Of a stretch of DNA of 64,000 bases, positions 1 through 64,000 are shown piece after piece. The position numbers and the translations under genes were made by a program. A model generated the notes under the pieces. The model was not told the origin of the DNA, made no database searches, and saw only the letters and a list, made by a program, of their open reading frames with translations. This DNA is from Sulfurovum sp. GTDB taxonomy: Bacteria; Campylobacterota; Campylobacteria; Campylobacterales; Sulfurovaceae. Numbering within the stretch: the first letter of the stretch is position 1; each line of letters opens with the position of its first letter. The DNA is taken from positions 278,381 to 342,380 of the forward strand of contig JAIZOF010000001.1 of assembly GCA_020525365.1 (NCBI GenBank), given 5' to 3'.

Positions 1-529
1 AGAGGATGGTACCATGGCACGCATGGATGATCTCAAGGTTTTTGCCAAAAAGCATGCACTCTGTATTGTCTATATTTCTGATATTGTGGAATACCGCTTA
101 GTGAATGAGCAGCTAGTATACAGGGTTAAAACAGAAGAGACCAAGCTTCGTGGTATTAAAGTACAAAAGCATATATATGGAGACCATCTTGACCGTTTTC
201 ATACCGTTATACAGTTTCACAAACTGCATGAAACTACTAATGTTAAATTTCATAATATTGGCAATGACATTGATCTTATTCTTGATGATAGTCGTTTCGA
301 TACACTAAACCACTCCATAGAGTACCTTAAACAAAATGGTGGGGTATTGATTTTTCTTGATACCAAAATTATCTCTAGCGAGCAAGCCAAGGAGTTTGGA
401 GTAGGCGCACAAATACTTAAAGATCTTGGCGTTAAAAATATTAAGCTCCTTACAACCAATACTGAAACTGAATTTATTGGCTTGAGTGGATTTGGACTTG
501 ATGTAATTGAAAAAGTAGAAACCAGGTAA
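1..529 (+). CDS. ribBA: RibBA C-terminal part, cut by the window edge (3,4-dihydroxy-2-butanone-4-phosphate synthase with degenerate GTP cyclohydrolase II-like domain)
   Basis: Riboflavin biosynthesis; the N-terminal DHBP-synthase domain would convert ribulose 5-phosphate to the four-carbon riboflavin precursor. The frame is open from base 2, and the first residues (EDGTMAR) match the end of the DHBP-synthase domain, so the ATG at 14 is internal and the gene starts left of the window. The rest resembles the cyclohydrolase II fold, with a recognisable end (GAQILKDLG, LLTTNTE, GLSGFGLDV). It lacks the three zinc cysteines and the arginine/tyrosine signature of a real cyclohydrolase II. Campylobacterota are known to carry such a degenerate RibBA and a separate RibA. 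This half is therefore probably not a cyclohydrolase. Confidence 0.85.
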   Translation, partial: EDGTMARMDDLKVFAKKHALCIVYISDIVEYRLVNEQLVYRVKTEETKLRGIKVQKHIYGDHLDRFHTVIQFHKLHETTNVKFHNIGNDIDLILDDSRFDTLNHSIEYLKQNGGVLIFLDTKIISSEQAKEFGVGAQILKDLGVKNIKLLTTNTETEFIGLSGFGLDVIEKVETR

Positions 530-663
530 CACGTATCAAATTGATACAATTGAGACTATTTTACTCTGAATTAAACTATTCCTCTTCTTTTTAAATCTAT
601 ATGGTTTATGATAAACTAACCTTAATAACAACATCAAATATACCAATATAAAAAGGATTTGTC

Positions 664-2607
664 ATGAGTAAAGAAGTGTATCCTCCTAATTCTGATTTTG
701 CTACCAGTGCCTGTATTAAAAGTATGGATGAGTATTGGGATTTACAAAACAGAGCTAAAGAAGACTATGAAGGTTTCTGGAAAGACTATGCCAATGATAA
801 AATAGAATGGATTTCACCCTATGATAAAGTGCTCGATGAGAGTAGCGCACCTTTTTATAAGTGGTTTGTTAATGGCAAGCTTAATGTCTGTAACCAATGT
901 GTAGATAGACACCTTACAGATAAGGCGAACAAAACAGCTATTCTTTTTGAGGGTGATAGGGGAGATGTAGAACATATTACTTATGCAGAACTCTCTTTAC
1001 GTGTGAATCGTATGGCAAACCTGCTAAGAGAAAAGTTTGGTATTCAAAAGGGTGATAGGGTTATTCTCTATATGCCAATGATTCCAGAAGCAGCCTATGC
1101 CATGCTTGCATGTGCAAGGATTGGAGCAATCCACTCCATTGTTTTTGGCGGATTCTCTGCTGAGGCACTTAAAGACCGTATTGAAGATGCACAGGCAAAA
1201 CTGATTATTACCGCAGATGGTGCATATAGAAAAGGAAAACCCTATATGCTTAAGCAGGTTGTTGATGCTGCACTTTCAGAGGGTGGAGAGGGTGTCAAAG
1301 CAGTCCTTGTGGTTAAGCGCAACAATGAACCAATTGAGTGGGTAGAAGGTAGAGACTACTGCTACAATAGTCTAATTGATGAACAGCATACTGAATGTCC
1401 TTACGAAATAATGGACTCAGAAGACCCACTTTTCTTGTTGTATACATCAGGTAGCACAGGAAAACCTAAAGGAGTACAGCACTCTAGTGCAGGGTATATT
1501 TTATGGGCACAGATGACCATGGAGTGGGTCTTTGACATTAAAGATGAAGATGTATATTGGTGTACAGCTGATATTGGATGGATTACGGGTCACACCTATA
1601 TTATCTATGGACCACTTTCTGCAGGTGTTACAACAGTGATGTTTGAGGGAGTACCAACCTACCCTAATGCTGGCCGTGCATGGAAAATGGTACAAGATCA
1701 TAAGATTAGCCAGTTCTATACAGCACCTACTGCTATTAGGGTACTTCATAAGATGGGTGAAGATGAACCTAAAAAATATAACCTCTCATCACTCAAAGTG
1801 CTTGGAACGGTAGGTGAGCCCATAGATCCACCAGCATGGAGATGGTACTATGAGGTGGTGGGCAATGCTAAATGTGCCATTGTCGATACATGGTGGCAGA
1901 CAGAGACAGGCGGTCATATGATTAGTCCACTTCCAGGCGCCACACCTATTAAGCCTGCTTGTGCAACATTCCCGCTCCCAGGCATTATGGCAGAGGTTAT
2001 TGATGAAGATGGTACGCCCAAAGAAGTGGGCGAAACAGGACTACTGTGTATTACTAAGCCATGGCCAAGTATGATTAGAACCATTTGGGGGGATTCTGAA
2101 CGTTATAAGAAATCTTACTTTGGTGATGCAGTGAAAGATGGTAAGCCAGTTTACTTCTCAGGCGATGGTGCTGTACTCGATAAAGACGGATATATCACTA
2201 TTACAGGGCGTGTTGATGATGTTATTAATGTCTCTGGTCATCGTATGGGAACAGCAGAGATTGAAGCAGCAGTTAAGGATGATTCGTCTATTGCCGAAGT
2301 GGCAGTTGTTGGAAGACCGCATGACATTAAAGGAGAGTCTATTTTTATCTATGTTGTACTCAAAGAGGGATATACAAGTCAAGATATAAAAAACCATATC
2401 AATCAACTGCTGGCTGAGGAGATTGGAAATATTGCTAAAGCAGACCATGTTGTAGAGGTACCAGGATTGCCCAAAACCAGATCAGGAAAAATCATGAGAC
2501 GTATTTTGCGTTCTATTGCCAAAGGTGAGGAGATTACACAAGACATTTCAACACTTGAAGATCCAAAGATTGTTGAGAAGATTATCTCTAAAGCAAGAGA
2601 GATATAG
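664..2607 (+). CDS. acs: Acetyl-CoA synthetase (AMP-forming)
   Basis: Activates acetate with ATP and CoA to acetyl-CoA through an acetyl-adenylate, in the cytoplasm. The 647-residue length is normal for the family. The ATP/AMP signature [11 protein letters not shown] starts at residue 260. The WWQTETG motif lies in the middle, and the C-terminal domain has the hinge [13 protein letters not shown] and the catalytic/acetylatable lysine in SGKIMRR at residue 609, the same number as in the E. coli enzyme. The ATG follows AAAAGGA at good spacing. It stands alone, convergent with the downstream glycosylase gene. No acetyltransferase or deacetylase regulator is visible nearby. In a chemolithoautotroph it would serve acetate assimilation or salvage, which is inference. 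Confidence 0.96.
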
Positions 2608-2610
2608 GAC

Positions 2611-2636
2611 TTATAAACCTCTCAACCTGTTTATAA
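2611..2636. terminator. Weak A/T-rich hairpin between convergent genes
   Basis: An 8-bp stem TTATAAAC/GTTTATAA with a 10-nt loop lies in the 36-bp gap between acs and the convergent glycosylase gene. It has no clear U-tract, so it is at most a weak bidirectional terminator. Confidence 0.35.
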
Positions 2637-2643
2637 AGTAATT

Positions 2644-3312
2644 CTATAGTGTTCTCATTAATATTTTTACTTTTTTCATATCTTCAAAAACTTCTTTTTT
2701 TGCACTTGGATTTCGTAATAGAAAACTAGGATGATAGGTAGGAACAAGCGTATAACCCTTCTGTTTTAGTACAGTACCACGTATTTTGGTAATACCTGTA
2801 TCATCTCCTGTCATATAATGGTAGGCTGTACTACCCAAGGTTATAATAATTTTAGGCTTAATAAGTTCAATCTGTTTAAGTAAAAAAGATTTACACGTAT
2901 GTGCTTCTTCTGGGCTGGGAGTACGATTGTTTGGGGGTCTGCATTTAACAATATTGGCAATGTATATCTCTTCACGTTTCACAAAAAGTACATTTTCTAT
3001 TATCTTTGTTAGCAATTCTCCTGAACGCCCTACAAATGGTTGACCTGTACTGTCCTCGGTTACACCTGGTCCTTCTCCAACAAACATGACATCTGCTTGT
3101 GGGTTTCCTTCACCAAAAACCACATGGGTACGACTTTTGCTTAGTTCGCATAGGTGGCATTTGAGTGTTTGACTTTTAAGTTTTTCAAGTGTACTAGGCA
3201 ACATAAGGTTAGGCTCACTCTCTTTATGGATGGATACAGAAGTGTATCGATAACCAAATTGCTTCAGTTGCTTCAGTTGTCTAAGAAGAAGAGCGTTTTT
3301 GAGATTCTTCAT
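2644..3312 (-). CDS. Uracil-DNA glycosylase, family 4 (iron-sulfur type)
   Basis: Removes uracil from DNA to start base-excision repair. Family-4 hallmarks are visible: the four iron-sulfur cysteines at residues 52, 55, 124 and 140 (CHLC, KCRPP, HTC), the active-site motif GEGPG at 79-83 followed by GQPFVGRSG, and the late HPS motif at 194-196. The 222-residue length fits. The first ~40 residues are not conserved, so a shorter start is possible, but no better ATG with a ribosome site was seen. It is a single gene, convergent with acs. The symbol is left empty because udg, ung and uppP-style names are used inconsistently for this family. Confidence 0.9.
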   Translation of the reverse strand: MKNLKNALLLRQLKQLKQFGYRYTSVSIHKESEPNLMLPSTLEKLKSQTLKCHLCELSKSRTHVVFGEGNPQADVMFVGEGPGVTEDSTGQPFVGRSGELLTKIIENVLFVKREEIYIANIVKCRPPNNRTPSPEEAHTCKSFLLKQIELIKPKIIITLGSTAYHYMTGDDTGITKIRGTVLKQKGYTLVPTYHPSFLLRNPSAKKEVFEDMKKVKILMRTL

Positions 3313-3499
3313 AGGGGTATTGTATCTTTGGGGAGCTTAATAAAAACCCCAAAATAACCAATATGAGCCTAACTATGGGAGTTTTCGGTGGTAGTTTGAA
3401 GTATTATTTCATTGACACCTTTTCAAAGATGTGTCAGGCTATCATGATTAAATTCTTCTAAATTCTTCTAAATTAAGAGACTTTTAAGTTTTTAGATAC

Positions 3500-3683
3500 T
3501 AATCTTTATTATCATGAATTATACTAAAACCTAATAGAGGGAGGGCTATGATGAAGAAAATTATAGTAAAAGCGAGTATCGTATCATTATTTTTGGGACT
3601 GTTTTTAGTTGGATGTGGAAGTAAGAAAAACTTAAATGTTCCCAAAAAAGATTTGACAGCTTCCAAAGATAAAAGTCCTGATA
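3500..3683 (+). repeat. 184-bp direct repeat, copy 1 (lipoprotein promoter and 5' end)
   Basis: Bases 3500-3683 recur at 4679-4862, offset 1179, with no difference seen by eye. The unit spans the upstream region, the ribosome site GGAGGG and the first 45 codons of the lipoprotein gene. The copies part company at the GATA of codons 45-46. Confidence 0.9.
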
Positions 3684-4654
3684 ATGCACTGGTTATTAAA
3701 GGTGAGATCCCAGACAAGGTCTCTGGTGAATTCAATATTGATAATATTTTGAATGTAAGTTCTAATATTCCCTACTTGCATCAAAACCATACAAACTATT
3801 CAGAATATGGAAGTAGTCTAAGGCCAACCCCTACTAAAAATGCAGCCAAAAAGAGTATTGAATGGACCATTGCAGCCAAAACAGAATATGATGCTGCCCA
3901 GCTTGCAGGTCATGTACGTTTTATGGATCAAAAGCTTCAAGAAGGGGTAAGTCCAAGAGCATGGGATAAGCTTTTTCTCATGGAAACCTATATGAAAGTA
4001 AGGCAATTTTACACAACAAATATAAAACAGGGTGGTACAACAGTAATTATTAGTAAAAAAGCAAGCAATAACTGTGCCTATAATGTAATAGCAGCATCTA
4101 GTGATGTTATAAGTGGTCACTTTTTTGGCAAAGGTGATATTACACAAAACTACTCATCAATTGCTGAAGAAATATTGAAAAGTAGTGCGTGTAGTGCCTT
4201 AAGAAGTGATATTGAAATGTATATTCAGGAGAAGAAACAGAAGGAGAAGAAACAGAAGGAGAAGCAAGATAACTCTGAACAAGATAGTTCCAAGAAACAC
4301 AACAGAGGTCAGTATACTCCTCCACCACCGCCTCCCAGCCAATACAACAGAGGTTATTATGCTCCTCCACCACCGCCTCCCAGCCAATACAACAGAGGTT
4401 ATTATGCTCCTCCACCACCGCCTCCCAGCCAATACAACAGAGGTCAGTATACTCCTCCACCACCGCCTCCCAGCCAATACAACAGAGGTTATTATGCTCC
4501 TCCACCACCGCCTCCCAGCCAATACAACAGAGGTTATTATGCTCCTCCACCACCGCCTCCCAGCCAATACAACAGAGGTCAGTATACTCCTCCACCACCG
4601 CCTCTGCAGCCAATACAACAGAGGTCAGAGCAACCCTGTCCCCGTACAATATAG
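3548..4654 (+). CDS. Lipoprotein with a proline-rich tandem-repeat tail
   Basis: Function not recognised. The start is chosen at the first of two ATGs after GAGGGAGGG. Residues 1-23 form a lipoprotein signal peptide with lipobox LVGC (Cys23), so the protein should be membrane-anchored outside the cytoplasm. Residues ~24-225 are an unassigned domain with a conserved-looking ISGHFFGKGDIT segment that recurs in the broken second copy. A charged KQKEK-rich linker follows, then seven 15-residue repeats containing P6 runs and QYNRG. A one-base insertion after the last repeat (near 4606, CTCTGCAGCC against CTCCCAGCC in other units) moves translation to another frame, so the last ~15 residues are probably not the original C-terminus. 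Without it the frame would run on to a tail ending near 4706. Confidence 0.75.
   Translation: MMKKIIVKASIVSLFLGLFLVGCGSKKNLNVPKKDLTASKDKSPDNALVIKGEIPDKVSGEFNIDNILNVSSNIPYLHQNHTNYSEYGSSLRPTPTKNAAKKSIEWTIAAKTEYDAAQLAGHVRFMDQKLQEGVSPRAWDKLFLMETYMKVRQFYTTNIKQGGTTVIISKKASNNCAYNVIAASSDVISGHFFGKGDITQNYSSIAEEILKSSACSALRSDIEMYIQEKKQKEKKQKEKQDNSEQDSSKKHNRGQYTPPPPPPSQYNRGYYAPPPPPPSQYNRGYYAPPPPPPSQYNRGQYTPPPPPPSQYNRGYYAPPPPPPSQYNRGYYAPPPPPPSQYNRGQYTPPPPPLQPIQQRSEQPCPRTI
4310..4624 (+). repeat. Seven 45-bp tandem repeats with a 135-bp higher-order period
   Basis: Units start at 4310, 4355, 4400, 4445, 4490, 4535 and 4580. Each encodes 15 residues with six prolines followed by SQYNRG. The variable dipeptide runs QYT, YYA, YYA, QYT, YYA, YYA, QYT, so three-unit blocks of 135 bp are themselves repeated. 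This is typical of a slippage- or recombination-prone coding repeat. Confidence 0.95.
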
Positions 4655-4678
4655 TCCCAATTCAACAGGAGTCATCAA

Positions 4679-4862
4679 TAATCTTTATTATCATGAATTA
4701 TACTAAAACCTAATAGAGGGAGGGCTATGATGAAGAAAATTATAGTAAAAGCGAGTATCGTATCATTATTTTTGGGACTGTTTTTAGTTGGATGTGGAAG
4801 TAAGAAAAACTTAAATGTTCCCAAAAAAGATTTGACAGCTTCCAAAGATAAAAGTCCTGATA
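4679..4862 (+). repeat. 184-bp direct repeat, copy 2
   Basis: Second copy of bases 3500-3683. It again supplies the ribosome site and signal peptide, then leads into a shortened, diverged lipoprotein remnant. Confidence 0.9.
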
Positions 4863-4979
4863 CCAATGTGCCTATGCTTGCCTATAGTGTAATAGTAGCA
4901 CATAGTGATGCTATAAGTGGAGATTTCTTTAGTAGAAGGTGATATACGCGATTACCCATCTACTACTGAAGCAATATTG
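4727..4979 (+). pseudogene. Truncated and frameshifted paralogue of the proline-rich lipoprotein
   Basis: The first 45 residues equal the upstream lipoprotein, including the LVGC lipobox. The following AYSVIVAHSDAISGDFF is a diverged version of AYNVIAASSDVISGHFF in copy 1. About 130 residues between these parts are missing. The original frame ends at 4942, but GDIRDYPSTTEAILK continues the homology (GDITQNYSSIAEEILK in copy 1) in another frame up to 4979. So the copy has an internal deletion and a frameshift. At 4980 it is joined to a copA fragment. It could still make a short lipoprotein of 71 residues. Confidence 0.75.
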
Positions 4980-6047
4980 AAAGGGTTTAGCAAGGCCTTG
5001 AGTGATCGAAAAATGTGGAACCATATGCGTATGAGCGATCGCGATCTCTCCGATGTGACTGGCTATACCTACACCTATCTGATGCATGGAAATAACCCTG
5101 CTACACAGTTTAAAGCCCTCTTTAAAAAAGGAGAAAAGGTTCGTCTTCGCTTTATCAACGGTGCGGCGATGAGCTTCTTTGACATACGCATTCCAGAACT
5201 TACGATGACCGTGGTTGCTGCTGATGGCAACCATATCAAACCAATCAGAGTCGATGAGTTCCGCATTGGTGTAGCAGAGACTTATGATGTCATTGTCGAA
5301 CCCAGTAGCGTTAAGGCCTATGCCATTTTTGCTCAAAGTATAGATCGTAGTGGCTATGCACTAGGTTCTCTTACCCCTTCAAATTCTCTGCTTTCCAAAG
5401 CACCAAGAATGGACAATCCTCAAGCGCTTACAATGGTAGATATGGGGATGAAGATGAGTATGAAGTCTCACAAGAAGATGAGTATGGGAATGAAGAAGTA
5501 TCGATGGGAAGAGATGGAGACACAAAAATATCCTATCACACCATTGCCAATGGCAAAAGGACCGCAGACCACTATGGTTGCAACAGATCCCAAATACCGC
5601 CTTGAAGATCCTGGTGTGGGACTACGTAACAATGGTAGACGGGTACTTACTTATGCTGATCTCAAGAACCGCTACTCTACTATTGATGCTCCTAAACCCA
5701 ACAGAGAGATTGTGCTTCACCTTACAGGAAACATGGAACGTTATATGTGGTCAATCAACGGTATCAAGTACGCCGATGCCAAACCATTGATATTTCACTA
5801 CGGTGAGCGACTTCGTATTACACTCATTAATGACACAATGATGAATCATCCTATGCACCTACATGGACTCTGGAGCGACCTTGAGACAGGTGATGACAAC
5901 CATCTAGTACGTAAACATACTGTCATTGTTCAGCCTGGATCAAAAATTAGCTACCGTGTAACAGTTGATGCCAAAGGGGCATGGGTCTACCACTGTCATC
6001 TGCTCTACCACATGGCAGGTATGTTCAGAAAAGTTGTTGTGATCTAA
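4917..6047 (+). pseudogene. 5'-truncated copA copy fused to a lipoprotein remnant
   Basis: From base 4980 the protein equals residues 212-566 of the intact copper oxidase at 10063-11763. It keeps the methionine-rich segment and the last cupredoxin domain (HPMHLHG, HCHLLYH). It lacks the twin-arginine signal and the first cupredoxin domain with half of the trinuclear-copper ligands, so it cannot be a working oxidase. The open frame begins at an ATG inside the lipoprotein remnant, giving a 22-residue foreign N-terminus without a signal peptide. The junction shares only AAA with the intact gene. Transcription could come from the lipoprotein promoter and serve the intact copB just downstream. Confidence 0.9.
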
Positions 6048-6057
6048 GGAGATAGAA

Positions 6058-6744
6058 ATGAAAAAAATATTAAAAACACTCTTGCTGTCCATAGTTATGG
6101 TTACATCGGCTTATGCTGCCAGTGCAGATGATCCACTACGTACCATGTTTCTTGTTGATCAACTTGAACTACGTGGCAACAATGCATATTCTCACACTTG
6201 GGATACTACACTTTATATAGGCTATGATCTTGATAAACTCTATCTTTATAGTAAGGGTGAAGCGACATCAAAGGGGCTGGAGCATACACAGAATGACTTC
6301 GTCTACTCCCGTGCCATCATGCCTTTTTGGGACGTACAAGCAGGTATCTGCTACAACAAAAATACCAATACATCAAATATGTGGTGGGAGATTGCTGTTG
6401 CTGGTCTGGCACCCTACTGGTTTGAAACCCGTGCAGCACTGTTGCTAAATACAAATGGCAATATTGGACTCAGGCTCGATGCTGAATATGAGATGTTATT
6501 TACTCAGAAGCTTATCCTTACACCTAAAATAGAAATGGATTTCTACAGTGAAGATGATTCGATGCTCCAGATAGGTTCGGGGCTCTCATCTGCTGAAGCA
6601 ACACTATATCTACGATATGAGTTTGTGCGAGAATTTGCGCCCTACATTGGAATAAACTGGGGAAAAACATTTGGTAATATGCGTAACAATTATGAACCAG
6701 TAGATAAAACGGTACTGATTGCTGGTGTGAGATTTTGGTTCTAA
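6058..6744 (+). CDS. copB: Copper resistance protein CopB, left copy
   Basis: Outer-membrane, copper-induced protein of the CopAB/PcoAB system. Residues 1-20 are a signal peptide ending SAYA. The family signatures are clear: FLVDQLELRG near the start, YSRAIMPFWDVQAG, GLAPYWFE, a long beta-rich body, REFAPYIGINWGKTFG, and a C-terminal aromatic (RFWF) as in beta-barrels. At 228 residues it is a compact CopB, without the long methionine/histidine-rich N-terminal region of Pseudomonas CopB. It starts 10 bases after the truncated copA copy and has AAGGAG before its ATG. Its translation is identical to the copy at 9366-10052. Whether it has a promoter is unclear because its natural operon partner is truncated. 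Confidence 0.9.
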   Translation: MKKILKTLLLSIVMVTSAYAASADDPLRTMFLVDQLELRGNNAYSHTWDTTLYIGYDLDKLYLYSKGEATSKGLEHTQNDFVYSRAIMPFWDVQAGICYNKNTNTSNMWWEIAVAGLAPYWFETRAALLLNTNGNIGLRLDAEYEMLFTQKLILTPKIEMDFYSEDDSMLQIGSGLSSAEATLYLRYEFVREFAPYIGINWGKTFGNMRNNYEPVDKTVLIAGVRFWF

Positions 6745-6796
6745 GGAGACTCTACTTTGGTGTAACAATGTCACCAGAAACCTCTAGAGTGTTTAG

Positions 6797-6829
6797 ACAA
6801 TAGAGAAAAGCTTAGCTTAGCTCTATTGT
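6797..6829. terminator. Hairpin between left copB and the propeller remnant
   Basis: A 9-bp stem ACAATAGAG/CTCTATTGT lies in the convergent gap. The loop is 15 nt here and 10 nt in the right arm (a 5-base TTAGC-type duplication). It lacks a strong U-tract, so activity as a bidirectional terminator is inferred from position. Confidence 0.5.
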
Positions 6830-6950
6830 GATTGGGGTTTACTCAACCTCTTCTAGGACCGACCATGACCACGTTGACTATGGCCACGACCACGTTGACC
6901 GGAATCACGTTGACTCTAATCACGCTTCACCAGCATCACGTTGATCGCAA

Positions 6951-8276
6951 TCACGCTGGACCATGCGATACTACAAATGAACCCATCGCTAACTTTCCAC
7001 CAATTTCAAGTCGTTGAACTACCTTTTTGGCACTCAAGTCAACTTTAACCAAGCTTCCCTCTTCGGTTAAGAACATATAAAAGTAACGACCATCTTTAGA
7101 GAAGTGATATTGAGGATGAGACTGTGTCTGCACAGTTCCCAGTTCATCTTTTGAGAGTTTACTTACCTCTATATCAGCTATTTTCTCATGGGTTAGTGTA
7201 TTCATCACGGTAATAAAACTATCTTTATGGTTAATCACCACTGCAATATTATTATGTTTCATCTCATCGGTATGCCCTGCACCTTTTCCTGCATGAACTG
7301 TTTTAACAATAGTCATAGGAGAAGTAGTATAGTCTACCACAAATAAGTTCCCCTCATCAGAACCTACATAAATGGTCTTTTGATCTTTTAAGAAATTTAA
7401 GTGATGGACCCCCATAACCTCGGTCGATAGTCCCTCTTTTTTAATCTCTAGGTTCTCAATTATTGAGAGTCCTATTCCTTCTAAAAATTCTAGTTTTAGA
7501 ACTGACGGGTAGACACCATTCGCACCCTCTGCTGTTGCATAAAAAATAGTTGAAGTTTGTATTCCATGCCTAGTGTGATGTTTGGTACCATGGCGCCCAT
7601 GTATCTCTGGTGGAATTAAATTATGAACTGGAGAAGGGGTTTTGATTTCATTGACTTTAGTTGTTTGCCACATACCACTGTTATCTTTTTCTATTTTGTA
7701 GGTTGCAATCTTCTTATGTTGTCTGTCTATCAATACAAAATGGTTCTCATTTAACCAATGAGGATGCCCAGATGCCATTGTGCCACTAGAGATATAGCTG
7801 TGTCCACTTGTTGTTGGATAGGTCACACTATTCTCTCCCACTGTTGCTATAAGCTCATCGGTAGTACTATCAATAATCGCCGTCATAGGTTTATCTACAC
7901 CCGATACTGCTACCAAACCTGTCATCTTTTCTACATCTATACTTCGTGGATGAAATGGCAACTCAATACTTTTTACAATAACATTAATAGATGAATCAAT
8001 AACATCTATAATATTACTTCCTCGATTGTCTACATACATTTTAGGATTTTCCATCCCATGATTAGCTCTGGTTTTGATGATCTCAGCAGCATATGTTTTC
8101 TCATGTCCTGTTACAATGATATCTATCACTTCCATATTTTCTATATCGACTACAACGATAAAGTTATTCATTTTGTCACCAAAATATGCTATTGCTTGAT
8201 CTCTTCCGTACTGACCATAGCCTTGATAGTTCCCGTTAGTAGGTACATTATCAGGGGTTTCATCTCTGGTAACCAT
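6951..8276 (-). pseudogene. YVTN/YncE-like beta-propeller gene, left copy: N-terminus lost, tail decayed
   Basis: Reading leftwards, bases 8270-7746 give ~175 residues found nowhere else in the window (starting TRDETPDN), with repeats typical of YVTN-type propellers (VVVDIENMEVID, IIDSTTDELIATVG). It continues into the arm-encoded half shared with 8271-9272. At the C-terminus, SFVVSHG is followed at once by a stop, where the right copy has a 60-residue tail. The remains of a different QRD/GHSQRG-rich tail follow in several frames. At the 5' end the frame runs into antisense of the right arm, so the signal peptide is missing and the ATG at 8276 is accidental. It was probably an exported copper-locus protein; its exact role is unknown. 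Confidence 0.75.
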
Positions 8277-9272
8277 TTTGTATTGATAGACAGACAACAT
8301 AAGAAGATTGCAACCTACAAAATAGAAAAAGATAACAGTGGTATGTGGCAAACAACTAAAGTCAATGAAATCAAAACCCCTTCTCCAGTTCATAATTTAA
8401 TTCCACCAGAGATACATGGGCGCCATGGTACCAAACATCACACTAGGCATGGAATACAAACTTCAACTATTTTTTATGCAACAGCAGAGGGTGCGAATGG
8501 TGTCTACCCGTCAGTTCTAAAACTAGAATTTTTAGAAGGAATAGGACTCTCAATAATTGAGAACCTAGAGATTAAAAAAGAGGGACTATCGACCGAGGTT
8601 ATGGGGGTCCATCACTTAAATTTCTTAAAAGATCAAAAGACCATTTATGTAGGTTCTGATGAGGGGAACTTATTTGTGGTAGACTATACTACTTCTCCTA
8701 TGACTATTGTTAAAACAGTTCATGCAGGAAAAGGTGCAGGGCATACCGATGAGATGAAACATAATAATATTGCAGTGGTGATTAACCATAAAGATAGTTT
8801 TATTACCGTGATGAATACACTAACCCATGAGAAAATAGCTGATATAGAGGTAAGTAAACTCTCAAAAGATGAACTGGGAACTGTGCAGACACAGTCTCAT
8901 CCTCAATATCACTTCTCTAAAGATGGTCGTTACTTTTATATGTTCTTAACCGAAGAGGGAAGCTTGGTTAAAGTTGACTTGAGTGCCAAAAAGGTAGTTC
9001 AACGACTTGAAATTGGTGGAAAGTTAGCGATGGGTTCATTTGTAGTATCGCATGGTCAACATGAGGATAGTGGAATGATGGGACAATTTACTGTTCAAAA
9101 TAATCCTAATCAATCTGGTCCTGGTCAATCTGGAATAGATCAAAAGAATTCTGATCAACATGATTCTGGTCGATCTGGAATAGATCAAAAGAATTCTGAT
9201 CAACATGATTCTGGTCGCGATCCTGGTTCTGGCCATAGTCAACGTGGTCATGGTCGGTCTAGAAGAGGTTGA
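8271..9272 (+). pseudogene. Beta-propeller gene, right copy: C-terminal two thirds only
   Basis: The real coding homology begins at AAC (8271, NHFVLIDRQ) and runs 333 codons to 9272. Upstream codons in the same frame back to 8058 are antisense of the other copy and are not genuine. The protein part is histidine-rich (HGRHGTKHHTRHG, HAGKGAGH, SHPQYHF), which suits a copper context but is not proof. The tail, from SHGQHEDSG onward, is low complexity with two copies of SGIDQKNSDQHDSGR and ends GHSQRGHGRSRRG. With the 175 residues of the spacer, the ancestral protein was at least 508 residues plus a signal peptide. Neither copy in the window is complete. Confidence 0.75.
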
Positions 9273-9285
9273 TAAATCCCCAATC

Positions 9286-9313
9286 ACAATAGAGCTAAGC
9301 TTTTCTCTATTGT
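9286..9313. terminator. Hairpin between right propeller copy and copB
   Basis: A 9-bp stem ACAATAGAG/CTCTATTGT with a 10-nt loop lies between convergent genes. It is the counterpart of 6797-6829. Confidence 0.5.
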
Positions 9314-9365
9314 CTAAACACTCTAGAGGTTTCTGGTGACATTGTTACACCAAAGTAGAGTCTCC

Positions 9366-10052
9366 TTAGAACCAAAATCTCACACCAGCAATCAGTACCG
9401 TTTTATCTACTGGTTCATAATTGTTACGCATATTACCAAATGTTTTTCCCCAGTTTATTCCAATGTAGGGCGCAAATTCTCGCACAAACTCATATCGTAG
9501 ATATAGTGTTGCTTCAGCAGATGAGAGCCCCGAACCTATCTGGAGCATCGAATCATCTTCACTGTAGAAATCCATTTCTATTTTAGGTGTAAGGATAAGC
9601 TTCTGAGTAAATAACATCTCATATTCAGCATCGAGCCTGAGTCCAATATTGCCATTTGTATTTAGCAACAGTGCTGCACGGGTTTCAAACCAGTAGGGTG
9701 CCAGACCAGCAACAGCAATCTCCCACCACATATTTGATGTATTGGTATTTTTGTTGTAGCAGATACCTGCTTGTACGTCCCAAAAAGGCATGATGGCACG
9801 GGAGTAGACGAAGTCATTCTGTGTATGCTCCAGCCCCTTTGATGTCGCTTCACCCTTACTATAAAGATAGAGTTTATCAAGATCATAGCCTATATAAAGT
9901 GTAGTATCCCAAGTGTGAGAATATGCATTGTTGCCACGTAGTTCAAGTTGATCAACAAGAAACATGGTACGTAGTGGATCATCTGCACTGGCAGCATAAG
10001 CCGATGTAACCATAACTATGGACAGCAAGAGTGTTTTTAATATTTTTTTCAT
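9366..10052 (-). CDS. copB: Copper resistance protein CopB, right copy
   Basis: Same 228-residue protein as 6058-6744, here directly downstream of the complete copA with a 10-base gap and AAGGAG before the ATG. This is the expected copAB operon order. The outer-membrane protein probably works with CopA in sequestering or exporting excess copper. Signal peptide residues 1-20; motifs PFWDVQAG, GLAPYWFE and REFAPYIG are as in the CopB family. Confidence 0.93.
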   Translation of the reverse strand: MKKILKTLLLSIVMVTSAYAASADDPLRTMFLVDQLELRGNNAYSHTWDTTLYIGYDLDKLYLYSKGEATSKGLEHTQNDFVYSRAIMPFWDVQAGICYNKNTNTSNMWWEIAVAGLAPYWFETRAALLLNTNGNIGLRLDAEYEMLFTQKLILTPKIEMDFYSEDDSMLQIGSGLSSAEATLYLRYEFVREFAPYIGINWGKTFGNMRNNYEPVDKTVLIAGVRFWF

Positions 10053-10062
10053 TTCTATCTCC

Positions 10063-11763
10063 TTAGATCACAACAACTTTTCTGAACATACCTGCCATGT
10101 GGTAGAGCAGATGACAGTGGTAGACCCATGCCCCTTTGGCATCAACTGTTACACGGTAGCTAATTTTTGATCCAGGCTGAACAATGACAGTATGTTTACG
10201 TACTAGATGGTTGTCATCACCTGTCTCAAGGTCGCTCCAGAGTCCATGTAGGTGCATAGGATGATTCATCATTGTGTCATTAATGAGTGTAATACGAAGT
10301 CGCTCACCGTAGTGAAATATCAATGGTTTGGCATCGGCGTACTTGATACCGTTGATTGACCACATATAACGTTCCATGTTTCCTGTAAGGTGAAGCACAA
10401 TCTCTCTGTTGGGTTTAGGAGCATCAATAGTAGAGTAGCGGTTCTTGAGATCAGCATAAGTAAGTACCCGTCTACCATTGTTACGTAGTCCCACACCAGG
10501 ATCTTCAAGGCGGTATTTGGGATCTGTTGCAACCATAGTGGTCTGCGGTCCTTTTGCCATTGGCAATGGTGTGATAGGATATTTTTGTGTCTCCATCTCT
10601 TCCCATCGATACTTCTTCATTCCCATACTCATCTTCTTGTGAGACTTCATACTCATCTTCATCCCCATATCTACCATTGTAAGCGCTTGAGGATTGTCCA
10701 TTCTTGGTGCTTTGGAAAGCAGAGAATTTGAAGGGGTAAGAGAACCTAGTGCATAGCCACTACGATCTATACTTTGAGCAAAAATGGCATAGGCCTTAAC
10801 GCTACTGGGTTCGACAATGACATCATAAGTCTCTGCTACACCAATGCGGAACTCATCGACTCTGATTGGTTTGATATGGTTGCCATCAGCAGCAACCACG
10901 GTCATCGTAAGTTCTGGAATGCGTATGTCAAAGAAGCTCATCGCCGCACCGTTGATAAAGCGAAGACGAACCTTTTCTCCTTTTTTAAAGAGGGCTTTAA
11001 ACTGTGTAGCAGGGTTATTTCCATGCATCAGATAGGTGTAGGTATAGCCAGTCACATCGGAGAGATCGCGATCGCTCATACGCATATGGTTCCACATTTT
11101 TCGATCACTCAAGGCCTTGCTAAACCCTTTTTGCTTAACCTCTGAGAAGAAATCACCTATGGTTTTTTGGTTGAAGTTGTAGTAATTGCTTAAGAGCTTT
11201 AGTTTGCGATAGATACTGTCTGGTTTTTCATCACTCCAGTCTGAGAGTAGTATGGTATGTTCTCTGTCGTAATGAAAAGGCTCCTTGTGTTTGGGTTTGA
11301 TGACAATAGCACCGTACATCCCTGTCTGCTCCTGATAACCACTGTGACTATGGTACCAGAATGTACCATGTTGATGTACCTTAAAGCGATAGGTGAAGGT
11401 CTCTCCAGGAGCAATACCTTCATAGCTGACACCAGGTACACCATCCATTTTGTAGGGGAGAATAATACCATGCCAATGGATGGAAGAGCTCTTTTTAAGA
11501 TAATTGGTAACATGGATGGTTACGGTCTCTCCTTCTTTCCATACAAGTGTAGGTCCTGGAATCTGTCCGTTGATGGTTGTGGCAATTGTAGGTTTTCCTG
11601 TTTTGTTTACTGTGGTATAGTCTATTTCTAAAAAGAACTCATTTCCTTCTAATATGGTTTTTCTGCTTGGCGTTTTATGGGGTATTGATGCTTGAAGCTT
11701 TATGCCTGCTACGCCTGCAATGGAAGCAGTGGTTACCCCTTTAATAAATGTGCGTCGTAACAT
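10063..11763 (-). CDS. copA: Multicopper oxidase, copper-resistance type CopA (periplasmic)
   Basis: Complete 566-residue protein. Residues 1-26 look like a twin-arginine signal (LRRTFIKG) ending near LQAS. Copper ligands sit in the expected places: HWH at 96-98, WYHSH at 137-140, HPMHLHG at 501-507 and HCHLLYH from 549. Cys550 is the type-1 copper thiolate. A methionine-rich stretch (MGMKMSMKSHKKMSMGM) in the third quarter is characteristic of CopA/PcoA and would bind Cu(I). The spacing from Cys550 to the following methionines is one residue shorter than I recall for PcoA, so the axial ligand is uncertain. It oxidises Cu(I) in the periplasm and is co-transcribed with copB. A candidate operator repeat lies 86-102 bases upstream. 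Confidence 0.94.
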   Translation of the reverse strand: MLRRTFIKGVTTASIAGVAGIKLQASIPHKTPSRKTILEGNEFFLEIDYTTVNKTGKPTIATTINGQIPGPTLVWKEGETVTIHVTNYLKKSSSIHWHGIILPYKMDGVPGVSYEGIAPGETFTYRFKVHQHGTFWYHSHSGYQEQTGMYGAIVIKPKHKEPFHYDREHTILLSDWSDEKPDSIYRKLKLLSNYYNFNQKTIGDFFSEVKQKGFSKALSDRKMWNHMRMSDRDLSDVTGYTYTYLMHGNNPATQFKALFKKGEKVRLRFINGAAMSFFDIRIPELTMTVVAADGNHIKPIRVDEFRIGVAETYDVIVEPSSVKAYAIFAQSIDRSGYALGSLTPSNSLLSKAPRMDNPQALTMVDMGMKMSMKSHKKMSMGMKKYRWEEMETQKYPITPLPMAKGPQTTMVATDPKYRLEDPGVGLRNNGRRVLTYADLKNRYSTIDAPKPNREIVLHLTGNMERYMWSINGIKYADAKPLIFHYGERLRITLINDTMMNHPMHLHGLWSDLETGDDNHLVRKHTVIVQPGSKISYRVTVDAKGAWVYHCHLLYHMAGMFRKVVVI

Positions 11764-11848
11764 AATATTTCCTTTGTGTTACTTTTGTAGGTTTTGTTAA
11801 CCTCTATTTTCTATTGTAAAGTGTTGATTATAAAGTATAATGGTATTT

Positions 11849-11865
11849 TGTGTAGATTGTGTGTA
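11849..11865. promoter_or_regulatory. Candidate copper-regulator operator upstream of copA (proximal)
   Basis: TGTGTA-N5-TGTGTA direct repeat with an 11-bp period (11849-11854 and 11860-11865), one helical turn as expected for tandem OmpR-family binding. The same arrangement occurs at 12128 and at 13318. Confidence 0.55.
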
Positions 11866-11943
11866 ATGTTTAGGGTTTGGAGAGAGTTTTGTATTGATTG
11901 TTTTTATTATTGCAAACTGCCACAAAAAAGAGAAAGATTTGTG

Positions 11944-12042
11944 GCTTGGCGTTTTATGGGGTATTGATGCTTGAAGCTTTATGCCTGCTACGCCTGCAAT
12001 GGAAGCAGTGGTTACCCCTTTAATAAATGTGCGTCGTAACAT
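11944..12042 (-). pseudogene. Duplicated first 33 codons of copA
   Basis: Product of the tandem duplication: MLRRTFIKG through HKTPS, then out of copA into intergenic sequence. The frame stays open to 11797, so an 81-residue nonsense peptide with a twin-arginine signal could be made. It has its own ribosome site (AAAGGAAAT). Confidence 0.85.
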
Positions 12043-12127
12043 AATATTTCCTTTGTGTTACTTTTGTAGGTTTTGTTAACCTCTATTTTCTATTGTAAAG
12101 TGTTGATTATAAAGTATAATGGTATTT

Positions 12128-12144
12128 TGTGTAGATTGTGTGTA
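12128..12144. promoter_or_regulatory. Candidate copper-regulator operator, duplicated copy (distal)
   Basis: TGTGTA-N5-TGTGTA at 12128-12133 and 12139-12144, the tandem-duplicate of the site at 11849. Confidence 0.5.
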
Positions 12145-12192
12145 ATGTTTAGGGTTTGGAGAGAGTTTTGTATTGATTGTTTTTATTATTGC

Positions 12193-12229
12193 AAACTGCC
12201 ACAAAAAAGAGAAAGATTTGTGGCAGTTT
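12193..12229. terminator. Strong hairpin terminator directly after the second multicopper oxidase
   Basis: A 13-bp perfect stem (AAACTGCCACAAA with TTTGTGGCAGTTT) with an 11-nt A-rich loop begins immediately after the stop codon at 12230. On the minus strand it would end the upstream oxidase transcript. The tandem duplication copied about three quarters of it to 11914-11943. Confidence 0.75.
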
Positions 12230-13255
12230 TTATGCAGTTTTAGAAACATTAATTGTAAGAAACTTTTGATCATAGTTGTATTCCATCAGGCTAAGTGATT
12301 TGTTAAGATCATTGGTGAGGTCTACAACAATTTCAGCACGTTCGGCAGGAGAGAGTGTTAATCGTGTAAGTGTAACGGGTGTTTCAAGAAAACCACTGTC
12401 TGTAGCAATCTGTTTAAAGCTTCGACCATCTGAAAAACCAAGGTTATACATAGTGGAGTTAGAACCATTAAGAATACGGAAACGTATCTCTTTTGCTTCT
12501 GCGTCAAATGTAGGATCTATAGCACCGTTAACAATAAAGGTATCACCTACATATCCCATCATAATCTCCATCCGAGAAGGTGAATATACAATGTTTGCAT
12601 TGCTGTCAAATCTTCTATCTTGAAGTACAAGTGGAATATCGTCAACTCCATAGCGTTTTGGTAGATTTAGTTTGGCACTTTTGTCATCTTCAACAATAAT
12701 CATTCCTGCAATACCCTTATAGACATGCTGTGCGGTTTTGTGAAGTGTGTGAGGATGGTACCATGCAGTAGATGCCTGTTGCTTTACGGTAAATTGTGAT
12801 GACCATGTACTGCCTGGATTGATTGTTTGCCAAGGGGTGCCATCCATTCCTGGAGGAACATGCAAGCCATGTCCATGCATGGTAATGTTTTCAGAGAGTC
12901 TATTGGTATAGTTAATAGAAACACTCTCTCCATTTTTTATCAATAGTGTTGGTCCCAAATAGGTTGTATTGACAGCATAAGTAGGGGTTTGTGCTTCGGT
13001 AAAAAAACTGTGTTGGGCTTCGTGTATAGTCAAATCATATTGTTTTATGTCATCAGGTGTACCACTTCCTGTCCCTACTAAAAGTTGTGGAATGGGAAGT
13101 GATCTGTATTTTAAGCCCAGGGTTTCACTTAGTGGTTCATATTTTGGAGTTAGGTTTTCACTTCCAGCACCACGTGATTCGGCACGTGGACCACATCCTG
13201 TCAAGAGTGCTGCCGCTGCCGCTACGCTTAACGTTAAAAATTCTCTTCTTTGCAT
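12230..13255 (-). CDS. CueO/SufI-like multicopper oxidase lacking the third cupredoxin domain
   Basis: 341 residues; the family normally has ~450-530. A twin-arginine-type lipoprotein signal is visible (QRREFLTL, then LLTGC with Cys21). Domain 1 has the copper ligands HGH at 127-129 and WYHPH (His167, His169). Domain 2 ends with SPAERAEIVVDL. Translation stops just after FLTINV, so the third domain with the type-1 site and the second half of the trinuclear ligands is absent. No frameshifted remainder is seen downstream, where a strong terminator follows at once. It may be a copper-binding lipoprotein rather than an oxidase, or a deletion product. AAGGAG precedes its ATG, and it is divergent from the regulator genes. 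Confidence 0.8.
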   Translation of the reverse strand: MQRREFLTLSVAAAAALLTGCGPRAESRGAGSENLTPKYEPLSETLGLKYRSLPIPQLLVGTGSGTPDDIKQYDLTIHEAQHSFFTEAQTPTYAVNTTYLGPTLLIKNGESVSINYTNRLSENITMHGHGLHVPPGMDGTPWQTINPGSTWSSQFTVKQQASTAWYHPHTLHKTAQHVYKGIAGMIIVEDDKSAKLNLPKRYGVDDIPLVLQDRRFDSNANIVYSPSRMEIMMGYVGDTFIVNGAIDPTFDAEAKEIRFRILNGSNSTMYNLGFSDGRSFKQIATDSGFLETPVTLTRLTLSPAERAEIVVDLTNDLNKSLSLMEYNYDQKFLTINVSKTA

Positions 13256-13317
13256 GTTTTCTCCTTAACTATTATTTGATATTTTTTTAAGATATTATTG
13301 ATATATTATACAAATTG

Positions 13318-13334
13318 TGTGTAGGTTGTGTGTA
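13318..13334. promoter_or_regulatory. Candidate copper-regulator operator in the divergent oxidase/regulator gap
   Basis: TGTGTA-N5-TGTGTA (13318-13323, 13329-13334) within an 11-bp perfect repeat of TTGTGTGTAGG. It lies 63-79 bases upstream of the second oxidase and ~90 bases before the regulator start. It shares period and core with the two copA sites. Confidence 0.6.
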
Positions 13335-13424
13335 GGTGTAAAAAAAGAGTTATTTGGAACATGCGAGCTACTTCTGTCATATTTAGGTATGATGATAAAA
13401 AGTAAAATATCAACGGAGGGGTCG

Positions 13425-14078
13425 GTGAAAATACTTGTTATGGAAGATGATCCTGTATTGGGGGAGATTATTGTTGATTATCTTTTAGAGTATTATAGTG
13501 TCAATAGGGCATTTGATGCAAATGAGGCACAAGGTCTTATAGAAAAGAATCACTACGATTTATTGATTTTTGATATTAATGTTCCTCAAAAAAGTGGAGT
13601 AGAACTCATAAGAGAGCTTCGTAGTTTTAACAATATGACACCAGCGATTATAATTACTGCCTATGATGATTTGATGTATCTCAAAAAGAGTTTTGATGCT
13701 GGTGCTCATGATTATATCAAGAAACCTTTTGAACTTGAAGAGCTCAAATTGCGTATTGAAAAGAGTAAAAAACTTTTTTGCATAGAGCAAGAAGAGGTTT
13801 TGAGCCTAGATAAAAAACTTGTCTACTACCCAAGTAAGAGAGTTATTAGCAATGGTACACAGGAGTGGATTTTGAGTCCTAAGGAGAAGGAGATACTTGA
13901 TTATTTCATTGCCCATCCACATCGTCCAATCTCTTTTGAGGAGCTTGCACAGAATATTTGGGAGTTTGATGTTATGCCAAGTGATGCAACTTTACGATCC
14001 TATATACGTAAACTTAGAGAGATTATTGGTTCCAAAAAGATTATGACACAAAGGGGCATAGGGTATTGTTATGAATGA
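13425..14078 (+). CDS. OmpR/PhoB-family response regulator (CopR-like)
   Basis: DNA-binding half of a two-component system that probably senses copper, inferred from its neighbours. GTG at 13425 is chosen as start: it follows GGAGGG by four to five bases and places VKILVMEDD at the N-terminus, as usual for receivers. In-frame upstream codons are unlikely to be translated. Receiver residues 1-115: acidic pocket Asp8/Asp9, phospho-acceptor Asp50 (LLIFDINVPQ), Thr/Ala switch (ITAYDD), Lys in IKKPF. Winged-helix C-terminal domain: LSPKEKEIL, SDATLRSYIRKLR, and RGIGYCYE at the end. It overlaps the kinase gene by 8 bases. Confidence 0.92.
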   Translation: MKILVMEDDPVLGEIIVDYLLEYYSVNRAFDANEAQGLIEKNHYDLLIFDINVPQKSGVELIRELRSFNNMTPAIIITAYDDLMYLKKSFDAGAHDYIKKPFELEELKLRIEKSKKLFCIEQEEVLSLDKKLVYYPSKRVISNGTQEWILSPKEKEILDYFIAHPHRPISFEELAQNIWEFDVMPSDATLRSYIRKLREIIGSKKIMTQRGIGYCYE

Positions 14079-15216
14079 ACTAGAAAAAAAATCCTTCTAC
14101 TCCTTTTTGGGACTCTATATTATCTCTTCTTTTCTGTTTATAGGAATTATTGGTTATTGGTACTATGTTGCACAGAAAAATGCATTGGAGAATGAGGCCT
14201 ATTACCGCTTGGTACATATGGCTGACAAGATATCAGATAATATTATTTTTGCCCATATGCAACAACGTACTCGTAGTCCCTTGAATCTTCCTGATGATAT
14301 TATTCTTGCTCTTGTTAATACGAAAGGAAAGATTGTTGAAGGTAGCTTGATTGATAGTGCTCCTTTAAGTGAGGGCTATATCTGGAAAAATGGATACAAT
14401 ATCTTAGTCTCTAGTGCACCAAGAGAGCATCTTAATATTAAATATGTGGTACTTCAGACAGATTTTCTTAAGCATAAAATGACCACACTGAGGACAACAG
14501 TAGTTAATGTAATGATAGTTGTTGCACTCTTTATTGCATTGATAGCATGGGTTCTCTCTAAGATTTTTATACGCCCAGTACATCAACGTGTTAAGCAGAT
14601 AGAGAGCTTTATTAATGATGTTACCCATGAGCTCAATACGCCTATCTCTTCTTTAACAATGGCAACAGATCAGGCACTTAAGCAAGGAGAGTGTAGCAAG
14701 AAAATACTCAAAAATATCTCCATTAGTACTAGGCAATTGTATGATATTTATCGCTCTTTGACCTACTTGAATTTTTCTACAAATAAAGAACATGACGAAG
14801 TGATTGATCTTATGGAAGTACTTAAATGCAGTATAGCCTACTATAAGCCACTTGCTGAAGTTAAGCAGATTTCATTGAAAGTTGAGACAGAAAGTACAAA
14901 GTATATGATTCCAAAAGCACAGGCAACACTTCTGTTTGGAAATCTGATAAGTAATGCCATTAAATACTCCTCAAGAAGATCGAAGATAGAGCTAAGTCTA
15001 AAAGATCAGATGTTTAGAATCAAAGATTATGGCATGGGTATCGACCCTAAAAAACAAAAAGAGATCTTTAAAAAATTTACACGAGCGACCTCCTACTCTG
15101 GTGGATTTGGTGTTGGTTTGAGTATTGTTAAAAGTATTTGTGAGCAGTATCACATCGATATAGAACTCAATTCTATTTTAGATGAAGGAGCAGAATTTAG
15201 ACTCTATTTTTCTTAA
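14071..15216 (+). CDS. Membrane sensor histidine kinase (CopS-like)
   Basis: Sensor of the two-component pair. Transmembrane helix near residues 12-32, periplasmic sensor ~33-145, second helix ~148-168, then a short HAMP-like linker. The H-box (INDVTHELNTPISSL) has the phospho-accepting His186. The N-box (LFGNLISNAIKYSS) and G-boxes (DYGMGIDP, GFGVGLSIVKSI) form the ATPase domain. The 381-residue length is normal. The periplasmic part has few histidines or methionines, so copper sensing is inferred only from the adjoining copper genes. Confidence 0.92.
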   Translation: MNELEKKSFYSFLGLYIISSFLFIGIIGYWYYVAQKNALENEAYYRLVHMADKISDNIIFAHMQQRTRSPLNLPDDIILALVNTKGKIVEGSLIDSAPLSEGYIWKNGYNILVSSAPREHLNIKYVVLQTDFLKHKMTTLRTTVVNVMIVVALFIALIAWVLSKIFIRPVHQRVKQIESFINDVTHELNTPISSLTMATDQALKQGECSKKILKNISISTRQLYDIYRSLTYLNFSTNKEHDEVIDLMEVLKCSIAYYKPLAEVKQISLKVETESTKYMIPKAQATLLFGNLISNAIKYSSRRSKIELSLKDQMFRIKDYGMGIDPKKQKEIFKKFTRATSYSGGFGVGLSIVKSICEQYHIDIELNSILDEGAEFRLYFS

Positions 15217-15443
15217 GGAATAGGTCTTAAAGGGAAAGTAATAGTAATAAAATCTATTGATTTACTTGATATTAGAATATTTTTAGGCTAGACTACAGTT
15301 ATAGAATATGAAAAAGTACTTGTAAACACCCTAGAAGTCTTTATGTAATTATAGTTGTAGTCTCCTTGTGTCGATTAGCTATCTTGTTGTTGAAGTAGTT
15401 AAATATGATAACTATGTTTTACAACTACTTAAGGTGATAAAAC

Positions 15444-15857
15444 ATGATAGGAATTTCCACTAAAACCATTTATGCAGTAGCAGCACTTCGTGAGCTTGAA
15501 AATGCTTCTGGAAATGATGTTCTAAAGATTAAAGAGATTGCAGCACGTGCCTCCATTCCACAAAATTTTCTTGAACAGATATTGCTTGAACTAAGAAAGC
15601 AAGGGATACTTTTGAGTATCAAGGGTGCACATGGTGGATACAAGCTTGCCAAAAATCTTAAAGATATTACGCTTAAAGATATTGTTATGATTTTAGAAGT
15701 TGATGCATTTGGTGATATTTGCCGTACAGGCAATATGGTATTAAAACTTTTTTGGGAAGATATACAAAAAGGTATTGAAGAGGTCTTTTGTATTCCACTT
15801 TCAGAACTCAATCATTATGAAATGAGAGCCAACGAAACATTCAATTATTCAATATAA
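15444..15857 (+). CDS. Rrf2-family transcriptional regulator
   Basis: 137 residues with the family layout: winged helix from residue 1 (STKTIYAVAALRELE), the recognition part IKEIAARASIPQNFLEQILLELRKQG, and the wing KGAHGGYKLAK. The region that holds three clustered cysteines in IscR/NsrR types has only one here (ICRTGN), with another later (VFCIPL), so an iron-sulfur cluster is doubtful. It is like CymR, the cysteine-metabolism member. It lies 24 bases upstream of a sulfur amino-acid enzyme, which supports a role in cysteine/methionine supply. The 227 bases before it show no other gene. Confidence 0.88.
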   Translation: MIGISTKTIYAVAALRELENASGNDVLKIKEIAARASIPQNFLEQILLELRKQGILLSIKGAHGGYKLAKNLKDITLKDIVMILEVDAFGDICRTGNMVLKLFWEDIQKGIEEVFCIPLSELNHYEMRANETFNYSI

Positions 15858-15881
15858 ATTTTCATCATTAGGATTAAAAGA

Positions 15882-17126
15882 ATGAATAAAAATTTTGACT
15901 ACTACAATACGTTTTTGGTTCAAAGTGTAGGTTCCAAAGTAGGACCTGTTGCACCAACAATTGCACCTTCTGCGGCATTTGGATATATGGATGCTCAGGA
16001 AGCAGAGAGTATCTTTGCTGGCGAAGTGAACAAGCCACTTTATGCTAGAGTAGGCAATCCGACAAACAGTAAACTTGAAAGTATTGTTGCCAAAATGGAA
16101 AATGGTTTTGGCGCTATTGCAACTGCCTCAGGTATGGGAGCACTTTCCATGATTATGACAGCTTTTCTTAAAGCGGGCGATGAGGTGCTCTGTATCGGAG
16201 GTTTTTTTGGTGGCACCTATACACTTGTCAATGAAACATTTAAGCGATTTGGAATTTACAATAGTTTTTGTGATGTGAATGATTTTGCCCATATAAAGGA
16301 AAAGCTGGCATCGGGTGTGAAGATAGTACTTATGGAGAGTGTGGGAAACCCAAGTCTCAGGCTCCCTGACATCAAACATATCGCAGATATTTGTAATGCC
16401 TACAAGACACTGCTTGTAGTGGATAATACAGCAACACCACTATTGGTAAGACCATTGGAACTTGGGGCTGATATTGTGATACACTCTAGTACTAAGAATA
16501 TAAGCGGTCATTCTGCTGCACTGGGTGGTATTGCAATCTTTCGTTCGGTTAAAGAGAATAGCGATAAGCTTTATAGCAAGAAGTATGCCGATATACATAA
16601 GATTGTTAACAAGATGGGAGATAAAGCTTTCATCTCCATTTGTAAAAAGCGAGCCATTCGTGATATGGGGATGACTGCTAATGCTTTTGGCTCTTTTTTA
16701 ACAATGTTAGGGCTTGAGACCCTATCGCTTCGTATAGAACGTGTGAATAAGTCTGTTGCTATAGTGGCAAATATTCTCGATAAAAAATTACCAAATAGTA
16801 TGAGCATTAATCACCCCTCTTTGCCTCAAAGTGAGGATCATGTGCGCTATCAGCTTGATTTCCCTCATGGTTGTGGTCCATTGCTGACACTTGATGCAGG
16901 TAGTGCTGAGCGCGCCTTTGCATTTTTAAATAATCTTAAATTGGCAACACTCACAGCAAATATTGGAGACAACCGTACGCTAGCGCTTCATATGCAGAGC
17001 ACTATCTACAGTGATTTTAGCCCTGAAGACAGAAAGTTTCTTGGTGTAACAGAGGGGCTCATCCGCGTCTCAATAGGACTCGAAGACCCTGAGGTGATTG
17101 CTAAAGATTTTTTACAAGCTGTTTAG
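15882..17126 (+). CDS. PLP-dependent O-acetylhomoserine sulfhydrylase/methionine gamma-lyase family enzyme
   Basis: Cys/Met-metabolism PLP family, 414 residues. Visible: the substrate/PLP loop PLYARVGNPTNSKLE, the GFFGGTY segment, ESVGNPSLRLPDI, the cofactor aspartate in VVDNTATP, and the Schiff-base lysine Lys205 in HSSTKNISGH. It most likely makes homocysteine from O-acetylhomoserine and sulfide, or degrades methionine or cystathionine; the sequence alone does not separate these. Probably transcribed with the Rrf2 regulator upstream. Convergent with sppA. Confidence 0.88.
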   Translation: MNKNFDYYNTFLVQSVGSKVGPVAPTIAPSAAFGYMDAQEAESIFAGEVNKPLYARVGNPTNSKLESIVAKMENGFGAIATASGMGALSMIMTAFLKAGDEVLCIGGFFGGTYTLVNETFKRFGIYNSFCDVNDFAHIKEKLASGVKIVLMESVGNPSLRLPDIKHIADICNAYKTLLVVDNTATPLLVRPLELGADIVIHSSTKNISGHSAALGGIAIFRSVKENSDKLYSKKYADIHKIVNKMGDKAFISICKKRAIRDMGMTANAFGSFLTMLGLETLSLRIERVNKSVAIVANILDKKLPNSMSINHPSLPQSEDHVRYQLDFPHGCGPLLTLDAGSAERAFAFLNNLKLATLTANIGDNRTLALHMQSTIYSDFSPEDRKFLGVTEGLIRVSIGLEDPEVIAKDFLQAV

Positions 17127-17169
17127 GCACTTTATATTGGTATTCTGGGAAGAGGCTTGAAAAAATAAT

Positions 17170-18024
17170 CTAAAGCATGGCTTTTAGTCCATACAAATAG
17201 CTTTGTAGCTGTATGATGGTTTCAGGGATAATCTCTTCTATGAATGATTCGAGTTTATCTTTTTTCTTCCAAATCGGCTTGGTTATATTTGCCTTTTTCA
17301 TTAATGCCTCTTTTGCTTGGGAGATGATCCCTACTTGGTCGATAAGCCCTATCTCTTTAGCGCGTGCAGCAAGAAAGATATGTGCATTGGCATAATTATC
17401 TGAATGGCTGATATCAAGCCTACGTGCTTTGGCAACATCGCTAATAAAAAGAGCATAAGTATCTTTCGTTAGTTGTTCAAGCTCTGCACGCTCTTGGGAA
17501 GTCCATTTTCTAGTAAAAGTACCCGCCTCTTTATACACCCCTTGTTTAACTACTTGTGGCTTGATACCTATTGTGTCCATGAGGGTTTTGATGTTAATAC
17601 TTTCCATAATGACGCCTATAGATCCAATGATGGCACCAGGGTTAGCAATAATCTTGCCAGCATAAATACTGCTGTAGTAGCTTCCACTTGCCATAATGCC
17701 TGAAGCGTAGGCAATAACAGGTTTTCTCTTCTGAAGATTACGTATGGCATAGCTAATTTCAATAGAGGGAGGTACTGCACCGCCAGGAGAGTTAACGTTA
17801 AGCAAGACACCCCTAATGTTATCATCTTGTATTGCTTCTTCAATCTGCTTAACAATGTTCTCTGCATCTAGAATAGGACCAAAGAGCTTAATCTCTTGAA
17901 GGTTTGGGTTTTTGAGTGGTACTTGAGATGAAGGCACAAAGATAACCCATACAATAAGTAGAAACAGTAGACCTTTAAAATGGTTGCCTATCCAGTTAAT
18001 AATATAACCTATTTTTTTAAACAT
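17170..18024 (-). CDS. sppA: Signal peptide peptidase SppA (short form)
   Basis: Membrane serine protease that degrades signal peptides after cleavage. ATG at 18024 is chosen because GGAG lies just upstream, although the frame is open further. One N-terminal transmembrane helix (residues ~15-31) precedes the clan-SK protease domain. The Ser/Lys dyad is Ser113 (MASGSYY) and Lys165 (GVYKEAG); NSPGG at 79-82 is the oxyanion part. The 284-residue length matches the short form rather than the 67-kDa E. coli enzyme. The start overlaps the end of the preceding amidohydrolase gene by 8 bases, indicating translational coupling. Confidence 0.92.
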   Translation of the reverse strand: MFKKIGYIINWIGNHFKGLLFLLIVWVIFVPSSQVPLKNPNLQEIKLFGPILDAENIVKQIEEAIQDDNIRGVLLNVNSPGGAVPPSIEISYAIRNLQKRKPVIAYASGIMASGSYYSSIYAGKIIANPGAIIGSIGVIMESINIKTLMDTIGIKPQVVKQGVYKEAGTFTRKWTSQERAELEQLTKDTYALFISDVAKARRLDISHSDNYANAHIFLAARAKEIGLIDQVGIISQAKEALMKKANITKPIWKKKDKLESFIEEIIPETIIQLQSYLYGLKAML

Positions 18025-19240
18025 ATTTTTCTCCTTCGATATAAAGTGCATCAACCTCTTTGGTATGCAAAATACTCCAGAGTGCTATCTCTTCAGTACG
18101 TTTTGGTAACTCAGGAAGTGTTATCAGTGCAAAATCAGCATCTTTTCCAACATGAAGGCTTCCACCATTGGTGCCTAGTGCTTTTGCAGCATCTTCTGTT
18201 GCAGCTTTAATAAACTTTAGTGCCAGCTTTTGTAGCGGACCTTGATGGTGCAACATTAGTGCAGCACGGAATTCATCAAAGATACTTAAGGAGTCATTGG
18301 AGCTAAGACCATCAGTAGCAATAGAGTAGGGGATATTAAGCTTTCTAAGCTTTTCTATGGGGAGCCTGCCACACCCAAGATAGCGGTTGGAGCGTACACA
18401 ATGAGCGATGGTATGCCCCTTTTGTGCAAGATAAGATAACTCTTTATCTGTAGCCTGCACGCAGTGAACAAAATGTGTTGGATAGGTATCAAAGGCATGC
18501 ATAAATTCTTTAATGGTTGTTACCGGTATGGAGGTACCGAAGAATTTCTCAAAGAAACTTTTGAATTCGCCTGTACCCTTCTCAAGCCATTCACGCTCTG
18601 CTTGTGATTCTAAAAAATGCGTTGTTAATGGCATTTTGTTCTGTTTAGCAAGTGCCACAGCACGTTGTAGAATGACAGGGTGTACGGAGTAAGGAGAGTG
18701 TATGGCAATCGCAGGGGTAATGCGACTAGAGGCTGTACCATTTTGCGAGACCTTAATACGCTCAAGAAAGTCATTGTAGAGCATGTCTGCATATTGGGCA
18801 TTTGAGCCAATAAGTTCATTAAAAAAGATAACACGCTGAGGTATCTCTTGGCATACTTGCAACTCTGTACCAAAACTTGAGATGGCACCAAAAGTAGTGA
18901 TACCTGAACGCATCATTTTCTCGCACTCTTTGTGTATTATCTTATTATTACAATCTTTGAGAAGGTCATCGCGGTGCTCAATGATGCTATCGAGCCAAGA
19001 CATGAATGAGCCATACTTAAGTGCAGTCTTGTTGGCAGAAAACTCTAGATGCACATGAGTATTTATAAATCCAGGATAGAGCACAGTGTAGGGCTTACAA
19101 CGGACCAATTTGGCATCTGGATATTGTGACAATAGGTTCTCTAATAAGTCTACAGCCTGAATGTGTGTATCAAATGCGATAGCAAGGTTCTCAGCAAACC
19201 TGCCATCAATGTAGAGATAATCAGCAACAATAATCTCCAA
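18017..19240 (-). CDS. mqnX: Aminodeoxyfutalosine deaminase (menaquinone futalosine pathway)
   Basis: Amidohydrolase that deaminates 6-amino-6-deoxyfutalosine on the alternative menaquinone route of Campylobacterota. TTG at 19240 is taken as start because AAAGGAGA precedes it and the N-terminus LEIIVADYLYIDG is normal for the family; the frame is open to 19303 without a ribosome site. Metal motifs: THVHLEF near residue 65, TTHFLES, a histidine in VHCVQ, and the aspartate in ATDGLSS. The 407-residue length fits. A guanine deaminase-like enzyme is the main alternative. Coupled to sppA downstream and divergent from aroQ. Confidence 0.82.
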   Translation of the reverse strand: MEIIVADYLYIDGRFAENLAIAFDTHIQAVDLLENLLSQYPDAKLVRCKPYTVLYPGFINTHVHLEFSANKTALKYGSFMSWLDSIIEHRDDLLKDCNNKIIHKECEKMMRSGITTFGAISSFGTELQVCQEIPQRVIFFNELIGSNAQYADMLYNDFLERIKVSQNGTASSRITPAIAIHSPYSVHPVILQRAVALAKQNKMPLTTHFLESQAEREWLEKGTGEFKSFFEKFFGTSIPVTTIKEFMHAFDTYPTHFVHCVQATDKELSYLAQKGHTIAHCVRSNRYLGCGRLPIEKLRKLNIPYSIATDGLSSNDSLSIFDEFRAALMLHHQGPLQKLALKFIKAATEDAAKALGTNGGSLHVGKDADFALITLPELPKRTEEIALWSILHTKEVDALYIEGEKYV

Positions 19241-19307
19241 GACATCTCCTTTTAAATATTTTTCGATAAAATCATATCCTAAATATACATTAAAATAAGG
19301 CAATTAA

Positions 19308-19790
19308 ATGAAAATAACAGTCATACAAGGCCCTAATTTAAATATGCTTGGACTTAGAGAGCAAAATATTTATGGACCAATGAAACTCGAAGATATCCAT
19401 AAGCAGATGAAAGCATTTGCAGAGCAAAATAAAGTTGATATTGAGTTCTTTCAAAGCAACCTTGAAGGCGAAATTGTAGACCGTATTCAGGAGTGTATGG
19501 GTGATACTGATGGAATCATTATCAACCCTGCAGCCTATACGCACACTTCAATTGCTATTCGTGATGCACTGATGGCAGTGCAAATCCCTGCCATTGAAGT
19601 ACACCTAAGTAATATCCATGCCAGAGAAGAGTTTAGGCATACATCTTTGACGGCACCAGTATGTGCAGGACAGATTGTTGGCATGGGACCATTTGGGTAC
19701 CATCTTGCAATGGTTGGCATGACACAGATCCTCAATGAGATGAAGATGATGAAAGAGGCACAGACACAGCAGCAGGCAACTCAAAACTGA
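19308..19790 (+). CDS. aroQ: 3-Dehydroquinate dehydratase, type II
   Basis: Third step of the shikimate pathway. Type-II signatures: QGPNLNMLG at the N-terminus, catalytic tyrosine in [13 protein letters not shown], and [15 protein letters not shown] with the catalytic histidine. The 160 residues are normal; the C-terminal glutamine-rich tail is extra. Its short divergent gap with mqnX must hold both promoters. Confidence 0.95.
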
Positions 19791-19878
19791 AATAATCTTA
19801 TTTCATAACAAAGAGTATCACTCCTAGATATACACCACTGCATTCCTTCTTAATCTTCTCCTTTTAGTAAAGGTTAAT

Positions 19879-20898
19879 ATGAATTATATACTTAAAGATG
19901 AAAATGCTATCTACTATGAGTGTGGCTACAGTTGTGATAATGCACTTTATCTTTGCTTAGGAGAGGAAGCCTTCTTCATTACTGATAGTCGTTATACTGT
20001 AGATGCACAAGAGCATGTTAGGGGTGCAGAGGTAGTTATTGACGGTGACCTTTATGGAAGGGCAGCCAAGATACTTAAACGTGCAAAGGTTAAAAAGGTT
20101 ATTTTTGACCCAAAAGAGTGGTGTGTGGCAGGATTTAAAGTACTTACCTCTAAAACAAAAATATATTTTAAACCTGAACCAAGTTTCTCTCATAAGAAAC
20201 GTATCATTAAAACCGATATGGAATTAAAAACTATTGCAAGAGCAGCCAAACTAGGTACCAAGGCATTTAAACGTCTTGCAGAAATTTTTAAGCAAGATGG
20301 CTTTGGAAAAGATGAATTTTCTTTGGCATATATGGCAAAAAGTGTGCTAAGTAGTTTTGGTAAATATGATCTTAGCTTTGATCCTATCGTTGCTATCAAT
20401 TCCAATGCCGCCAAACCACATGCGATGCCCTCTAAAACACGACTAAGAAAAGGTGATTTGCTACTAGTTGATGCGGGACTAAAGTATAAACGTTACTGTT
20501 CAGACAAGACGCGTACTGTATTTGTGGAGAATAATTTTCAGTTTAAACTCAAGCAGAGTTTTAATAAAAAAAAGATTCAAAAGGTATACGATACTGTACT
20601 TAAGGCTCATGACAATGCTATTAAAAAAGCACAAAGTGGTATGAAGGCTAAGAAGATTGATGCACTTACACGTAACCTCATAGAGAAAGCAGGTTTTGGC
20701 AAGTACTATGTCCACTCTACTGGACATGGTGTAGGGCTTGATATACATGAAATGCCATATATTACTTCTAAATCAGAAACCATTATTGAAGATGGTATGG
20801 TTTTTACTATTGAGCCAGGAATTTATATTCCAGGAGAATTTGGTATACGTATCGAAGATATGGTAGTGATGATGAACGCTAGGGCACAGGTGCTTTAA
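19879..20898 (+). CDS. M24-family metallopeptidase (Xaa-Pro aminopeptidase/dipeptidase type)
   Basis: Cytoplasmic aminopeptidase removing residues before proline. An N-terminal creatinase-like domain (residues ~1-115) is followed by the pita-bread catalytic domain. The five metal ligands are recognisable: Asp in LLVDAGLKY, Asp in SDKTRTVF, His in STGHGVGLDIHE, Glu in FTIEPGIY and Glu in IRIEDMVV. The 339-residue length matches short PepQ/PepP-like proteins of Campylobacterota. It is followed six bases later by folK, in the same operon order I recall from Helicobacter and Campylobacter. Confidence 0.9.
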   Translation: MNYILKDENAIYYECGYSCDNALYLCLGEEAFFITDSRYTVDAQEHVRGAEVVIDGDLYGRAAKILKRAKVKKVIFDPKEWCVAGFKVLTSKTKIYFKPEPSFSHKKRIIKTDMELKTIARAAKLGTKAFKRLAEIFKQDGFGKDEFSLAYMAKSVLSSFGKYDLSFDPIVAINSNAAKPHAMPSKTRLRKGDLLLVDAGLKYKRYCSDKTRTVFVENNFQFKLKQSFNKKKIQKVYDTVLKAHDNAIKKAQSGMKAKKIDALTRNLIEKAGFGKYYVHSTGHGVGLDIHEMPYITSKSETIIEDGMVFTIEPGIYIPGEFGIRIEDMVVMMNARAQVL

Positions 20899-20904
20899 TA
20901 GATT

Positions 20905-21402
20905 ATGATAAAAAGAAAAAAGTTAAATAATATACATACATTGATTTTTTCTCCACATTTTCCCTATAATACTAAAAAGCATTCTTCCAAATGCCATAAG
21001 GTACTATTGGGAATTGGTGGGAATATCGGTGATGTAGTACGCCGGTTTGAACATCTTTTTATATTTTTCAAAAGAGAATCCATAATAGATATTATTGAGA
21101 CTTCCCCGCTTTTGAAAAACCCACCCTTTGGATTTTTAGAACAGGATGATTTTATCAATGGTCTAATCTCTGTACAAACAGATTTGACTCCGCGTCAACT
21201 GTTACACTATGTCCTCCGTGTGGAAAAACGGTTTGGAAGGAAGCGTTTTTTTAAAGATGGACCAAGAACGCTAGATATCGATTTGATATTTTATAATGAT
21301 ATTGTAATACAAAGTCGCGAATTAACCCTGCCTCACCCAAAATGGATGCAGCGTAGTTCGGTACTTATACCGTTAGCAAAAATGAGAAAGGTAGGAAGAT
21401 GA
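20905..21402 (+). CDS. folK: 2-Amino-4-hydroxy-6-hydroxymethyldihydropteridine pyrophosphokinase (HPPK)
   Basis: Folate synthesis: pyrophosphorylates the pterin with ATP. The motif FFKDGPRTLDIDLIFY carries the metal aspartates, and GRKRFF precedes it. The first ~35 residues (lysine/histidine-rich) look extra; the enzyme proper starts near VLLGIGGNIGDV. A later start was not found with a ribosome site, so the long form is kept. Its stop overlaps the flhF start by four bases (ATGA). Confidence 0.9.
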   Translation: MIKRKKLNNIHTLIFSPHFPYNTKKHSSKCHKVLLGIGGNIGDVVRRFEHLFIFFKRESIIDIIETSPLLKNPPFGFLEQDDFINGLISVQTDLTPRQLLHYVLRVEKRFGRKRFFKDGPRTLDIDLIFYNDIVIQSRELTLPHPKWMQRSSVLIPLAKMRKVGR

Positions 21403-22487
21403 TTAACGAAACATTTATTGCTTTAAGCCCCAAAGAGGCGTACGAGAAAGCAGTGGAGAAATATGGTAAAGAAAATATTAAGATTGTTTCAGCCAAGCAG
21501 TTTTGTCATAATGATGGAGAGATATGTTCTGAGGTAGTCATTGCTGTAGCTAAAGCACTTTTTATGGAGTACTCTTTTGGGAGGGGTTCACTACATTCCA
21601 AAGAGACAAACGAAGAAGAGGCGCTCCTTGAAGAGATAAGCGAGCTGAAAGTACAGCTTGAAGAGATGAAAAAAGAGATTGTAAGTAATACACCATATAC
21701 ATCAGTAGCTGAAGAAGTTAAGGCACTTTTTGTAAAAAAAGGGATTTCAGTAGAGTGGGTAGAGAGTGTTTTAAATACAATGGTTGGTATGCCGATTGCG
21801 GAAGATGCCTCGTTAATTGTCTCTTATCTGCTTGAGGAGATTGATGAGATATTGAAAGTAAAAGAGGAGAATGTCTCAGAATCAAAAATTATTATGCTCG
21901 TTGGGTCCACAGGAGTGGGAAAAACAACGACCATTGCCAAACTTGCAGCACGCTATGCCTACCTTTTGGAGCGCCCATGCAAGGTAGCATTGATTAATCT
22001 TGATAATTACAAGGTAGGAGCAATTGAGCAATTAGCACACTATGCAGATATTATGCAAATTGAGTACTTTGCTGTCTCAACACCAGAAGCATTCAAGGCG
22101 CAAGTTGAGGCACTTGATGCTTATGATATTGTTTTGGTTGATACGGCAGGAATGTCTCCTTATGACACACAAAAATTCATTAAAACCATTACATTTGTTA
22201 AGTTAGAAACAGTTAAGGAGATGGAGGTGCACTTAGTGCTTCCGGCAACAGTTAAGTATGAAGACATGAATGATATTTACCAGAATTTCTCTTTTTTAGA
22301 TATTAATGCATTAATTATTTCCAAATTTGATGAGACAAAACATCTTGGTGCATTAATGAATTTTATGCTCACACATAAACTTCCGATGAGCTATTTTGCT
22401 ACCGGACAGGAGGTACCAGATGATCTCCTTGTTGCCAGCAAAGAGTATCTGCTTGAGCGTTTCATTGGGGATATACACAAAGGATAA
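21399..22487 (+). CDS. flhF: Flagellar biosynthesis GTPase FlhF
   Basis: SRP-type GTPase that places the flagellum at the cell pole. Residues 1-60 are the basic/FlhF-specific region (SPKEAYEKAVEKYG), ~65-110 an acidic coiled coil, ~110-155 the N domain, and from Gly169 the G domain with P-loop GSTGVGKTTT, DTAGM and SKFDE. The 362 residues fit. In many relatives flhG, fliA and fliM follow; here mnmA follows instead and no other flagellar gene is in the window. It may be part of a scattered flagellar set or a relic in a non-motile lineage. Confidence 0.93.
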   Translation: MINETFIALSPKEAYEKAVEKYGKENIKIVSAKQFCHNDGEICSEVVIAVAKALFMEYSFGRGSLHSKETNEEEALLEEISELKVQLEEMKKEIVSNTPYTSVAEEVKALFVKKGISVEWVESVLNTMVGMPIAEDASLIVSYLLEEIDEILKVKEENVSESKIIMLVGSTGVGKTTTIAKLAARYAYLLERPCKVALINLDNYKVGAIEQLAHYADIMQIEYFAVSTPEAFKAQVEALDAYDIVLVDTAGMSPYDTQKFIKTITFVKLETVKEMEVHLVLPATVKYEDMNDIYQNFSFLDINALIISKFDETKHLGALMNFMLTHKLPMSYFATGQEVPDDLLVASKEYLLERFIGDIHKG

Positions 22488-22515
22488 AACCTAAGTGACT
22501 CACAAGGGCTGAAGG

Positions 22516-23535
22516 GTGAGAAAAAAAATATTGGTAGGAATGAGTGGTGGTGTAGACTCAACAGTCACTGCTGTGTTGTTACAAAAAGAGGGCTATGAGG
22601 TCGAAGGTGTTTACATGAAACTGCACGACAAACCTAGCTACCACGAAGAGAATTGGCGTAAAGTACAGAAAGTGGCACACTATCTTGGTATCAAGGTACA
22701 CTTTTATGATTTAAGCAAAGAGTTCAATGATAATGTTTATGAGTATTTTGTTGAAAGCTATAAGCAGGGAATTACTCCTAATCCTTGTGTTATGTGCAAT
22801 CGTACTATAAAATTTGGGAAAATGGTAGAGTTTGCTGATTCTGTGAGAGCAGAATATATCGCTACAGGTCACTACATACAATGCGATGGTAAGCATATTT
22901 ATGTAGCAGAGGATTTGAATAAAGATCAGAGTTATTTTTTATGTAAAGTAAAAAAAGAGGTAATTTCGCGGCTTATTTTTCCGCTTGGTACATGGAAAAA
23001 ACCTGATGTTAAAGCCTATGCAGCCAACATAGAGATACTTAAAGAATTCGCTACCCAATCAGAAAGCTCGGAGATCTGTTTTGTAGAAAATACCTATGAT
23101 GAGGTACTCGCTAAACATATGAATATTGATATACCTGGTGAAGTGATTGATACAGAGAGTAACGTAGTTGGTAGCCATAAAGGGTATATGCACTATACCA
23201 TTGGAAAACGTCGTGGTTTTTTTGTTAATGGTGCGCATGATCCACATTTTGTACTCAAAATTAATCCCCAAGAGAACCAAATAGTTGTAGGTACCAGAGA
23301 GAAGCTCGAAGAGAATGCCTTTAGGGTGAAGCAAATTAACCTTTTTGAGGAGCTTATCGAGTTTGATTGTCAAGTAAAGGTACGTTATCGTACTCAAGCG
23401 GTATCATGCCATGTAAAGATTGAAGATGAAAAAGCTACCATAACACTTCAGAAGCCTGTTTTTGGTCTTGCCAAAGGACAGGTAGCCGCATTTTATGATG
23501 ACAGAAGGCTACTCGGAGGTGGGGTAATCTATTAA
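22516..23535 (+). CDS. mnmA: tRNA-specific 2-thiouridylase
   Basis: Thiolates U34 of Lys, Glu and Gln tRNAs. GTG start with AAGG just upstream; the protein opens with the PP-loop GMSGGVDST. The two redox cysteines are in NPCVMCN and SSEICFV, and the motif ATGHY is present. The 339-residue length is normal for Campylobacterota. It lies 28 bases after flhF and convergent with the TRAP-binding-protein gene. Confidence 0.95.
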
Positions 23536-23551
23536 ATACCCACTTTTTATT

Positions 23552-24649
23552 TTAGCTACGTATCTCTAAGAAGTTTTTTGTGCTGATGTCATCCCATGGC
23601 TTATTGAGCTTATAGAAAGCCTCATAGCTTGCCATTACCCGTTTAAAATCTTTACTTTTGGTGCCCTGTTCGAAAAGTACCTCTTTGAGTGCTCTTTTTG
23701 CTGCCTCCATTATCTCTTTAGGAAAAGTCTTTATTTGTACACTTTTTGGAAGTGCCAATAAGGATTTGGCATTCTCATACCGGAATTTTTGAAGCATATT
23801 GTTTGTCATCTCTTCACTTGCAGTAGTAATAATAGCCTGATGTTCAGGGGAGAGTTTATTCCATCGTATTTTGTTAAATGTTAATTCAAGAATAGAACCA
23901 GGCTCATGCCAGCCCGTATAGTAGTATTTGGCAGCTTTGTCAAAGCCCATCATTTTATCAAGTGCTGGCCCAACCCATTCAGTTGCATCAATGGTACCAC
24001 GATCAAGTGCAGTAAATATTTCTCCTGCAGGTAGTAGTACAGGATTAACTCCCAATTTTTTCAGTACTTCACCCCCAAGTCCAGGGATACGCATCTTTAA
24101 TCCTTTGAGGTCAGCAAGACTTTTAATCTCTTTTTTGAACCATCCACCCATTTGGGGGCCAGTTGTTCCACCGATGAGTGGATAGAGATGAAATTTGTCG
24201 TAGAGTTCATGCCATAGCTCATAACCACCACCAAACTTAAACCATGTAATCATCTCTTCACTCGTAAGACCAAGTGGCATACCTCCAAAGATAGAAAAGG
24301 CGGGATTTTTACCCTTCCAGTAGTAGACGCCAGAGTGAAAAGCGTCTATCTGTGCAGCAGAACAAGCATCGAAGACCTGCATGGCAGGCACAAGAATATT
24401 TTTGGCAAAAACCTTGATCTCCAGTGTGCCACCACTGAGTTCACTACAACGTTTAGCAAACTCATCCACTCCTGTCCCCATAATAGGAAAGTGTGCTGGC
24501 CATGAAGTTGCCAGTTTGAGTGTAACTTTTTTGCCATAATTAATATTAGCTGACCCTTCTTTGCTTTGTTCTTTGGGTCTATGACAACCACCTAATGTCA
24601 AAGTAGTTGCTCCCATTGTTGCGGCAGCTAGAAAGTCTCTTCGTTTCAT
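23552..24649 (-). CDS. TRAP-transporter substrate-binding protein (DctP family), orphan
   Basis: Extracytoplasmic solute receptor. The ATG at 24649 gives a twin-arginine lipoprotein signal (MKRRDFLAAA, lipobox LTLGGC). The mature part has the DctP fold signatures LKLATSWPA, KSLADLKGLKMRIPG, and the ligand-coordinating arginine region. The sequence is closest in style to TRAP receptors for 2-oxo/C4 or organic acids, but the ligand cannot be told. No DctQ or DctM membrane subunit is in the window, so it must work with a remote transporter or have another binding role. The DUF2062 gene is 8 bases upstream. Confidence 0.85.
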   Translation of the reverse strand: MKRRDFLAAATMGATTLTLGGCHRPKEQSKEGSANINYGKKVTLKLATSWPAHFPIMGTGVDEFAKRCSELSGGTLEIKVFAKNILVPAMQVFDACSAAQIDAFHSGVYYWKGKNPAFSIFGGMPLGLTSEEMITWFKFGGGYELWHELYDKFHLYPLIGGTTGPQMGGWFKKEIKSLADLKGLKMRIPGLGGEVLKKLGVNPVLLPAGEIFTALDRGTIDATEWVGPALDKMMGFDKAAKYYYTGWHEPGSILELTFNKIRWNKLSPEHQAIITTASEEMTNNMLQKFRYENAKSLLALPKSVQIKTFPKEIMEAAKRALKEVLFEQGTKSKDFKRVMASYEAFYKLNKPWDDISTKNFLEIRS

Positions 24650-24657
24650 AAAAATAC

Positions 24658-25164
24658 CTATATATTGAACTTTTCTCTCTTTTTTCTTGTATCCCACTCT
24701 TGCATGGCTGAGCATTTCCATAGCCAGTTAAGTAGTAGATAAATCAGATAGGAAACAATAGTTGAATAGAAGGCTGTACCAATATAGAGTGGTATAAAAA
24801 TATCATCCCAGTGGTTACTAAACCACTCCATAGTTAATTCGATATCATGTAAATTTTCTCTACCCATAAGCAAGTTACCTGTTAGGTACTCTAAATACCA
24901 TAGTGGTGGATAGGTGATAGGATTACTAAGCCAGACTGTTGCCAGACCGATAGGAACATTAAAACGCATAAGAGGTGTGGTAATCATTACACCTGCCATT
25001 TGCATGGGCATAGGAATGAAGCCCCAAAAGAGCCCTACAAGGATACCTTTTGTAATCATATGACGATTGACGTTAAAGTACTCTTTAGGAATTTTGTATT
25101 TGTCGAGAATATGATCAAACTTATCTTTATGGGTAGCAATCTTTTTAAAAAACTGTCGTATCAT
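24658..25164 (-). CDS. DUF2062 membrane protein
   Basis: 168 residues with the DUF2062 core GLFWGFIPMPMQM and WLSNPITYPPLWYLEY, and three to four hydrophobic segments (about 42-62, 70-90, 125-145). Function unknown. It is eight bases upstream of the TRAP receptor and probably in one transcript. The pairing may be chance. Confidence 0.82.
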   Translation of the reverse strand: MIRQFFKKIATHKDKFDHILDKYKIPKEYFNVNRHMITKGILVGLFWGFIPMPMQMAGVMITTPLMRFNVPIGLATVWLSNPITYPPLWYLEYLTGNLLMGRENLHDIELTMEWFSNHWDDIFIPLYIGTAFYSTIVSYLIYLLLNWLWKCSAMQEWDTRKKREKFNI

Positions 25165-25278
25165 CTCTCTGTCCTACGTAAAAAATTACATAAGTGTAAT
25201 ACCAATGCCCTTTAAATCCCCTTTTTAGCCTACTTTGTGTAGAATACGCCATAAATAACTTCTCTAAAAGGTACTACC

Positions 25279-26214
25279 ATGAGCGGATATATGATATTTT
25301 CCGGCACCTCTAACCTACAGCTTGCTGAAGAGATTGCTACCTATCTTGAGATGCCATTGTCAAAAGCAAATATTAACCGTTTTTCTGATGGTGAAATCTC
25401 TATTCAAATTGCAGAAAGTGTACGTGGAAAAGATGTTTTTATTGTCCAGCCTACCTCTGCCCCTGCCAATGCCAACCTGATGGAGCTTCTTATTATGACT
25501 GATGCACTTAAGCGTTCATCGGCAAAATCTATTACTGCTGTGGTACCGTACTATGGGTATGGTAGGCAAGACAGAAAAGCAGCACCAAGAGTACCTATTT
25601 CGGCTAAACTGGTTGCCAATCTGATGGAAACAGCAGGAATCACTCGTATGGTTACAGTTGATTTGCATGCATCACAGATACAAGGATTTTTTGATATCCC
25701 TGTCGACAACCTTTATGGTGCTATTCTTTTTATGGATTACATTAAGGCAAAGAAATTTACTAACCCCATTATTGCCTCTCCCGATATTGGTGGGGTAGCA
25801 CGTGCACGCTACTTTGCCAATAGGTTGGGACTTGATATGGTTATTGTAGACAAGCGTCGTGAGAAAGCAAATGTTGCAGAGGTGATGAATATTATTGGTG
25901 ATGTGAATGGTAAAAATGTTATTCTTATTGATGATATGGTTGATACTGCTGGAACAATGGTGAAAGCAGCATCTGCACTTAAAAAATGTGGAGCAGTATC
26001 GGTTATGGCTTGCTGCACGCATCCCGTACTCTCTGGGTCAGCCTATGAGCACATCGAGAAGGGAGAGCTAGATGAACTGGTTGTTGCAAACACGATTCCT
26101 ATGACGAAGCAATCAAAAAGGATTAAGATGCTCTCTACTGCTTCAATGCTAGGAGAAGTGATCCGTAGAGTCCATAACAATGAGAGCGTGAATTCTCTAT
26201 TTGAGATAAGCTGA
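25279..26214 (+). CDS. prs: Ribose-phosphate pyrophosphokinase
   Basis: Makes PRPP for nucleotide, histidine and tryptophan synthesis; purF and hisIE, its consumers, lie further right. The 311-residue protein shows NRFSDGEISIQI, VVPYYGYGRQDRK, VDLHASQIQGFF and the PRPP loop VILIDDMVDTAGTM. AAAAGGT precedes the ATG. Confidence 0.97.
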   Translation: MSGYMIFSGTSNLQLAEEIATYLEMPLSKANINRFSDGEISIQIAESVRGKDVFIVQPTSAPANANLMELLIMTDALKRSSAKSITAVVPYYGYGRQDRKAAPRVPISAKLVANLMETAGITRMVTVDLHASQIQGFFDIPVDNLYGAILFMDYIKAKKFTNPIIASPDIGGVARARYFANRLGLDMVIVDKRREKANVAEVMNIIGDVNGKNVILIDDMVDTAGTMVKAASALKKCGAVSVMACCTHPVLSGSAYEHIEKGELDELVVANTIPMTKQSKRIKMLSTASMLGEVIRRVHNNESVNSLFEIS

Positions 26215-26303
26215 GAAACAAAGAGATAAACATTAAGGCAGTCCATACAGATGTTTTGCCTTGATGAACATCATAGCTTTTGATTATTCTAAGGAATAGT
26301 ACC

Positions 26304-28115
26304 GTGAGTAAAAAAGTACCACAGAAGAATATCCGAAACTTCTCCATTATTGCCCATATTGATCACGGCAAGTCAACCTTAGCAGACCGTATTATTCAAG
26401 AGTGTGGCGCGGTGACAGATAGACAGATGTCCGCACAAGTAATGGATACAATGGACATTGAAAAAGAGCGTGGTATTACCATTAAGGCTCAGTCAGTAAG
26501 GTTGGACTATGTTAAGGGCGAAGAGCACTATATTCTTAATCTTATTGATACTCCAGGGCATGTTGATTTTTCTTATGAAGTGAGCCGTTCGCTTGCATCA
26601 TGTGAAGGGGCACTGCTTATTGTCGATGCAGCACAAGGTGTAGAAGCGCAAACTATTGCCAATGTTTACATTGCCATCGAGAATGATCTTGAATTGATTC
26701 CTGTGGTTAACAAGATTGATTTACCTGCAGCAGACCCCGATAGAGTACTTGGTGAACTTGAAGAAGCCATTGGTATTGATGCGACCGAACATGCACTTGT
26801 CTCTGCCAAGACAGGACAGGGGGTTTCTGAACTTATTGACATGATTATTGAAAAAATCCCTGCACCAAAAGGAGATGAAACAGTACCAACAAAAGCACTC
26901 ATCTATGATAGTTGGTTTGATAATTATTTGGGAGCACTAGCGCTGGTGCGTGTCTTTGACGGTAAGATAGAAAAAGGCCAGAAGATCAAGATCATGGGTA
27001 CAAAAGAGGAGCATCAGGTACTCGACCTGATGTATCCTAATCCTATCAACCTTATTAAAACGAAAGAAATTGAAACAGGAGAAGTGGGTATTGTTGTTAC
27101 TGGTCTTAAAACAGTCGAAGCACTTCAAGTAGGGGACACTATCACTGATGCAAAGAATCCAACATCTGAAGCAATTGGTGGATTTGAGCCCGCAAAACCA
27201 TTTGTATTTGCGGGTATTTATCCAATTGAGACAGATAAGTTTGAAGATTTACGAGATGCTCTTAATAAACTCAAGCTCAATGATTCTTCTCTAACTTTTG
27301 AGCCCGAAAGCTCTATGGCATTGGGATCTGGTTTCCGTACAGGTTTCTTAGGTATGTTGCATATGGAGGTGGTAAAGGAGCGTTTAGAGCGTGAATTCAA
27401 TCTTGAGCTTATTGCTACGGCACCAACAGTAGTTTACCGTGTCAGGAAGACAGATGGTGAGGAGATAGAGATACAGAATCCTTCAGAACTACCAGAATCA
27501 CAAAAGATAGATACTATTTATGAGCCATATGTCAAGGCAACTATTTTAACACCACAGGAGTATGTAGGGAATCTTATTAAGCTACTCAATGACCGTCGTG
27601 GCATTCAAGTGAAGATGGACTACTTGAATGAAACACGGGTGCTCATGGAGTATGATATCCCGATGAATGAGATTGTTATGGATTTCTATGATAAACTTAA
27701 ATCTATTACCAAGGGGTATGCAAGTTTTGATTACGAGCCTATTGGCTTCAGATCGGGCAGTTTAGTCAAGCTTGATATCCGTGTGGCAGGAGAAGTGGTA
27801 GATTCGCTTTCAATTATTGTTCCTCAAGATAAAGCACGTACGCGTGGGCTTGCTTTCGTTGAAAAACTTAAAGAACTTATACCTCGCCAACTCTTTGAAG
27901 TAGCAATACAGGCGAGTATTGGTAATAATATTATTGCTCGTACCAATGTTAAGTCGATGGGTAAAAATGTGACTGCAAAGTGTTACGGTGGTGATATTAC
28001 CCGAAAACGTAAACTACTTGAGAAACAGAAAGCAGGTAAAAAACGTATGAAGGCAATTGGTAAAGTCAATGTGCCACAAGAAGCTTTTATGGCAGTATTA
28101 AAGCTTGATAGCTAA
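26304..28115 (+). CDS. lepA: Elongation factor 4 (LepA), ribosomal GTPase
   Basis: Translation GTPase acting on stalled or assembling ribosomes. GTG at 26304 is chosen: AAGGAA lies 8-13 bases upstream and the N-terminus ([25 protein letters not shown]) is right. The G motifs are [17 protein letters not shown] and NKIDLP. The LepA-specific C-terminus ([26 protein letters not shown] split over its length) is intact. The 603 residues are normal. Confidence 0.96.
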
Positions 28116-28128
28116 GAAAGATAGCAGT

Positions 28129-28467
28129 ATGACATTTATCCCACTTGAAGAAGATCACAAAACAATTGCAAGAGGCTTTCGAAAAGCACCATTCTTTGTA
28201 TTTTTAGATAAAGGAAAAATTACCATACAAGAAAATACCCATCGAAGAGAAAAGTCTACTTCATTTTTTGAGTACTTTAAAACACTTGGTGTTGATGTTC
28301 TTTACATTAAGAACCTTGGGTATAACACCTTTCTCAAGCTTTATAATATGAGAATATCAGTCTATCTTGTACAAGAGTCAAAATACTATTACTATATTAA
28401 ATCCAATGAACTGCTATTGCTTGATACCATATCTGCAAAAACCTATTGTACAATGGGGCATCAATAA
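28129..28467 (+). CDS. NifX/NifB-C-like (dinitrogenase cofactor biosynthesis superfamily) small protein
   Basis: 112 residues from ATG 28129 (MTFIPLEED). The fold features are those of the NifX/NafY family: a beta-strand start, then APFFVFLDKGKI, a loop, FFEYFKTLGVDVLYIKNLGYNTFLKLYNMRISVYLV, the RNase H-like core. No nitrogenase genes are nearby and no metal-binding motif stands out, so a scaffold or regulatory role is only a guess. It starts 13 bases after lepA and its stop overlaps the next ATG (TAATG). Confidence 0.6.
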   Translation: MTFIPLEEDHKTIARGFRKAPFFVFLDKGKITIQENTHRREKSTSFFEYFKTLGVDVLYIKNLGYNTFLKLYNMRISVYLVQESKYYYYIKSNELLLLDTISAKTYCTMGHQ

Positions 28468-28916
28468 TGGGTTGGGCAATACATCTACATCTCATTGCTG
28501 CTATTGCATGGATTGGTGGAGCATTTTTTATGTTTGTCTTGGGGATTTCACTATATAAAAAGAGTGATCAAGAAGCAGTTTACCCACGGATTGGACCCAT
28601 TTATGGTTATTTTGAAACAGGGGCATTATTATTAATTTTGGCTTCAGGGATTACCATGATTAATAATAATGGATTGATTACAATACTTTTTGATACAGCC
28701 ATACACAATGAAGTGATTGATGCGTTGCGAACAAAGTTGATGATTGTAGTGGTGATTATTGTGATGACGGTAGTACATTTTGTTATTAGTATTAAAACCC
28801 TCCATAGGGAAAAAACCCCATTGGAACATTTTTTATCAAAAGCATCATCTATGGGTATTTTTATTCTCAATCTATTTGTATTGCATTTTGCAATGATTAT
28901 TCGGAATTTTTTATAG
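28467..28916 (+). CDS. Four-helix membrane protein, CopD/DUF2269-like
   Basis: 149 residues; ATG at 28467 overlaps the stop of the preceding gene. Four predicted transmembrane helices (about 5-27, 48-70, 85-110, 125-147). Histidines in the first helix (HLHLIAAIAWIGG) and the last (VLHFAMII) resemble haem- or copper-binding CopD-type membrane proteins. Family assignment is tentative. The overlap with the NifX-like gene indicates co-translation. Confidence 0.6.
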   Translation: MGWAIHLHLIAAIAWIGGAFFMFVLGISLYKKSDQEAVYPRIGPIYGYFETGALLLILASGITMINNNGLITILFDTAIHNEVIDALRTKLMIVVVIIVMTVVHFVISIKTLHREKTPLEHFLSKASSMGIFILNLFVLHFAMIIRNFL

Positions 28917-28928
28917 TTTTAAATAACT

Positions 28929-29504
28929 ATGCGCTGCTTCTCTTGTAGTAAACTTAGTTTGCAGGCCATCTGTAAGACTTGCTGGAAAACTCTCTTTAGA
29001 CCAGACATTAAAACTCAGACTGTGGGTACACTTGATGTAATTAGTTTTTATCGCTACAGTACACTTGAGCCACTGCTTCTTACTAAGCATAAACCTGAAG
29101 GGTTTCGTATCTATAAAACATTAGGAGAAAAGCTCTTTCATCCTTTTATGCAGGAATTTGTTGAATATGATGATAGAGATATCTATATTGTCGGCATAGA
29201 TGAAGATGTCAAAAGTGGCTATTCGCATGTGGCACAATTAACCCATGCAATGAAGATGAAAGGTGTAACACCTCTGTATGGTGTGCTACGTGCAAGAAAT
29301 AAAGTAAATTATTCAGGAAAATCACTGGAGTATCGTCTGAAAAATCCTAGAGATTTTTTCTACAGAGGTAAGTCAGATATTGATGTAATCCTTGTCGATG
29401 ATATCATGACAACAGGTATTACGCTTCAGGAAGCACAAAAAGTACTACATATACATGGAATCAATATACTCTTTGCCATTACTTTAGCAGATGTAGATAA
29501 TTAA
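28929..29504 (+). CDS. ComF-type phosphoribosyltransferase
   Basis: 191 residues. The N-terminal zinc-finger-like cysteines (CFSC, CKTC) and the C-terminal phosphoribosyl motif VILVDDIMTTGITL are the ComF features. In transformable bacteria ComF helps DNA uptake as a helicase partner; here no other competence gene is near. It has no good ribosome site, suggesting coupling to the upstream membrane protein 12 bases away. Confidence 0.82.
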   Translation: MRCFSCSKLSLQAICKTCWKTLFRPDIKTQTVGTLDVISFYRYSTLEPLLLTKHKPEGFRIYKTLGEKLFHPFMQEFVEYDDRDIYIVGIDEDVKSGYSHVAQLTHAMKMKGVTPLYGVLRARNKVNYSGKSLEYRLKNPRDFFYRGKSDIDVILVDDIMTTGITLQEAQKVLHIHGINILFAITLADVDN

Positions 29505-29548
29505 GAGTCTTTAACTCCCATTTAAAAGCAGCTGTGCTATACTGAAGT

Positions 29549-30958
29549 ATGATGAATGAAAAACAAACATTGATTAAACTGCTTAAGACATCTAAAGGAA
29601 AGAGAGTACTTTTTTTGGGGAGAGAGGGTATCTTTACCCAGCAGGAAATAGACCGTTTTCTTAAGCCTTATGGCATGATGGCAGTAAAGATACTCGATGA
29701 AGATATTGTTGGCGTGATTGAAGGGCATAGGCTCAATCCAGTTGAAGAAGATATTTCTAACCAAGCTTACAGCAAAGGACTACCGTTCTATAAGTTGACA
29801 GAGCTTGAAGAGCTTCTCTCTGAAGAGATTGATGATGATGCGCTACTGATGGCAATTAAGCTAGGAAATGATCAAGAAAGAATAGTAAGATTGCTTGGCA
29901 ATGAACATTTCAGTGACACATTCTTTGTTAGGTTGCTTAGGCTCTACATCTTTAATGAAGAGGAGGAGGACAACCGTCAGGACAGAGATATTATCATGTA
30001 TACGCTTCGTCGCTATATTGATATTCGTCCTAGTGAGGAGGATTTGCTCTATAGCCATTTAACCCTACGTCGTCTTGCAACAGAGGCGACTAACTCAGAG
30101 CTACTTGATGTGTTATTGAATTTTCCAAATTTTAAATTCCTTGTTCGAGGAAAAGAGAGTGTGACGTTGCGCCAAACGATTGCAAGAAATATATATATAA
30201 CTGAACCATTAGTACGTAAACTTCTCTCTTACCGTGATGTAAATATATTTCGGGCACTGGCAGGAAACCCAAAGACCTCTCTTGAGGTACTCAAATCTCT
30301 TTTTTCCAAAGAAGATCAAGAGATTGACAAAGCACTCGCAATAAACCTAACTATCGACAATACACTTTTTTGTGCACTACTAGAGCGAACAGATGAGGAG
30401 GTGATTGCTCTTTTGCTGACACATCAGCCAATTGATATGTTTCGTCTTAAGAAGATTAGACATATGCCACTCCCCATAGAATTGATGAAGTTAATAGGTG
30501 TAAATAAATATTTAGAAAAAGAAGCTATAGAGGCACTTCTGCAAGAAGAAGAACCAAAGGTGCTTGTAGCATTGAGTGAAAATAGTACAATTTCCTCTTC
30601 TGTGCTCAAATATATTTATGGGCTTAATCTTGAGGAAGTATTCATCCCAATGGCAAAAAATCCTTCTACGCCAGTATGGATACTCCAAGACCTCTACGAA
30701 GCACATGGAAATGATATGGAAGTGTTAGTGGCACTGGCACACAATCCTATGTTGCCACAGCCATTAATAAAAATACTTTTTGAAAAAGATTTGCTTGAGA
30801 TTAACCGTGGATTAGCAACAAATACTTCACTTCCAATGAAATTACTTGATATTCTCAAGGTTGACACAAGGCTACAGAATGAGTTGGCACAAAATGAGAA
30901 TCTTGCTAAATCTTATGAAGAGGTTTTGACACAAAAAAAAGTAATGATGAATATATAA
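29549..30958 (+). CDS. Repeat protein with a BRCT-like N-terminus, partner of a MoxR-type ATPase
   Basis: 469 residues, not recognised as a named family. Residues ~16-95 (GKRVLFLGREGIF, then AVKILDEDIVGVIEG and GLPFYKLTELEELL) follow the strand-helix order of a BRCT-like domain; this is an inference. Residues ~100-460 are alpha-helical repeats of ~25 residues with the pattern LAxNPSTPxxxLxxL (for example ALAGNPKTSLEVLKSL, PMAKNPSTPVWIL, LAHNPMLPQPLI, LATNTSLPMKLL), like leucine-rich-variant or HEAT repeats. No signal peptide or membrane segment. It lies 15 bases upstream of the AAA ATPase gene, so the two are probably one functional unit. Confidence 0.65.
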   Translation: MMNEKQTLIKLLKTSKGKRVLFLGREGIFTQQEIDRFLKPYGMMAVKILDEDIVGVIEGHRLNPVEEDISNQAYSKGLPFYKLTELEELLSEEIDDDALLMAIKLGNDQERIVRLLGNEHFSDTFFVRLLRLYIFNEEEEDNRQDRDIIMYTLRRYIDIRPSEEDLLYSHLTLRRLATEATNSELLDVLLNFPNFKFLVRGKESVTLRQTIARNIYITEPLVRKLLSYRDVNIFRALAGNPKTSLEVLKSLFSKEDQEIDKALAINLTIDNTLFCALLERTDEEVIALLLTHQPIDMFRLKKIRHMPLPIELMKLIGVNKYLEKEAIEALLQEEEPKVLVALSENSTISSSVLKYIYGLNLEEVFIPMAKNPSTPVWILQDLYEAHGNDMEVLVALAHNPMLPQPLIKILFEKDLLEINRGLATNTSLPMKLLDILKVDTRLQNELAQNENLAKSYEEVLTQKKVMMNI

Positions 30959-30973
30959 ACGAGGTTACAACAC

Positions 30974-31978
30974 ATGAAAGCATCAAGTATCATAAAGGTC
31001 ATTGATAAATTAATTGATTCTCAGCTTCCAGTATTTATTTGGGGAGCACCAGGAATTGGGAAGTCCTCTATTGTTACACAAATTGCACAGACTAAGGGGC
31101 TTGACTTTCTTGACCTTCGGCTCTCTTTGCTTGATCCAACAGATTTGAAAGGAATCCCTTTTTTTAATACAGAGACCAAAGAGGGCACATGGGCAAAGCC
31201 AAGTTTTTTACCAAATGACCCTTGCTCTAAGGGTATTCTTTTCCTTGATGAAATTAACACAGCACCCCCTGCAGTACAAGCTTCTGCTTACCAGCTTATT
31301 CTTGATAGGAAAGTAGGGGAGTATGAGTTGCCTAAAGGGTGGAGCATTGTTGCAGCAGGAAATCGAGAGAACGATAGGGGGGTGATCTATAAGATGCCCC
31401 CACCTCTTGCCAACCGTTTTGTGCACTTTGAGATGGAGGTAGATTTTGATGACTGGAAGGCATGGGCATATAATTCAGGCATAGAGAGTACCATTATTGG
31501 GTATCTTGCTTATGATAAGAGTATGCTTTTTACTTTTGACCCTACCTCAAACGAAAAAGCTTTTGCAACACCAAGAAGCTGGGAGTATGTTGACAGTATT
31601 GTTAAAAGTAGTATAGATGCTGACTTGATGCTAGATAGTATCAGTGGTGCAGTAGGACGTGAAGCGGCAGTAGGGTACAGTAGTTTTAAAAAGGTAATGA
31701 AGCAATTGCCTGATTTAAGTAGTATACTTGATGGTACACTTACAGAATTCAAAGAGGAGAACCTTAAAGTGTTGATGGCGCTTACTGTTGGGCTGGTCAA
31801 TGCTGTACGGGAGAGTGTTTCTAGTGAAGCCATCGAGAATGTACTCAACTTCTCTTTACAGCTTCCTAGCGAGTTTGCTATTATGCTAGTCAAAGATCTG
31901 CAATCGAATGGTTTGGACATAGAAGGATCTCCAGCATGGGGTGATTGGGTAAAAAAGTTTGCATACCTTCTAGGTTAA
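30974..31978 (+). CDS. MoxR-type AAA+ ATPase
   Basis: 334 residues. Walker A in WGAPGIGKSSI, Walker B in ILFLDEINTAP, sensor-1 in VAAGNRE, arginine finger in PLANRFVHFEM. MoxR ATPases usually remodel a target together with a von Willebrand A-domain protein encoded next to them. No such gene follows here: arsB lies convergent 8 bases downstream. The upstream helical-repeat protein may take the partner role. Confidence 0.88.
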   Translation: MKASSIIKVIDKLIDSQLPVFIWGAPGIGKSSIVTQIAQTKGLDFLDLRLSLLDPTDLKGIPFFNTETKEGTWAKPSFLPNDPCSKGILFLDEINTAPPAVQASAYQLILDRKVGEYELPKGWSIVAAGNRENDRGVIYKMPPPLANRFVHFEMEVDFDDWKAWAYNSGIESTIIGYLAYDKSMLFTFDPTSNEKAFATPRSWEYVDSIVKSSIDADLMLDSISGAVGREAAVGYSSFKKVMKQLPDLSSILDGTLTEFKEENLKVLMALTVGLVNAVRESVSSEAIENVLNFSLQLPSEFAIMLVKDLQSNGLDIEGSPAWGDWVKKFAYLLG

Positions 31979-31985
31979 TTTATCT

Positions 31986-33251
31986 TTATTGTAGTAACCC
32001 TAGCAGTGAAACAAAAAGTACTGGAGGGGTTATGATCAATCCAACTTTCATGTACTCACCCCATCCTATTTTCACCCCCTTTTGTGCCAGCACATGTAAC
32101 CAGAGCAGGGTAGCGAGTGAACCAATAGGTGTCATTTTGGGACCAAGGTTTGCCCCAAGAATATTGGCATAGGCAAGTGCCTCATTGTCCACATAGCCGA
32201 CTTTGTCTATAGCAATATCCATGAGCATGATGGTGGGCATGTTGTTCATGGTTGCCGAGAGAAATCCTGAGAGAAAGCCTGTCCCAATAATGGCTACAGT
32301 TTCCCCTTGTTTTCGCAATATCTCTATCCAGAGTGCGATTTCATTTGTAAGTCCAGCATTCTTTAGCCCATAGACCACTACATAGAGTCCGATGGAGAAC
32401 CAGACCACCTGCCATGGTGCAGCCTTGATGGTCATAATGGGTTTGGTGGCTTTGTAGTGGGTAGCGATGACAAGGAAGATGAGTGCACCTCCAAGCGCAA
32501 AGAGTGAGACAGGTAGATGGAACTGTTCGCCTATGAAGTAGCCCAGCATTAAGAGTACAAGAAAGAACCAGCTTATCTTAAACATTGTCTTGTTCTTGAT
32601 GACCGAAGAGGCCTCTGGTAGCAGTGCTACATCAACCTTAAGAGGGATATCTTTACGAAAGTAGAACCAGAGTATAGAAATGGATGCAATAATACTCAGA
32701 AGGTTAGGCAAAAACATATGGTGTGCATACTCAAGAAAGCCAATATCAAAATAGCCAGCCGTGACGATATTGGTAAGATTTGAGATAATCAGTGGATTAG
32801 AAGCACTGTCTCCAATAAACCCACCTGCCATCAAAAAAGCAAAGATAGCAACGGGGTTCATCTTGAGGTACTTCATTTTTGCAAGTAAAATAGGCGTGAG
32901 TATGAGTGCAGCACCATCATTAGCAAAGAATGCGGCAACCAGTGCACCAAGAATAAGAATATAAATAAACATTTTATTACCACTACCACCACTACGTTTT
33001 GCCATTTTGATAGCAGCCCATTCGAAGAAACCAATCTCATCGAGCACCATTGAGAGTAAGATGATACCAATGAATGCCAGTGTCGCATCCCAAACAATAT
33101 CAATAACGGTAATGATATTGTTAATACTGACTATTCCAAGCAAGTAGGCAACCAGTGCACCAATAACTGCCGTAGTGCCTATTTGTAATTCCTTGGGCTG
33201 CCAAATAATAAAAAAAAGAGTCAATAAAAAAAGAGTGACTGCGATAAGCAT
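31986..33251 (-). CDS. arsB: ArsB/NhaD-type ion transporter, probable arsenite efflux
   Basis: 421 residues with ~11 hydrophobic helices. The ion-transporter superfamily pattern is visible (FFANDGAALILTPILLA, GDSASNPLIISNLTNI, ATMNNMPTIMLM, GANLGPKMTPIGSLATLLW). These are ArsB features; a Na+/H+ antiporter is the alternative. The adjacent arsenate-reductase fusion supports arsenite export. Its ATG overlaps the stop of that gene by one base (TAATG), so the two are co-translated. Confidence 0.88.
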   Translation of the reverse strand: MLIAVTLFLLTLFFIIWQPKELQIGTTAVIGALVAYLLGIVSINNIITVIDIVWDATLAFIGIILLSMVLDEIGFFEWAAIKMAKRSGGSGNKMFIYILILGALVAAFFANDGAALILTPILLAKMKYLKMNPVAIFAFLMAGGFIGDSASNPLIISNLTNIVTAGYFDIGFLEYAHHMFLPNLLSIIASISILWFYFRKDIPLKVDVALLPEASSVIKNKTMFKISWFFLVLLMLGYFIGEQFHLPVSLFALGGALIFLVIATHYKATKPIMTIKAAPWQVVWFSIGLYVVVYGLKNAGLTNEIALWIEILRKQGETVAIIGTGFLSGFLSATMNNMPTIMLMDIAIDKVGYVDNEALAYANILGANLGPKMTPIGSLATLLWLHVLAQKGVKIGWGEYMKVGLIITPPVLFVSLLGLLQ

Positions 33252-34135
33252 TATGAGTTGAGTACCTTTGATTTTGCTAGTGCTGCTTCGATCTCTTCTT
33301 TGCTAACATTGCCACTAAGTTCAAGTGCAACATCTCCATCAATTCCTTTGACTTCCATGTTGGTAATTTTTTGTTTGGTCTCTTCACTCATGCATTCGCA
33401 CTGCCCATTTTGACAGTTCTGTACCATATTGATAATATTTTGTTTTTCAACTGCCCCAGTAAAGCTGATTTTCACCCCATTATTGGTTTGTAGTACATTT
33501 TTGTTCATTATATTTCCTTTACTATATTGTTTGATAAGTTGGTTAATCTCTTGAGAGCAACAGCGTTTGTTTGGATTTTTCTTTTTACATGTATTTCCGG
33601 TACAGGCAGTGGTGTGTTCCTTAACCTCTTTGAGTGTAGTTGCTCCATTTTGTATCGCTTCCGCGATGGTCTGCTTGCTTACTTCCATACAGTAGCAGAT
33701 AAGATCATTGTCATTTAGTATAGCAACATCATCAAAGCATTTAAGTACTTTCTCGATAGCAGGAAGCAACATTTGCTCTATTGCTGTATATGTCTTTTCA
33801 AAAGTATTATATCCTTTTCCATCAGGATCTTCAAAGCTCATATGAATAGTCTTAATTGGCTTGGGAAACATGGGGCAAGTCTCTTTGGCATGGTCACAGA
33901 CAGTTACAATGAGGTTGTAGTCATTCTCTATGACTGCATCAAGTGTTTTAGAATGGTACGTGTTGCACCAGATACCTTTTTCTTTGAGCAGCTTTTTGGC
34001 ATTGGGGTTAACTCTGCCTGAAGACCTGACACCAGAACTCTCCGCTTTAATACCTTCGAGATTGGCATTGATAAGTGCTTCTGCAATGATGCTTCTGCAA
34101 CTGTTCCCAGTACAAAGTATGAGAACCTTTTTCAT
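33251..34135 (-). CDS. arsC: Fusion of thioredoxin-type arsenate reductase ArsC, BFD-like [2Fe-2S] domain and a small C-terminal domain
   Basis: Residues 1-135: low-molecular-weight-phosphatase-type ArsC with P-loop CTGNSCRS (Cys8) and the redox pair Cys80 and Cys87 (VCDHAKETC). Residues ~145-203: bacterioferritin-associated-ferredoxin-like domain with CYC (147, 149), CTGNTC (178, 183) and NPNKRCC, all its cluster cysteines present. Residues 210-294: a separate small domain with CQNGQCEC and a beta-alpha end. Met210 (codon 33508-33506) is preceded by AAAGGAAA, so the last domain may also be made alone as an 85-residue protein. The iron-sulfur domain could deliver electrons to the reductase or bind arsenite or copper; that is inference. 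Arsenate is reduced and exported by ArsB downstream. Confidence 0.85.
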   Translation of the reverse strand: MKKVLILCTGNSCRSIIAEALINANLEGIKAESSGVRSSGRVNPNAKKLLKEKGIWCNTYHSKTLDAVIENDYNLIVTVCDHAKETCPMFPKPIKTIHMSFEDPDGKGYNTFEKTYTAIEQMLLPAIEKVLKCFDDVAILNDNDLICYCMEVSKQTIAEAIQNGATTLKEVKEHTTACTGNTCKKKNPNKRCCSQEINQLIKQYSKGNIMNKNVLQTNNGVKISFTGAVEKQNIINMVQNCQNGQCECMSEETKQKITNMEVKGIDGDVALELSGNVSKEEIEAALAKSKVLNS

Positions 34136-34367
34136 GAGACTCCTATCCTTGGATTAAGAGAGGATTATAGCGTAAATAGGGTTATTTTAAGTACAAAAGA
34201 TTATTGGTTGTGACAAGTATTATCTATGTGATAGAAATTGATATATAGTTAATATTTTTGTGATGATATACTCTTCTAGAAAGGTTGTTAAGATTTTTTA
34301 GTTTCAAAAATAGTTTAATACTTTTTGTAAAACGATAGGCATAAAGTGAAATATGGAAAAAGAAAAT

Positions 34368-35372
34368 TCAAACAACAATCCTCTCAATATCTTTTGATAA
34401 TGCTGTGATAATCTCGTAACTGATTGTTCCTAGTTGTTTTGCTGCTTGTTGTGCATTGTTAAATATACATACCTCAGCAGTATCGCTTTCAAGTGTAATG
34501 AAGTCCATCGAAACACGGCCAAGAATAGGCAACCCCTCGGCGGTTACATAGGGGGCAAAAGTGTCACCTCGACACCAGCCATCTCCATAGCCAATATCGT
34601 AGGTAGAGATAGTCATATTGTTTGGTGCCACAAAGGTTCCACCGTACCCTACTCTCTTACCTGCTTTAAGTTTTAGGGTAGCATTTTTTTGTGCTATCAA
34701 CTTCATGACTGGTTTAAGTTGTATAGAGTCAAAAGTTTTAGGAAGCTCATTGTAGCCATAGGCAGCAATGCCTACACGCACCATACCTTCATCAAAATGA
34801 TTACTTCGCAAAATTGCTGCAGAGTTATGAGAGTGAAAATATATATTTGTAAAGCCTGCCTTTTGCACACGTCTCTTAATCTTCTCAAACTGCTTTTGTT
34901 GCCAAAAGAATTCTGATCCCATCTTATCGGCACTACGAAAGTGAGTCATCACGCCAACCAGTTCAAGCTCTTGGTTCCGGATCATCTCTAGTGCTTTATC
35001 AAGCTCTGTGATGTCAATACCGTTTCGGTGCATACCTGTATCGACTTTGAGCTCAACCTTTGCACCCAATTCTGAACATTCAATATCTAAAAGTGTATTG
35101 AGTGCAAAACAGCATACTTCATCTTTTGTTGCCCTATCACCTAGCACAAGAATATACCCAAAATATTTTCGTATTATCTCTGCTTCTATACGGTTTCGAA
35201 CAACTGCCCGAGTAATACCAAATGCAGAAGCAAGTTTTGCCATGTGTACCAAGCCATGCCCATAGGCATTGTTCTTAAGCACAATAGCAATTTTTTCTTT
35301 TGAGCCTATTTTCAGGACGATTTGGTTAAGATTGTGATAGAAGTTGTCTTTACTGATTATGATTTTTGCCAT
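34368..35372 (-). CDS. alr: Alanine racemase
   Basis: PLP enzyme making D-alanine for peptidoglycan. The cofactor lysine is Lys33 in [10 protein letters not shown]. Further motifs are [11 protein letters not shown], the GIAAYGY segment and GYGDGW near the C-terminal domain. The 334-residue length is short but normal for Campylobacterota. It is a single gene with 232 bases of unassigned sequence between it and arsC (34136-34367), where I see no gene. Confidence 0.94.
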
Positions 35373-35515
35373 AAAGAATTATAGCTAAAAATAAAAACCA
35401 GAAGTTTACATAATTGGCACTATCATCAAAGTTGCTTTAGGGGCAATATATGCCTATATTGCCCAGTAGAAATACCTCAAAATAATCCATACCAAACTTC
35501 TTAAAGGAATGTTTC

Positions 35516-36529
35516 ATGAGAAGGCTTCCTGCCGAATGGGAAAAACAGCGTTGTGTACTCATGAGTTTTCCCCATAAGCAGACCGATTGGTACAACCTAG
35601 ATGACCCAAAATCACTCGATGAAGCGCTGTCACCATTCATTCGCATTGCTCAAGCAATTGCCTATAAAGAGCCAGTTTACATTATTTGTAAAGATACAAA
35701 ATATACTGCTGATATGTTCTGCTCCACTCATAATATGATTTTTTGGGAACTTGCCACCAATGATACATGGATACGTGATTATGGTTATATTGGTATCGAA
35801 GAAGATAGGGAGAAAAAATTGCTTGACTTTGCCTTTGATGGTTGGGGTGGAAAATTTGATGCAGAATTTGATAATGCCGTCAATAGAGCATTTTACAAAA
35901 CAGGGTTGATGGGTACAACACCCTTGCAATCCATTGATTTTGTATTAGAGGGAGGTTCCATAGAGAGTGATGGTGAAGGTACCATATTGACAACATCACA
36001 ATGCTTATGCAATCCTAATCGTAATAAAGGACTAACAAAAACAGAGGTAGAAATAAAGCTACACGAATATCTTGGTACCAAGCGGGTGCTATGGCTTGAT
36101 CATGGTCACCTTATTGGAGACGATACTGATAGCCATATTGATACTCTTGCACGCTTTATTGACAAAAAAACCATTGCCTATGTTAGATGTGATAACAAAG
36201 AGGATGAACACTATGAAACGCTTATGGCAATGGAGGCGCAACTTCAGACATTTCGTACAGTAGAGAACAAGCCCTATACACTTGTACCGTTACCAATGTG
36301 TGAAGCTAAATATAATAGTGAAGGAAACCGGCTTCCTGCAACGTATGCTAATTTTCTCATTACCAATGACGCACTTGTCTATCCTACTTACTGCGACAGA
36401 CATGATAAAATGGTTGGAGCACTGTTTAAAACCCTCTTTCCCGGTAAAGAGATTATTCCTGTTAACTGTCTTAAGCTTATTGAACAGGGTGGCAGTTTGC
36501 ACTGCTCTACTATGCAAGTTGCCTTTTAG
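35516..36529 (+). CDS. aguA: Agmatine deiminase
   Basis: Converts agmatine to N-carbamoylputrescine for polyamine synthesis. Family features: PAEWEKQRCVLMSFP, the substrate motif NDTWIRDYGYI, the histidine in LDHGHLIGDDTDSHID, and the nucleophile Cys330 in GGSLHCSTMQ near the C-terminus. The 337 residues fit. It is nine bases upstream of the amidase for the next step. ATG after AAAGGAA. Confidence 0.95.
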   Translation: MRRLPAEWEKQRCVLMSFPHKQTDWYNLDDPKSLDEALSPFIRIAQAIAYKEPVYIICKDTKYTADMFCSTHNMIFWELATNDTWIRDYGYIGIEEDREKKLLDFAFDGWGGKFDAEFDNAVNRAFYKTGLMGTTPLQSIDFVLEGGSIESDGEGTILTTSQCLCNPNRNKGLTKTEVEIKLHEYLGTKRVLWLDHGHLIGDDTDSHIDTLARFIDKKTIAYVRCDNKEDEHYETLMAMEAQLQTFRTVENKPYTLVPLPMCEAKYNSEGNRLPATYANFLITNDALVYPTYCDRHDKMVGALFKTLFPGKEIIPVNCLKLIEQGGSLHCSTMQVAF

Positions 36530-36538
36530 GAGAATTGG

Positions 36539-37453
36539 ATGAAAACAGCATTGATACAACAGAAGTATTACGGAACCAAAGAAGAGACTATTAAAGTTAC
36601 TATTGACAAAATAGCCAAGGTGGCAACTAAAGGTGTAGAGCTTGTTGTATTACAAGAGCTACACCAAAACGAATACTTTTGTCAAAGTGAGAATGTAGCC
36701 TTTTTTGACTATGCTGAAAGTTTTGAGGAAGATGTAGCACTTTGGGGTAGTGTTGCAAAAATATATAGCATTGTGTTGGTTGTCTCACTTTTTGAAAAAC
36801 GTACAGCAGGCATATATCACAATACTGCCGTAGTCTTTGAAAAGGATGGTAGTGTTGCAGGCACATACCGCAAAATGCACATTCCAGATGATCCTGGTTA
36901 TTATGAAAAGTTTTACTTCACCCCTGGCGATATAGGTTTTGAACCCATCAATACCAGTGTGGGAAGGTTGGGTGTTTTGATTTGCTGGGATCAGTGGTAT
37001 CCTGAAGCGGCACGCATTATGGCACTTAAGGGTGCAGATGTGCTTATTTACCCTACTGCCATTGGCTATTTAGAGTGCCCTAAAGACCGTCTTGATGAGT
37101 TTTGCGAAAAAGAGAATACCTCCAAAGAGAAACAGAAGATGCGCGATGCATGGATGAGTGTTCAAAGAGGCCATGCTATTGCTAACAGCATCCCGGTTAT
37201 TACCGTTAACCGTGTGGGGAATGAAAAAGATAGCTCCGGTATTCTTGAGGGTATATGCTTTTGGGGTAACAGCTTTGTCTTTGGATCTCAGGGTGAGTTT
37301 CTTGCTCATGCAGGAGAGAAGGAGGAGATACTCATGGTTGATATTGACCTTGAAGTATCTAAAGAAGTACGTAAGATTTGGCCTTTTTTGAGGGATAGGC
37401 GCATAGAGAGCTACGGATGCCTACAGGAGCGTTTTTGTGATAAAAAAATGTAA
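36539..37453 (+). CDS. aguB: N-carbamoylputrescine amidase (nitrilase family)
   Basis: Hydrolyses N-carbamoylputrescine to putrescine, the step after agmatine deiminase. The nitrilase triad is Glu40 (LQELHQNEYF), Lys112 (YRKMHIPDD) and Cys149 (LICWDQWYPEAAR). The 304 residues and the sequence DQWYPEAARIMALKGA are typical of AguB. AGGAGA precedes the ATG. With aguA it forms a two-gene putrescine operon. Confidence 0.95.
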   Translation: MKTALIQQKYYGTKEETIKVTIDKIAKVATKGVELVVLQELHQNEYFCQSENVAFFDYAESFEEDVALWGSVAKIYSIVLVVSLFEKRTAGIYHNTAVVFEKDGSVAGTYRKMHIPDDPGYYEKFYFTPGDIGFEPINTSVGRLGVLICWDQWYPEAARIMALKGADVLIYPTAIGYLECPKDRLDEFCEKENTSKEKQKMRDAWMSVQRGHAIANSIPVITVNRVGNEKDSSGILEGICFWGNSFVFGSQGEFLAHAGEKEEILMVDIDLEVSKEVRKIWPFLRDRRIESYGCLQERFCDKKM

Positions 37454-37510
37454 TCTTTCTTCTGTATATGTTATAATTATATAAAATTAAATAGATAAAA
37501 GGTACTTATT

Positions 37511-38032
37511 ATGGCAACCAAAAAAGAGATTTTGGCACTTCCGATGACCTCGGTAGAGAAAGGCAAACCTGTACACTTCAAAAACCCACCAAAAGCATTC
37601 TTTGATGCCATTGGTGGTGAAGAAGGCATGAAAGAATTAATGTTTGATTTTTATAATAAGATTTATGAAAGCAAGATTGCCCACTTCTTTCCACAGGACG
37701 AAGAGGCATTTGAAGAGGTTAAGAAGAAAAATACCAAGTTTTTTGTACAAATTTGTGGTGGACCAAAGGTTTACGAAGGAGCAAGCAGAGGGATGAACCT
37801 TAATGAATATATGATACGCCTTCATGATGATTTTTCTATTAATGAGAATAACCGCGTTGAATGGCTTGGAACCATGCGTGAGGCACTTGTAGACAAGGCA
37901 CAGCATGTTGATATTGAGCCTATCAAAATGTTTTGGGAGTATCTAGAGTGTTTCTCTAAATTGACTGTCAATACTTTTGCTGATGGGAGTACTTATTATG
38001 CTGCCTATACGCAGGCAAGAGAAGATAAGTAG
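37511..38032 (+). CDS. Truncated haemoglobin-like protein
   Basis: 173 residues with a ~25-residue N-terminal extension and a 2-over-2 globin domain: DAIGGEEGMKELMFDFYNKI, then HFFPQ, then the probable proximal histidine His105 in MIRLHDDFSI. The sequence is of the group I/II style (FFVQICGGPKVYEG resembles group II). It may bind oxygen or nitric oxide. It is a single gene with its own ribosome site. Confidence 0.85.
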   Translation: MATKKEILALPMTSVEKGKPVHFKNPPKAFFDAIGGEEGMKELMFDFYNKIYESKIAHFFPQDEEAFEEVKKKNTKFFVQICGGPKVYEGASRGMNLNEYMIRLHDDFSINENNRVEWLGTMREALVDKAQHVDIEPIKMFWEYLECFSKLTVNTFADGSTYYAAYTQAREDK

Positions 38033-38098
38033 TAACTTTTAATTTTTAATTTCTCATTTTTTTGTTATGATACTGCATAAAAAAGAGAGGAAAGAGTG

Positions 38099-38317
38099 AT
38101 GAATGCTTTACAGAGACTGCAAGAGAAGATTACCCAGATTAAAATAGACTATGAGAAGGTCAAACAGGAAAATGTACAACTTAAAAATGAACTACTCAAT
38201 GTTTCAGGCTCACAAAGCGATAAAGACCAACAGATAGAGACCCTCAAACGTGAACTTGAAGAAAAAGATGTAGAAATAGAAAAGATTATTGCCCAAGTAG
38301 AGACACTACTCGCATAA
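38099..38317 (+). CDS. Small coiled-coil protein, ZapB-like
   Basis: 72 residues, almost entirely one coiled coil with regular heptads (LQRLQEKITQIKIDYEKVKQ, LKRELEEKDVEIEKI). ATG at 38099 chosen over the GTG three bases earlier; AGAGGAAAG precedes it. Length and position just before a ZapA-like gene suggest a Z-ring associated protein like ZapB. This is inference. Confidence 0.6.
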   Translation: MNALQRLQEKITQIKIDYEKVKQENVQLKNELLNVSGSQSDKDQQIETLKRELEEKDVEIEKIIAQVETLLA

Positions 38318-38392
38318 CTAAGACAAGGGGTATTGGGCAGATATTTCTTATGTTTAACTTCTTAATTATGTAAAATCTTAAGGATTGAGAAA

Positions 38393-38614
38393 ATGAAAAA
38401 TGTTGGACTGACTGTCTGTGGAAATCGTTATGAGATCAAGCTTGAAGATAATTTTGCAGATTTTGTTAACAAAGATCTTCAAGAGATTGGGATAAATCTA
38501 AATGCAGACAACAGGCCAGATACGCTACTTAAGGCCTACCTGCGCCTTGCCAAACAGGTAGCCAGCTATGAGCATGAGATTGAAACACTTATTGAGACAA
38601 TAGATGAATTGTAG
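38393..38614 (+). CDS. ZapA-like cell-division protein
   Basis: 73 residues. The N-terminus KNVGLTVCGNRYEIKL resembles the ZapA start (a beta-strand with a glycine turn and Y-I/V), and the C-terminus is a coiled coil (LAKQVASYEHEIETL). ZapA binds FtsZ filaments. The family match is modest because the protein is so short. It lies 75 bases after the coiled-coil gene. Confidence 0.6.
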   Translation: MKNVGLTVCGNRYEIKLEDNFADFVNKDLQEIGINLNADNRPDTLLKAYLRLAKQVASYEHEIETLIETIDEL

Positions 38615-38840
38615 AGTACCTTTTATGACTTTAGATGCCCATAGAGTAGATTTTTAAAAATAAAATATTAAATTTGAATATATACAGATAGCAAGACCCA
38701 TGATTTTTTTGGTAAATATGCTATTGGTAGACTTTTCTCCAGTAATATAGATATGTTTTGGTGTAAAAGTTGATTTTAGCTATAATGGCTCCATTTTTAA
38801 GTGCCCTCAGGGTGATTACTAGATTATAAAAGGTTTTATT

Positions 38841-40655
38841 TTGAGTGAGAATTTAATTGGTTATTTAGATGATCAAGGAAATATTATCGATACACAGAGT
38901 ATAGAAGAGAGCTGTAATGCAATCCCTGTTGAGTATGATAACAGTGGAAAAGCATTGGAGATTATTCGCCATTCCACAGCACACCTAATGGCACAAGCAA
39001 TTACTGAGCTTTATACCAATGCCAAGTTTTTTGTCGGTCCTGTCATTGATGAAGGTTTCTACTATGATTTTCGCGTAGAAGAGAAAATTGGTGAGGAAGA
39101 TCTTAGAAAGATTGAAAAAAAGATGAAAGAACTCATCAAGAAGAAATACAAGATAGAAAAGTATGAGATATCCAAAGAAGAGGCACTCAAAAAGTTTAAG
39201 AATGATGATCTTAAACAAGCAGTACTCTCGCGTATTCCTGATGAGACAGTCTCTATTTATAAACAAGGTGATTTTGAAGATCTCTGTCGCGGACCACATG
39301 TGCCGGCACTACGATTTTTAAATAATTTCAAACTTACCCGAGTGGCAGGTGCCTATCTTGGTGGCAATGAGAATGCTGAGATGCTTACTCGTATTTATGG
39401 TATAGCATTTGCAACCAAAGAGGCACTTAAAGAGTATACTACTATGCTTGAAGAGGCTAAAAAGCGTGACCATCGAAAGATTGGTTCAGAGATGGAGCTT
39501 TTCATGTTCAATGAAGAGTCTGGTGCAGGATTACCATTTTGGATGCCACAGGGTGCTAAGTTGCGCTACAAGCTTGAACAAATTCTTCATAATGCACACC
39601 TTATACGCGGCTATGAGCCTGTACGTGGTCCTGAGATTCTCAAGGCAGATATGTGGCGTACATCTGGTCACTATGCTTGTTATGGGGAAAATATGTACCT
39701 TACTGAGATTGATGAACAAGAATATGGCATTAAGCCAATGAATTGTATTGGTCATATTCAGATTTTCAAGCAGACACAAAAGAGTTACCGCGATCTTCCA
39801 TTGCGCTACTATGAGTACGGGGTAGTACATAGGCATGAGAAGTCTGGAGTATTGCATGGATTACTTCGTGTACGTGAATTTACACAAGATGATGCACATA
39901 TTTTCTGTACACCTGAGCAGATTTCATCTGAAGTGCTTGATGTTGTCAAGTTTGTTGACAGCGTTATGAAACTTTTTGGTTTTGAGTATACAATGGAAAT
40001 CTCTACTAAACCTGAAAAGGCCATTGGTGATGATATGGTTTGGGAAGTGGCAACACAAGGTCTCAAGGATGCGCTTGAGGGTAATAATTTACCGTATACC
40101 ATCGATGAGGGTGGAGGTGCCTTTTATGGACCAAAGATTGACATAAAGATCACTGATGCCATTGGGAGAAAATGGCAGTGTGGAACCATACAGGTTGACT
40201 TCAATCTTCCTGAGCGTTTTGAGGTGGAGTATGTTTCAGAAGATAACAGTCGTAAGCAACCAGTCATGATTCACCGTGCAATCTTGGGGAGCTTTGAGCG
40301 TTTTATTGGTATCTTGACAGAGCATTATGCTGGAGAGTTTCCATTTTTCTTAGCACCCACACAAGTGATTTTTGTACCAATTGGTGAGAGTCATGCTAAT
40401 TATGCTTATAAACTTAAGAAAACGTTGCGTATGGCAGGCATAGACGCAGAGATTAATAATAAGAATGATTCACTGAATAAGCGCATCAGAACGGCAGAGA
40501 AGCAACGTGTGCCATATGTAGTGATTATTGGAGATGAAGAGGTAGATAACAATACAGTCGCCATTCGTAACCGACGTACTCGTGAACAGTATAATCTTAC
40601 ACAAGATGAATTTATGGTAGAATTGACTAAACAACTTACAGAAGGAACAATTTGA
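38841..40655 (+). CDS. thrS: Threonyl-tRNA synthetase
   Basis: 604 residues starting at TTG (38841) after AAAAGG. The N-terminal TGS domain is reduced to ~40 residues; the editing domain ([11 protein letters not shown], with the C-R-G-P motif LCRGPHVP) is intact. The class-II core has the zinc ligands in [10 protein letters not shown] and HR, and motif 3 in [15 protein letters not shown]. It overlaps infC by four bases. Confidence 0.96.
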
Positions 40656-41203
40656 GTAGACAAAACGATAGAAACAACAGGGGTAGAAAGAAGCCCGATA
40701 GTACCATTATGAATGGTGCTATTAGGGCTAGTGAGCTGAGAGTACTTGGAGATGATGGCGAACAATTTGGTATTATTTCCAGTAACGAAGCATTACGTAT
40801 TGCAGAAGAGAAAGGATTGGATTTGGTACTTGTGTCACCTGATGCCAATCCCCCTGTTGCTAAGATTATGGACTATGGAAAACATAAATATCAGCTTGAG
40901 AAAAAGAAAAAAGAGGCAAGAAAAAACCAAAAGAAAATTGAGGTTAAAGAGGTTAAGTTCTCCTGTAAAATTGCAGAAAATGATATTGCTTATAAAGTTA
41001 AACATGCTCGTGAATTTCTTGAAAAAGGCAAGCATGTTAAGTTGAGAGTTTTTCTGCGAGGTCGTGAAATGGCAAATCCTGAATGGGGTGTAGAAGTGCT
41101 CAATCGTGTTTGGCCAATGATAGAAGATATTGCACAACTTGAGTCTGCTCCAAAACAAGAGGGGCGATATATCAATATGTATGCTACACCATTAAAGAAG
41201 TAG
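40652..41203 (+). CDS. infC: Translation initiation factor IF-3
   Basis: 183 residues from TTG 40652, overlapping the stop of thrS (TTGA). The N-domain has [18 protein letters not shown], a lysine-rich linker, and the C-domain begins [11 protein letters not shown]-3 discriminates against non-canonical starts, so a TTG start would allow autoregulation as the AUU start does in E. coli. The usual rpmI and rplT genes do not follow; tRNA genes follow after ~155 bases. Confidence 0.95.
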
Positions 41204-41314
41204 TATTCTATTGATATACTTCTAGAAATAGTTGATTTAGGTATTTTATAGTTATTTTCTCTGAAGACTATCTTCAGTAGTGCTGTTGATTTTTCTATTT
41301 TTTCCAGGAAACTA

Positions 41315-41343
41315 TTGACAAATAGAAACCTTTTTACTATAAT
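41315..41343 (+). promoter_or_regulatory. Sigma-70 promoter of the tRNA cluster
   Basis: TTGACA (41315-41320), 17-bp spacer, TATAAT (41338-41343): a perfect consensus, 16 bases before the first tRNA. Confidence 0.85.
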
Positions 41344-41359
41344 TGCAATCCTTTTATTT

Positions 41360-41436
41360 CGGAGTGTAGCGCAGTCTGGTAGCGCACCTGGTTTGGGACC
41401 AGGGGGTCGAAGGTTCGAGTCCTTTCACTCCGACCA
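41360..41436 (+). tRNA. tRNA-Pro (UGG)
   Basis: Cloverleaf with acceptor CGGAGTG/CACTCCG, anticodon loop TTTGGGA (anticodon TGG) on stem CTGGT/ACCAG, T-loop GTTCGAGTC and encoded CCA. First gene of a five-tRNA cluster. Confidence 0.96.
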
Positions 41437-41483
41437 TTTTAGTATCGAAAATAGTAATAAGACATTAAAATATGTTTTTTTAT

Positions 41484-41560
41484 GGTAGGCGTAGTTCAGT
41501 TGGTAGAGCACCAGTTTGTGGCACTGGTTGTCGCGGGTTCGAGCCCCGTCGCCTACCCCA
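41484..41560 (+). tRNA. tRNA-His (GUG)
   Basis: Acceptor GTAGGCG/CGCCTAC with an extra genomic G at position -1 facing C73, the histidine identity pair. Anticodon GTG, CCA encoded. Confidence 0.96.
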
Positions 41561-41591
41561 TATTGATTGAGTACTAACCTATTCCAAAGTT

Positions 41592-41668
41592 GCGCTAGTA
41601 GCTCAATTGGATAGAGCATCAGACTTCGGATCTGAGGGTTAGGGGTTCGACTCCTCTCTGGCGTACCA
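41592..41668 (+). tRNA. tRNA-Arg (UCG)
   Basis: Anticodon loop CTTCGGA gives TCG on stem TCAGA/TCTGA. The acceptor GCGCTAG/CTGGCGT has two G-T wobbles. CCA is encoded. Confidence 0.93.
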
Positions 41669-41680
41669 CTTTATGTAGAT

Positions 41681-41757
41681 GCACTCGTAGCTCAGCTGGA
41701 TAGAGCACCCGCCTTCTAAGCGGGCGGTCTCAGGTTCGAATCCTGACGGGTGTACCA
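41681..41757 (+). tRNA. tRNA-Arg (UCU)
   Basis: Anticodon loop CTTCTAA gives TCT on the strong stem CCCGC/GCGGG. Acceptor GCACTCG with CGGGTGT. CCA encoded. Twelve bases after the preceding tRNA. Confidence 0.95.
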
Positions 41758-41785
41758 CCTTTTATTGTTGTTAAGATAAAACTAT

Positions 41786-41870
41786 GCGGATGTGGTGGAA
41801 TTGGTAGACACGCCAGACTTAGGATCTGGTGCCTAACGGTGTGGAGGTTCGAGTCCTCTCATCCGTACCA
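41786..41870 (+). tRNA. tRNA-Leu (UAG)
   Basis: 85-nt class-II tRNA with a long variable arm (TGCCTAACGGTG region). Anticodon loop CTTAGGA gives TAG. Acceptor GCGGATG/CATCCGT, CCA encoded. The following 209 bases to yajQ hold no gene I can see. Confidence 0.95.
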
Positions 41871-42079
41871 TCTGAAAATCCCTTATATGCACCATTCAAT
41901 CACTATTTATAATTGTTAGGTTTACTAAAAACAATACGGCTTTTATTTCTTATCTTCAAAGCTAAGACTTCCTGCGTTTATTTTTTTAATACTCTATATA
42001 GTTGCGTTACCTTTTTTAAAATTCTAATTGGGGTATAATCTTTATAAAATCAATATCTAAGATATATAAAGGAGATAGA

Positions 42080-42580
42080 ATGGCAAAAGACCACTATTTC
42101 GATATTACAGCAAAGCTTGACATGATGGAGATGAAAAATGCTATTGAGCAGGTAAAAAAAGAGGTGAATACGCGCTTTGATTTTAAAGGAATTATGATTG
42201 ACATAGACTTAAACGAAAAAGCCAAAGTGCTAAACCTCTCTTCTTCTAGTGATAATAAGATTGATACACTAAAGGATATTGTACTCTCAAAAATGATTAA
42301 GCGTGGGCTCTCCCCAAAGTCACTCGAAGAGGTCAAGACTGAAGGGATAAGTGGTGGAAATATTAAAGTGATCTACCGCATTATCGACAGTATTGAGAAA
42401 GATGAAGCAAAGAAAATTGTTAAGACAATTAAAGATGCTAAACTTAAAGTTACACCTACAATTCAAGGTGATGAGATACGTGTCACTGGAAAGAAAATTG
42501 ATGATCTTCAATTAGTCATTACGCTTGTAAGAAAAATAGAAGACCTTAAAGCACCGCTGGTATTTGGAAACTTTAAGTAG
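42080..42580 (+). CDS. YajQ-family nucleotide-binding protein
   Basis: 166 residues of the UPF0234/YajQ family: FDITAKLDMMEMKNAIEQ at the start, NTRFDFKG, and the C-terminal FGNFK. Members bind nucleotides or tRNA, and some bind cyclic di-GMP. AAAGGAGA precedes the ATG. Single gene, convergent with the next one. Confidence 0.93.
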   Translation: MAKDHYFDITAKLDMMEMKNAIEQVKKEVNTRFDFKGIMIDIDLNEKAKVLNLSSSSDNKIDTLKDIVLSKMIKRGLSPKSLEEVKTEGISGGNIKVIYRIIDSIEKDEAKKIVKTIKDAKLKVTPTIQGDEIRVTGKKIDDLQLVITLVRKIEDLKAPLVFGNFK

Positions 42581-42604
42581 GGATAAACTTCCATAGGTTA
42601 ACCC

Positions 42605-42862
42605 CTATGAACAGTGCCCACCACCACAACATCCACCGCCACGGCTCTCTTCTTTTTTTCTCTCTTCAACCTGAATGACAATTTTATTTTCTCCCTCTTC
42701 TACTGCAGTAAAAAAGTGCTTTTGACAAAATTCTCTGTTCATGTGGTTTTCCATAAGCCGCGCTTGCATAAGTGCGTCATCTTTGCTTTTAAATACTATT
42801 GGATTGACATAGTCGCTTTTTTTGAAGCAACCGCACTCTTTTTGCATTTCAATTGTAAACAT
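42605..42862 (-). CDS. Small protein with a Gly/Cys/His metal-binding tail
   Basis: 85 residues of unknown family. N-terminal cysteine pair (ECGCF), a middle helix (DALMQARLMENHMNREFCQKH) and a C-terminal tail GGGCCGGGHCS of the kind found in nickel or zinc chaperone proteins. It sits between yajQ and the formate dehydrogenase gene on the other strand. A metal-handling role is inferred from the tail only. Confidence 0.7.
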   Translation of the reverse strand: MFTIEMQKECGCFKKSDYVNPIVFKSKDDALMQARLMENHMNREFCQKHFFTAVEEGENKIVIQVEERKKEESRGGGCCGGGHCS

Positions 42863-42993
42863 CTGGTACTCCTAGTGTGATATAATCTATCCTCAATGAC
42901 GAGGTTTAATCAGGATGATAGTCAAAAAAGTTTAATATAGGATAAATTTTGTCCAAGATAGTGGTTTAAGACTGTAACGAAAAAGGATGGACG

Positions 42994-45105
42994 ATGACAA
43001 AAAAATATGATAGGCAAGAGATAGAGAGTGTTTGCACCTATTGTGGAGTTGGATGTGACATTACTGGTGTAGTAGAAGATAATGAGATTGTTAAGATTTA
43101 TGCACAAAAAGATGGTGTAGTTTCTGAAGGAAAGCTTTGTATTAAAGGGAAATATGGATACGACTTTGTGGAAGCAAAAGATCGCATAAGAGAGCCACGC
43201 ATTAAAAAATCCTTTTTAGATTGTAATCCACAAATCTCTAATAAGTTTGAAGGAAAACTAACAGAGTTTGATGGTGATTATATGACTTGCAGTATGGAGG
43301 TAGCAGTCAAAATTGCTGCAATGAAGCTTGGCGAGATAAAGGAAAAATATGGTGGATGGAGTTTTTGTGCGATAGGTGGTGCAAGAACCAACTGTGAAAG
43401 TGCCTATGTATTCCAAAAGTTTACCCGTGAAATAATGGAATCACCCCATGTAGATAATTGTGGACGAGTTTGTCATGCACCCAGTCTTAAGGGAATGCGT
43501 ACGACTATAGGAGAGGGGGCTGCAACCAATCCTTATAATGATATTTACGATACAGAGTTTATGGTGGTTATTGGCTCCAATACGATGGAAGCACATCCAA
43601 TTATTGCCAATCGTATGGTAGCACAGGCAAAGAAACTCAACAATCTTGCTATTATTGATGTGCGAGAGACAAAAATGGCAAAGCTTGCCAAGTATAACTG
43701 TGTAATTCCCTATGAAGCCAATTTGCTTATTTTAAATATGATGGCATATGTAATTATTGATGAGGAACTTTACAATAAGGACTTTATTGACAACCGTACC
43801 AAAGGTTTTAATGCATACAAAGAGCAGATACTGAATGATGCTTATGCTAATCCAAAGTTTTTTGAGCAGATTGAGGGGTATGAATATCTTGCTAAGATGA
43901 TCCCCAATATTGCTCGTGAGTATGCGGTTAAAAAATCAATGATATTTTGGGGGCTTGGAATCACTGAGCACCTTGATGGTTCTTATGCAGTGATGGCGAT
44001 TACCCATTTGGCACTTTTAACAGGCAATATTGGTAAAACTGGTGCAGGACTGATGCCACTTCGTGGGCAGAATAATGTACAAGGTGCATGTGATATGGGG
44101 TGTCTTCCTTATTATGACCCTGACTATGAGACACCGGAGAAAATAGGGCTAATGACTCCACAGCTAATTGATGAAATGCTTGAAGGGAGGGTAAAGGCAC
44201 TACTCAATATGGGTGAAGATATCAGCCATATCCACCCCAACATCAATAAAAGCAATAAGGCACTAGATGGACTAGAGTTTTTAATGGTTCAGGATCTTTT
44301 TATGGTGGAGACAGCAAAGAAGGCAGATATAGTCATAGGGGTACGTTCTGCTTATGAGAAAACGGGAGTCTACATCAATGCAATGCGACGTCTACATCTT
44401 TCTCAACCATTGGTTAAGTCTAATCTTCCTGATGATTGGGAAGTATTGACAATGATTGCTAGAGAGATGGGAGGTGATGAAAACTTCTACTTTAAAAATA
44501 GTGAAGATGTTTGGAATGAAGTGCGCAAAAAGGCTCCTAAGCGTTTTGCTGGGGCAGAGTATTATCGCTTGGCACGTCACCGAAAACGTGGAATGCAGTG
44601 GCCTATTCATGATGATGATACGCCAGTACTTCATCTGCTTGATTTTAGAACCAAAGATGGGTTGGGATGCTATAGTTATCATCAATATAAACTTCGTGGA
44701 ATGGTGAGAGAGATTGTCGAAAAAAATTTCTATAAAGAGAGCTTGACAGGATACTACCTCACCACAGGACGTACATTGGCTCACTACAATAATGCTGCAC
44801 AGACTAAGCGTAGTGATAAGCTTGATACAAAATATGATGAAGATATATTGCTTGTGCCACTTGAAGATGAAGGAAAATTTGGTAACAGAATAGTTTTAAA
44901 AAGCCAGTATGGAGAGAGCGAAGCACTGTTAGTACACTATACCGATAAAGTCAAGCCTCGTACACTTTTTTGTACTTTTCATCATGCCAGAAGTCGTATT
45001 AATGCACTTTTTGGTGATGAGTGTGATGAGCTTATTATGACTGCACGTTTTAAGTCGGTAAAAGTTGATATAATTCCTGTAGGAGACAATATAGCATGTG
45101 GCTAA
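42994..45105 (+). CDS. Formate dehydrogenase-type molybdopterin oxidoreductase, catalytic subunit (cysteine form)
   Basis: 703 residues, the short FdhF-like form. N-terminal [4Fe-4S] cysteines Cys14, Cys17, Cys21 and Cys49 (CTYCGVGC, then LCIKGKYG with Lys52). The metal ligand is Cys160 in DNCGRVCHAPS (TGT codon), where E. coli FdhF has selenocysteine. Other cofactor-binding parts are MVVIGSNTMEAHP, LRGQNNVQGACDMG and the C-terminal TGRTLAHYNN. No signal peptide, so a cytoplasmic enzyme is likely, and no electron-transfer subunit or FdhD is adjacent. Formate oxidation or CO2 reduction is possible; nitrate reductase is less likely given the DNCGRVCH motif. Confidence 0.88.
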   Translation: MTKKYDRQEIESVCTYCGVGCDITGVVEDNEIVKIYAQKDGVVSEGKLCIKGKYGYDFVEAKDRIREPRIKKSFLDCNPQISNKFEGKLTEFDGDYMTCSMEVAVKIAAMKLGEIKEKYGGWSFCAIGGARTNCESAYVFQKFTREIMESPHVDNCGRVCHAPSLKGMRTTIGEGAATNPYNDIYDTEFMVVIGSNTMEAHPIIANRMVAQAKKLNNLAIIDVRETKMAKLAKYNCVIPYEANLLILNMMAYVIIDEELYNKDFIDNRTKGFNAYKEQILNDAYANPKFFEQIEGYEYLAKMIPNIAREYAVKKSMIFWGLGITEHLDGSYAVMAITHLALLTGNIGKTGAGLMPLRGQNNVQGACDMGCLPYYDPDYETPEKIGLMTPQLIDEMLEGRVKALLNMGEDISHIHPNINKSNKALDGLEFLMVQDLFMVETAKKADIVIGVRSAYEKTGVYINAMRRLHLSQPLVKSNLPDDWEVLTMIAREMGGDENFYFKNSEDVWNEVRKKAPKRFAGAEYYRLARHRKRGMQWPIHDDDTPVLHLLDFRTKDGLGCYSYHQYKLRGMVREIVEKNFYKESLTGYYLTTGRTLAHYNNAAQTKRSDKLDTKYDEDILLVPLEDEGKFGNRIVLKSQYGESEALLVHYTDKVKPRTLFCTFHHARSRINALFGDECDELIMTARFKSVKVDIIPVGDNIACG

Positions 45106-45158
45106 CACTTTGAGAAGATCATATGTCCCACTTTAGAAATAAGTGAATAGGAAAAGAG

Positions 45159-45503
45159 ATGATGCATGAGTTACCTAAAATATTTGGTGATACCAGCGAA
45201 GATTTGGCAACACGGTTTCTGGAGCAAGAAGGATATATAATTATCGAACGAAATTACTTTGCTAGAAAACTTGGAGAGATTGATATTGTTGCCCAAAAAG
45301 ATGGAGTATTACATTTTGTTGAAGTTAAATCAGCCAAGGCAGATTTTGATCCTATTTATAATATGACTTTTGCTAAATTGCGTAAAGTAATTAATTCGGC
45401 ACATTACTATATGAAAAGTAAACATATTGATATACCATTTAGTATTGATGCGCTCATTATTCGGGGTGATGAGGTTGAGTTTTTGGAGAATGTTACGCTA
45501 TAA
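45159..45503 (+). CDS. YraN-family (UPF0102) endonuclease-like protein
   Basis: 114 residues with the family core EDLATRFLEQEGYIIIERNYFARKLGEIDIVAQKDG and FVEVKSAK, the aspartate and glutamate-lysine arrangement of a nuclease-like fold. Near trxA and trxB as I recall from Campylobacter. Two ATGs overlap at the start; the first is used. Confidence 0.9.
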   Translation: MMHELPKIFGDTSEDLATRFLEQEGYIIIERNYFARKLGEIDIVAQKDGVLHFVEVKSAKADFDPIYNMTFAKLRKVINSAHYYMKSKHIDIPFSIDALIIRGDEVEFLENVTL

Positions 45504-45534
45504 TCACCTTTAATCCACAAGAAAAGAGTATGTT

Positions 45535-46323
45535 ATGATACTAACTGAAATACAGTTGGAGCAATTTGAAAGAGATGGCTTTTTACTACTTCCAAGTTTT
45601 GTCAATGCGGAACGATGTGATACCATATGTGATATTTCCAAAGCACATTTAAAACATAAGGTACCTCCTATTGAAACAGAGTTGGAGTATGTGGGTAAAA
45701 CCAAAGAAGAGCGCAAGCTTATTGCCGATGGTAAGGCACACCTGTTTGAAAAACAGGTGACAGTACGAAGACTCAGGCAGGTCTACCGTCGTGATATTGT
45801 TTTTAGGCAGTGGATGGAGGAGCCAAAAATGCGTCCAGTGCTCAAACAGATACTTGGAGAAGATCCAACGATTACCATTGCTCACCACAACTCTATTATG
45901 ACCAAAATGCCACATACCTCTACAGAGACAAGATGGCATCAAGATTTCCGCTATTGGAACTTTGAGAACGATAATCTTGTCTCGATATGGTTAGCACTAG
46001 ATGAAGAGTGTAGTCAAAATGGTGTATTAGAGTTTATACCAGGTAGTCATAAGATGTTATTTATACCAGAGCAGTTTGATGAAAAGGAGTATTTTCGGGA
46101 AGATGTTAACGAAAATCAGAAACTTATAGCAACCAAAACATCACATATATTACAAAAAGGTGATGTGGTGCTTTTTCACTGTAAGTTGTTGCATCGTGCC
46201 AATAAAAATATGACCAATAAGCCCAAGATATCATTTGTGTATACGGTAAAGGGGTGCAATAATCAAGCAATCTTTGGAACACGTTCTGCAGCTTATGAGG
46301 AGGTGCCACTAGTTATAATTTAA
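45535..46323 (+). CDS. Phytanoyl-CoA dioxygenase-family (Fe(II)/2-oxoglutarate) oxygenase
   Basis: 262 residues with the PhyH jelly-roll pattern. Iron ligands His135 and Asp137 (RWHQDFRYW) and His220 (LLHRANKN), with a 2-oxoglutarate arginine or lysine region KISFVYTV. GFLLLPSFV near the start is typical. The substrate cannot be told. It is inserted between yraN and trxA, an unusual position. Confidence 0.85.
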   Translation: MILTEIQLEQFERDGFLLLPSFVNAERCDTICDISKAHLKHKVPPIETELEYVGKTKEERKLIADGKAHLFEKQVTVRRLRQVYRRDIVFRQWMEEPKMRPVLKQILGEDPTITIAHHNSIMTKMPHTSTETRWHQDFRYWNFENDNLVSIWLALDEECSQNGVLEFIPGSHKMLFIPEQFDEKEYFREDVNENQKLIATKTSHILQKGDVVLFHCKLLHRANKNMTNKPKISFVYTVKGCNNQAIFGTRSAAYEEVPLVII

Positions 46324-46445
46324 TATAAGTGTGTCATATAGTGTAATTTCACTTTAAAATTGATATAGAATAGAATTAAGATATAACCCATTAATAGATT
46401 TTGGCTATAATCTTTAAATAAAACTATAATACAAAAGGATTAAAT

Positions 46446-46763
46446 ATGGCAAAATATGTAGAACTCACTTCTGCGAATTTTGAAGATACAGTAAAAGAAG
46501 GTGTTACAATGGTAGATTTTTGGGCTCCATGGTGTGGTCCTTGTAGAATGATTGCGCCAGTTGTTGAAGAGCTTGCAGAAGATTTTGATGGAAAAGCAAC
46601 AATTGCAAAAGTAAATACAGACGAGCAGCAGGATCTTGCAGTCAAGTATGGTATTAGATCGATTCCGGCAATTCTCTTCTTTAAGGATGGCGAAGTGGTT
46701 GATCAGATGGTCGGTGCTGCTTCTAAAGATGCATTTGCAGAAAAAATCAATACACTAATCTAA
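46446..46763 (+). CDS. trxA: Thioredoxin
   Basis: 105 residues with the active site WCGPC (Cys30, Cys33), buried Asp in VDFWAPW and the cis-proline loop RSIPAILFF. Reduced by the TrxB encoded ~145 bases downstream; it could also reduce the ArsC fusion. Confidence 0.98.
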   Translation: MAKYVELTSANFEDTVKEGVTMVDFWAPWCGPCRMIAPVVEELAEDFDGKATIAKVNTDEQQDLAVKYGIRSIPAILFFKDGEVVDQMVGAASKDAFAEKINTLI

Positions 46764-46770
46764 GTACCTT

Positions 46771-46800
46771 TGCAGAAGGATACACCTTCTGCATCTTAAT
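46771..46800 (+). terminator. Terminator-like hairpin after trxA
   Basis: Nine-bp stem TGCAGAAGG/CCTTCTGCA with a 5-nt loop, followed by TCTTAATATTCTT, a weak U-tract. Confidence 0.65.
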
Positions 46801-46906
46801 ATTCTTGCATACTACCCTATAAATTTTTTTACATAGAATTATTAACCAAGTATTTAAAGTGTATAATTTGTTTTAAATATTTGTTTTATTATTTTAAAGG
46901 TGCAGC

Positions 46907-47848
46907 ATGTTAGATTGTGCAATTATTGGTGGAGGACCTGCAGGTTTGACGGCAGGACTCTATGCGACACGTGGCGGACTGAAAAATGTTGTACTTTTTG
47001 AAGTAGGGCTGCCTGGTGGGCAGATTACACAAAGTTCAGAAATAGAAAACTATCCGGGTTTTTTCGACCATACCAAGACAGGTATGGATTTTATGAATAC
47101 TTGGCAAGAGCAGTGTTTTCATTTTGGACTCAAGCATGAGATGCAGAAAGTTGAACAGGTTACTAAAGAGGATACATATTTTATTATCACCCTTGAAAAT
47201 GGCAGCACAATAAAGTCGAAGACAGCTATTGTTTGTACTGGGAGCATACCTAAGCGTGCTGGATTTAAGGGTGAAGATGAGTTCTTTGGGCGCGGAGTAA
47301 GTACCTGTGCAACCTGTGATGGTTTTTTTTACAAAGATAAACCAGTTACAGTTCTTGGTGGAGGTGATACAGCATTAGAAGAGGCTATTTACCTTTCTGG
47401 GATTGTCTCTAATGTCTATTTGGTACACAGAAATGATACTTTTAGTGCAGCACCTTCAACGATAGAGCGTATCAAAAATAAAGAGAATATTCACTTTATA
47501 CTTAATTCGGTAGTAGAGGAGGTATTAGGAGATGCAGCAGGGGTACATTCTGTACGCGTAAAGAACCTTAAAACAGATGAGAGACAAGTACTGGATACGC
47601 CAGGACTGTTTGTGTTTGTTGGACACAATGTTAACAACGGTGTTCTCAAAGATAAGAATGCTGGCTTTATTTGTGATGTAAATGATTGGGGACAAGTAGT
47701 GGTCGATTTGGGTATGAAAACTTCTATGGAAGGACTCTACGTTGCAGGAGATTTACGTATTGAGGCACCTAAACAGGTAGTGGTTGCAGCAGGCGATGGT
47801 GCAACAGCAGCATTACAGGTAATTTCATATATTCAGGAGCAGATGTAA
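46907..47848 (+). CDS. trxB: Thioredoxin reductase
   Basis: 313 residues. FAD motif [10 protein letters not shown] near residue 8, redox pair Cys134/Cys137 in [15 protein letters not shown] motif [11 protein letters not shown]-terminal FAD segment [14 protein letters not shown]-dependent flavoprotein partner of TrxA. It ends one base before dapB. Confidence 0.96.
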
Positions 47849-47849
47849 T

Positions 47850-48617
47850 ATGACAAAAGTAGGAATTGTGGGTAGTACAGGCAGGATGGGAAGACATCTT
47901 ATTGACAATATACTTGAAGATGAAGTATTAACACTATCGGGACTGCATGTTTTTGATGAACTTAAAATGAATGTGCCAGATACTGTACTTATTACCAATA
48001 GTATGGATGCACTTCTTGAGGTATGTGATGTTATTATAGATTTTTCGGCACCAGTAGCAACTGAAGTATTGTGTGAAGTTGCACTAAAAAATCCAACTCC
48101 ATTGGTTGTGGCAACTACAGGATTTACCGAGCATCACCAAAATCTTTTAATAGAAGCCGCCAAGAAGATGCCAGTGCTCTACTCATCCAACATGTCTGCA
48201 GGAATTGCGTTACTCAAGCAGTTAGTAGAGCAAGTCTCGGAAACACTGAAGGATTTTGATATTGAGATTGTTGAACAGCATCATCGATACAAAGTTGATG
48301 CACCAAGTGGCACAGCATTGACATTAGCGGAGTTTGCCGCGAAAGGTCGTGGGCTTAGCCTTGATGAGGTACGTATTAGCGGAAGAGACGGGCAGGTTGG
48401 TGCTAGAACCAAGGATGAGATTTCGGTGATGGCATTAAGGGGTGGTGATATTGTCGGTCGCCATACAGTTGGTTTTTACAATGATGGTGAGTTTCTTGAG
48501 CTCAACCACACTGCTACTAGCCGTGAGACCTTTTCCAAAGGTGCCATTAGGGCAGCCAAGTGGCTGATTGATCAACCGGCAGGGTTTTACACAATTAATG
48601 ATTGTCTGGGAATTTGA
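47850..48617 (+). CDS. dapB: 4-Hydroxy-tetrahydrodipicolinate reductase
   Basis: 255 residues; lysine/diaminopimelate pathway. N-terminal dinucleotide motif VGIVGSTGRMGRH, catalytic region EIVEQHHRYKVDAPSGTAL with the histidine and lysine. Starts immediately after trxB. Confidence 0.96.
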   Translation: MTKVGIVGSTGRMGRHLIDNILEDEVLTLSGLHVFDELKMNVPDTVLITNSMDALLEVCDVIIDFSAPVATEVLCEVALKNPTPLVVATTGFTEHHQNLLIEAAKKMPVLYSSNMSAGIALLKQLVEQVSETLKDFDIEIVEQHHRYKVDAPSGTALTLAEFAAKGRGLSLDEVRISGRDGQVGARTKDEISVMALRGGDIVGRHTVGFYNDGEFLELNHTATSRETFSKGAIRAAKWLIDQPAGFYTINDCLGI

Positions 48618-48669
48618 TAATGAATAATACAAGCCAATATTATTTACCTATTTTGCAAGGATATGTTTA

Positions 48670-50040
48670 ATGTGTGCTATTGTCGGTATTTTTGGTGCAA
48701 GGAAAGCCTCTACAGTGGCATATTATTCTCTTTTTTCTATGCAACATCGTGGACAGGAGGCGACGGGGATATCTGTTGCCAATGGCAAGAAGATTCAACT
48801 ATACAAAAAACATGGTATGGTTGCTGATGTTTTTTCCCAAGAAATACTTGATGATATGGAAGGTGGATGTGCTGTAGGTCACAATCGTTATTCCACTGCA
48901 GGCAGTGAATCACAAGGAGATGCTCAGCCAGTTTTTGCAAAATATAAGCTAGGTGAGATCTCTGTGGTTCACAATGGAAATCTTGTCAATAAGTATGAAG
49001 TACGTCATGATCTTATTGCTAAAGGAGCTATCTTTCAAACCGATATGGATACGGAGAATATTATACACCTAATTGCAAAGTCTCAGAAGTGTGCATTGGT
49101 TGACCGTATTAAAGATATGCTTACAAAAATTGAAGGTGCCTACTGTTTGGCAATCCAAAGTCGCTCGAAGATGTTTGTTGTTCGTGATCGCTATGGTATC
49201 AGACCATTAAGCCTAGGGAGATTGCCTGATAATGGATGGATGGTTGCAAGTGAAACCTGTGCATTTGATCTTGTGGGTGCAGAATTTATTCGTGATATTA
49301 ATCCGGGGGAAATGCTGATATTTGAAGAGGGAAAAGAACCTGTCAGTGAGCAAATCTTTGAACCAGACTATCATCCATGCGCATTTGAATATATCTATTT
49401 TGCTAGACCTGATTCAATGATTGATGGAAAGAATGTTTATGAAATGCGCTTGAAGATGGGACAAAAGCTTGCAGAAGAGACACCCGTGGAGGTAGACATT
49501 GTGCTTCCAGTACCTGACAGTGGCGTGGCAGCAGCACGTGGTTATGCAGATGGGCTGGGGGTACCTTTTGAGATGGGGATTGTGCGTAATCACTATGTAG
49601 GACGTACCTTCATTGAGCCAACACAGGAGATTCGTGATCTGAAGGTAAAGCTCAAGCTTTCTCCTATCAAGCATCTTATTGAGGGAAAACGTGTAGTAAT
49701 CATCGATGACTCATTGGTGCGAGGTACGACTTCTAAGCAGATTGTACGTATGCTTAAAGAGGCGGGAGCCAAAGAGGTACATATGCGTATTGCAGCACCA
49801 GAAATTAAGTTTCCTTGCCGTTATGGAATTGATACACCGACCAAGACAGAACTTATCTCTACTAAGATGAATCCAGAAGAGATTGCCAAAAGTATGGGAG
49901 CCGATTCGCTTGGTTTCCTCTCGATTGAAGGTTTAGTTGAATCACTAGGTAAAGAGCGTACCTATTCACTTGTCAGTTTTGATGGAAAATATTTTGCTGG
50001 AGGAAATGCAGATAGTCCCCGTTGTTTAGATTTTTACTAG
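48670..50040 (+). CDS. purF: Amidophosphoribosyltransferase
   Basis: First committed step of purine synthesis from PRPP and glutamine. After Met removal, Cys2 (MCAIVGIFG) is the glutaminase nucleophile, so there is no propeptide. QHRGQEATGI, GHNRYSTAG and the PRPP loop VVIIDDSLVRGTT are present. 456 residues. Confidence 0.97.
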   Translation: MCAIVGIFGARKASTVAYYSLFSMQHRGQEATGISVANGKKIQLYKKHGMVADVFSQEILDDMEGGCAVGHNRYSTAGSESQGDAQPVFAKYKLGEISVVHNGNLVNKYEVRHDLIAKGAIFQTDMDTENIIHLIAKSQKCALVDRIKDMLTKIEGAYCLAIQSRSKMFVVRDRYGIRPLSLGRLPDNGWMVASETCAFDLVGAEFIRDINPGEMLIFEEGKEPVSEQIFEPDYHPCAFEYIYFARPDSMIDGKNVYEMRLKMGQKLAEETPVEVDIVLPVPDSGVAAARGYADGLGVPFEMGIVRNHYVGRTFIEPTQEIRDLKVKLKLSPIKHLIEGKRVVIIDDSLVRGTTSKQIVRMLKEAGAKEVHMRIAAPEIKFPCRYGIDTPTKTELISTKMNPEEIAKSMGADSLGFLSIEGLVESLGKERTYSLVSFDGKYFAGGNADSPRCLDFY

Positions 50041-50196
50041 TAGATATATTTATATGTATTGTCTCTATGGGTGAAGCAATCAAGAGTTATATTTTACTAC
50101 AGAGACTCCAATAGTATATGGCTACACTATAATTATGAGATATTTGAATAAGATCTTAAAAGAATATATAATAAAAATACCAAGAAAGATACAATC

Positions 50197-52164
50197 ATGA
50201 AAAACATATATGTACTTTTAATGTTAATAATCTTTATTGTGCCAATTATGGCTGAAGATAGCTATCAATCAAAGCCAAGATTGGAAGACAATTTCTACCA
50301 GAATAAAAACTACAATTGGCTTAAGAGCATAAAAATACCTAATTCTGAGCCTGGGATTAACTCATTTTTTATTATAAAAAATGAAAAGATAGATAAAAGA
50401 TTAAGAAGTTTGCTAGAAAGTAATATTTCCAAAAGTAAAATTGAAACAAAAGTGAGAGACGCATATCTCTCTTTTATGGATACAAAAAAGAGAGATATGC
50501 TTGGCTTGTCCCCTATTAAAAAAATATATCTTGAAAAGATAGATAAAATACACTCTTATAGGGAATTAGCTATTTTAATGGCAAAATTTCTTAAAGATGG
50601 CATTATTGCCCCTATGGTTTTTTTTGTTATGCCTGACCTGAAAGAGGGAGAAAAGTATGCCCTGTATATAGCACAAGCAGGTCTTTTTTTATCGAAAGAT
50701 AGCTATCTGAAAAAAGATGCCAGATCCGTAAAACAACGTAAGGTTTATCGTGAGTTTTTAGAAGAACTTTTTACATTAGCACATGATTCAAATCCTGACA
50801 AGAAAGCTAAACAAATCATAGAACTAGAGACAAAGTTGGCAAAATATTATTTTAGTCCTGCTGAAAATAGGGATTTTGCAAAACTATACAATAAAACTAC
50901 TATTTCAAAACTATCAAAGATACTTAGTAACTATCCTGTAGAAGAAGTATTTTCTGAACTTGGTATAGCAAAAGACAGCAATATAATCATCAATCAACTA
51001 CCATACATCAAGGCGTTCAATACACTTTTTTTAAAGATACCATTACAGTCTTGGAAAGGGTATATGAAAGCCAAGGTCTTGCTTCGTTTTACATCTGTAC
51101 TTTCAGAGGAGTTTGATATTGCACTGCTTAACTATAAGAAAAATGCAGGACTTATAAGGAATGATTGGCCAAAATGGAAAAAAGGTCTTGACTTTGTTCA
51201 AATAACTTTTCCATTGCTCTTAAGTAGAGCATATGTAGAGAACTATTTTGACAAAAATGCAAAAAAACGTGTTACAAAAATGATTAATAACATTAAAGAT
51301 GAGTTTAAGGATACGATTAAAAACTCAGATATTTTTACCCAGTCAACCAAAGAAAAAGCATTAGATAAATTGTATAAAATGCGTTTTAATGTGGGTTATC
51401 CAGATGTCTGGAAAGATTATAATACTCTCATTGTAAAAAAAGATGATTTGATTGGGAATGTGGTTCGTGCGTCAAATTTCAACTACAAAGACCAAATTGA
51501 GAAACTTGGTAAAGAGGTAGATAAAGATGATTGGTCAGAAGAAAACCCCGCATTTAAAGTCAACGCATTCTATGATCCAACACAAAATAAGTTTGTAATA
51601 CTCACAGGTATACTTAATAAACCTTTTTTTGATGTTAATTCGACAATAGCACAAAATTATGGTGGTATTGGAACTGTGATAGCTCATGAAATTGGACATG
51701 CTTTTGATGATCAAGGTAGTCGTTTTGATGCAAATGGTAATATGAAGAACTGGTGGACCGTTGAAGATAAAAAAGCTTTTAAAAAGATCAAAAATAGACT
51801 TATCGCTCAGGCAGATCATTATCAACCCTTCTCGCATATTTACATGAAAGGCGCTTTAAAGGTTGGAGAAATTATAGGTGATCTTAATGGGGCAACCATC
51901 TCTTTGGCTGCTTATGAGAGAACTTCTAAGAAAAATGGGACTAAAGTTGACTATAGAGCATTTTTTGCTAGCTATGCATATATATGGAGAATGAAACTTA
52001 GAAAAGAGTATGCACTAAGACTTGTAGAAACTGATCCACATCCACTTGGAGAATATAGAGCCAATGAAACATTAAGAAATATAGATAAGTTTTTTGAGAC
52101 CTATCACATAAAAAAAGGTGATAAAATGTATAGATCTCCACAGGAGCGTATTAAATTATGGTAG
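50197..52164 (+). CDS. M13-family zinc metallopeptidase (neprilysin/PepO-like), secreted
   Basis: 655 residues with an N-terminal signal peptide (MKNIYVLLMLIIFIVPIMA). The zinc site is HEIGH at 497-501, the third ligand Glu558 in VGEIIGDLNG (usual form ExxAD; here GD follows). NAFYDPTQNKFVILTG matches the substrate-binding NAYY region. A C-terminal PQERIKLW replaces the usual RVW end. Degrades small peptides outside the cytoplasm. It seems more lysine-rich than neighbouring genes but is intact. Confidence 0.92.
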   Translation: MKNIYVLLMLIIFIVPIMAEDSYQSKPRLEDNFYQNKNYNWLKSIKIPNSEPGINSFFIIKNEKIDKRLRSLLESNISKSKIETKVRDAYLSFMDTKKRDMLGLSPIKKIYLEKIDKIHSYRELAILMAKFLKDGIIAPMVFFVMPDLKEGEKYALYIAQAGLFLSKDSYLKKDARSVKQRKVYREFLEELFTLAHDSNPDKKAKQIIELETKLAKYYFSPAENRDFAKLYNKTTISKLSKILSNYPVEEVFSELGIAKDSNIIINQLPYIKAFNTLFLKIPLQSWKGYMKAKVLLRFTSVLSEEFDIALLNYKKNAGLIRNDWPKWKKGLDFVQITFPLLLSRAYVENYFDKNAKKRVTKMINNIKDEFKDTIKNSDIFTQSTKEKALDKLYKMRFNVGYPDVWKDYNTLIVKKDDLIGNVVRASNFNYKDQIEKLGKEVDKDDWSEENPAFKVNAFYDPTQNKFVILTGILNKPFFDVNSTIAQNYGGIGTVIAHEIGHAFDDQGSRFDANGNMKNWWTVEDKKAFKKIKNRLIAQADHYQPFSHIYMKGALKVGEIIGDLNGATISLAAYERTSKKNGTKVDYRAFFASYAYIWRMKLRKEYALRLVETDPHPLGEYRANETLRNIDKFFETYHIKKGDKMYRSPQERIKLW

Positions 52165-52273
52165 ACTCATAAAACAGTAATAGAAGTTTTGAAAAAAGAA
52201 ATATTAATACTTACTGTGAAGTATAATAATAATATTTCTATGATAAGATTTAAAAAATAGTAGGAGAAATAAA

Positions 52274-52573
52274 ATGAAAATTATTGGTTTGATTTTAGCT
52301 ATGGTAGTATTTGAAGGATGCAGTCAAACACAAGTTGTTAAAGTAAAAAGTAGCAAAAAAAAGATAAGTTATGTGCCCATTAAACTTCATAAGGCACCTC
52401 CTGCTGTAAAAAAAGAAGAAAATATTGTATATATTGGAGATACTCCTGTAGAGCTTAAGGGGCCAAAGCAAGAAGATATTGAAAAGTATCAACGCGATCA
52501 AGCCCAGATGAGTGATTGGGGGAAAATGATGCAAGCTAGAGAGAAGAGGCACACCCGCAAGCCTTATTTTTGA
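52274..52573 (+). CDS. Small lipoprotein of unknown function
   Basis: 99 residues. Signal peptide with lipobox VFEGC (Cys16), then a lysine-rich stretch and a C-terminal helix. AGGAGAAA precedes the ATG. Its 3' end overlaps the convergent hisIE by 10 bases. Confidence 0.75.
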   Translation: MKIIGLILAMVVFEGCSQTQVVKVKSSKKKISYVPIKLHKAPPAVKKEENIVYIGDTPVELKGPKQEDIEKYQRDQAQMSDWGKMMQAREKRHTRKPYF

Positions 52574-53229
52574 CGCATTTCTTTCTCTTCTATACCACTT
52601 ATACCAAAGCGACGCACAAGCTCCTGCTTGATACGGTCAGGCGAAATGTTACGATAACCTAGTCCTACAAGGGTATGATAAAGAAGATCGGTCACCTCAT
52701 AAATGACCTGTTTGTCACTCTCTTTATCAATAGCAACACAGACTTCATTTGCCTCTTCCCGTATTTTGCTTAATAATAAGTTTTTATCATCAAGTAGTTT
52801 TTTTGTCCATGATTTTTGATTCATTGATGCATTCTTTCGTTCTAGAATAGTATGGTAGAGGGTATCGACTGCTCCATAAATGACATGTGTATCAATCTCT
52901 TTTTCGCAAATAATCTTATCTTGAAGGATAGAAGTAAAAAAGCAACTCTTTCGCCCTGTGTGACAAGCAACACCATTTTGTTTAATCTTAAGAATAATCG
53001 TATCGGCATCACAGTCAAGTAATATGTCCTTGATCTCTTGCGTATGCCCTGAACTTTCACCTTTTTTCCAGATGCGTTGCTTGGAGCGGCTAAAATAGTG
53101 GGCATATCCAGTAGCAAGAGTAAGACTATATGCCTCTTCATCCATATAAGCGAGCATAAGAATCTCGTTATTTTCTGCATCTTGTGCGATAACAGGGACA
53201 AGAGGGTTCTTTTTCCAATTAATAATCAT
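52564..53229 (-). CDS. hisIE: Bifunctional phosphoribosyl-AMP cyclohydrolase/phosphoribosyl-ATP pyrophosphatase
   Basis: Second and third steps of histidine synthesis. ATG at 53229 (MIINWKKNPLVPVIAQD) is chosen; it lies five bases after the SPFH gene stop, though its ribosome site is weak. HisI part: YFSRSKQRIWKKGESSGH, the metal cysteines in LLDCDAD and GVACHTGRKSC. HisE part from ~residue 130: REEANEVCVAIDKE and DLLYHTLV. 221 residues. Confidence 0.93.
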   Translation of the reverse strand: MIINWKKNPLVPVIAQDAENNEILMLAYMDEEAYSLTLATGYAHYFSRSKQRIWKKGESSGHTQEIKDILLDCDADTIILKIKQNGVACHTGRKSCFFTSILQDKIICEKEIDTHVIYGAVDTLYHTILERKNASMNQKSWTKKLLDDKNLLLSKIREEANEVCVAIDKESDKQVIYEVTDLLYHTLVGLGYRNISPDRIKQELVRRFGISGIEEKEMRQK

Positions 53230-53233
53230 AAGG

Positions 53234-54328
53234 TTATTGTTGTGCTGAGATAGTTTTTTGTTTTTTCCCTTTTGCATCTACCCATATATTAGGTACTGCA
53301 CCACCGGGAGTAAGAAAGATTTGTGCATCTTTATTAACTTTCAATGCTTCATTGAATTTCCCTTGAGTTTTAATCTGTTCAAGTAATAGCAGATCTGTGG
53401 TTAGAGATTGTGCGATGATTTTATTAGCTTTGGCTTGGGCTTGAGCTTCAATACGAATTTGATCTGCCTGTCCTTGTGCTTCAATACGACGTTTTTGTGC
53501 TTCACCACGTGCAATTTCTGCTTTTCTTTCCGCTTCACGTTTAGCTCTATCTTTTTGTTGTTCGGCAATCATAACATTCTGTTTTTCGGCTTGAAGTTCT
53601 TCAATTTTGCTTTTAATTTTTTTAGGTAGTTGAATATTTCTAAGTTCTACAGAATCCAGAACGACAGGTGTACTAGATATGGCCTGAACTTTTTTTCGTA
53701 CACGTTCTTGTATCTCTTTTGCAATTTCGGTACGTTTCTGAGGAAGGTTTTCTGCTGCATATTTACCAATAACGTCACGAACAATCTCTCTTACTTTGGT
53801 ATTGATAATTTTATCTTCCCATGCTGTACCCCATATAGCAATGGTTTTAGGAGCACTTTTTGGACGGAGATGATATTGGACTGCTAAGTCAATATCAACA
53901 TCTAGTCCTCTTGAGTCCATTACCCGAATAGCCGGATTTCGACGCAATCCACCTTCGTATCGACTATATCCATCATTAAGAACCTGTTTGTTTTCATTGG
54001 AATAGGTAATCATGCGTACACGGGTATTGACAGGAATAATTTTTTCAAAAATAGGAATAAAAAAGTGTAATCCTGGAGCAAGGGGTTTGTCCTGAAATTT
54101 ACCGGTGGTTACCTTGATGCCCACTTCACCAGAATTAATAATCGTAAAAGGTTTGAGAATAAAAATACCAAAAACAATAGCAATAAGAATAAATATCCAT
54201 GATGACCCTTTGCCACCCATATTGTTTAGAGGATTATTAAAGTTTTGATTATTATCTCCATTGCTACTATTATTTTGGTTATAGTTTGGCTTCTTTTTTT
54301 TAAAATAGTCGTTCATGTCTGCTGGCAT
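53234..54328 (-). CDS. SPFH/prohibitin-family membrane protein (HflK-like)
   Basis: 364 residues. Asparagine-rich N-terminus (residues 1-38), a transmembrane helix ~43-62, the SPFH domain (VNSGEVG-type INSGEVGIKVTTG), a long coiled coil rich in Ala/Glu/Lys (residues ~235-305) and a tail with FLTPGGAVPNIWV. HflK/HflC modulate FtsH; no hflC or ftsH is adjacent, so the prohibitin label is safer. Upstream of hisIE with a four-base gap. Confidence 0.88.
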   Translation of the reverse strand: MPADMNDYFKKKKPNYNQNNSSNGDNNQNFNNPLNNMGGKGSSWIFILIAIVFGIFILKPFTIINSGEVGIKVTTGKFQDKPLAPGLHFFIPIFEKIIPVNTRVRMITYSNENKQVLNDGYSRYEGGLRRNPAIRVMDSRGLDVDIDLAVQYHLRPKSAPKTIAIWGTAWEDKIINTKVREIVRDVIGKYAAENLPQKRTEIAKEIQERVRKKVQAISSTPVVLDSVELRNIQLPKKIKSKIEELQAEKQNVMIAEQQKDRAKREAERKAEIARGEAQKRRIEAQGQADQIRIEAQAQAKANKIIAQSLTTDLLLLEQIKTQGKFNEALKVNKDAQIFLTPGGAVPNIWVDAKGKKQKTISAQQ

Positions 54329-54414
54329 AGTTTTTCCTTTGTATGTTGAGAGTTTGGTGATTCATGATTGCTTGCTTTGCAATAAATTACAAATTATCCA
54401 GATACCTAATATTT

Positions 54415-55335
54415 TTAGTTAATATAAGTTAGGTGTTTGGTATATTTAAGATTCTTTCCTGCTACTGCATCAAAATAGGCTGTCTGTAATTTTTCAGTGA
54501 TAGATCCTCTTGAACCTGTTCCGATTACGCGTGCATCAACCTCGCGTACAGGAGTGACCTCTGCCGCAGTACCAGTGAGAAAACATTCATCGGCAATATA
54601 TACCTCTTCACGGGTAATACGACGACGAATTATTGTGATACCCATATCTTTTGCTAAATCGATTACTGTTGCTTGTGTGATGGATTCAAGTGAGTTATCA
54701 TTTGGTGGAGAGATGAGTTTTCCGTCTCTAATTATAAAGAAGCAGGCTCCTGATGCTTCGGCAACATAACCTTGATCATCACGCAATAATGCTTCATCAT
54801 ACCCTGCTTCAATTGCTTCAAATTTTGCCATCTGTGAGTTAAGGTAGTTGGCAACGGCTTTGGCTTTTCCCATACTTGATGTATTGGGTGTACGGGTTAT
54901 TGAAGAGATTTTGAGGCGAATACCTTTTTTGAGTCCCTCTTCACCAAGATAGGCTCCCCACTCCCATGCAGAAATAGAGACATTGACAGGTGCCTCTTTA
55001 TGATAAAGACCCATGACTCCATATCCTAAATAGACCAGTGGTCTAATATAGGCCCCTTCAAAAAGTTTGTTTTCTTGCAGTAGTTTAATCTGTGCTTCAT
55101 TAAGATCTTCAAGGCTATAAGGAACATCCATAAGTGTCATCTTTGCTGAGTTTAATAATCTTTGGGTGTGTTCATTGAGTTTGAAGATAGCACATCTTCC
55201 ATCTACTGTCTTGTAAGCTTTAGTTCCTTCGATAGCACCATTTCCGTAATGAAGGGTATGTGTGAGGACATGAACTTTAGCATCATCCCATGGGGTGAAA
55301 TCTCCATTCATCCAAATATATTTTGCTTTATTCAT
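54415..55335 (-). CDS. ilvE: Branched-chain amino-acid aminotransferase
   Basis: 306 residues, fold type IV PLP enzyme for Ile/Leu/Val. Motifs: HYGNGAIEGTKAY, the lysine in GKAKAVANYLNSQ, EAGYDEALL, GYVAEASGACFF, and CFLTGTAAEVTPV. It is the last gene before the rRNA operon, transcribed away from it. Confidence 0.95.
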   Translation of the reverse strand: MNKAKYIWMNGDFTPWDDAKVHVLTHTLHYGNGAIEGTKAYKTVDGRCAIFKLNEHTQRLLNSAKMTLMDVPYSLEDLNEAQIKLLQENKLFEGAYIRPLVYLGYGVMGLYHKEAPVNVSISAWEWGAYLGEEGLKKGIRLKISSITRTPNTSSMGKAKAVANYLNSQMAKFEAIEAGYDEALLRDDQGYVAEASGACFFIIRDGKLISPPNDNSLESITQATVIDLAKDMGITIIRRRITREEVYIADECFLTGTAAEVTPVREVDARVIGTGSRGSITEKLQTAYFDAVAGKNLKYTKHLTYIN

Positions 55336-55528
55336 CCATTCTCCTCTAAATGCATCGTATCGTATCGTCTAACACTTAAGATATTTTAGCAGAATTATAG
55401 TTAATAGGTGATTACATTCTGTTATATACATTTTTGTATTTTAATAGTAAAATCGATCCATTCAAATTAAGAAGCCAAGTTTAAAAATTACCAAAATATA
55501 TTATTTTCTCGTAATATGCAAAATACCC

Positions 55529-55557
55529 TTGACAACAAGAAAATTTGGTGCTATAAT
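55529..55557 (+). promoter_or_regulatory. rRNA operon promoter, perfect consensus
   Basis: TTGACA (55529-55534), 17-bp spacer, TATAAT (55552-55557). The gap 55336-55762 otherwise holds the leader and no gene. Confidence 0.9.
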
Positions 55558-55613
55558 ACGCGTCCACAAACACAGAGACCTCTTCAGAGTTTGAAGCAGA
55601 GAGTGAATGTGAG

Positions 55614-55626
55614 TGATCTTTGACAA
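55614..55626 (+). promoter_or_regulatory. boxA-like antitermination element in the rRNA leader
   Basis: TGATCTTTGACAA resembles boxA (TGCTCTTTAACAA), the NusB/S10 binding site, ~55 bases after the promoter. Confidence 0.5.
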
Positions 55627-55762
55627 CCAAATATAAGTAAACAAATCAACGTCTATTTGAGATTTAATTTTTCACTTTTTGAACTAAAAAGGTGATAAGA
55701 ATTTACGGATAGCATATTTATTTAAGCACTTTGACAATGGTCTGCTTTTCATTCATTTATAA

Positions 55763-57150
55763 TGGAGAGTTTGATCTCGCTCAGAGTGAACGCTATATGT
55801 GCTTAATATATGTGTCGAGAATTATAATACCAGTTTAGGAAGTCAGCTATGGCGGACGGATGAGAATGGGTATAGCTGACGCCTTGAGGGGATAACAGTT
55901 GGAAATGACTGCCATCACCCTATACACCTTCTGTATTAATTACAAAGAAATGTTTTTCACAGTAGATCGCCATATGGTATCAGGTAGTTGGTGAGGTAAG
56001 AGCTCATCAAGCCAAATACGCCTAGCTGGTCTTGAGAGGATGATCAGCCACACTGTCTAGAGGACAATTATCCAGATCTACTTTATGCAGCAGCGGGGAA
56101 TATTGCACAATGGAGGAAACTCTTGATGCGCAGCAAACGTCATGTGGAGGATGACGTATTTCGTGTAAACTTTTTATATGGGAAGATAATGATATACCAT
56201 GAATAAGACTGAATGACTCAGCTGCAGCCGCAATACGGAGGGTGTGCGTTACCGAATCATCAAGGTAAGCGCGCGCAGGTTATTCGGATAAGTTGATGGT
56301 TCTTGTCTCAACCGTAGAACTGCATCCAAAACTGTCGTTAGAGTTCGAGGAAGATGGAATTAGCTGTAGGGTAAAATCCGTAGAGACAACCAGGAATACC
56401 AAAAAGCGAAGACTTGAACAGTACTGACGCTGAGGCGAAAGCGTGGGGAGCAATAGATTATACCTGCAGTCCACGCCCAAATTGATTTAAACAATGCTGA
56501 GTCCTTAGCAATTTTCAGATGCAAATGCACCTACTAAACATTCCGCCCGGGAGTACGGCTCCAAGATTAAAACTCAAAGAATGACGGAATCATGGTGATA
56601 TATTAATCTGAAGATACGCGAAGAACCTACCGCCTTGACATTGATGGAAACTTAGTAGAGATACTGGGTGCCTTTGAGCCTGAAAACAGGTGTTGCGTAA
56701 CGGCTGTGTCGTCAGCCTTCGCAGGTCAGAGATAAGTTGGTCCCAACATGCAACTCTGTTGAATGAGTTACTAACTGTCTGGCCGAGGACTCTAGTGAGA
56801 CTGCCTTCGTAAGGAGGAGGAAGGTGAGGACGACGTCGTCATCATGGCCTTTACGGCCGTAAAAATACGTGCTACAATGGTAGGACAATGAGACGCATCG
56901 CAAGGTGGAGCAACCTATAAACCCATTCTCAGTTCGATCAGTCTGCAACCCGACTCGCACGAAGCTGGAATCACTAGTAATCGTGACTGCCATGTTACGG
57001 GTGAACTACGTTCCTCTGGTCTTGTACTCACCGCCCGTCACACCATGGGAGTTGATTCACCCAGCGGGGAAGCTAAACTGGCTACCCTCCGGTGGATCAG
57101 CGACTGGGTGAGGTCGTAAACAAGGTAATCAGGAGAACCTGCGTTGACTG
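55763..57150 (+). rRNA. 16S rRNA gene, altered at universal sites (possible pseudogene or faulty consensus)
   Basis: The order of 16S segments is clear (for example GGAATATTGCACAATGGA, GACTGCCTTCGTAAGGAGG, GTGCTACAATGG), but the gene is ~1390 nt against ~1500. Universal segments are damaged: the 27F site near 55767 has a deletion and a G to C change; at ~56230 the GGT of the 530 loop (GCCGCGGTAATAC) is missing; the 790 loop near 56452 lost GG; around 56581 about 17 bases of the 926 region are gone; near 57110 one adenine of the 1492/1493 pair reads G. The 3' end lacks the CCTCC anti-Shine-Dalgarno. As written it should not work. Confidence 0.85.
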
Positions 57151-57271
57151 CTCTTCAAGAGTATATATCTATATGTCTCACAATATATGGAGCAACATCA
57201 AAAGACTTGATTTACAATCTCATACTTTAATAGTTTTTATAGGCAAAATGGAAATAATTATATTGATATTT

Positions 57272-57347
57272 GGGTCCTTAGCTCAGCTGGGAGAGCGCTT
57301 CGCTGGCAGCGAAGAGGTCGTCGGTTCGATCCCGATAGGATCCACCA
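57272..57347 (+). tRNA. tRNA-Ala (GGC) in the 16S-23S spacer
   Basis: Cloverleaf intact: acceptor GGGTCCT/AGGATCC, D-stem GCTC/GAGC, anticodon stem CTTCG/CGAAG with loop CTGGCAG (GGC), T-stem GTCGG/CCGAT, CCA encoded. Spacer alanine tRNAs are usually TGC and often paired with tRNA-Ile; here there is no tRNA-Ile. Confidence 0.93.
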
Positions 57348-57429
57348 ACCAAACTCATTTACTAATTTATTAATATTTTTCTTAATTATGAACTATACGG
57401 GAATAAGAGTATTTTATTGTCTTTATATA

Positions 57430-57648
57430 TTAGCTCTCAAATATTACCAACTCACCCTTTTTTAACTTTGGCAAAATATCAATCTTGATTTTTCTAATCT
57501 GGTACATTTTTTCTGTAGAAGAGAGATTTTTCTGTCGAGGAAGATTTCTAAGTTTCTCTTCATAGTAGGCTTGAAGCATCTGTACTAAAGCCTGTTCTAA
57601 CAAGACACTTATTAATGTACAATAACGAACCAACGTGGTATTACACAA
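57430..57648 (-). CDS. Possible small protein antisense in the tRNA-Ala/23S spacer
   Basis: A 72-codon frame on the minus strand in the 342-base spacer 57348-57689. Its last 55 codons have gene-like content (QMLQAYYEEKLRNLPRQ, KMYQIRKIKIDILPKLKKG) and a mixed hydrophobic/charged pattern. No family recognised and no good ribosome site, so it could be a fragment of an inserted gene or chance. The rest of the spacer shows nothing else. Confidence 0.3.
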   Translation of the reverse strand: MCNTTLVRYCTLISVLLEQALVQMLQAYYEEKLRNLPRQKNLSSTEKMYQIRKIKIDILPKLKKGELVIFES

Positions 57649-57689
57649 TAAAGCTCATTTGCATTAATATAGGCACTTAGCACTGGCAA

Positions 57690-60390
<2,701 letters not shown>

Positions 60391-60524
60391 ACTCTCTGAT
60401 CTTCTATAATAACAATTTTACATAAAAGATAATAACATTGTAGAAGATTGTAACATGGGGATACATAAAATAACTTAAACATATTGTTAATCTAAAAGTT
60501 TCAAATAATAGAAGTAAACACATC

Positions 60525-60657
60525 AAGGTGCCTTATTCTCCTTAGTGGTAAGCTAGAGGGAGGGTCATACCCAGCTCCATTCCGAACCCGAGTCAAGCCT
60601 CCCATCGCCGATAATACTGCTGGCTACGCTAGTGGGAATGTAGGTCGCTGCCACTTT
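60525..60657 (+). rRNA. 5S rRNA gene with small deletions
   Basis: Recognised by CCATTCCGAACC, CATCGCCGATAATACTGC and the closing stem with GCTGCCAC. The conserved AACCCGGAAGTCAAGC reads AACCCGAGTCAAGC, a two-base loss, and the 5' stem strand AAGGTGCC also seems to lack a G. Boundaries are approximate. Confidence 0.8.
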
Positions 60658-60742
60658 GAGATTTATCTTCTATAATACTTATAATCATGGTTTTTTTGTT
60701 TTTGTTTAAATCTTATTTTATATCATTTTAAATTTTTTTTGA

Positions 60743-60879
60743 TACAATACTGCTCTAAAAGTTGTCTCAGCATAGACTGTTGCAACAACCCTATCGGAAG
60801 ATATGGAAGGATTCAGAGATTAATTTGGGTCAGAATAGGTTGGTTACCTATCAAAAACAAAATATGCAAAGGTCTTGTA
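60743..60879 (+). promoter_or_regulatory. Probable rpmE promoter and structured leader
   Basis: A -10 like TACAAT (60743-60748) after a T-run is followed by a ~125-base leader before rpmE. The leader has local self-complementary parts (GGTTGGTTACC near 60838; GTTGCAAC near 60779). L31 genes are often controlled by leader elements; no known L31 leader motif was confirmed. Nothing else is seen between the 5S gene and this point. Confidence 0.4.
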
Positions 60880-61080
60880 ATGATAAAAGATATTCACCCT
60901 GAATATATGGAATGTAAAGTTAAGTGTGCTTGTGGAAACAAATTTGAAATAAGATCCAATAAGCCTGAAATGTCTATTGATATTTGTAATGAATGCCACC
61001 CATTCTTCACGGGTTCTGAAAAAATTGTAGATGCTGCAGGTAGAGTAGAGAAGTTTAAGAGCAAGTATAAACTTAGCTAA
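60880..61080 (+). CDS. rpmE: 50S ribosomal protein L31, zinc-binding form
   Basis: 66 residues from ATG 60880 with AAAGG upstream; the open frame to 60739 is not protein-like. [20 protein letters not shown] and [12 protein letters not shown] carry the four zinc cysteines (C+ form). First gene of the rpmE-rsmI-rlmB string known from Campylobacter. Confidence 0.96.
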
Positions 61081-61088
61081 CTCCTTTT

Positions 61089-61120
61089 TCTGAAGCATTT
61101 TTAGCTTCAGATCCCTTTCT
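61089..61120 (+). terminator. Terminator-like hairpin after rpmE
   Basis: Eight-bp stem TCTGAAGC/GCTTCAGA with a 7-nt loop, then TCCCTTTCT. It would separate rpmE from rsmI only partly. Confidence 0.55.
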
Positions 61121-61135
61121 ATATTTTAGGCAATT

Positions 61136-61948
61136 ATGCTCACCTTTATTCCTACTCCTATTGGAAACCCACAAGATATTACCATTCGTGCTATGAGGAT
61201 TTTTGAAAAAGCAGAACTCTTTTTTTGTGAGGATACCAGACAGACCAAACATCTTCTAAAACTACTTGAAGAACGTTTTGGTATGGTATTTCCAAATGCT
61301 CAATTTATCTCCTTTAATGAACACAATGGTAAAGATCGCCTTGAACAGTATGGAGCTACTCTGAACACAAAAAAGGTAGTTTATGTTTCTGATGCAGGGA
61401 TGCCTGTTATTTCTGATCCTGGACAACTACTGGTGGTCTATTGTCAGGTTAATGGCATTGAGTATGATGTGTTGCCTGGTGCCTCAGCTGTCACAACAGC
61501 CTATGCTGCTTCTGGTTTTAATGAGGAAAAATTTCTCTTTTTTGCTTTTTTGCCACACAAAGGTAAAGGGCGTATTTTTGCACTTCAAAAAGCAATGAAT
61601 AATGGATACAATACGGTACTCTATGAGGCACCTCACCGTCTATTGAAACTTCTTGAAGAGATTGTACAGATTGATGAGACACGTAAAATTTTTCTTGCCA
61701 AAGAGATTAGTAAACGGTATCAGAGATATTATTGTGGTAGTGCCAAAGAGATATTGGCAACAATAAAAGAGAATACAATTAGGGGCGAATGGGTTGTTGT
61801 GATTGATGCAGCAAAAACTAAAGAGAAAAGTCTTTTCTTTTCAGAAGTTTTAGTGTTAGATATACCTCCTAAAATCAAAGCAAAACTTTTGGCACAGCTA
61901 AGTGATAAAGGTGTTAAAGAGTGGTATAAAGTATTAAGTAAAAAATAG
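61136..61948 (+). CDS. rsmI: 16S rRNA (cytidine-1402 2'-O)-methyltransferase
   Basis: 270 residues, SAM-dependent, tetrapyrrole-methylase fold: LTFIPTPIGNPQDIT, the FFCEDTRQTKHLL strand, VSDAGMPVISDPG and LPGASAVTTA. Modifies C1402 near the decoding centre. Lies in the rRNA-maturation cluster. Confidence 0.94.
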   Translation: MLTFIPTPIGNPQDITIRAMRIFEKAELFFCEDTRQTKHLLKLLEERFGMVFPNAQFISFNEHNGKDRLEQYGATLNTKKVVYVSDAGMPVISDPGQLLVVYCQVNGIEYDVLPGASAVTTAYAASGFNEEKFLFFAFLPHKGKGRIFALQKAMNNGYNTVLYEAPHRLLKLLEEIVQIDETRKIFLAKEISKRYQRYYCGSAKEILATIKENTIRGEWVVVIDAAKTKEKSLFFSEVLVLDIPPKIKAKLLAQLSDKGVKEWYKVLSKK

Positions 61949-62010
61949 TTATCTCTACCTTTTTACAGAAGCACGCAAATATGAAGTAAAAATTTGATAA
62001 AATCTTCTTT

Positions 62011-62697
62011 ATGGTAATTTATGGAAAGCAGGTATGTTTTTATGCTCTTGAGCATCATCCTGATAAGGTACAAACTGTTTATATTGCCAAAAAAGGAATA
62101 CTTCCACAGATACTCTTTCATCAGTTTCACGATAAGATAAAGTTTTTAGAAGAGAAATGGGCACAGTCTATGAGCAAAGGTAGAAATCATCAAGGGCTTT
62201 TACTTGAGATTGATACCCTGAAAGAGACACCACTTACAGAGATTAAGAAGAGTAATTTTATTGTAGTACTAGATGGCTTGACAGATGTAGGGAATATTGG
62301 TGCAATTGTACGTAGTGCTTATGCACTTGGGGCAGAAGCAGTTGTGGCAACGGGCGTAAAGCAACTAAACCTCTCAGCAATTGTACGAAGTAGCTCTGGA
62401 GCATTGATGGATATGCCATTTTTGATTTATCCTAATATCCTTGATGTGTTACATGAATGTCATCAGGTTAAGTTTAGGATTTATGGTGCAACAACAGAGG
62501 GTATACCAATACAGAAGATGCATTTTGCCCCCAAAAGACTTCTTGTTATGGGAAGTGAGGGCAATGGCATCTCAAAGAAGGTACATACAAAGCTTGATGC
62601 ATTAATTTCTATTGAGATGAAACATGCATTTGACTCTTTGAATGTAAGTGCAGCAGCAGCAATTTTAATACATAGGATGAATTATGCAGTTAAATGA
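62011..62697 (+). CDS. rlmB: SpoU/TrmH-family rRNA 2'-O-ribose methyltransferase (RlmB-like)
   Basis: 228 residues. An N-terminal substrate-binding part (YGKQVCFYALEHHPDKVQTVYIA) precedes the SPOUT domain with LDGLTDVGNIGAIVRSAYALG, VMGSEGNGIS and SLNVSAAAAI, the knotted SAM site. Most likely G2251 of 23S rRNA. It overlaps the next gene by 14 bases. Confidence 0.92.
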   Translation: MVIYGKQVCFYALEHHPDKVQTVYIAKKGILPQILFHQFHDKIKFLEEKWAQSMSKGRNHQGLLLEIDTLKETPLTEIKKSNFIVVLDGLTDVGNIGAIVRSAYALGAEAVVATGVKQLNLSAIVRSSSGALMDMPFLIYPNILDVLHECHQVKFRIYGATTEGIPIQKMHFAPKRLLVMGSEGNGISKKVHTKLDALISIEMKHAFDSLNVSAAAAILIHRMNYAVK

Positions 62698-63253
62698 AAT
62701 ACTAGAAAAAAATAATATAGAGGCAATCTCCAAAGAAACCAAGATTTCACAAAAGAATCTTGAGGTACTTTTCAATAAAGAATTTAGCATGCTTGATAAG
62801 GTAAGGACAATGGGCTTTATTTCAATTATTGAACGAGAGTATCATGCTGATCTTTCATTATTAAAAAAAGAGGCTAAAGAGTATTATGCATCTTATATGA
62901 AAGAAGAGAATGTTATACGGGATATCTCTACTCTAGAGAAAAAAAAAGAAAGATCAAAGCTTTTAATGGTAGTTGTTATTCTGCTTTTGGCAGTAGTTTC
63001 TTGGTACTTTTTTGTATGGTTTGATCAGGAAAAATTACAAAGAGCAGTTTTTTTTAGTGAACAGCAGATAAGTAAATATATTACCAGTAATCCCAATATA
63101 GAAAACGAGCCTGCTAAAGTGATAGAAAAAGAAACAATTAATAGTATTATCGAACCACAGTCTACAATAATTGAGCCTGCTAAAGCGATAGAAAAAGAAA
63201 CAATCAATAGTATTATAGAATCACAGTCTACAATAATTGAGTCTTCTGAATAA
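62684..63253 (+). CDS. RodZ-like bitopic membrane protein with a duplicated tail
   Basis: 189 residues. Residues ~1-50 resemble a helix-turn-helix (LNEILEKNNIEAISKETKIS, QKNLEVLF), ~80-100 are charged, a single transmembrane helix lies at ~92-112, and the outer part ends with two 22-residue repeats (EPAKVIEKETINSII). The layout (HTH, one helix, outer tail) is that of RodZ-like proteins; homology is not certain. It matches the position of an unnamed membrane protein in Campylobacter. Confidence 0.6.
   Translation: MQLNEILEKNNIEAISKETKISQKNLEVLFNKEFSMLDKVRTMGFISIIEREYHADLSLLKKEAKEYYASYMKEENVIRDISTLEKKKERSKLLMVVVILLLAVVSWYFFVWFDQEKLQRAVFFSEQQISKYITSNPNIENEPAKVIEKETINSIIEPQSTIIEPAKAIEKETINSIIESQSTIIESSE
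63107..63238 (+). repeat. 66-bp in-frame tandem duplication
   Basis: Units at 63107-63172 and 63173-63238 encode EPAKVIEKETINSIIEPQST and EPAKAIEKETINSIIESQST with a few differences. Confidence 0.9.
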
Positions 63254-63278
63254 ATTTAAATGAGCAAAGAGAGAAATA

Positions 63279-64000
63279 ATGTTTGATGAAATCCAGTTTG
63301 AAAAAATAAACCGTCTGCCCAAGTATATCTTTGCAGAAATCAATGAGATTAAAATGAAGATGCGCCGTGATGGTGTGGATATTATTGATTTTTCTATGGG
63401 AAATCCAGATGCTTCTACGCCAAAACCAATTATAGACAAATTATGTGAGACGGTAAAAAGACCAAAAACACATGGATATAGTGCAAGCAAGGGTATCTAT
63501 AAGTTGCGTCTTGCAATGAGTAATTGGTATAAGCGGAAATATGGTGTCAAACTTAATCCTGATACGGAAGTGGTCGCAACCATGGGGAGCAAAGAGGGGT
63601 ACGTACATCTTGTTCAGGCAATTACTAACCCTGGAGATGTGGCAATCGTGCCTGATCCAACTTATCCTATTCATTCACAAGCATTTATTCTGGCTGGTGC
63701 TAATGTGGAAAAGATGCAGGTGACATTTGATGAGGAGACATTTGAGGTCAATGAGGAGAAGTTTTTTTCTGATGTGAATGAAGCACTTGAAAACTCTATC
63801 CCAAAACCAAAGTTCCTTGTGGTTAACTTTCCCCATAACCCAAGTACGGCAACAGTGACACCTAAATTTTATGAAAAGCTTGTAGCTCTTGCACAAGAGA
63901 AACGTTTTTATATTATCTCTGATATTGCCTATGCAGATATTACCTTTGATGGCTATAAGACACCGTCTATTATGGAGGTGAAGGGAGCTAAAGATGTGGC
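63279..64000 (+). CDS. Class I aminotransferase (AlaC-like), cut by the window edge
   Basis: First 240 residues of a PLP aminotransferase. Opening RLPKYIFAEINEIKMKMRRDG, then DIIDFSMGNPDASTPKPI and HGYSASKGIYKLR, the pattern of AlaC/aspartate-type subgroup I enzymes (often named LL-diaminopimelate or alanine aminotransferase). ATMGSKEGYVHL, NFPHNPS and SDIAYADI are cofactor-binding. The lysine lies beyond the edge. Follows the RodZ-like gene; a homoserine dehydrogenase would be expected next, as I recall from Campylobacter. Confidence 0.9.
   Translation, partial: MFDEIQFEKINRLPKYIFAEINEIKMKMRRDGVDIIDFSMGNPDASTPKPIIDKLCETVKRPKTHGYSASKGIYKLRLAMSNWYKRKYGVKLNPDTEVVATMGSKEGYVHLVQAITNPGDVAIVPDPTYPIHSQAFILAGANVEKMQVTFDEETFEVNEEKFFSDVNEALENSIPKPKFLVVNFPHNPSTATVTPKFYEKLVALAQEKRFYIISDIAYADITFDGYKTPSIMEVKGAKDV

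Follow-up and report, generated by a model that had tools for sequence, protein, structure and literature searches.

CrdRS of Helicobacter pylori has been linked to copper and is a two-component system from the same phylum as Sulfurovum. A text search of PMC9927306 gave no match to a site, motif, repeat, EMSA or footprint, and one of a paper on copper resistance in Nitratiruptor (PMC10092412) gave none to two-component or promoter. Operators have been described for several other systems. The PhoP box repeats a hexamer in direct orientation, with 5 bp between the copies (PMC2681069). The AgrR box of Cupriavidus has the consensus ATKACANNNNTGTMAT, an inverted 6-4-6 repeat (PMC7380067). In Sulfurospirillum the regulator PceP (RR2), whose signal is tetrachloroethene, is associated with the repeat CTATW-N17-CTATW (PMC7755780). 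Among the matches listed in a search of the open-access literature, no described site for copper control in Sulfurovum or Sulfurimonas, and no TRCACA box, was found.

Here we describe a direct repeat in a window of 64,000 nucleotides (64 kb; the whole stretch of Sulfurovum DNA that was analysed). The exact word TGTGTA-N5-TGTGTA is found three times on the + strand, at the boxes of Table 1, and nowhere else in the window. Only 0.02 occurrences are expected by chance, and none of 100 dinucleotide shuffles of the window gave more than one. When two mismatches were tolerated, the window held 11 matches against 7.55 expected, which is the chance level; therefore only the exact form was taken as meaningful, and the relaxed search was dropped for want of enrichment. 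The initial annotation had placed the repeat twice upstream of copA and once in the divergent gap. All three sites are present, but the two copA sites are copies of one, because a 279-bp tandem duplication copied the first site, so that the independent sites number two. The annotation was right that the element has the same orientation to both oxidase genes: the two genes are on the - strand, and in their direction each box reads TACACA-N5-TACACA. The duplicated copy has the same half-sites in this promoter sense. Read towards the oxidase genes, TRCACA-N5-TRCACA is followed after 9 nt by a -10-like TANNNT, a spacing that relatives share. The only box in the divergent gap of the window faces the oxidase and not the regulator.

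Table 1. Features of the copper island in the window, with one example of the paralogous regulator from a relative (- strand boxes are read in the sense of the oxidase genes)
Feature	Position	Strand	Remarks
CopB family copper resistance protein	9366..10052	-	domain match
copA-type multicopper oxidase	10063..11763	-	TIGR01480
Perfect 279-bp tandem duplication, two units	11665..12222	.	units 11665-11943 and 11944-12222, 100% identical; carries copA start, promoter and box
Truncated copA leader ORF	11797-12042		81 aa; faced by the second box copy
-10-like TATACT	11834..11839	-	exactly 9 nt past the copA box; spacing kept in relatives
Candidate regulator box, copA promoter	11849..11865	-	TACACACAATCTACACA in gene sense; exact match; 102 nt before copA ATG
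Second copA box	12128..12144	-	copy made by the 279-bp duplication; faces the cut-off 81-aa copA leader ORF
CueO-like multicopper oxidase, truncated behind domain 2	12230..13255	-	341 aa; first two domains left
TANNNT (TAATAT)	13303..13308	-	9 nt past the 13318 box, oxidase side; overlapped by TATAAT
Candidate regulator box, oxidase/response-regulator divergent gap	13318..13334	-	TACACACAACCTACACA; 79 nt before oxidase ATG, 91 nt before regulator GTG
OmpR-family response regulator (A), predicted reader of the box	13425..14078	+	Response_reg and Trans_reg_C
Sensor histidine kinase, putatively paired with the regulator	14071..15216	+	domain and profile matches
Clade B regulator, example	L241:1489-2142	-	conserved OmpR-type paralogue

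The copA-type oxidase scores 776 bits with TIGR01480 (cut-off 479). The adjacent regulator, referred to below as A, belongs to the OmpR/PhoB family, with PF00072 and PF00486 both above their cut-offs. It falls far short of the CopR/CusR model TIGR01387 (cztR_silR_copR; 86.4 against 279.2 bits) and of the PhoP model (67 against 336 bits). Its best NCBIfam model is NF007928 (PmrA/BasR), yet at 126.4 bits it stays under the cut-off of 330; the solved chains that it matches include PmrA/BasR (4s04/8jo2). Its nearest named relatives come from a Campylobacterales MAG (77%) and from Sulfurovum MAGs, and orthologues within the genus are 65-77% identical. Beside the kinase, at 15444-17126, lie an Rrf2 gene and a sulfhydrylase-like gene (named by eye), which in two relatives (G072 and G067) adjoin a boxed Cus-type efflux cluster and not the oxidase island.

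The region is rearranged. Perfect inverted repeats join 4980-6817 to 9293-11130 (1838 nt) and 6959-7745 to 8271-9057 (787 nt), with a centre near 8000. They create a second, partial copA-copB copy, which arose by inverted duplication not long ago or else is an artefact of the assembly. The three relatives aligned with the CueO-like oxidase are 472-503 aa long and extend further at the C-terminus. The body of the window's gene stops at 12230, beside the boundary of the tandem duplication, and a 13-residue piece resembling the C-terminus (85% identical, E 0.004) lies on the opposite strand at 9057-9095, at an inverted-repeat boundary. From its sequence the oxidase gene looks split, as if by inversion. 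Further away, a lipoprotein-like gene contains a tandem array of 45-nt units (4251-4655), and a perfect 184-nt direct repeat (3500-3683 and 4679-4862) duplicates the start of this gene.

The spacing of the half-sites was measured in 32 non-redundant Sulfurovum loci around regulator orthologues (171,326 bases), with the window's own left out. TRCACA half-sites gave 27 matches at spacer 5, against 0-2 at every other spacer from 0 to 24, including 2 at spacer 16, where a third repeat would be expected to appear. The reversed word gave 1 match at spacer 5. The 27 matches correspond to 25 places in 16 of the 32 loci, since some sites can be read on both strands; the other 16 loci, many of which span just 1.5 kb upstream, lack the exact box. 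Thirty-seven Sulfurimonas-type loci gave a similar picture, with 11 matches at spacer 5 and 0-2 at the others. The candidate site is thus specific in its spacer and has a period of 11 bp (6+5). Many regulator orthologues have T(A/G)CACA-N5-T(A/G)CACA upstream.

The distance to the -10-like word is likewise fixed. Of 82 boxes, 78 have a TANNNT that begins 9 nt further on (76 of 80 when the window's boxes are left out), and no other distance accounts for more than 9. A count over all loci is biased, because the TANNNT pattern itself served to retrieve some of them; the 82 boxes are therefore those of loci retrieved through a regulator or oxidase protein and not by motif. The box occupies the place of a -35 element, a position that would fit an activator touching the polymerase.

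The strict box with its TANNNT is present in 78 of 150 related genomes, and 77 genomes of the same genus contain 370 matches against 4 for the reversed pattern. Within the genus the regulator was scored, at E below 1e-60, in 38 relatives; these and the window's own genome, 39 in all, each carry at least one box. Among the 39 genus genomes scored without the regulator, 25 have boxes and 14 do not (Fisher p = 3e-5, for relatives that are not independent). Some of the 25 are incomplete: in G022, G060 and G008 the island meets a contig end about where the regulator is expected. Four others (G072, G027, G029 and G041) are 99% complete, carry boxes and apparently lack regulator A. A box serving the copper regulator alone was rejected, since nearly complete relatives without A carry boxes.

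Among the 30 loci L013-L042, several with little upstream DNA, 8 have an exact box in the sense of the regulator within 350 nt of its gene. Upstream of copA, a same-sense exact box was found within up to about 1.5 kb of 12 of 19 same-genus genes, a count that leaves out the window's own loci (L153 and L181), partial genes (L171 and L177), a weak match (L178) and loci from outside the genus (L172-L176). A narrower count over 24 loci, four of them without a recognised start, gave a box within 450 nt at 8. The copper islands of relatives (L225-L236, among the islands listed) have boxes before genes for copper ATPases, oxidases, small secreted-looking, cytochrome-like and efflux proteins and before the regulator; most of these islands were picked for having boxes and are illustrative, not countable. 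ATPase, channel and pump domains were identified among the boxed island genes, some divergent gaps hold two boxes back to back, and in G024, G016 and G012 a boxed copper ATPase gene is followed by the regulator.

Four genomes possess A without a second, paralogous regulator (clade B, below). Their 29 strict matches include boxes before genes for copper-type ATPase, oxidases, CusC-like, HMA-domain and DUF302 proteins, thioredoxin and the regulator. Further boxes precede acyltransferase-like, FAD-protein-like and 119-aa lipoprotein-like genes or no callable ORF, and two fall within called ORFs. We know of no copper link for the acyltransferase-like and FAD-protein-like genes. A Pfam search of the CusC-like fragment gave no match, and the cytochrome match lay under its cut-off.

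The genome of the window's organism comprises 1.466 Mb in two contigs and contains the exact form five times: the three window sites, C1:557424 and C1:568241. The match at C1:557424 falls within an ORF, 590 codons or longer, that continues past the stretch examined. The match at C1:568241 is intergenic and is, with the three in the window, the only strict box. This intact box precedes a DUF4395-type gene (L002:1442-2056) that is interrupted by stops and frame shifts and is related to a boxed DUF4395 protein of G027. Sites with one mismatch elsewhere in the genome (stretches L003-L012) were mostly in coding sequence or without a clear downstream gene, and none was counted.

What is observed is a conserved repeat with a set spacing, a set place before the -10-like word and a characteristic genomic company. 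Taken together these observations make it highly probable that the adjacent OmpR-family two-component regulator uses TRCACA-N5-TRCACA as its operator and activates copper-defence genes. Two regulator subunits would bind head to tail to half-sites one helical turn apart (6+5 bp). The bound box would replace the -35 element, 9 nt upstream of the -10. Activation would reach copA-copB via the 11849 box and the CueO-like oxidase via the 13318 box. The scheme predicts that the regulator binds the box, that the kinase phosphorylates the regulator, that copper is the signal and that transcription is activated rather than repressed. The initial annotation had already proposed the repeat as a likely binding site of the adjacent regulator, since OmpR-family regulators typically bind tandem half-sites spaced by about one helical turn, and the proposal gains from the 11-bp period, the 9-nt distance to the -10, the copper and regulator promoters of relatives and the boxes in 39 of 39 regulator genomes.

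Other origins of the repeat fit these observations less well. A functionless chance or TG-rich low-complexity repeat agrees with the chance-level count of two-mismatch sites in the window, but it leaves the excess of the exact form, and a spacer and -10 distance that are fixed across genera, without a cause, and is very improbable. Hardly any more credible is a by-product of DNA duplication in a rearranged region. The 11849 and 12128 copies do lie in a tandem duplication with large perfect inverted repeats nearby; against this, the 13318 site is outside the duplication and has a different spacer sequence, and relatives have the same box. More serious, though still unlikely, is that the box is read mainly by the clade B regulator, and that the boxes at copper genes reflect a wider B regulon and not the adjacent protein. 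In a tree of OmpR-type regulators from ten genomes (among the matches listed), clade B, about 40% identical to A, occurs in six box-bearing genomes and is missing from four box-free ones (G034, G035, G036 and G048). A genus search agrees with the tree and found it in 62 of 78 genomes. All 35 genomes with both regulators have boxes, as do all 4 that have A alone; boxes occur in 23 of the 27 genomes that have B alone and in 2 of the 12 that have neither, absence being uncertain in incomplete genomes. The recognition helix of B (ATIRTYIKNLR) resembles that of A (ATLRSYIRKLR).

Several points weaken this attribution to B. The genus search found no B in the window's genome, which has A and where the copper boxes are intact; the adjacent regulator is thus the best candidate reader there. 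All four A-only genomes are boxed, though two of them (G069 and G071) are only 78-83% complete and share boxes, so that the four are not independent. The likeness of the helices proves little, because a further clade with a similar helix (TALRTYIKNLR) occurs in box-free genomes too. No box precedes the B gene itself at any of 30 loci, and with that clade in box-free genomes the case for B as a reader is one of co-occurrence. Such co-occurrence is weak evidence, as the genomes with neither regulator may be one lineage. Regulator A as reader at the copper promoters of the window's organism is thus the reading we retain. The element at the copper promoters is real, conserved and operator-like, of the type used by an OmpR-family two-component system, with the adjacent regulator the likeliest reader in this genome.

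The word itself may have a wider use. The initial annotation had proposed a motif search of the genome and its relatives, with a motif common at unrelated promoters as the case against the proposed binding site. The outcome is mixed. Boxes also occur in G072 and G027, the 99%-complete relatives apparently lacking A whose box neighbourhoods were examined. There they precede genes for a cupin-like protein and for outer-membrane efflux proteins (PF02321 in one that was scanned), among others; the boxed genes of G027 further include a peroxidase (PF00141), grpE (PF01025) and a DUF4395 gene. Because these genomes seem to lack A and the genes include ones outside copper defence, the word is probably common to at least one other regulator, and a second regulator probably reads it. 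TGCACA half-sites make up 30 of 56 in A-only genomes and 8 of 52 in four B-only genomes, taken from a set of twelve, a comparison among related genomes in which some near-identical boxes are counted twice. One tentative scheme, which we regard as somewhat less than an even prospect, is that A (copper) and B (a wider stress regulon) share the operator word TRCACA-N5-TRCACA-N9-TANNNT. The small-genome organism of the window would then have lost B and kept the exact word almost only at copper genes, plus a leftover box before the broken DUF4395 gene. If two regulators do share the word, they offer a natural case of paralogous two-component systems parting or sharing promoters. For Sulfurovum and Sulfurimonas the box also provides a candidate operator of copper control that lends itself to testing, and it would allow the copper regulon to be read directly from genomes.

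Set against the described systems, the Sulfurovum box has the 6-5-6 geometry of the PhoP type: a hexamer-N5-hexamer direct repeat with a reader predicted here to be of the OmpR family. It differs in its half-site TRCACA, which is not the PhoP hexamer, in its copper genes and in a regulator far under the PhoP cut-off. The PmrA/BasR box differs in half-site and regulon, and the Sulfurovum regulator, for which the PmrA/BasR model scores best, is not a member of that group by the curated NF007928 cut-off. With AgrR, as with CopR/CusR, the resemblance is one of function, in metal-related control by an OmpR-family two-component system, and the Cupriavidus set includes the divergent copA2-copR2 gap (PMC7380067). 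Both window sites are direct 6-5-6 repeats, unlike the inverted 6-4-6 repeat reported there for AgrR. PceP is likewise an OmpR-family regulator of the Campylobacterota, and its direct repeat overlaps the -35 region at some promoters (PMC7755780); its half-site, spacing and signal are all different from those of the Sulfurovum box. The box is new, as far as the open-access literature searched goes, and its kind, the OmpR-family direct-repeat operator, is well known; the finding is sound and useful and of an unsurprising kind.
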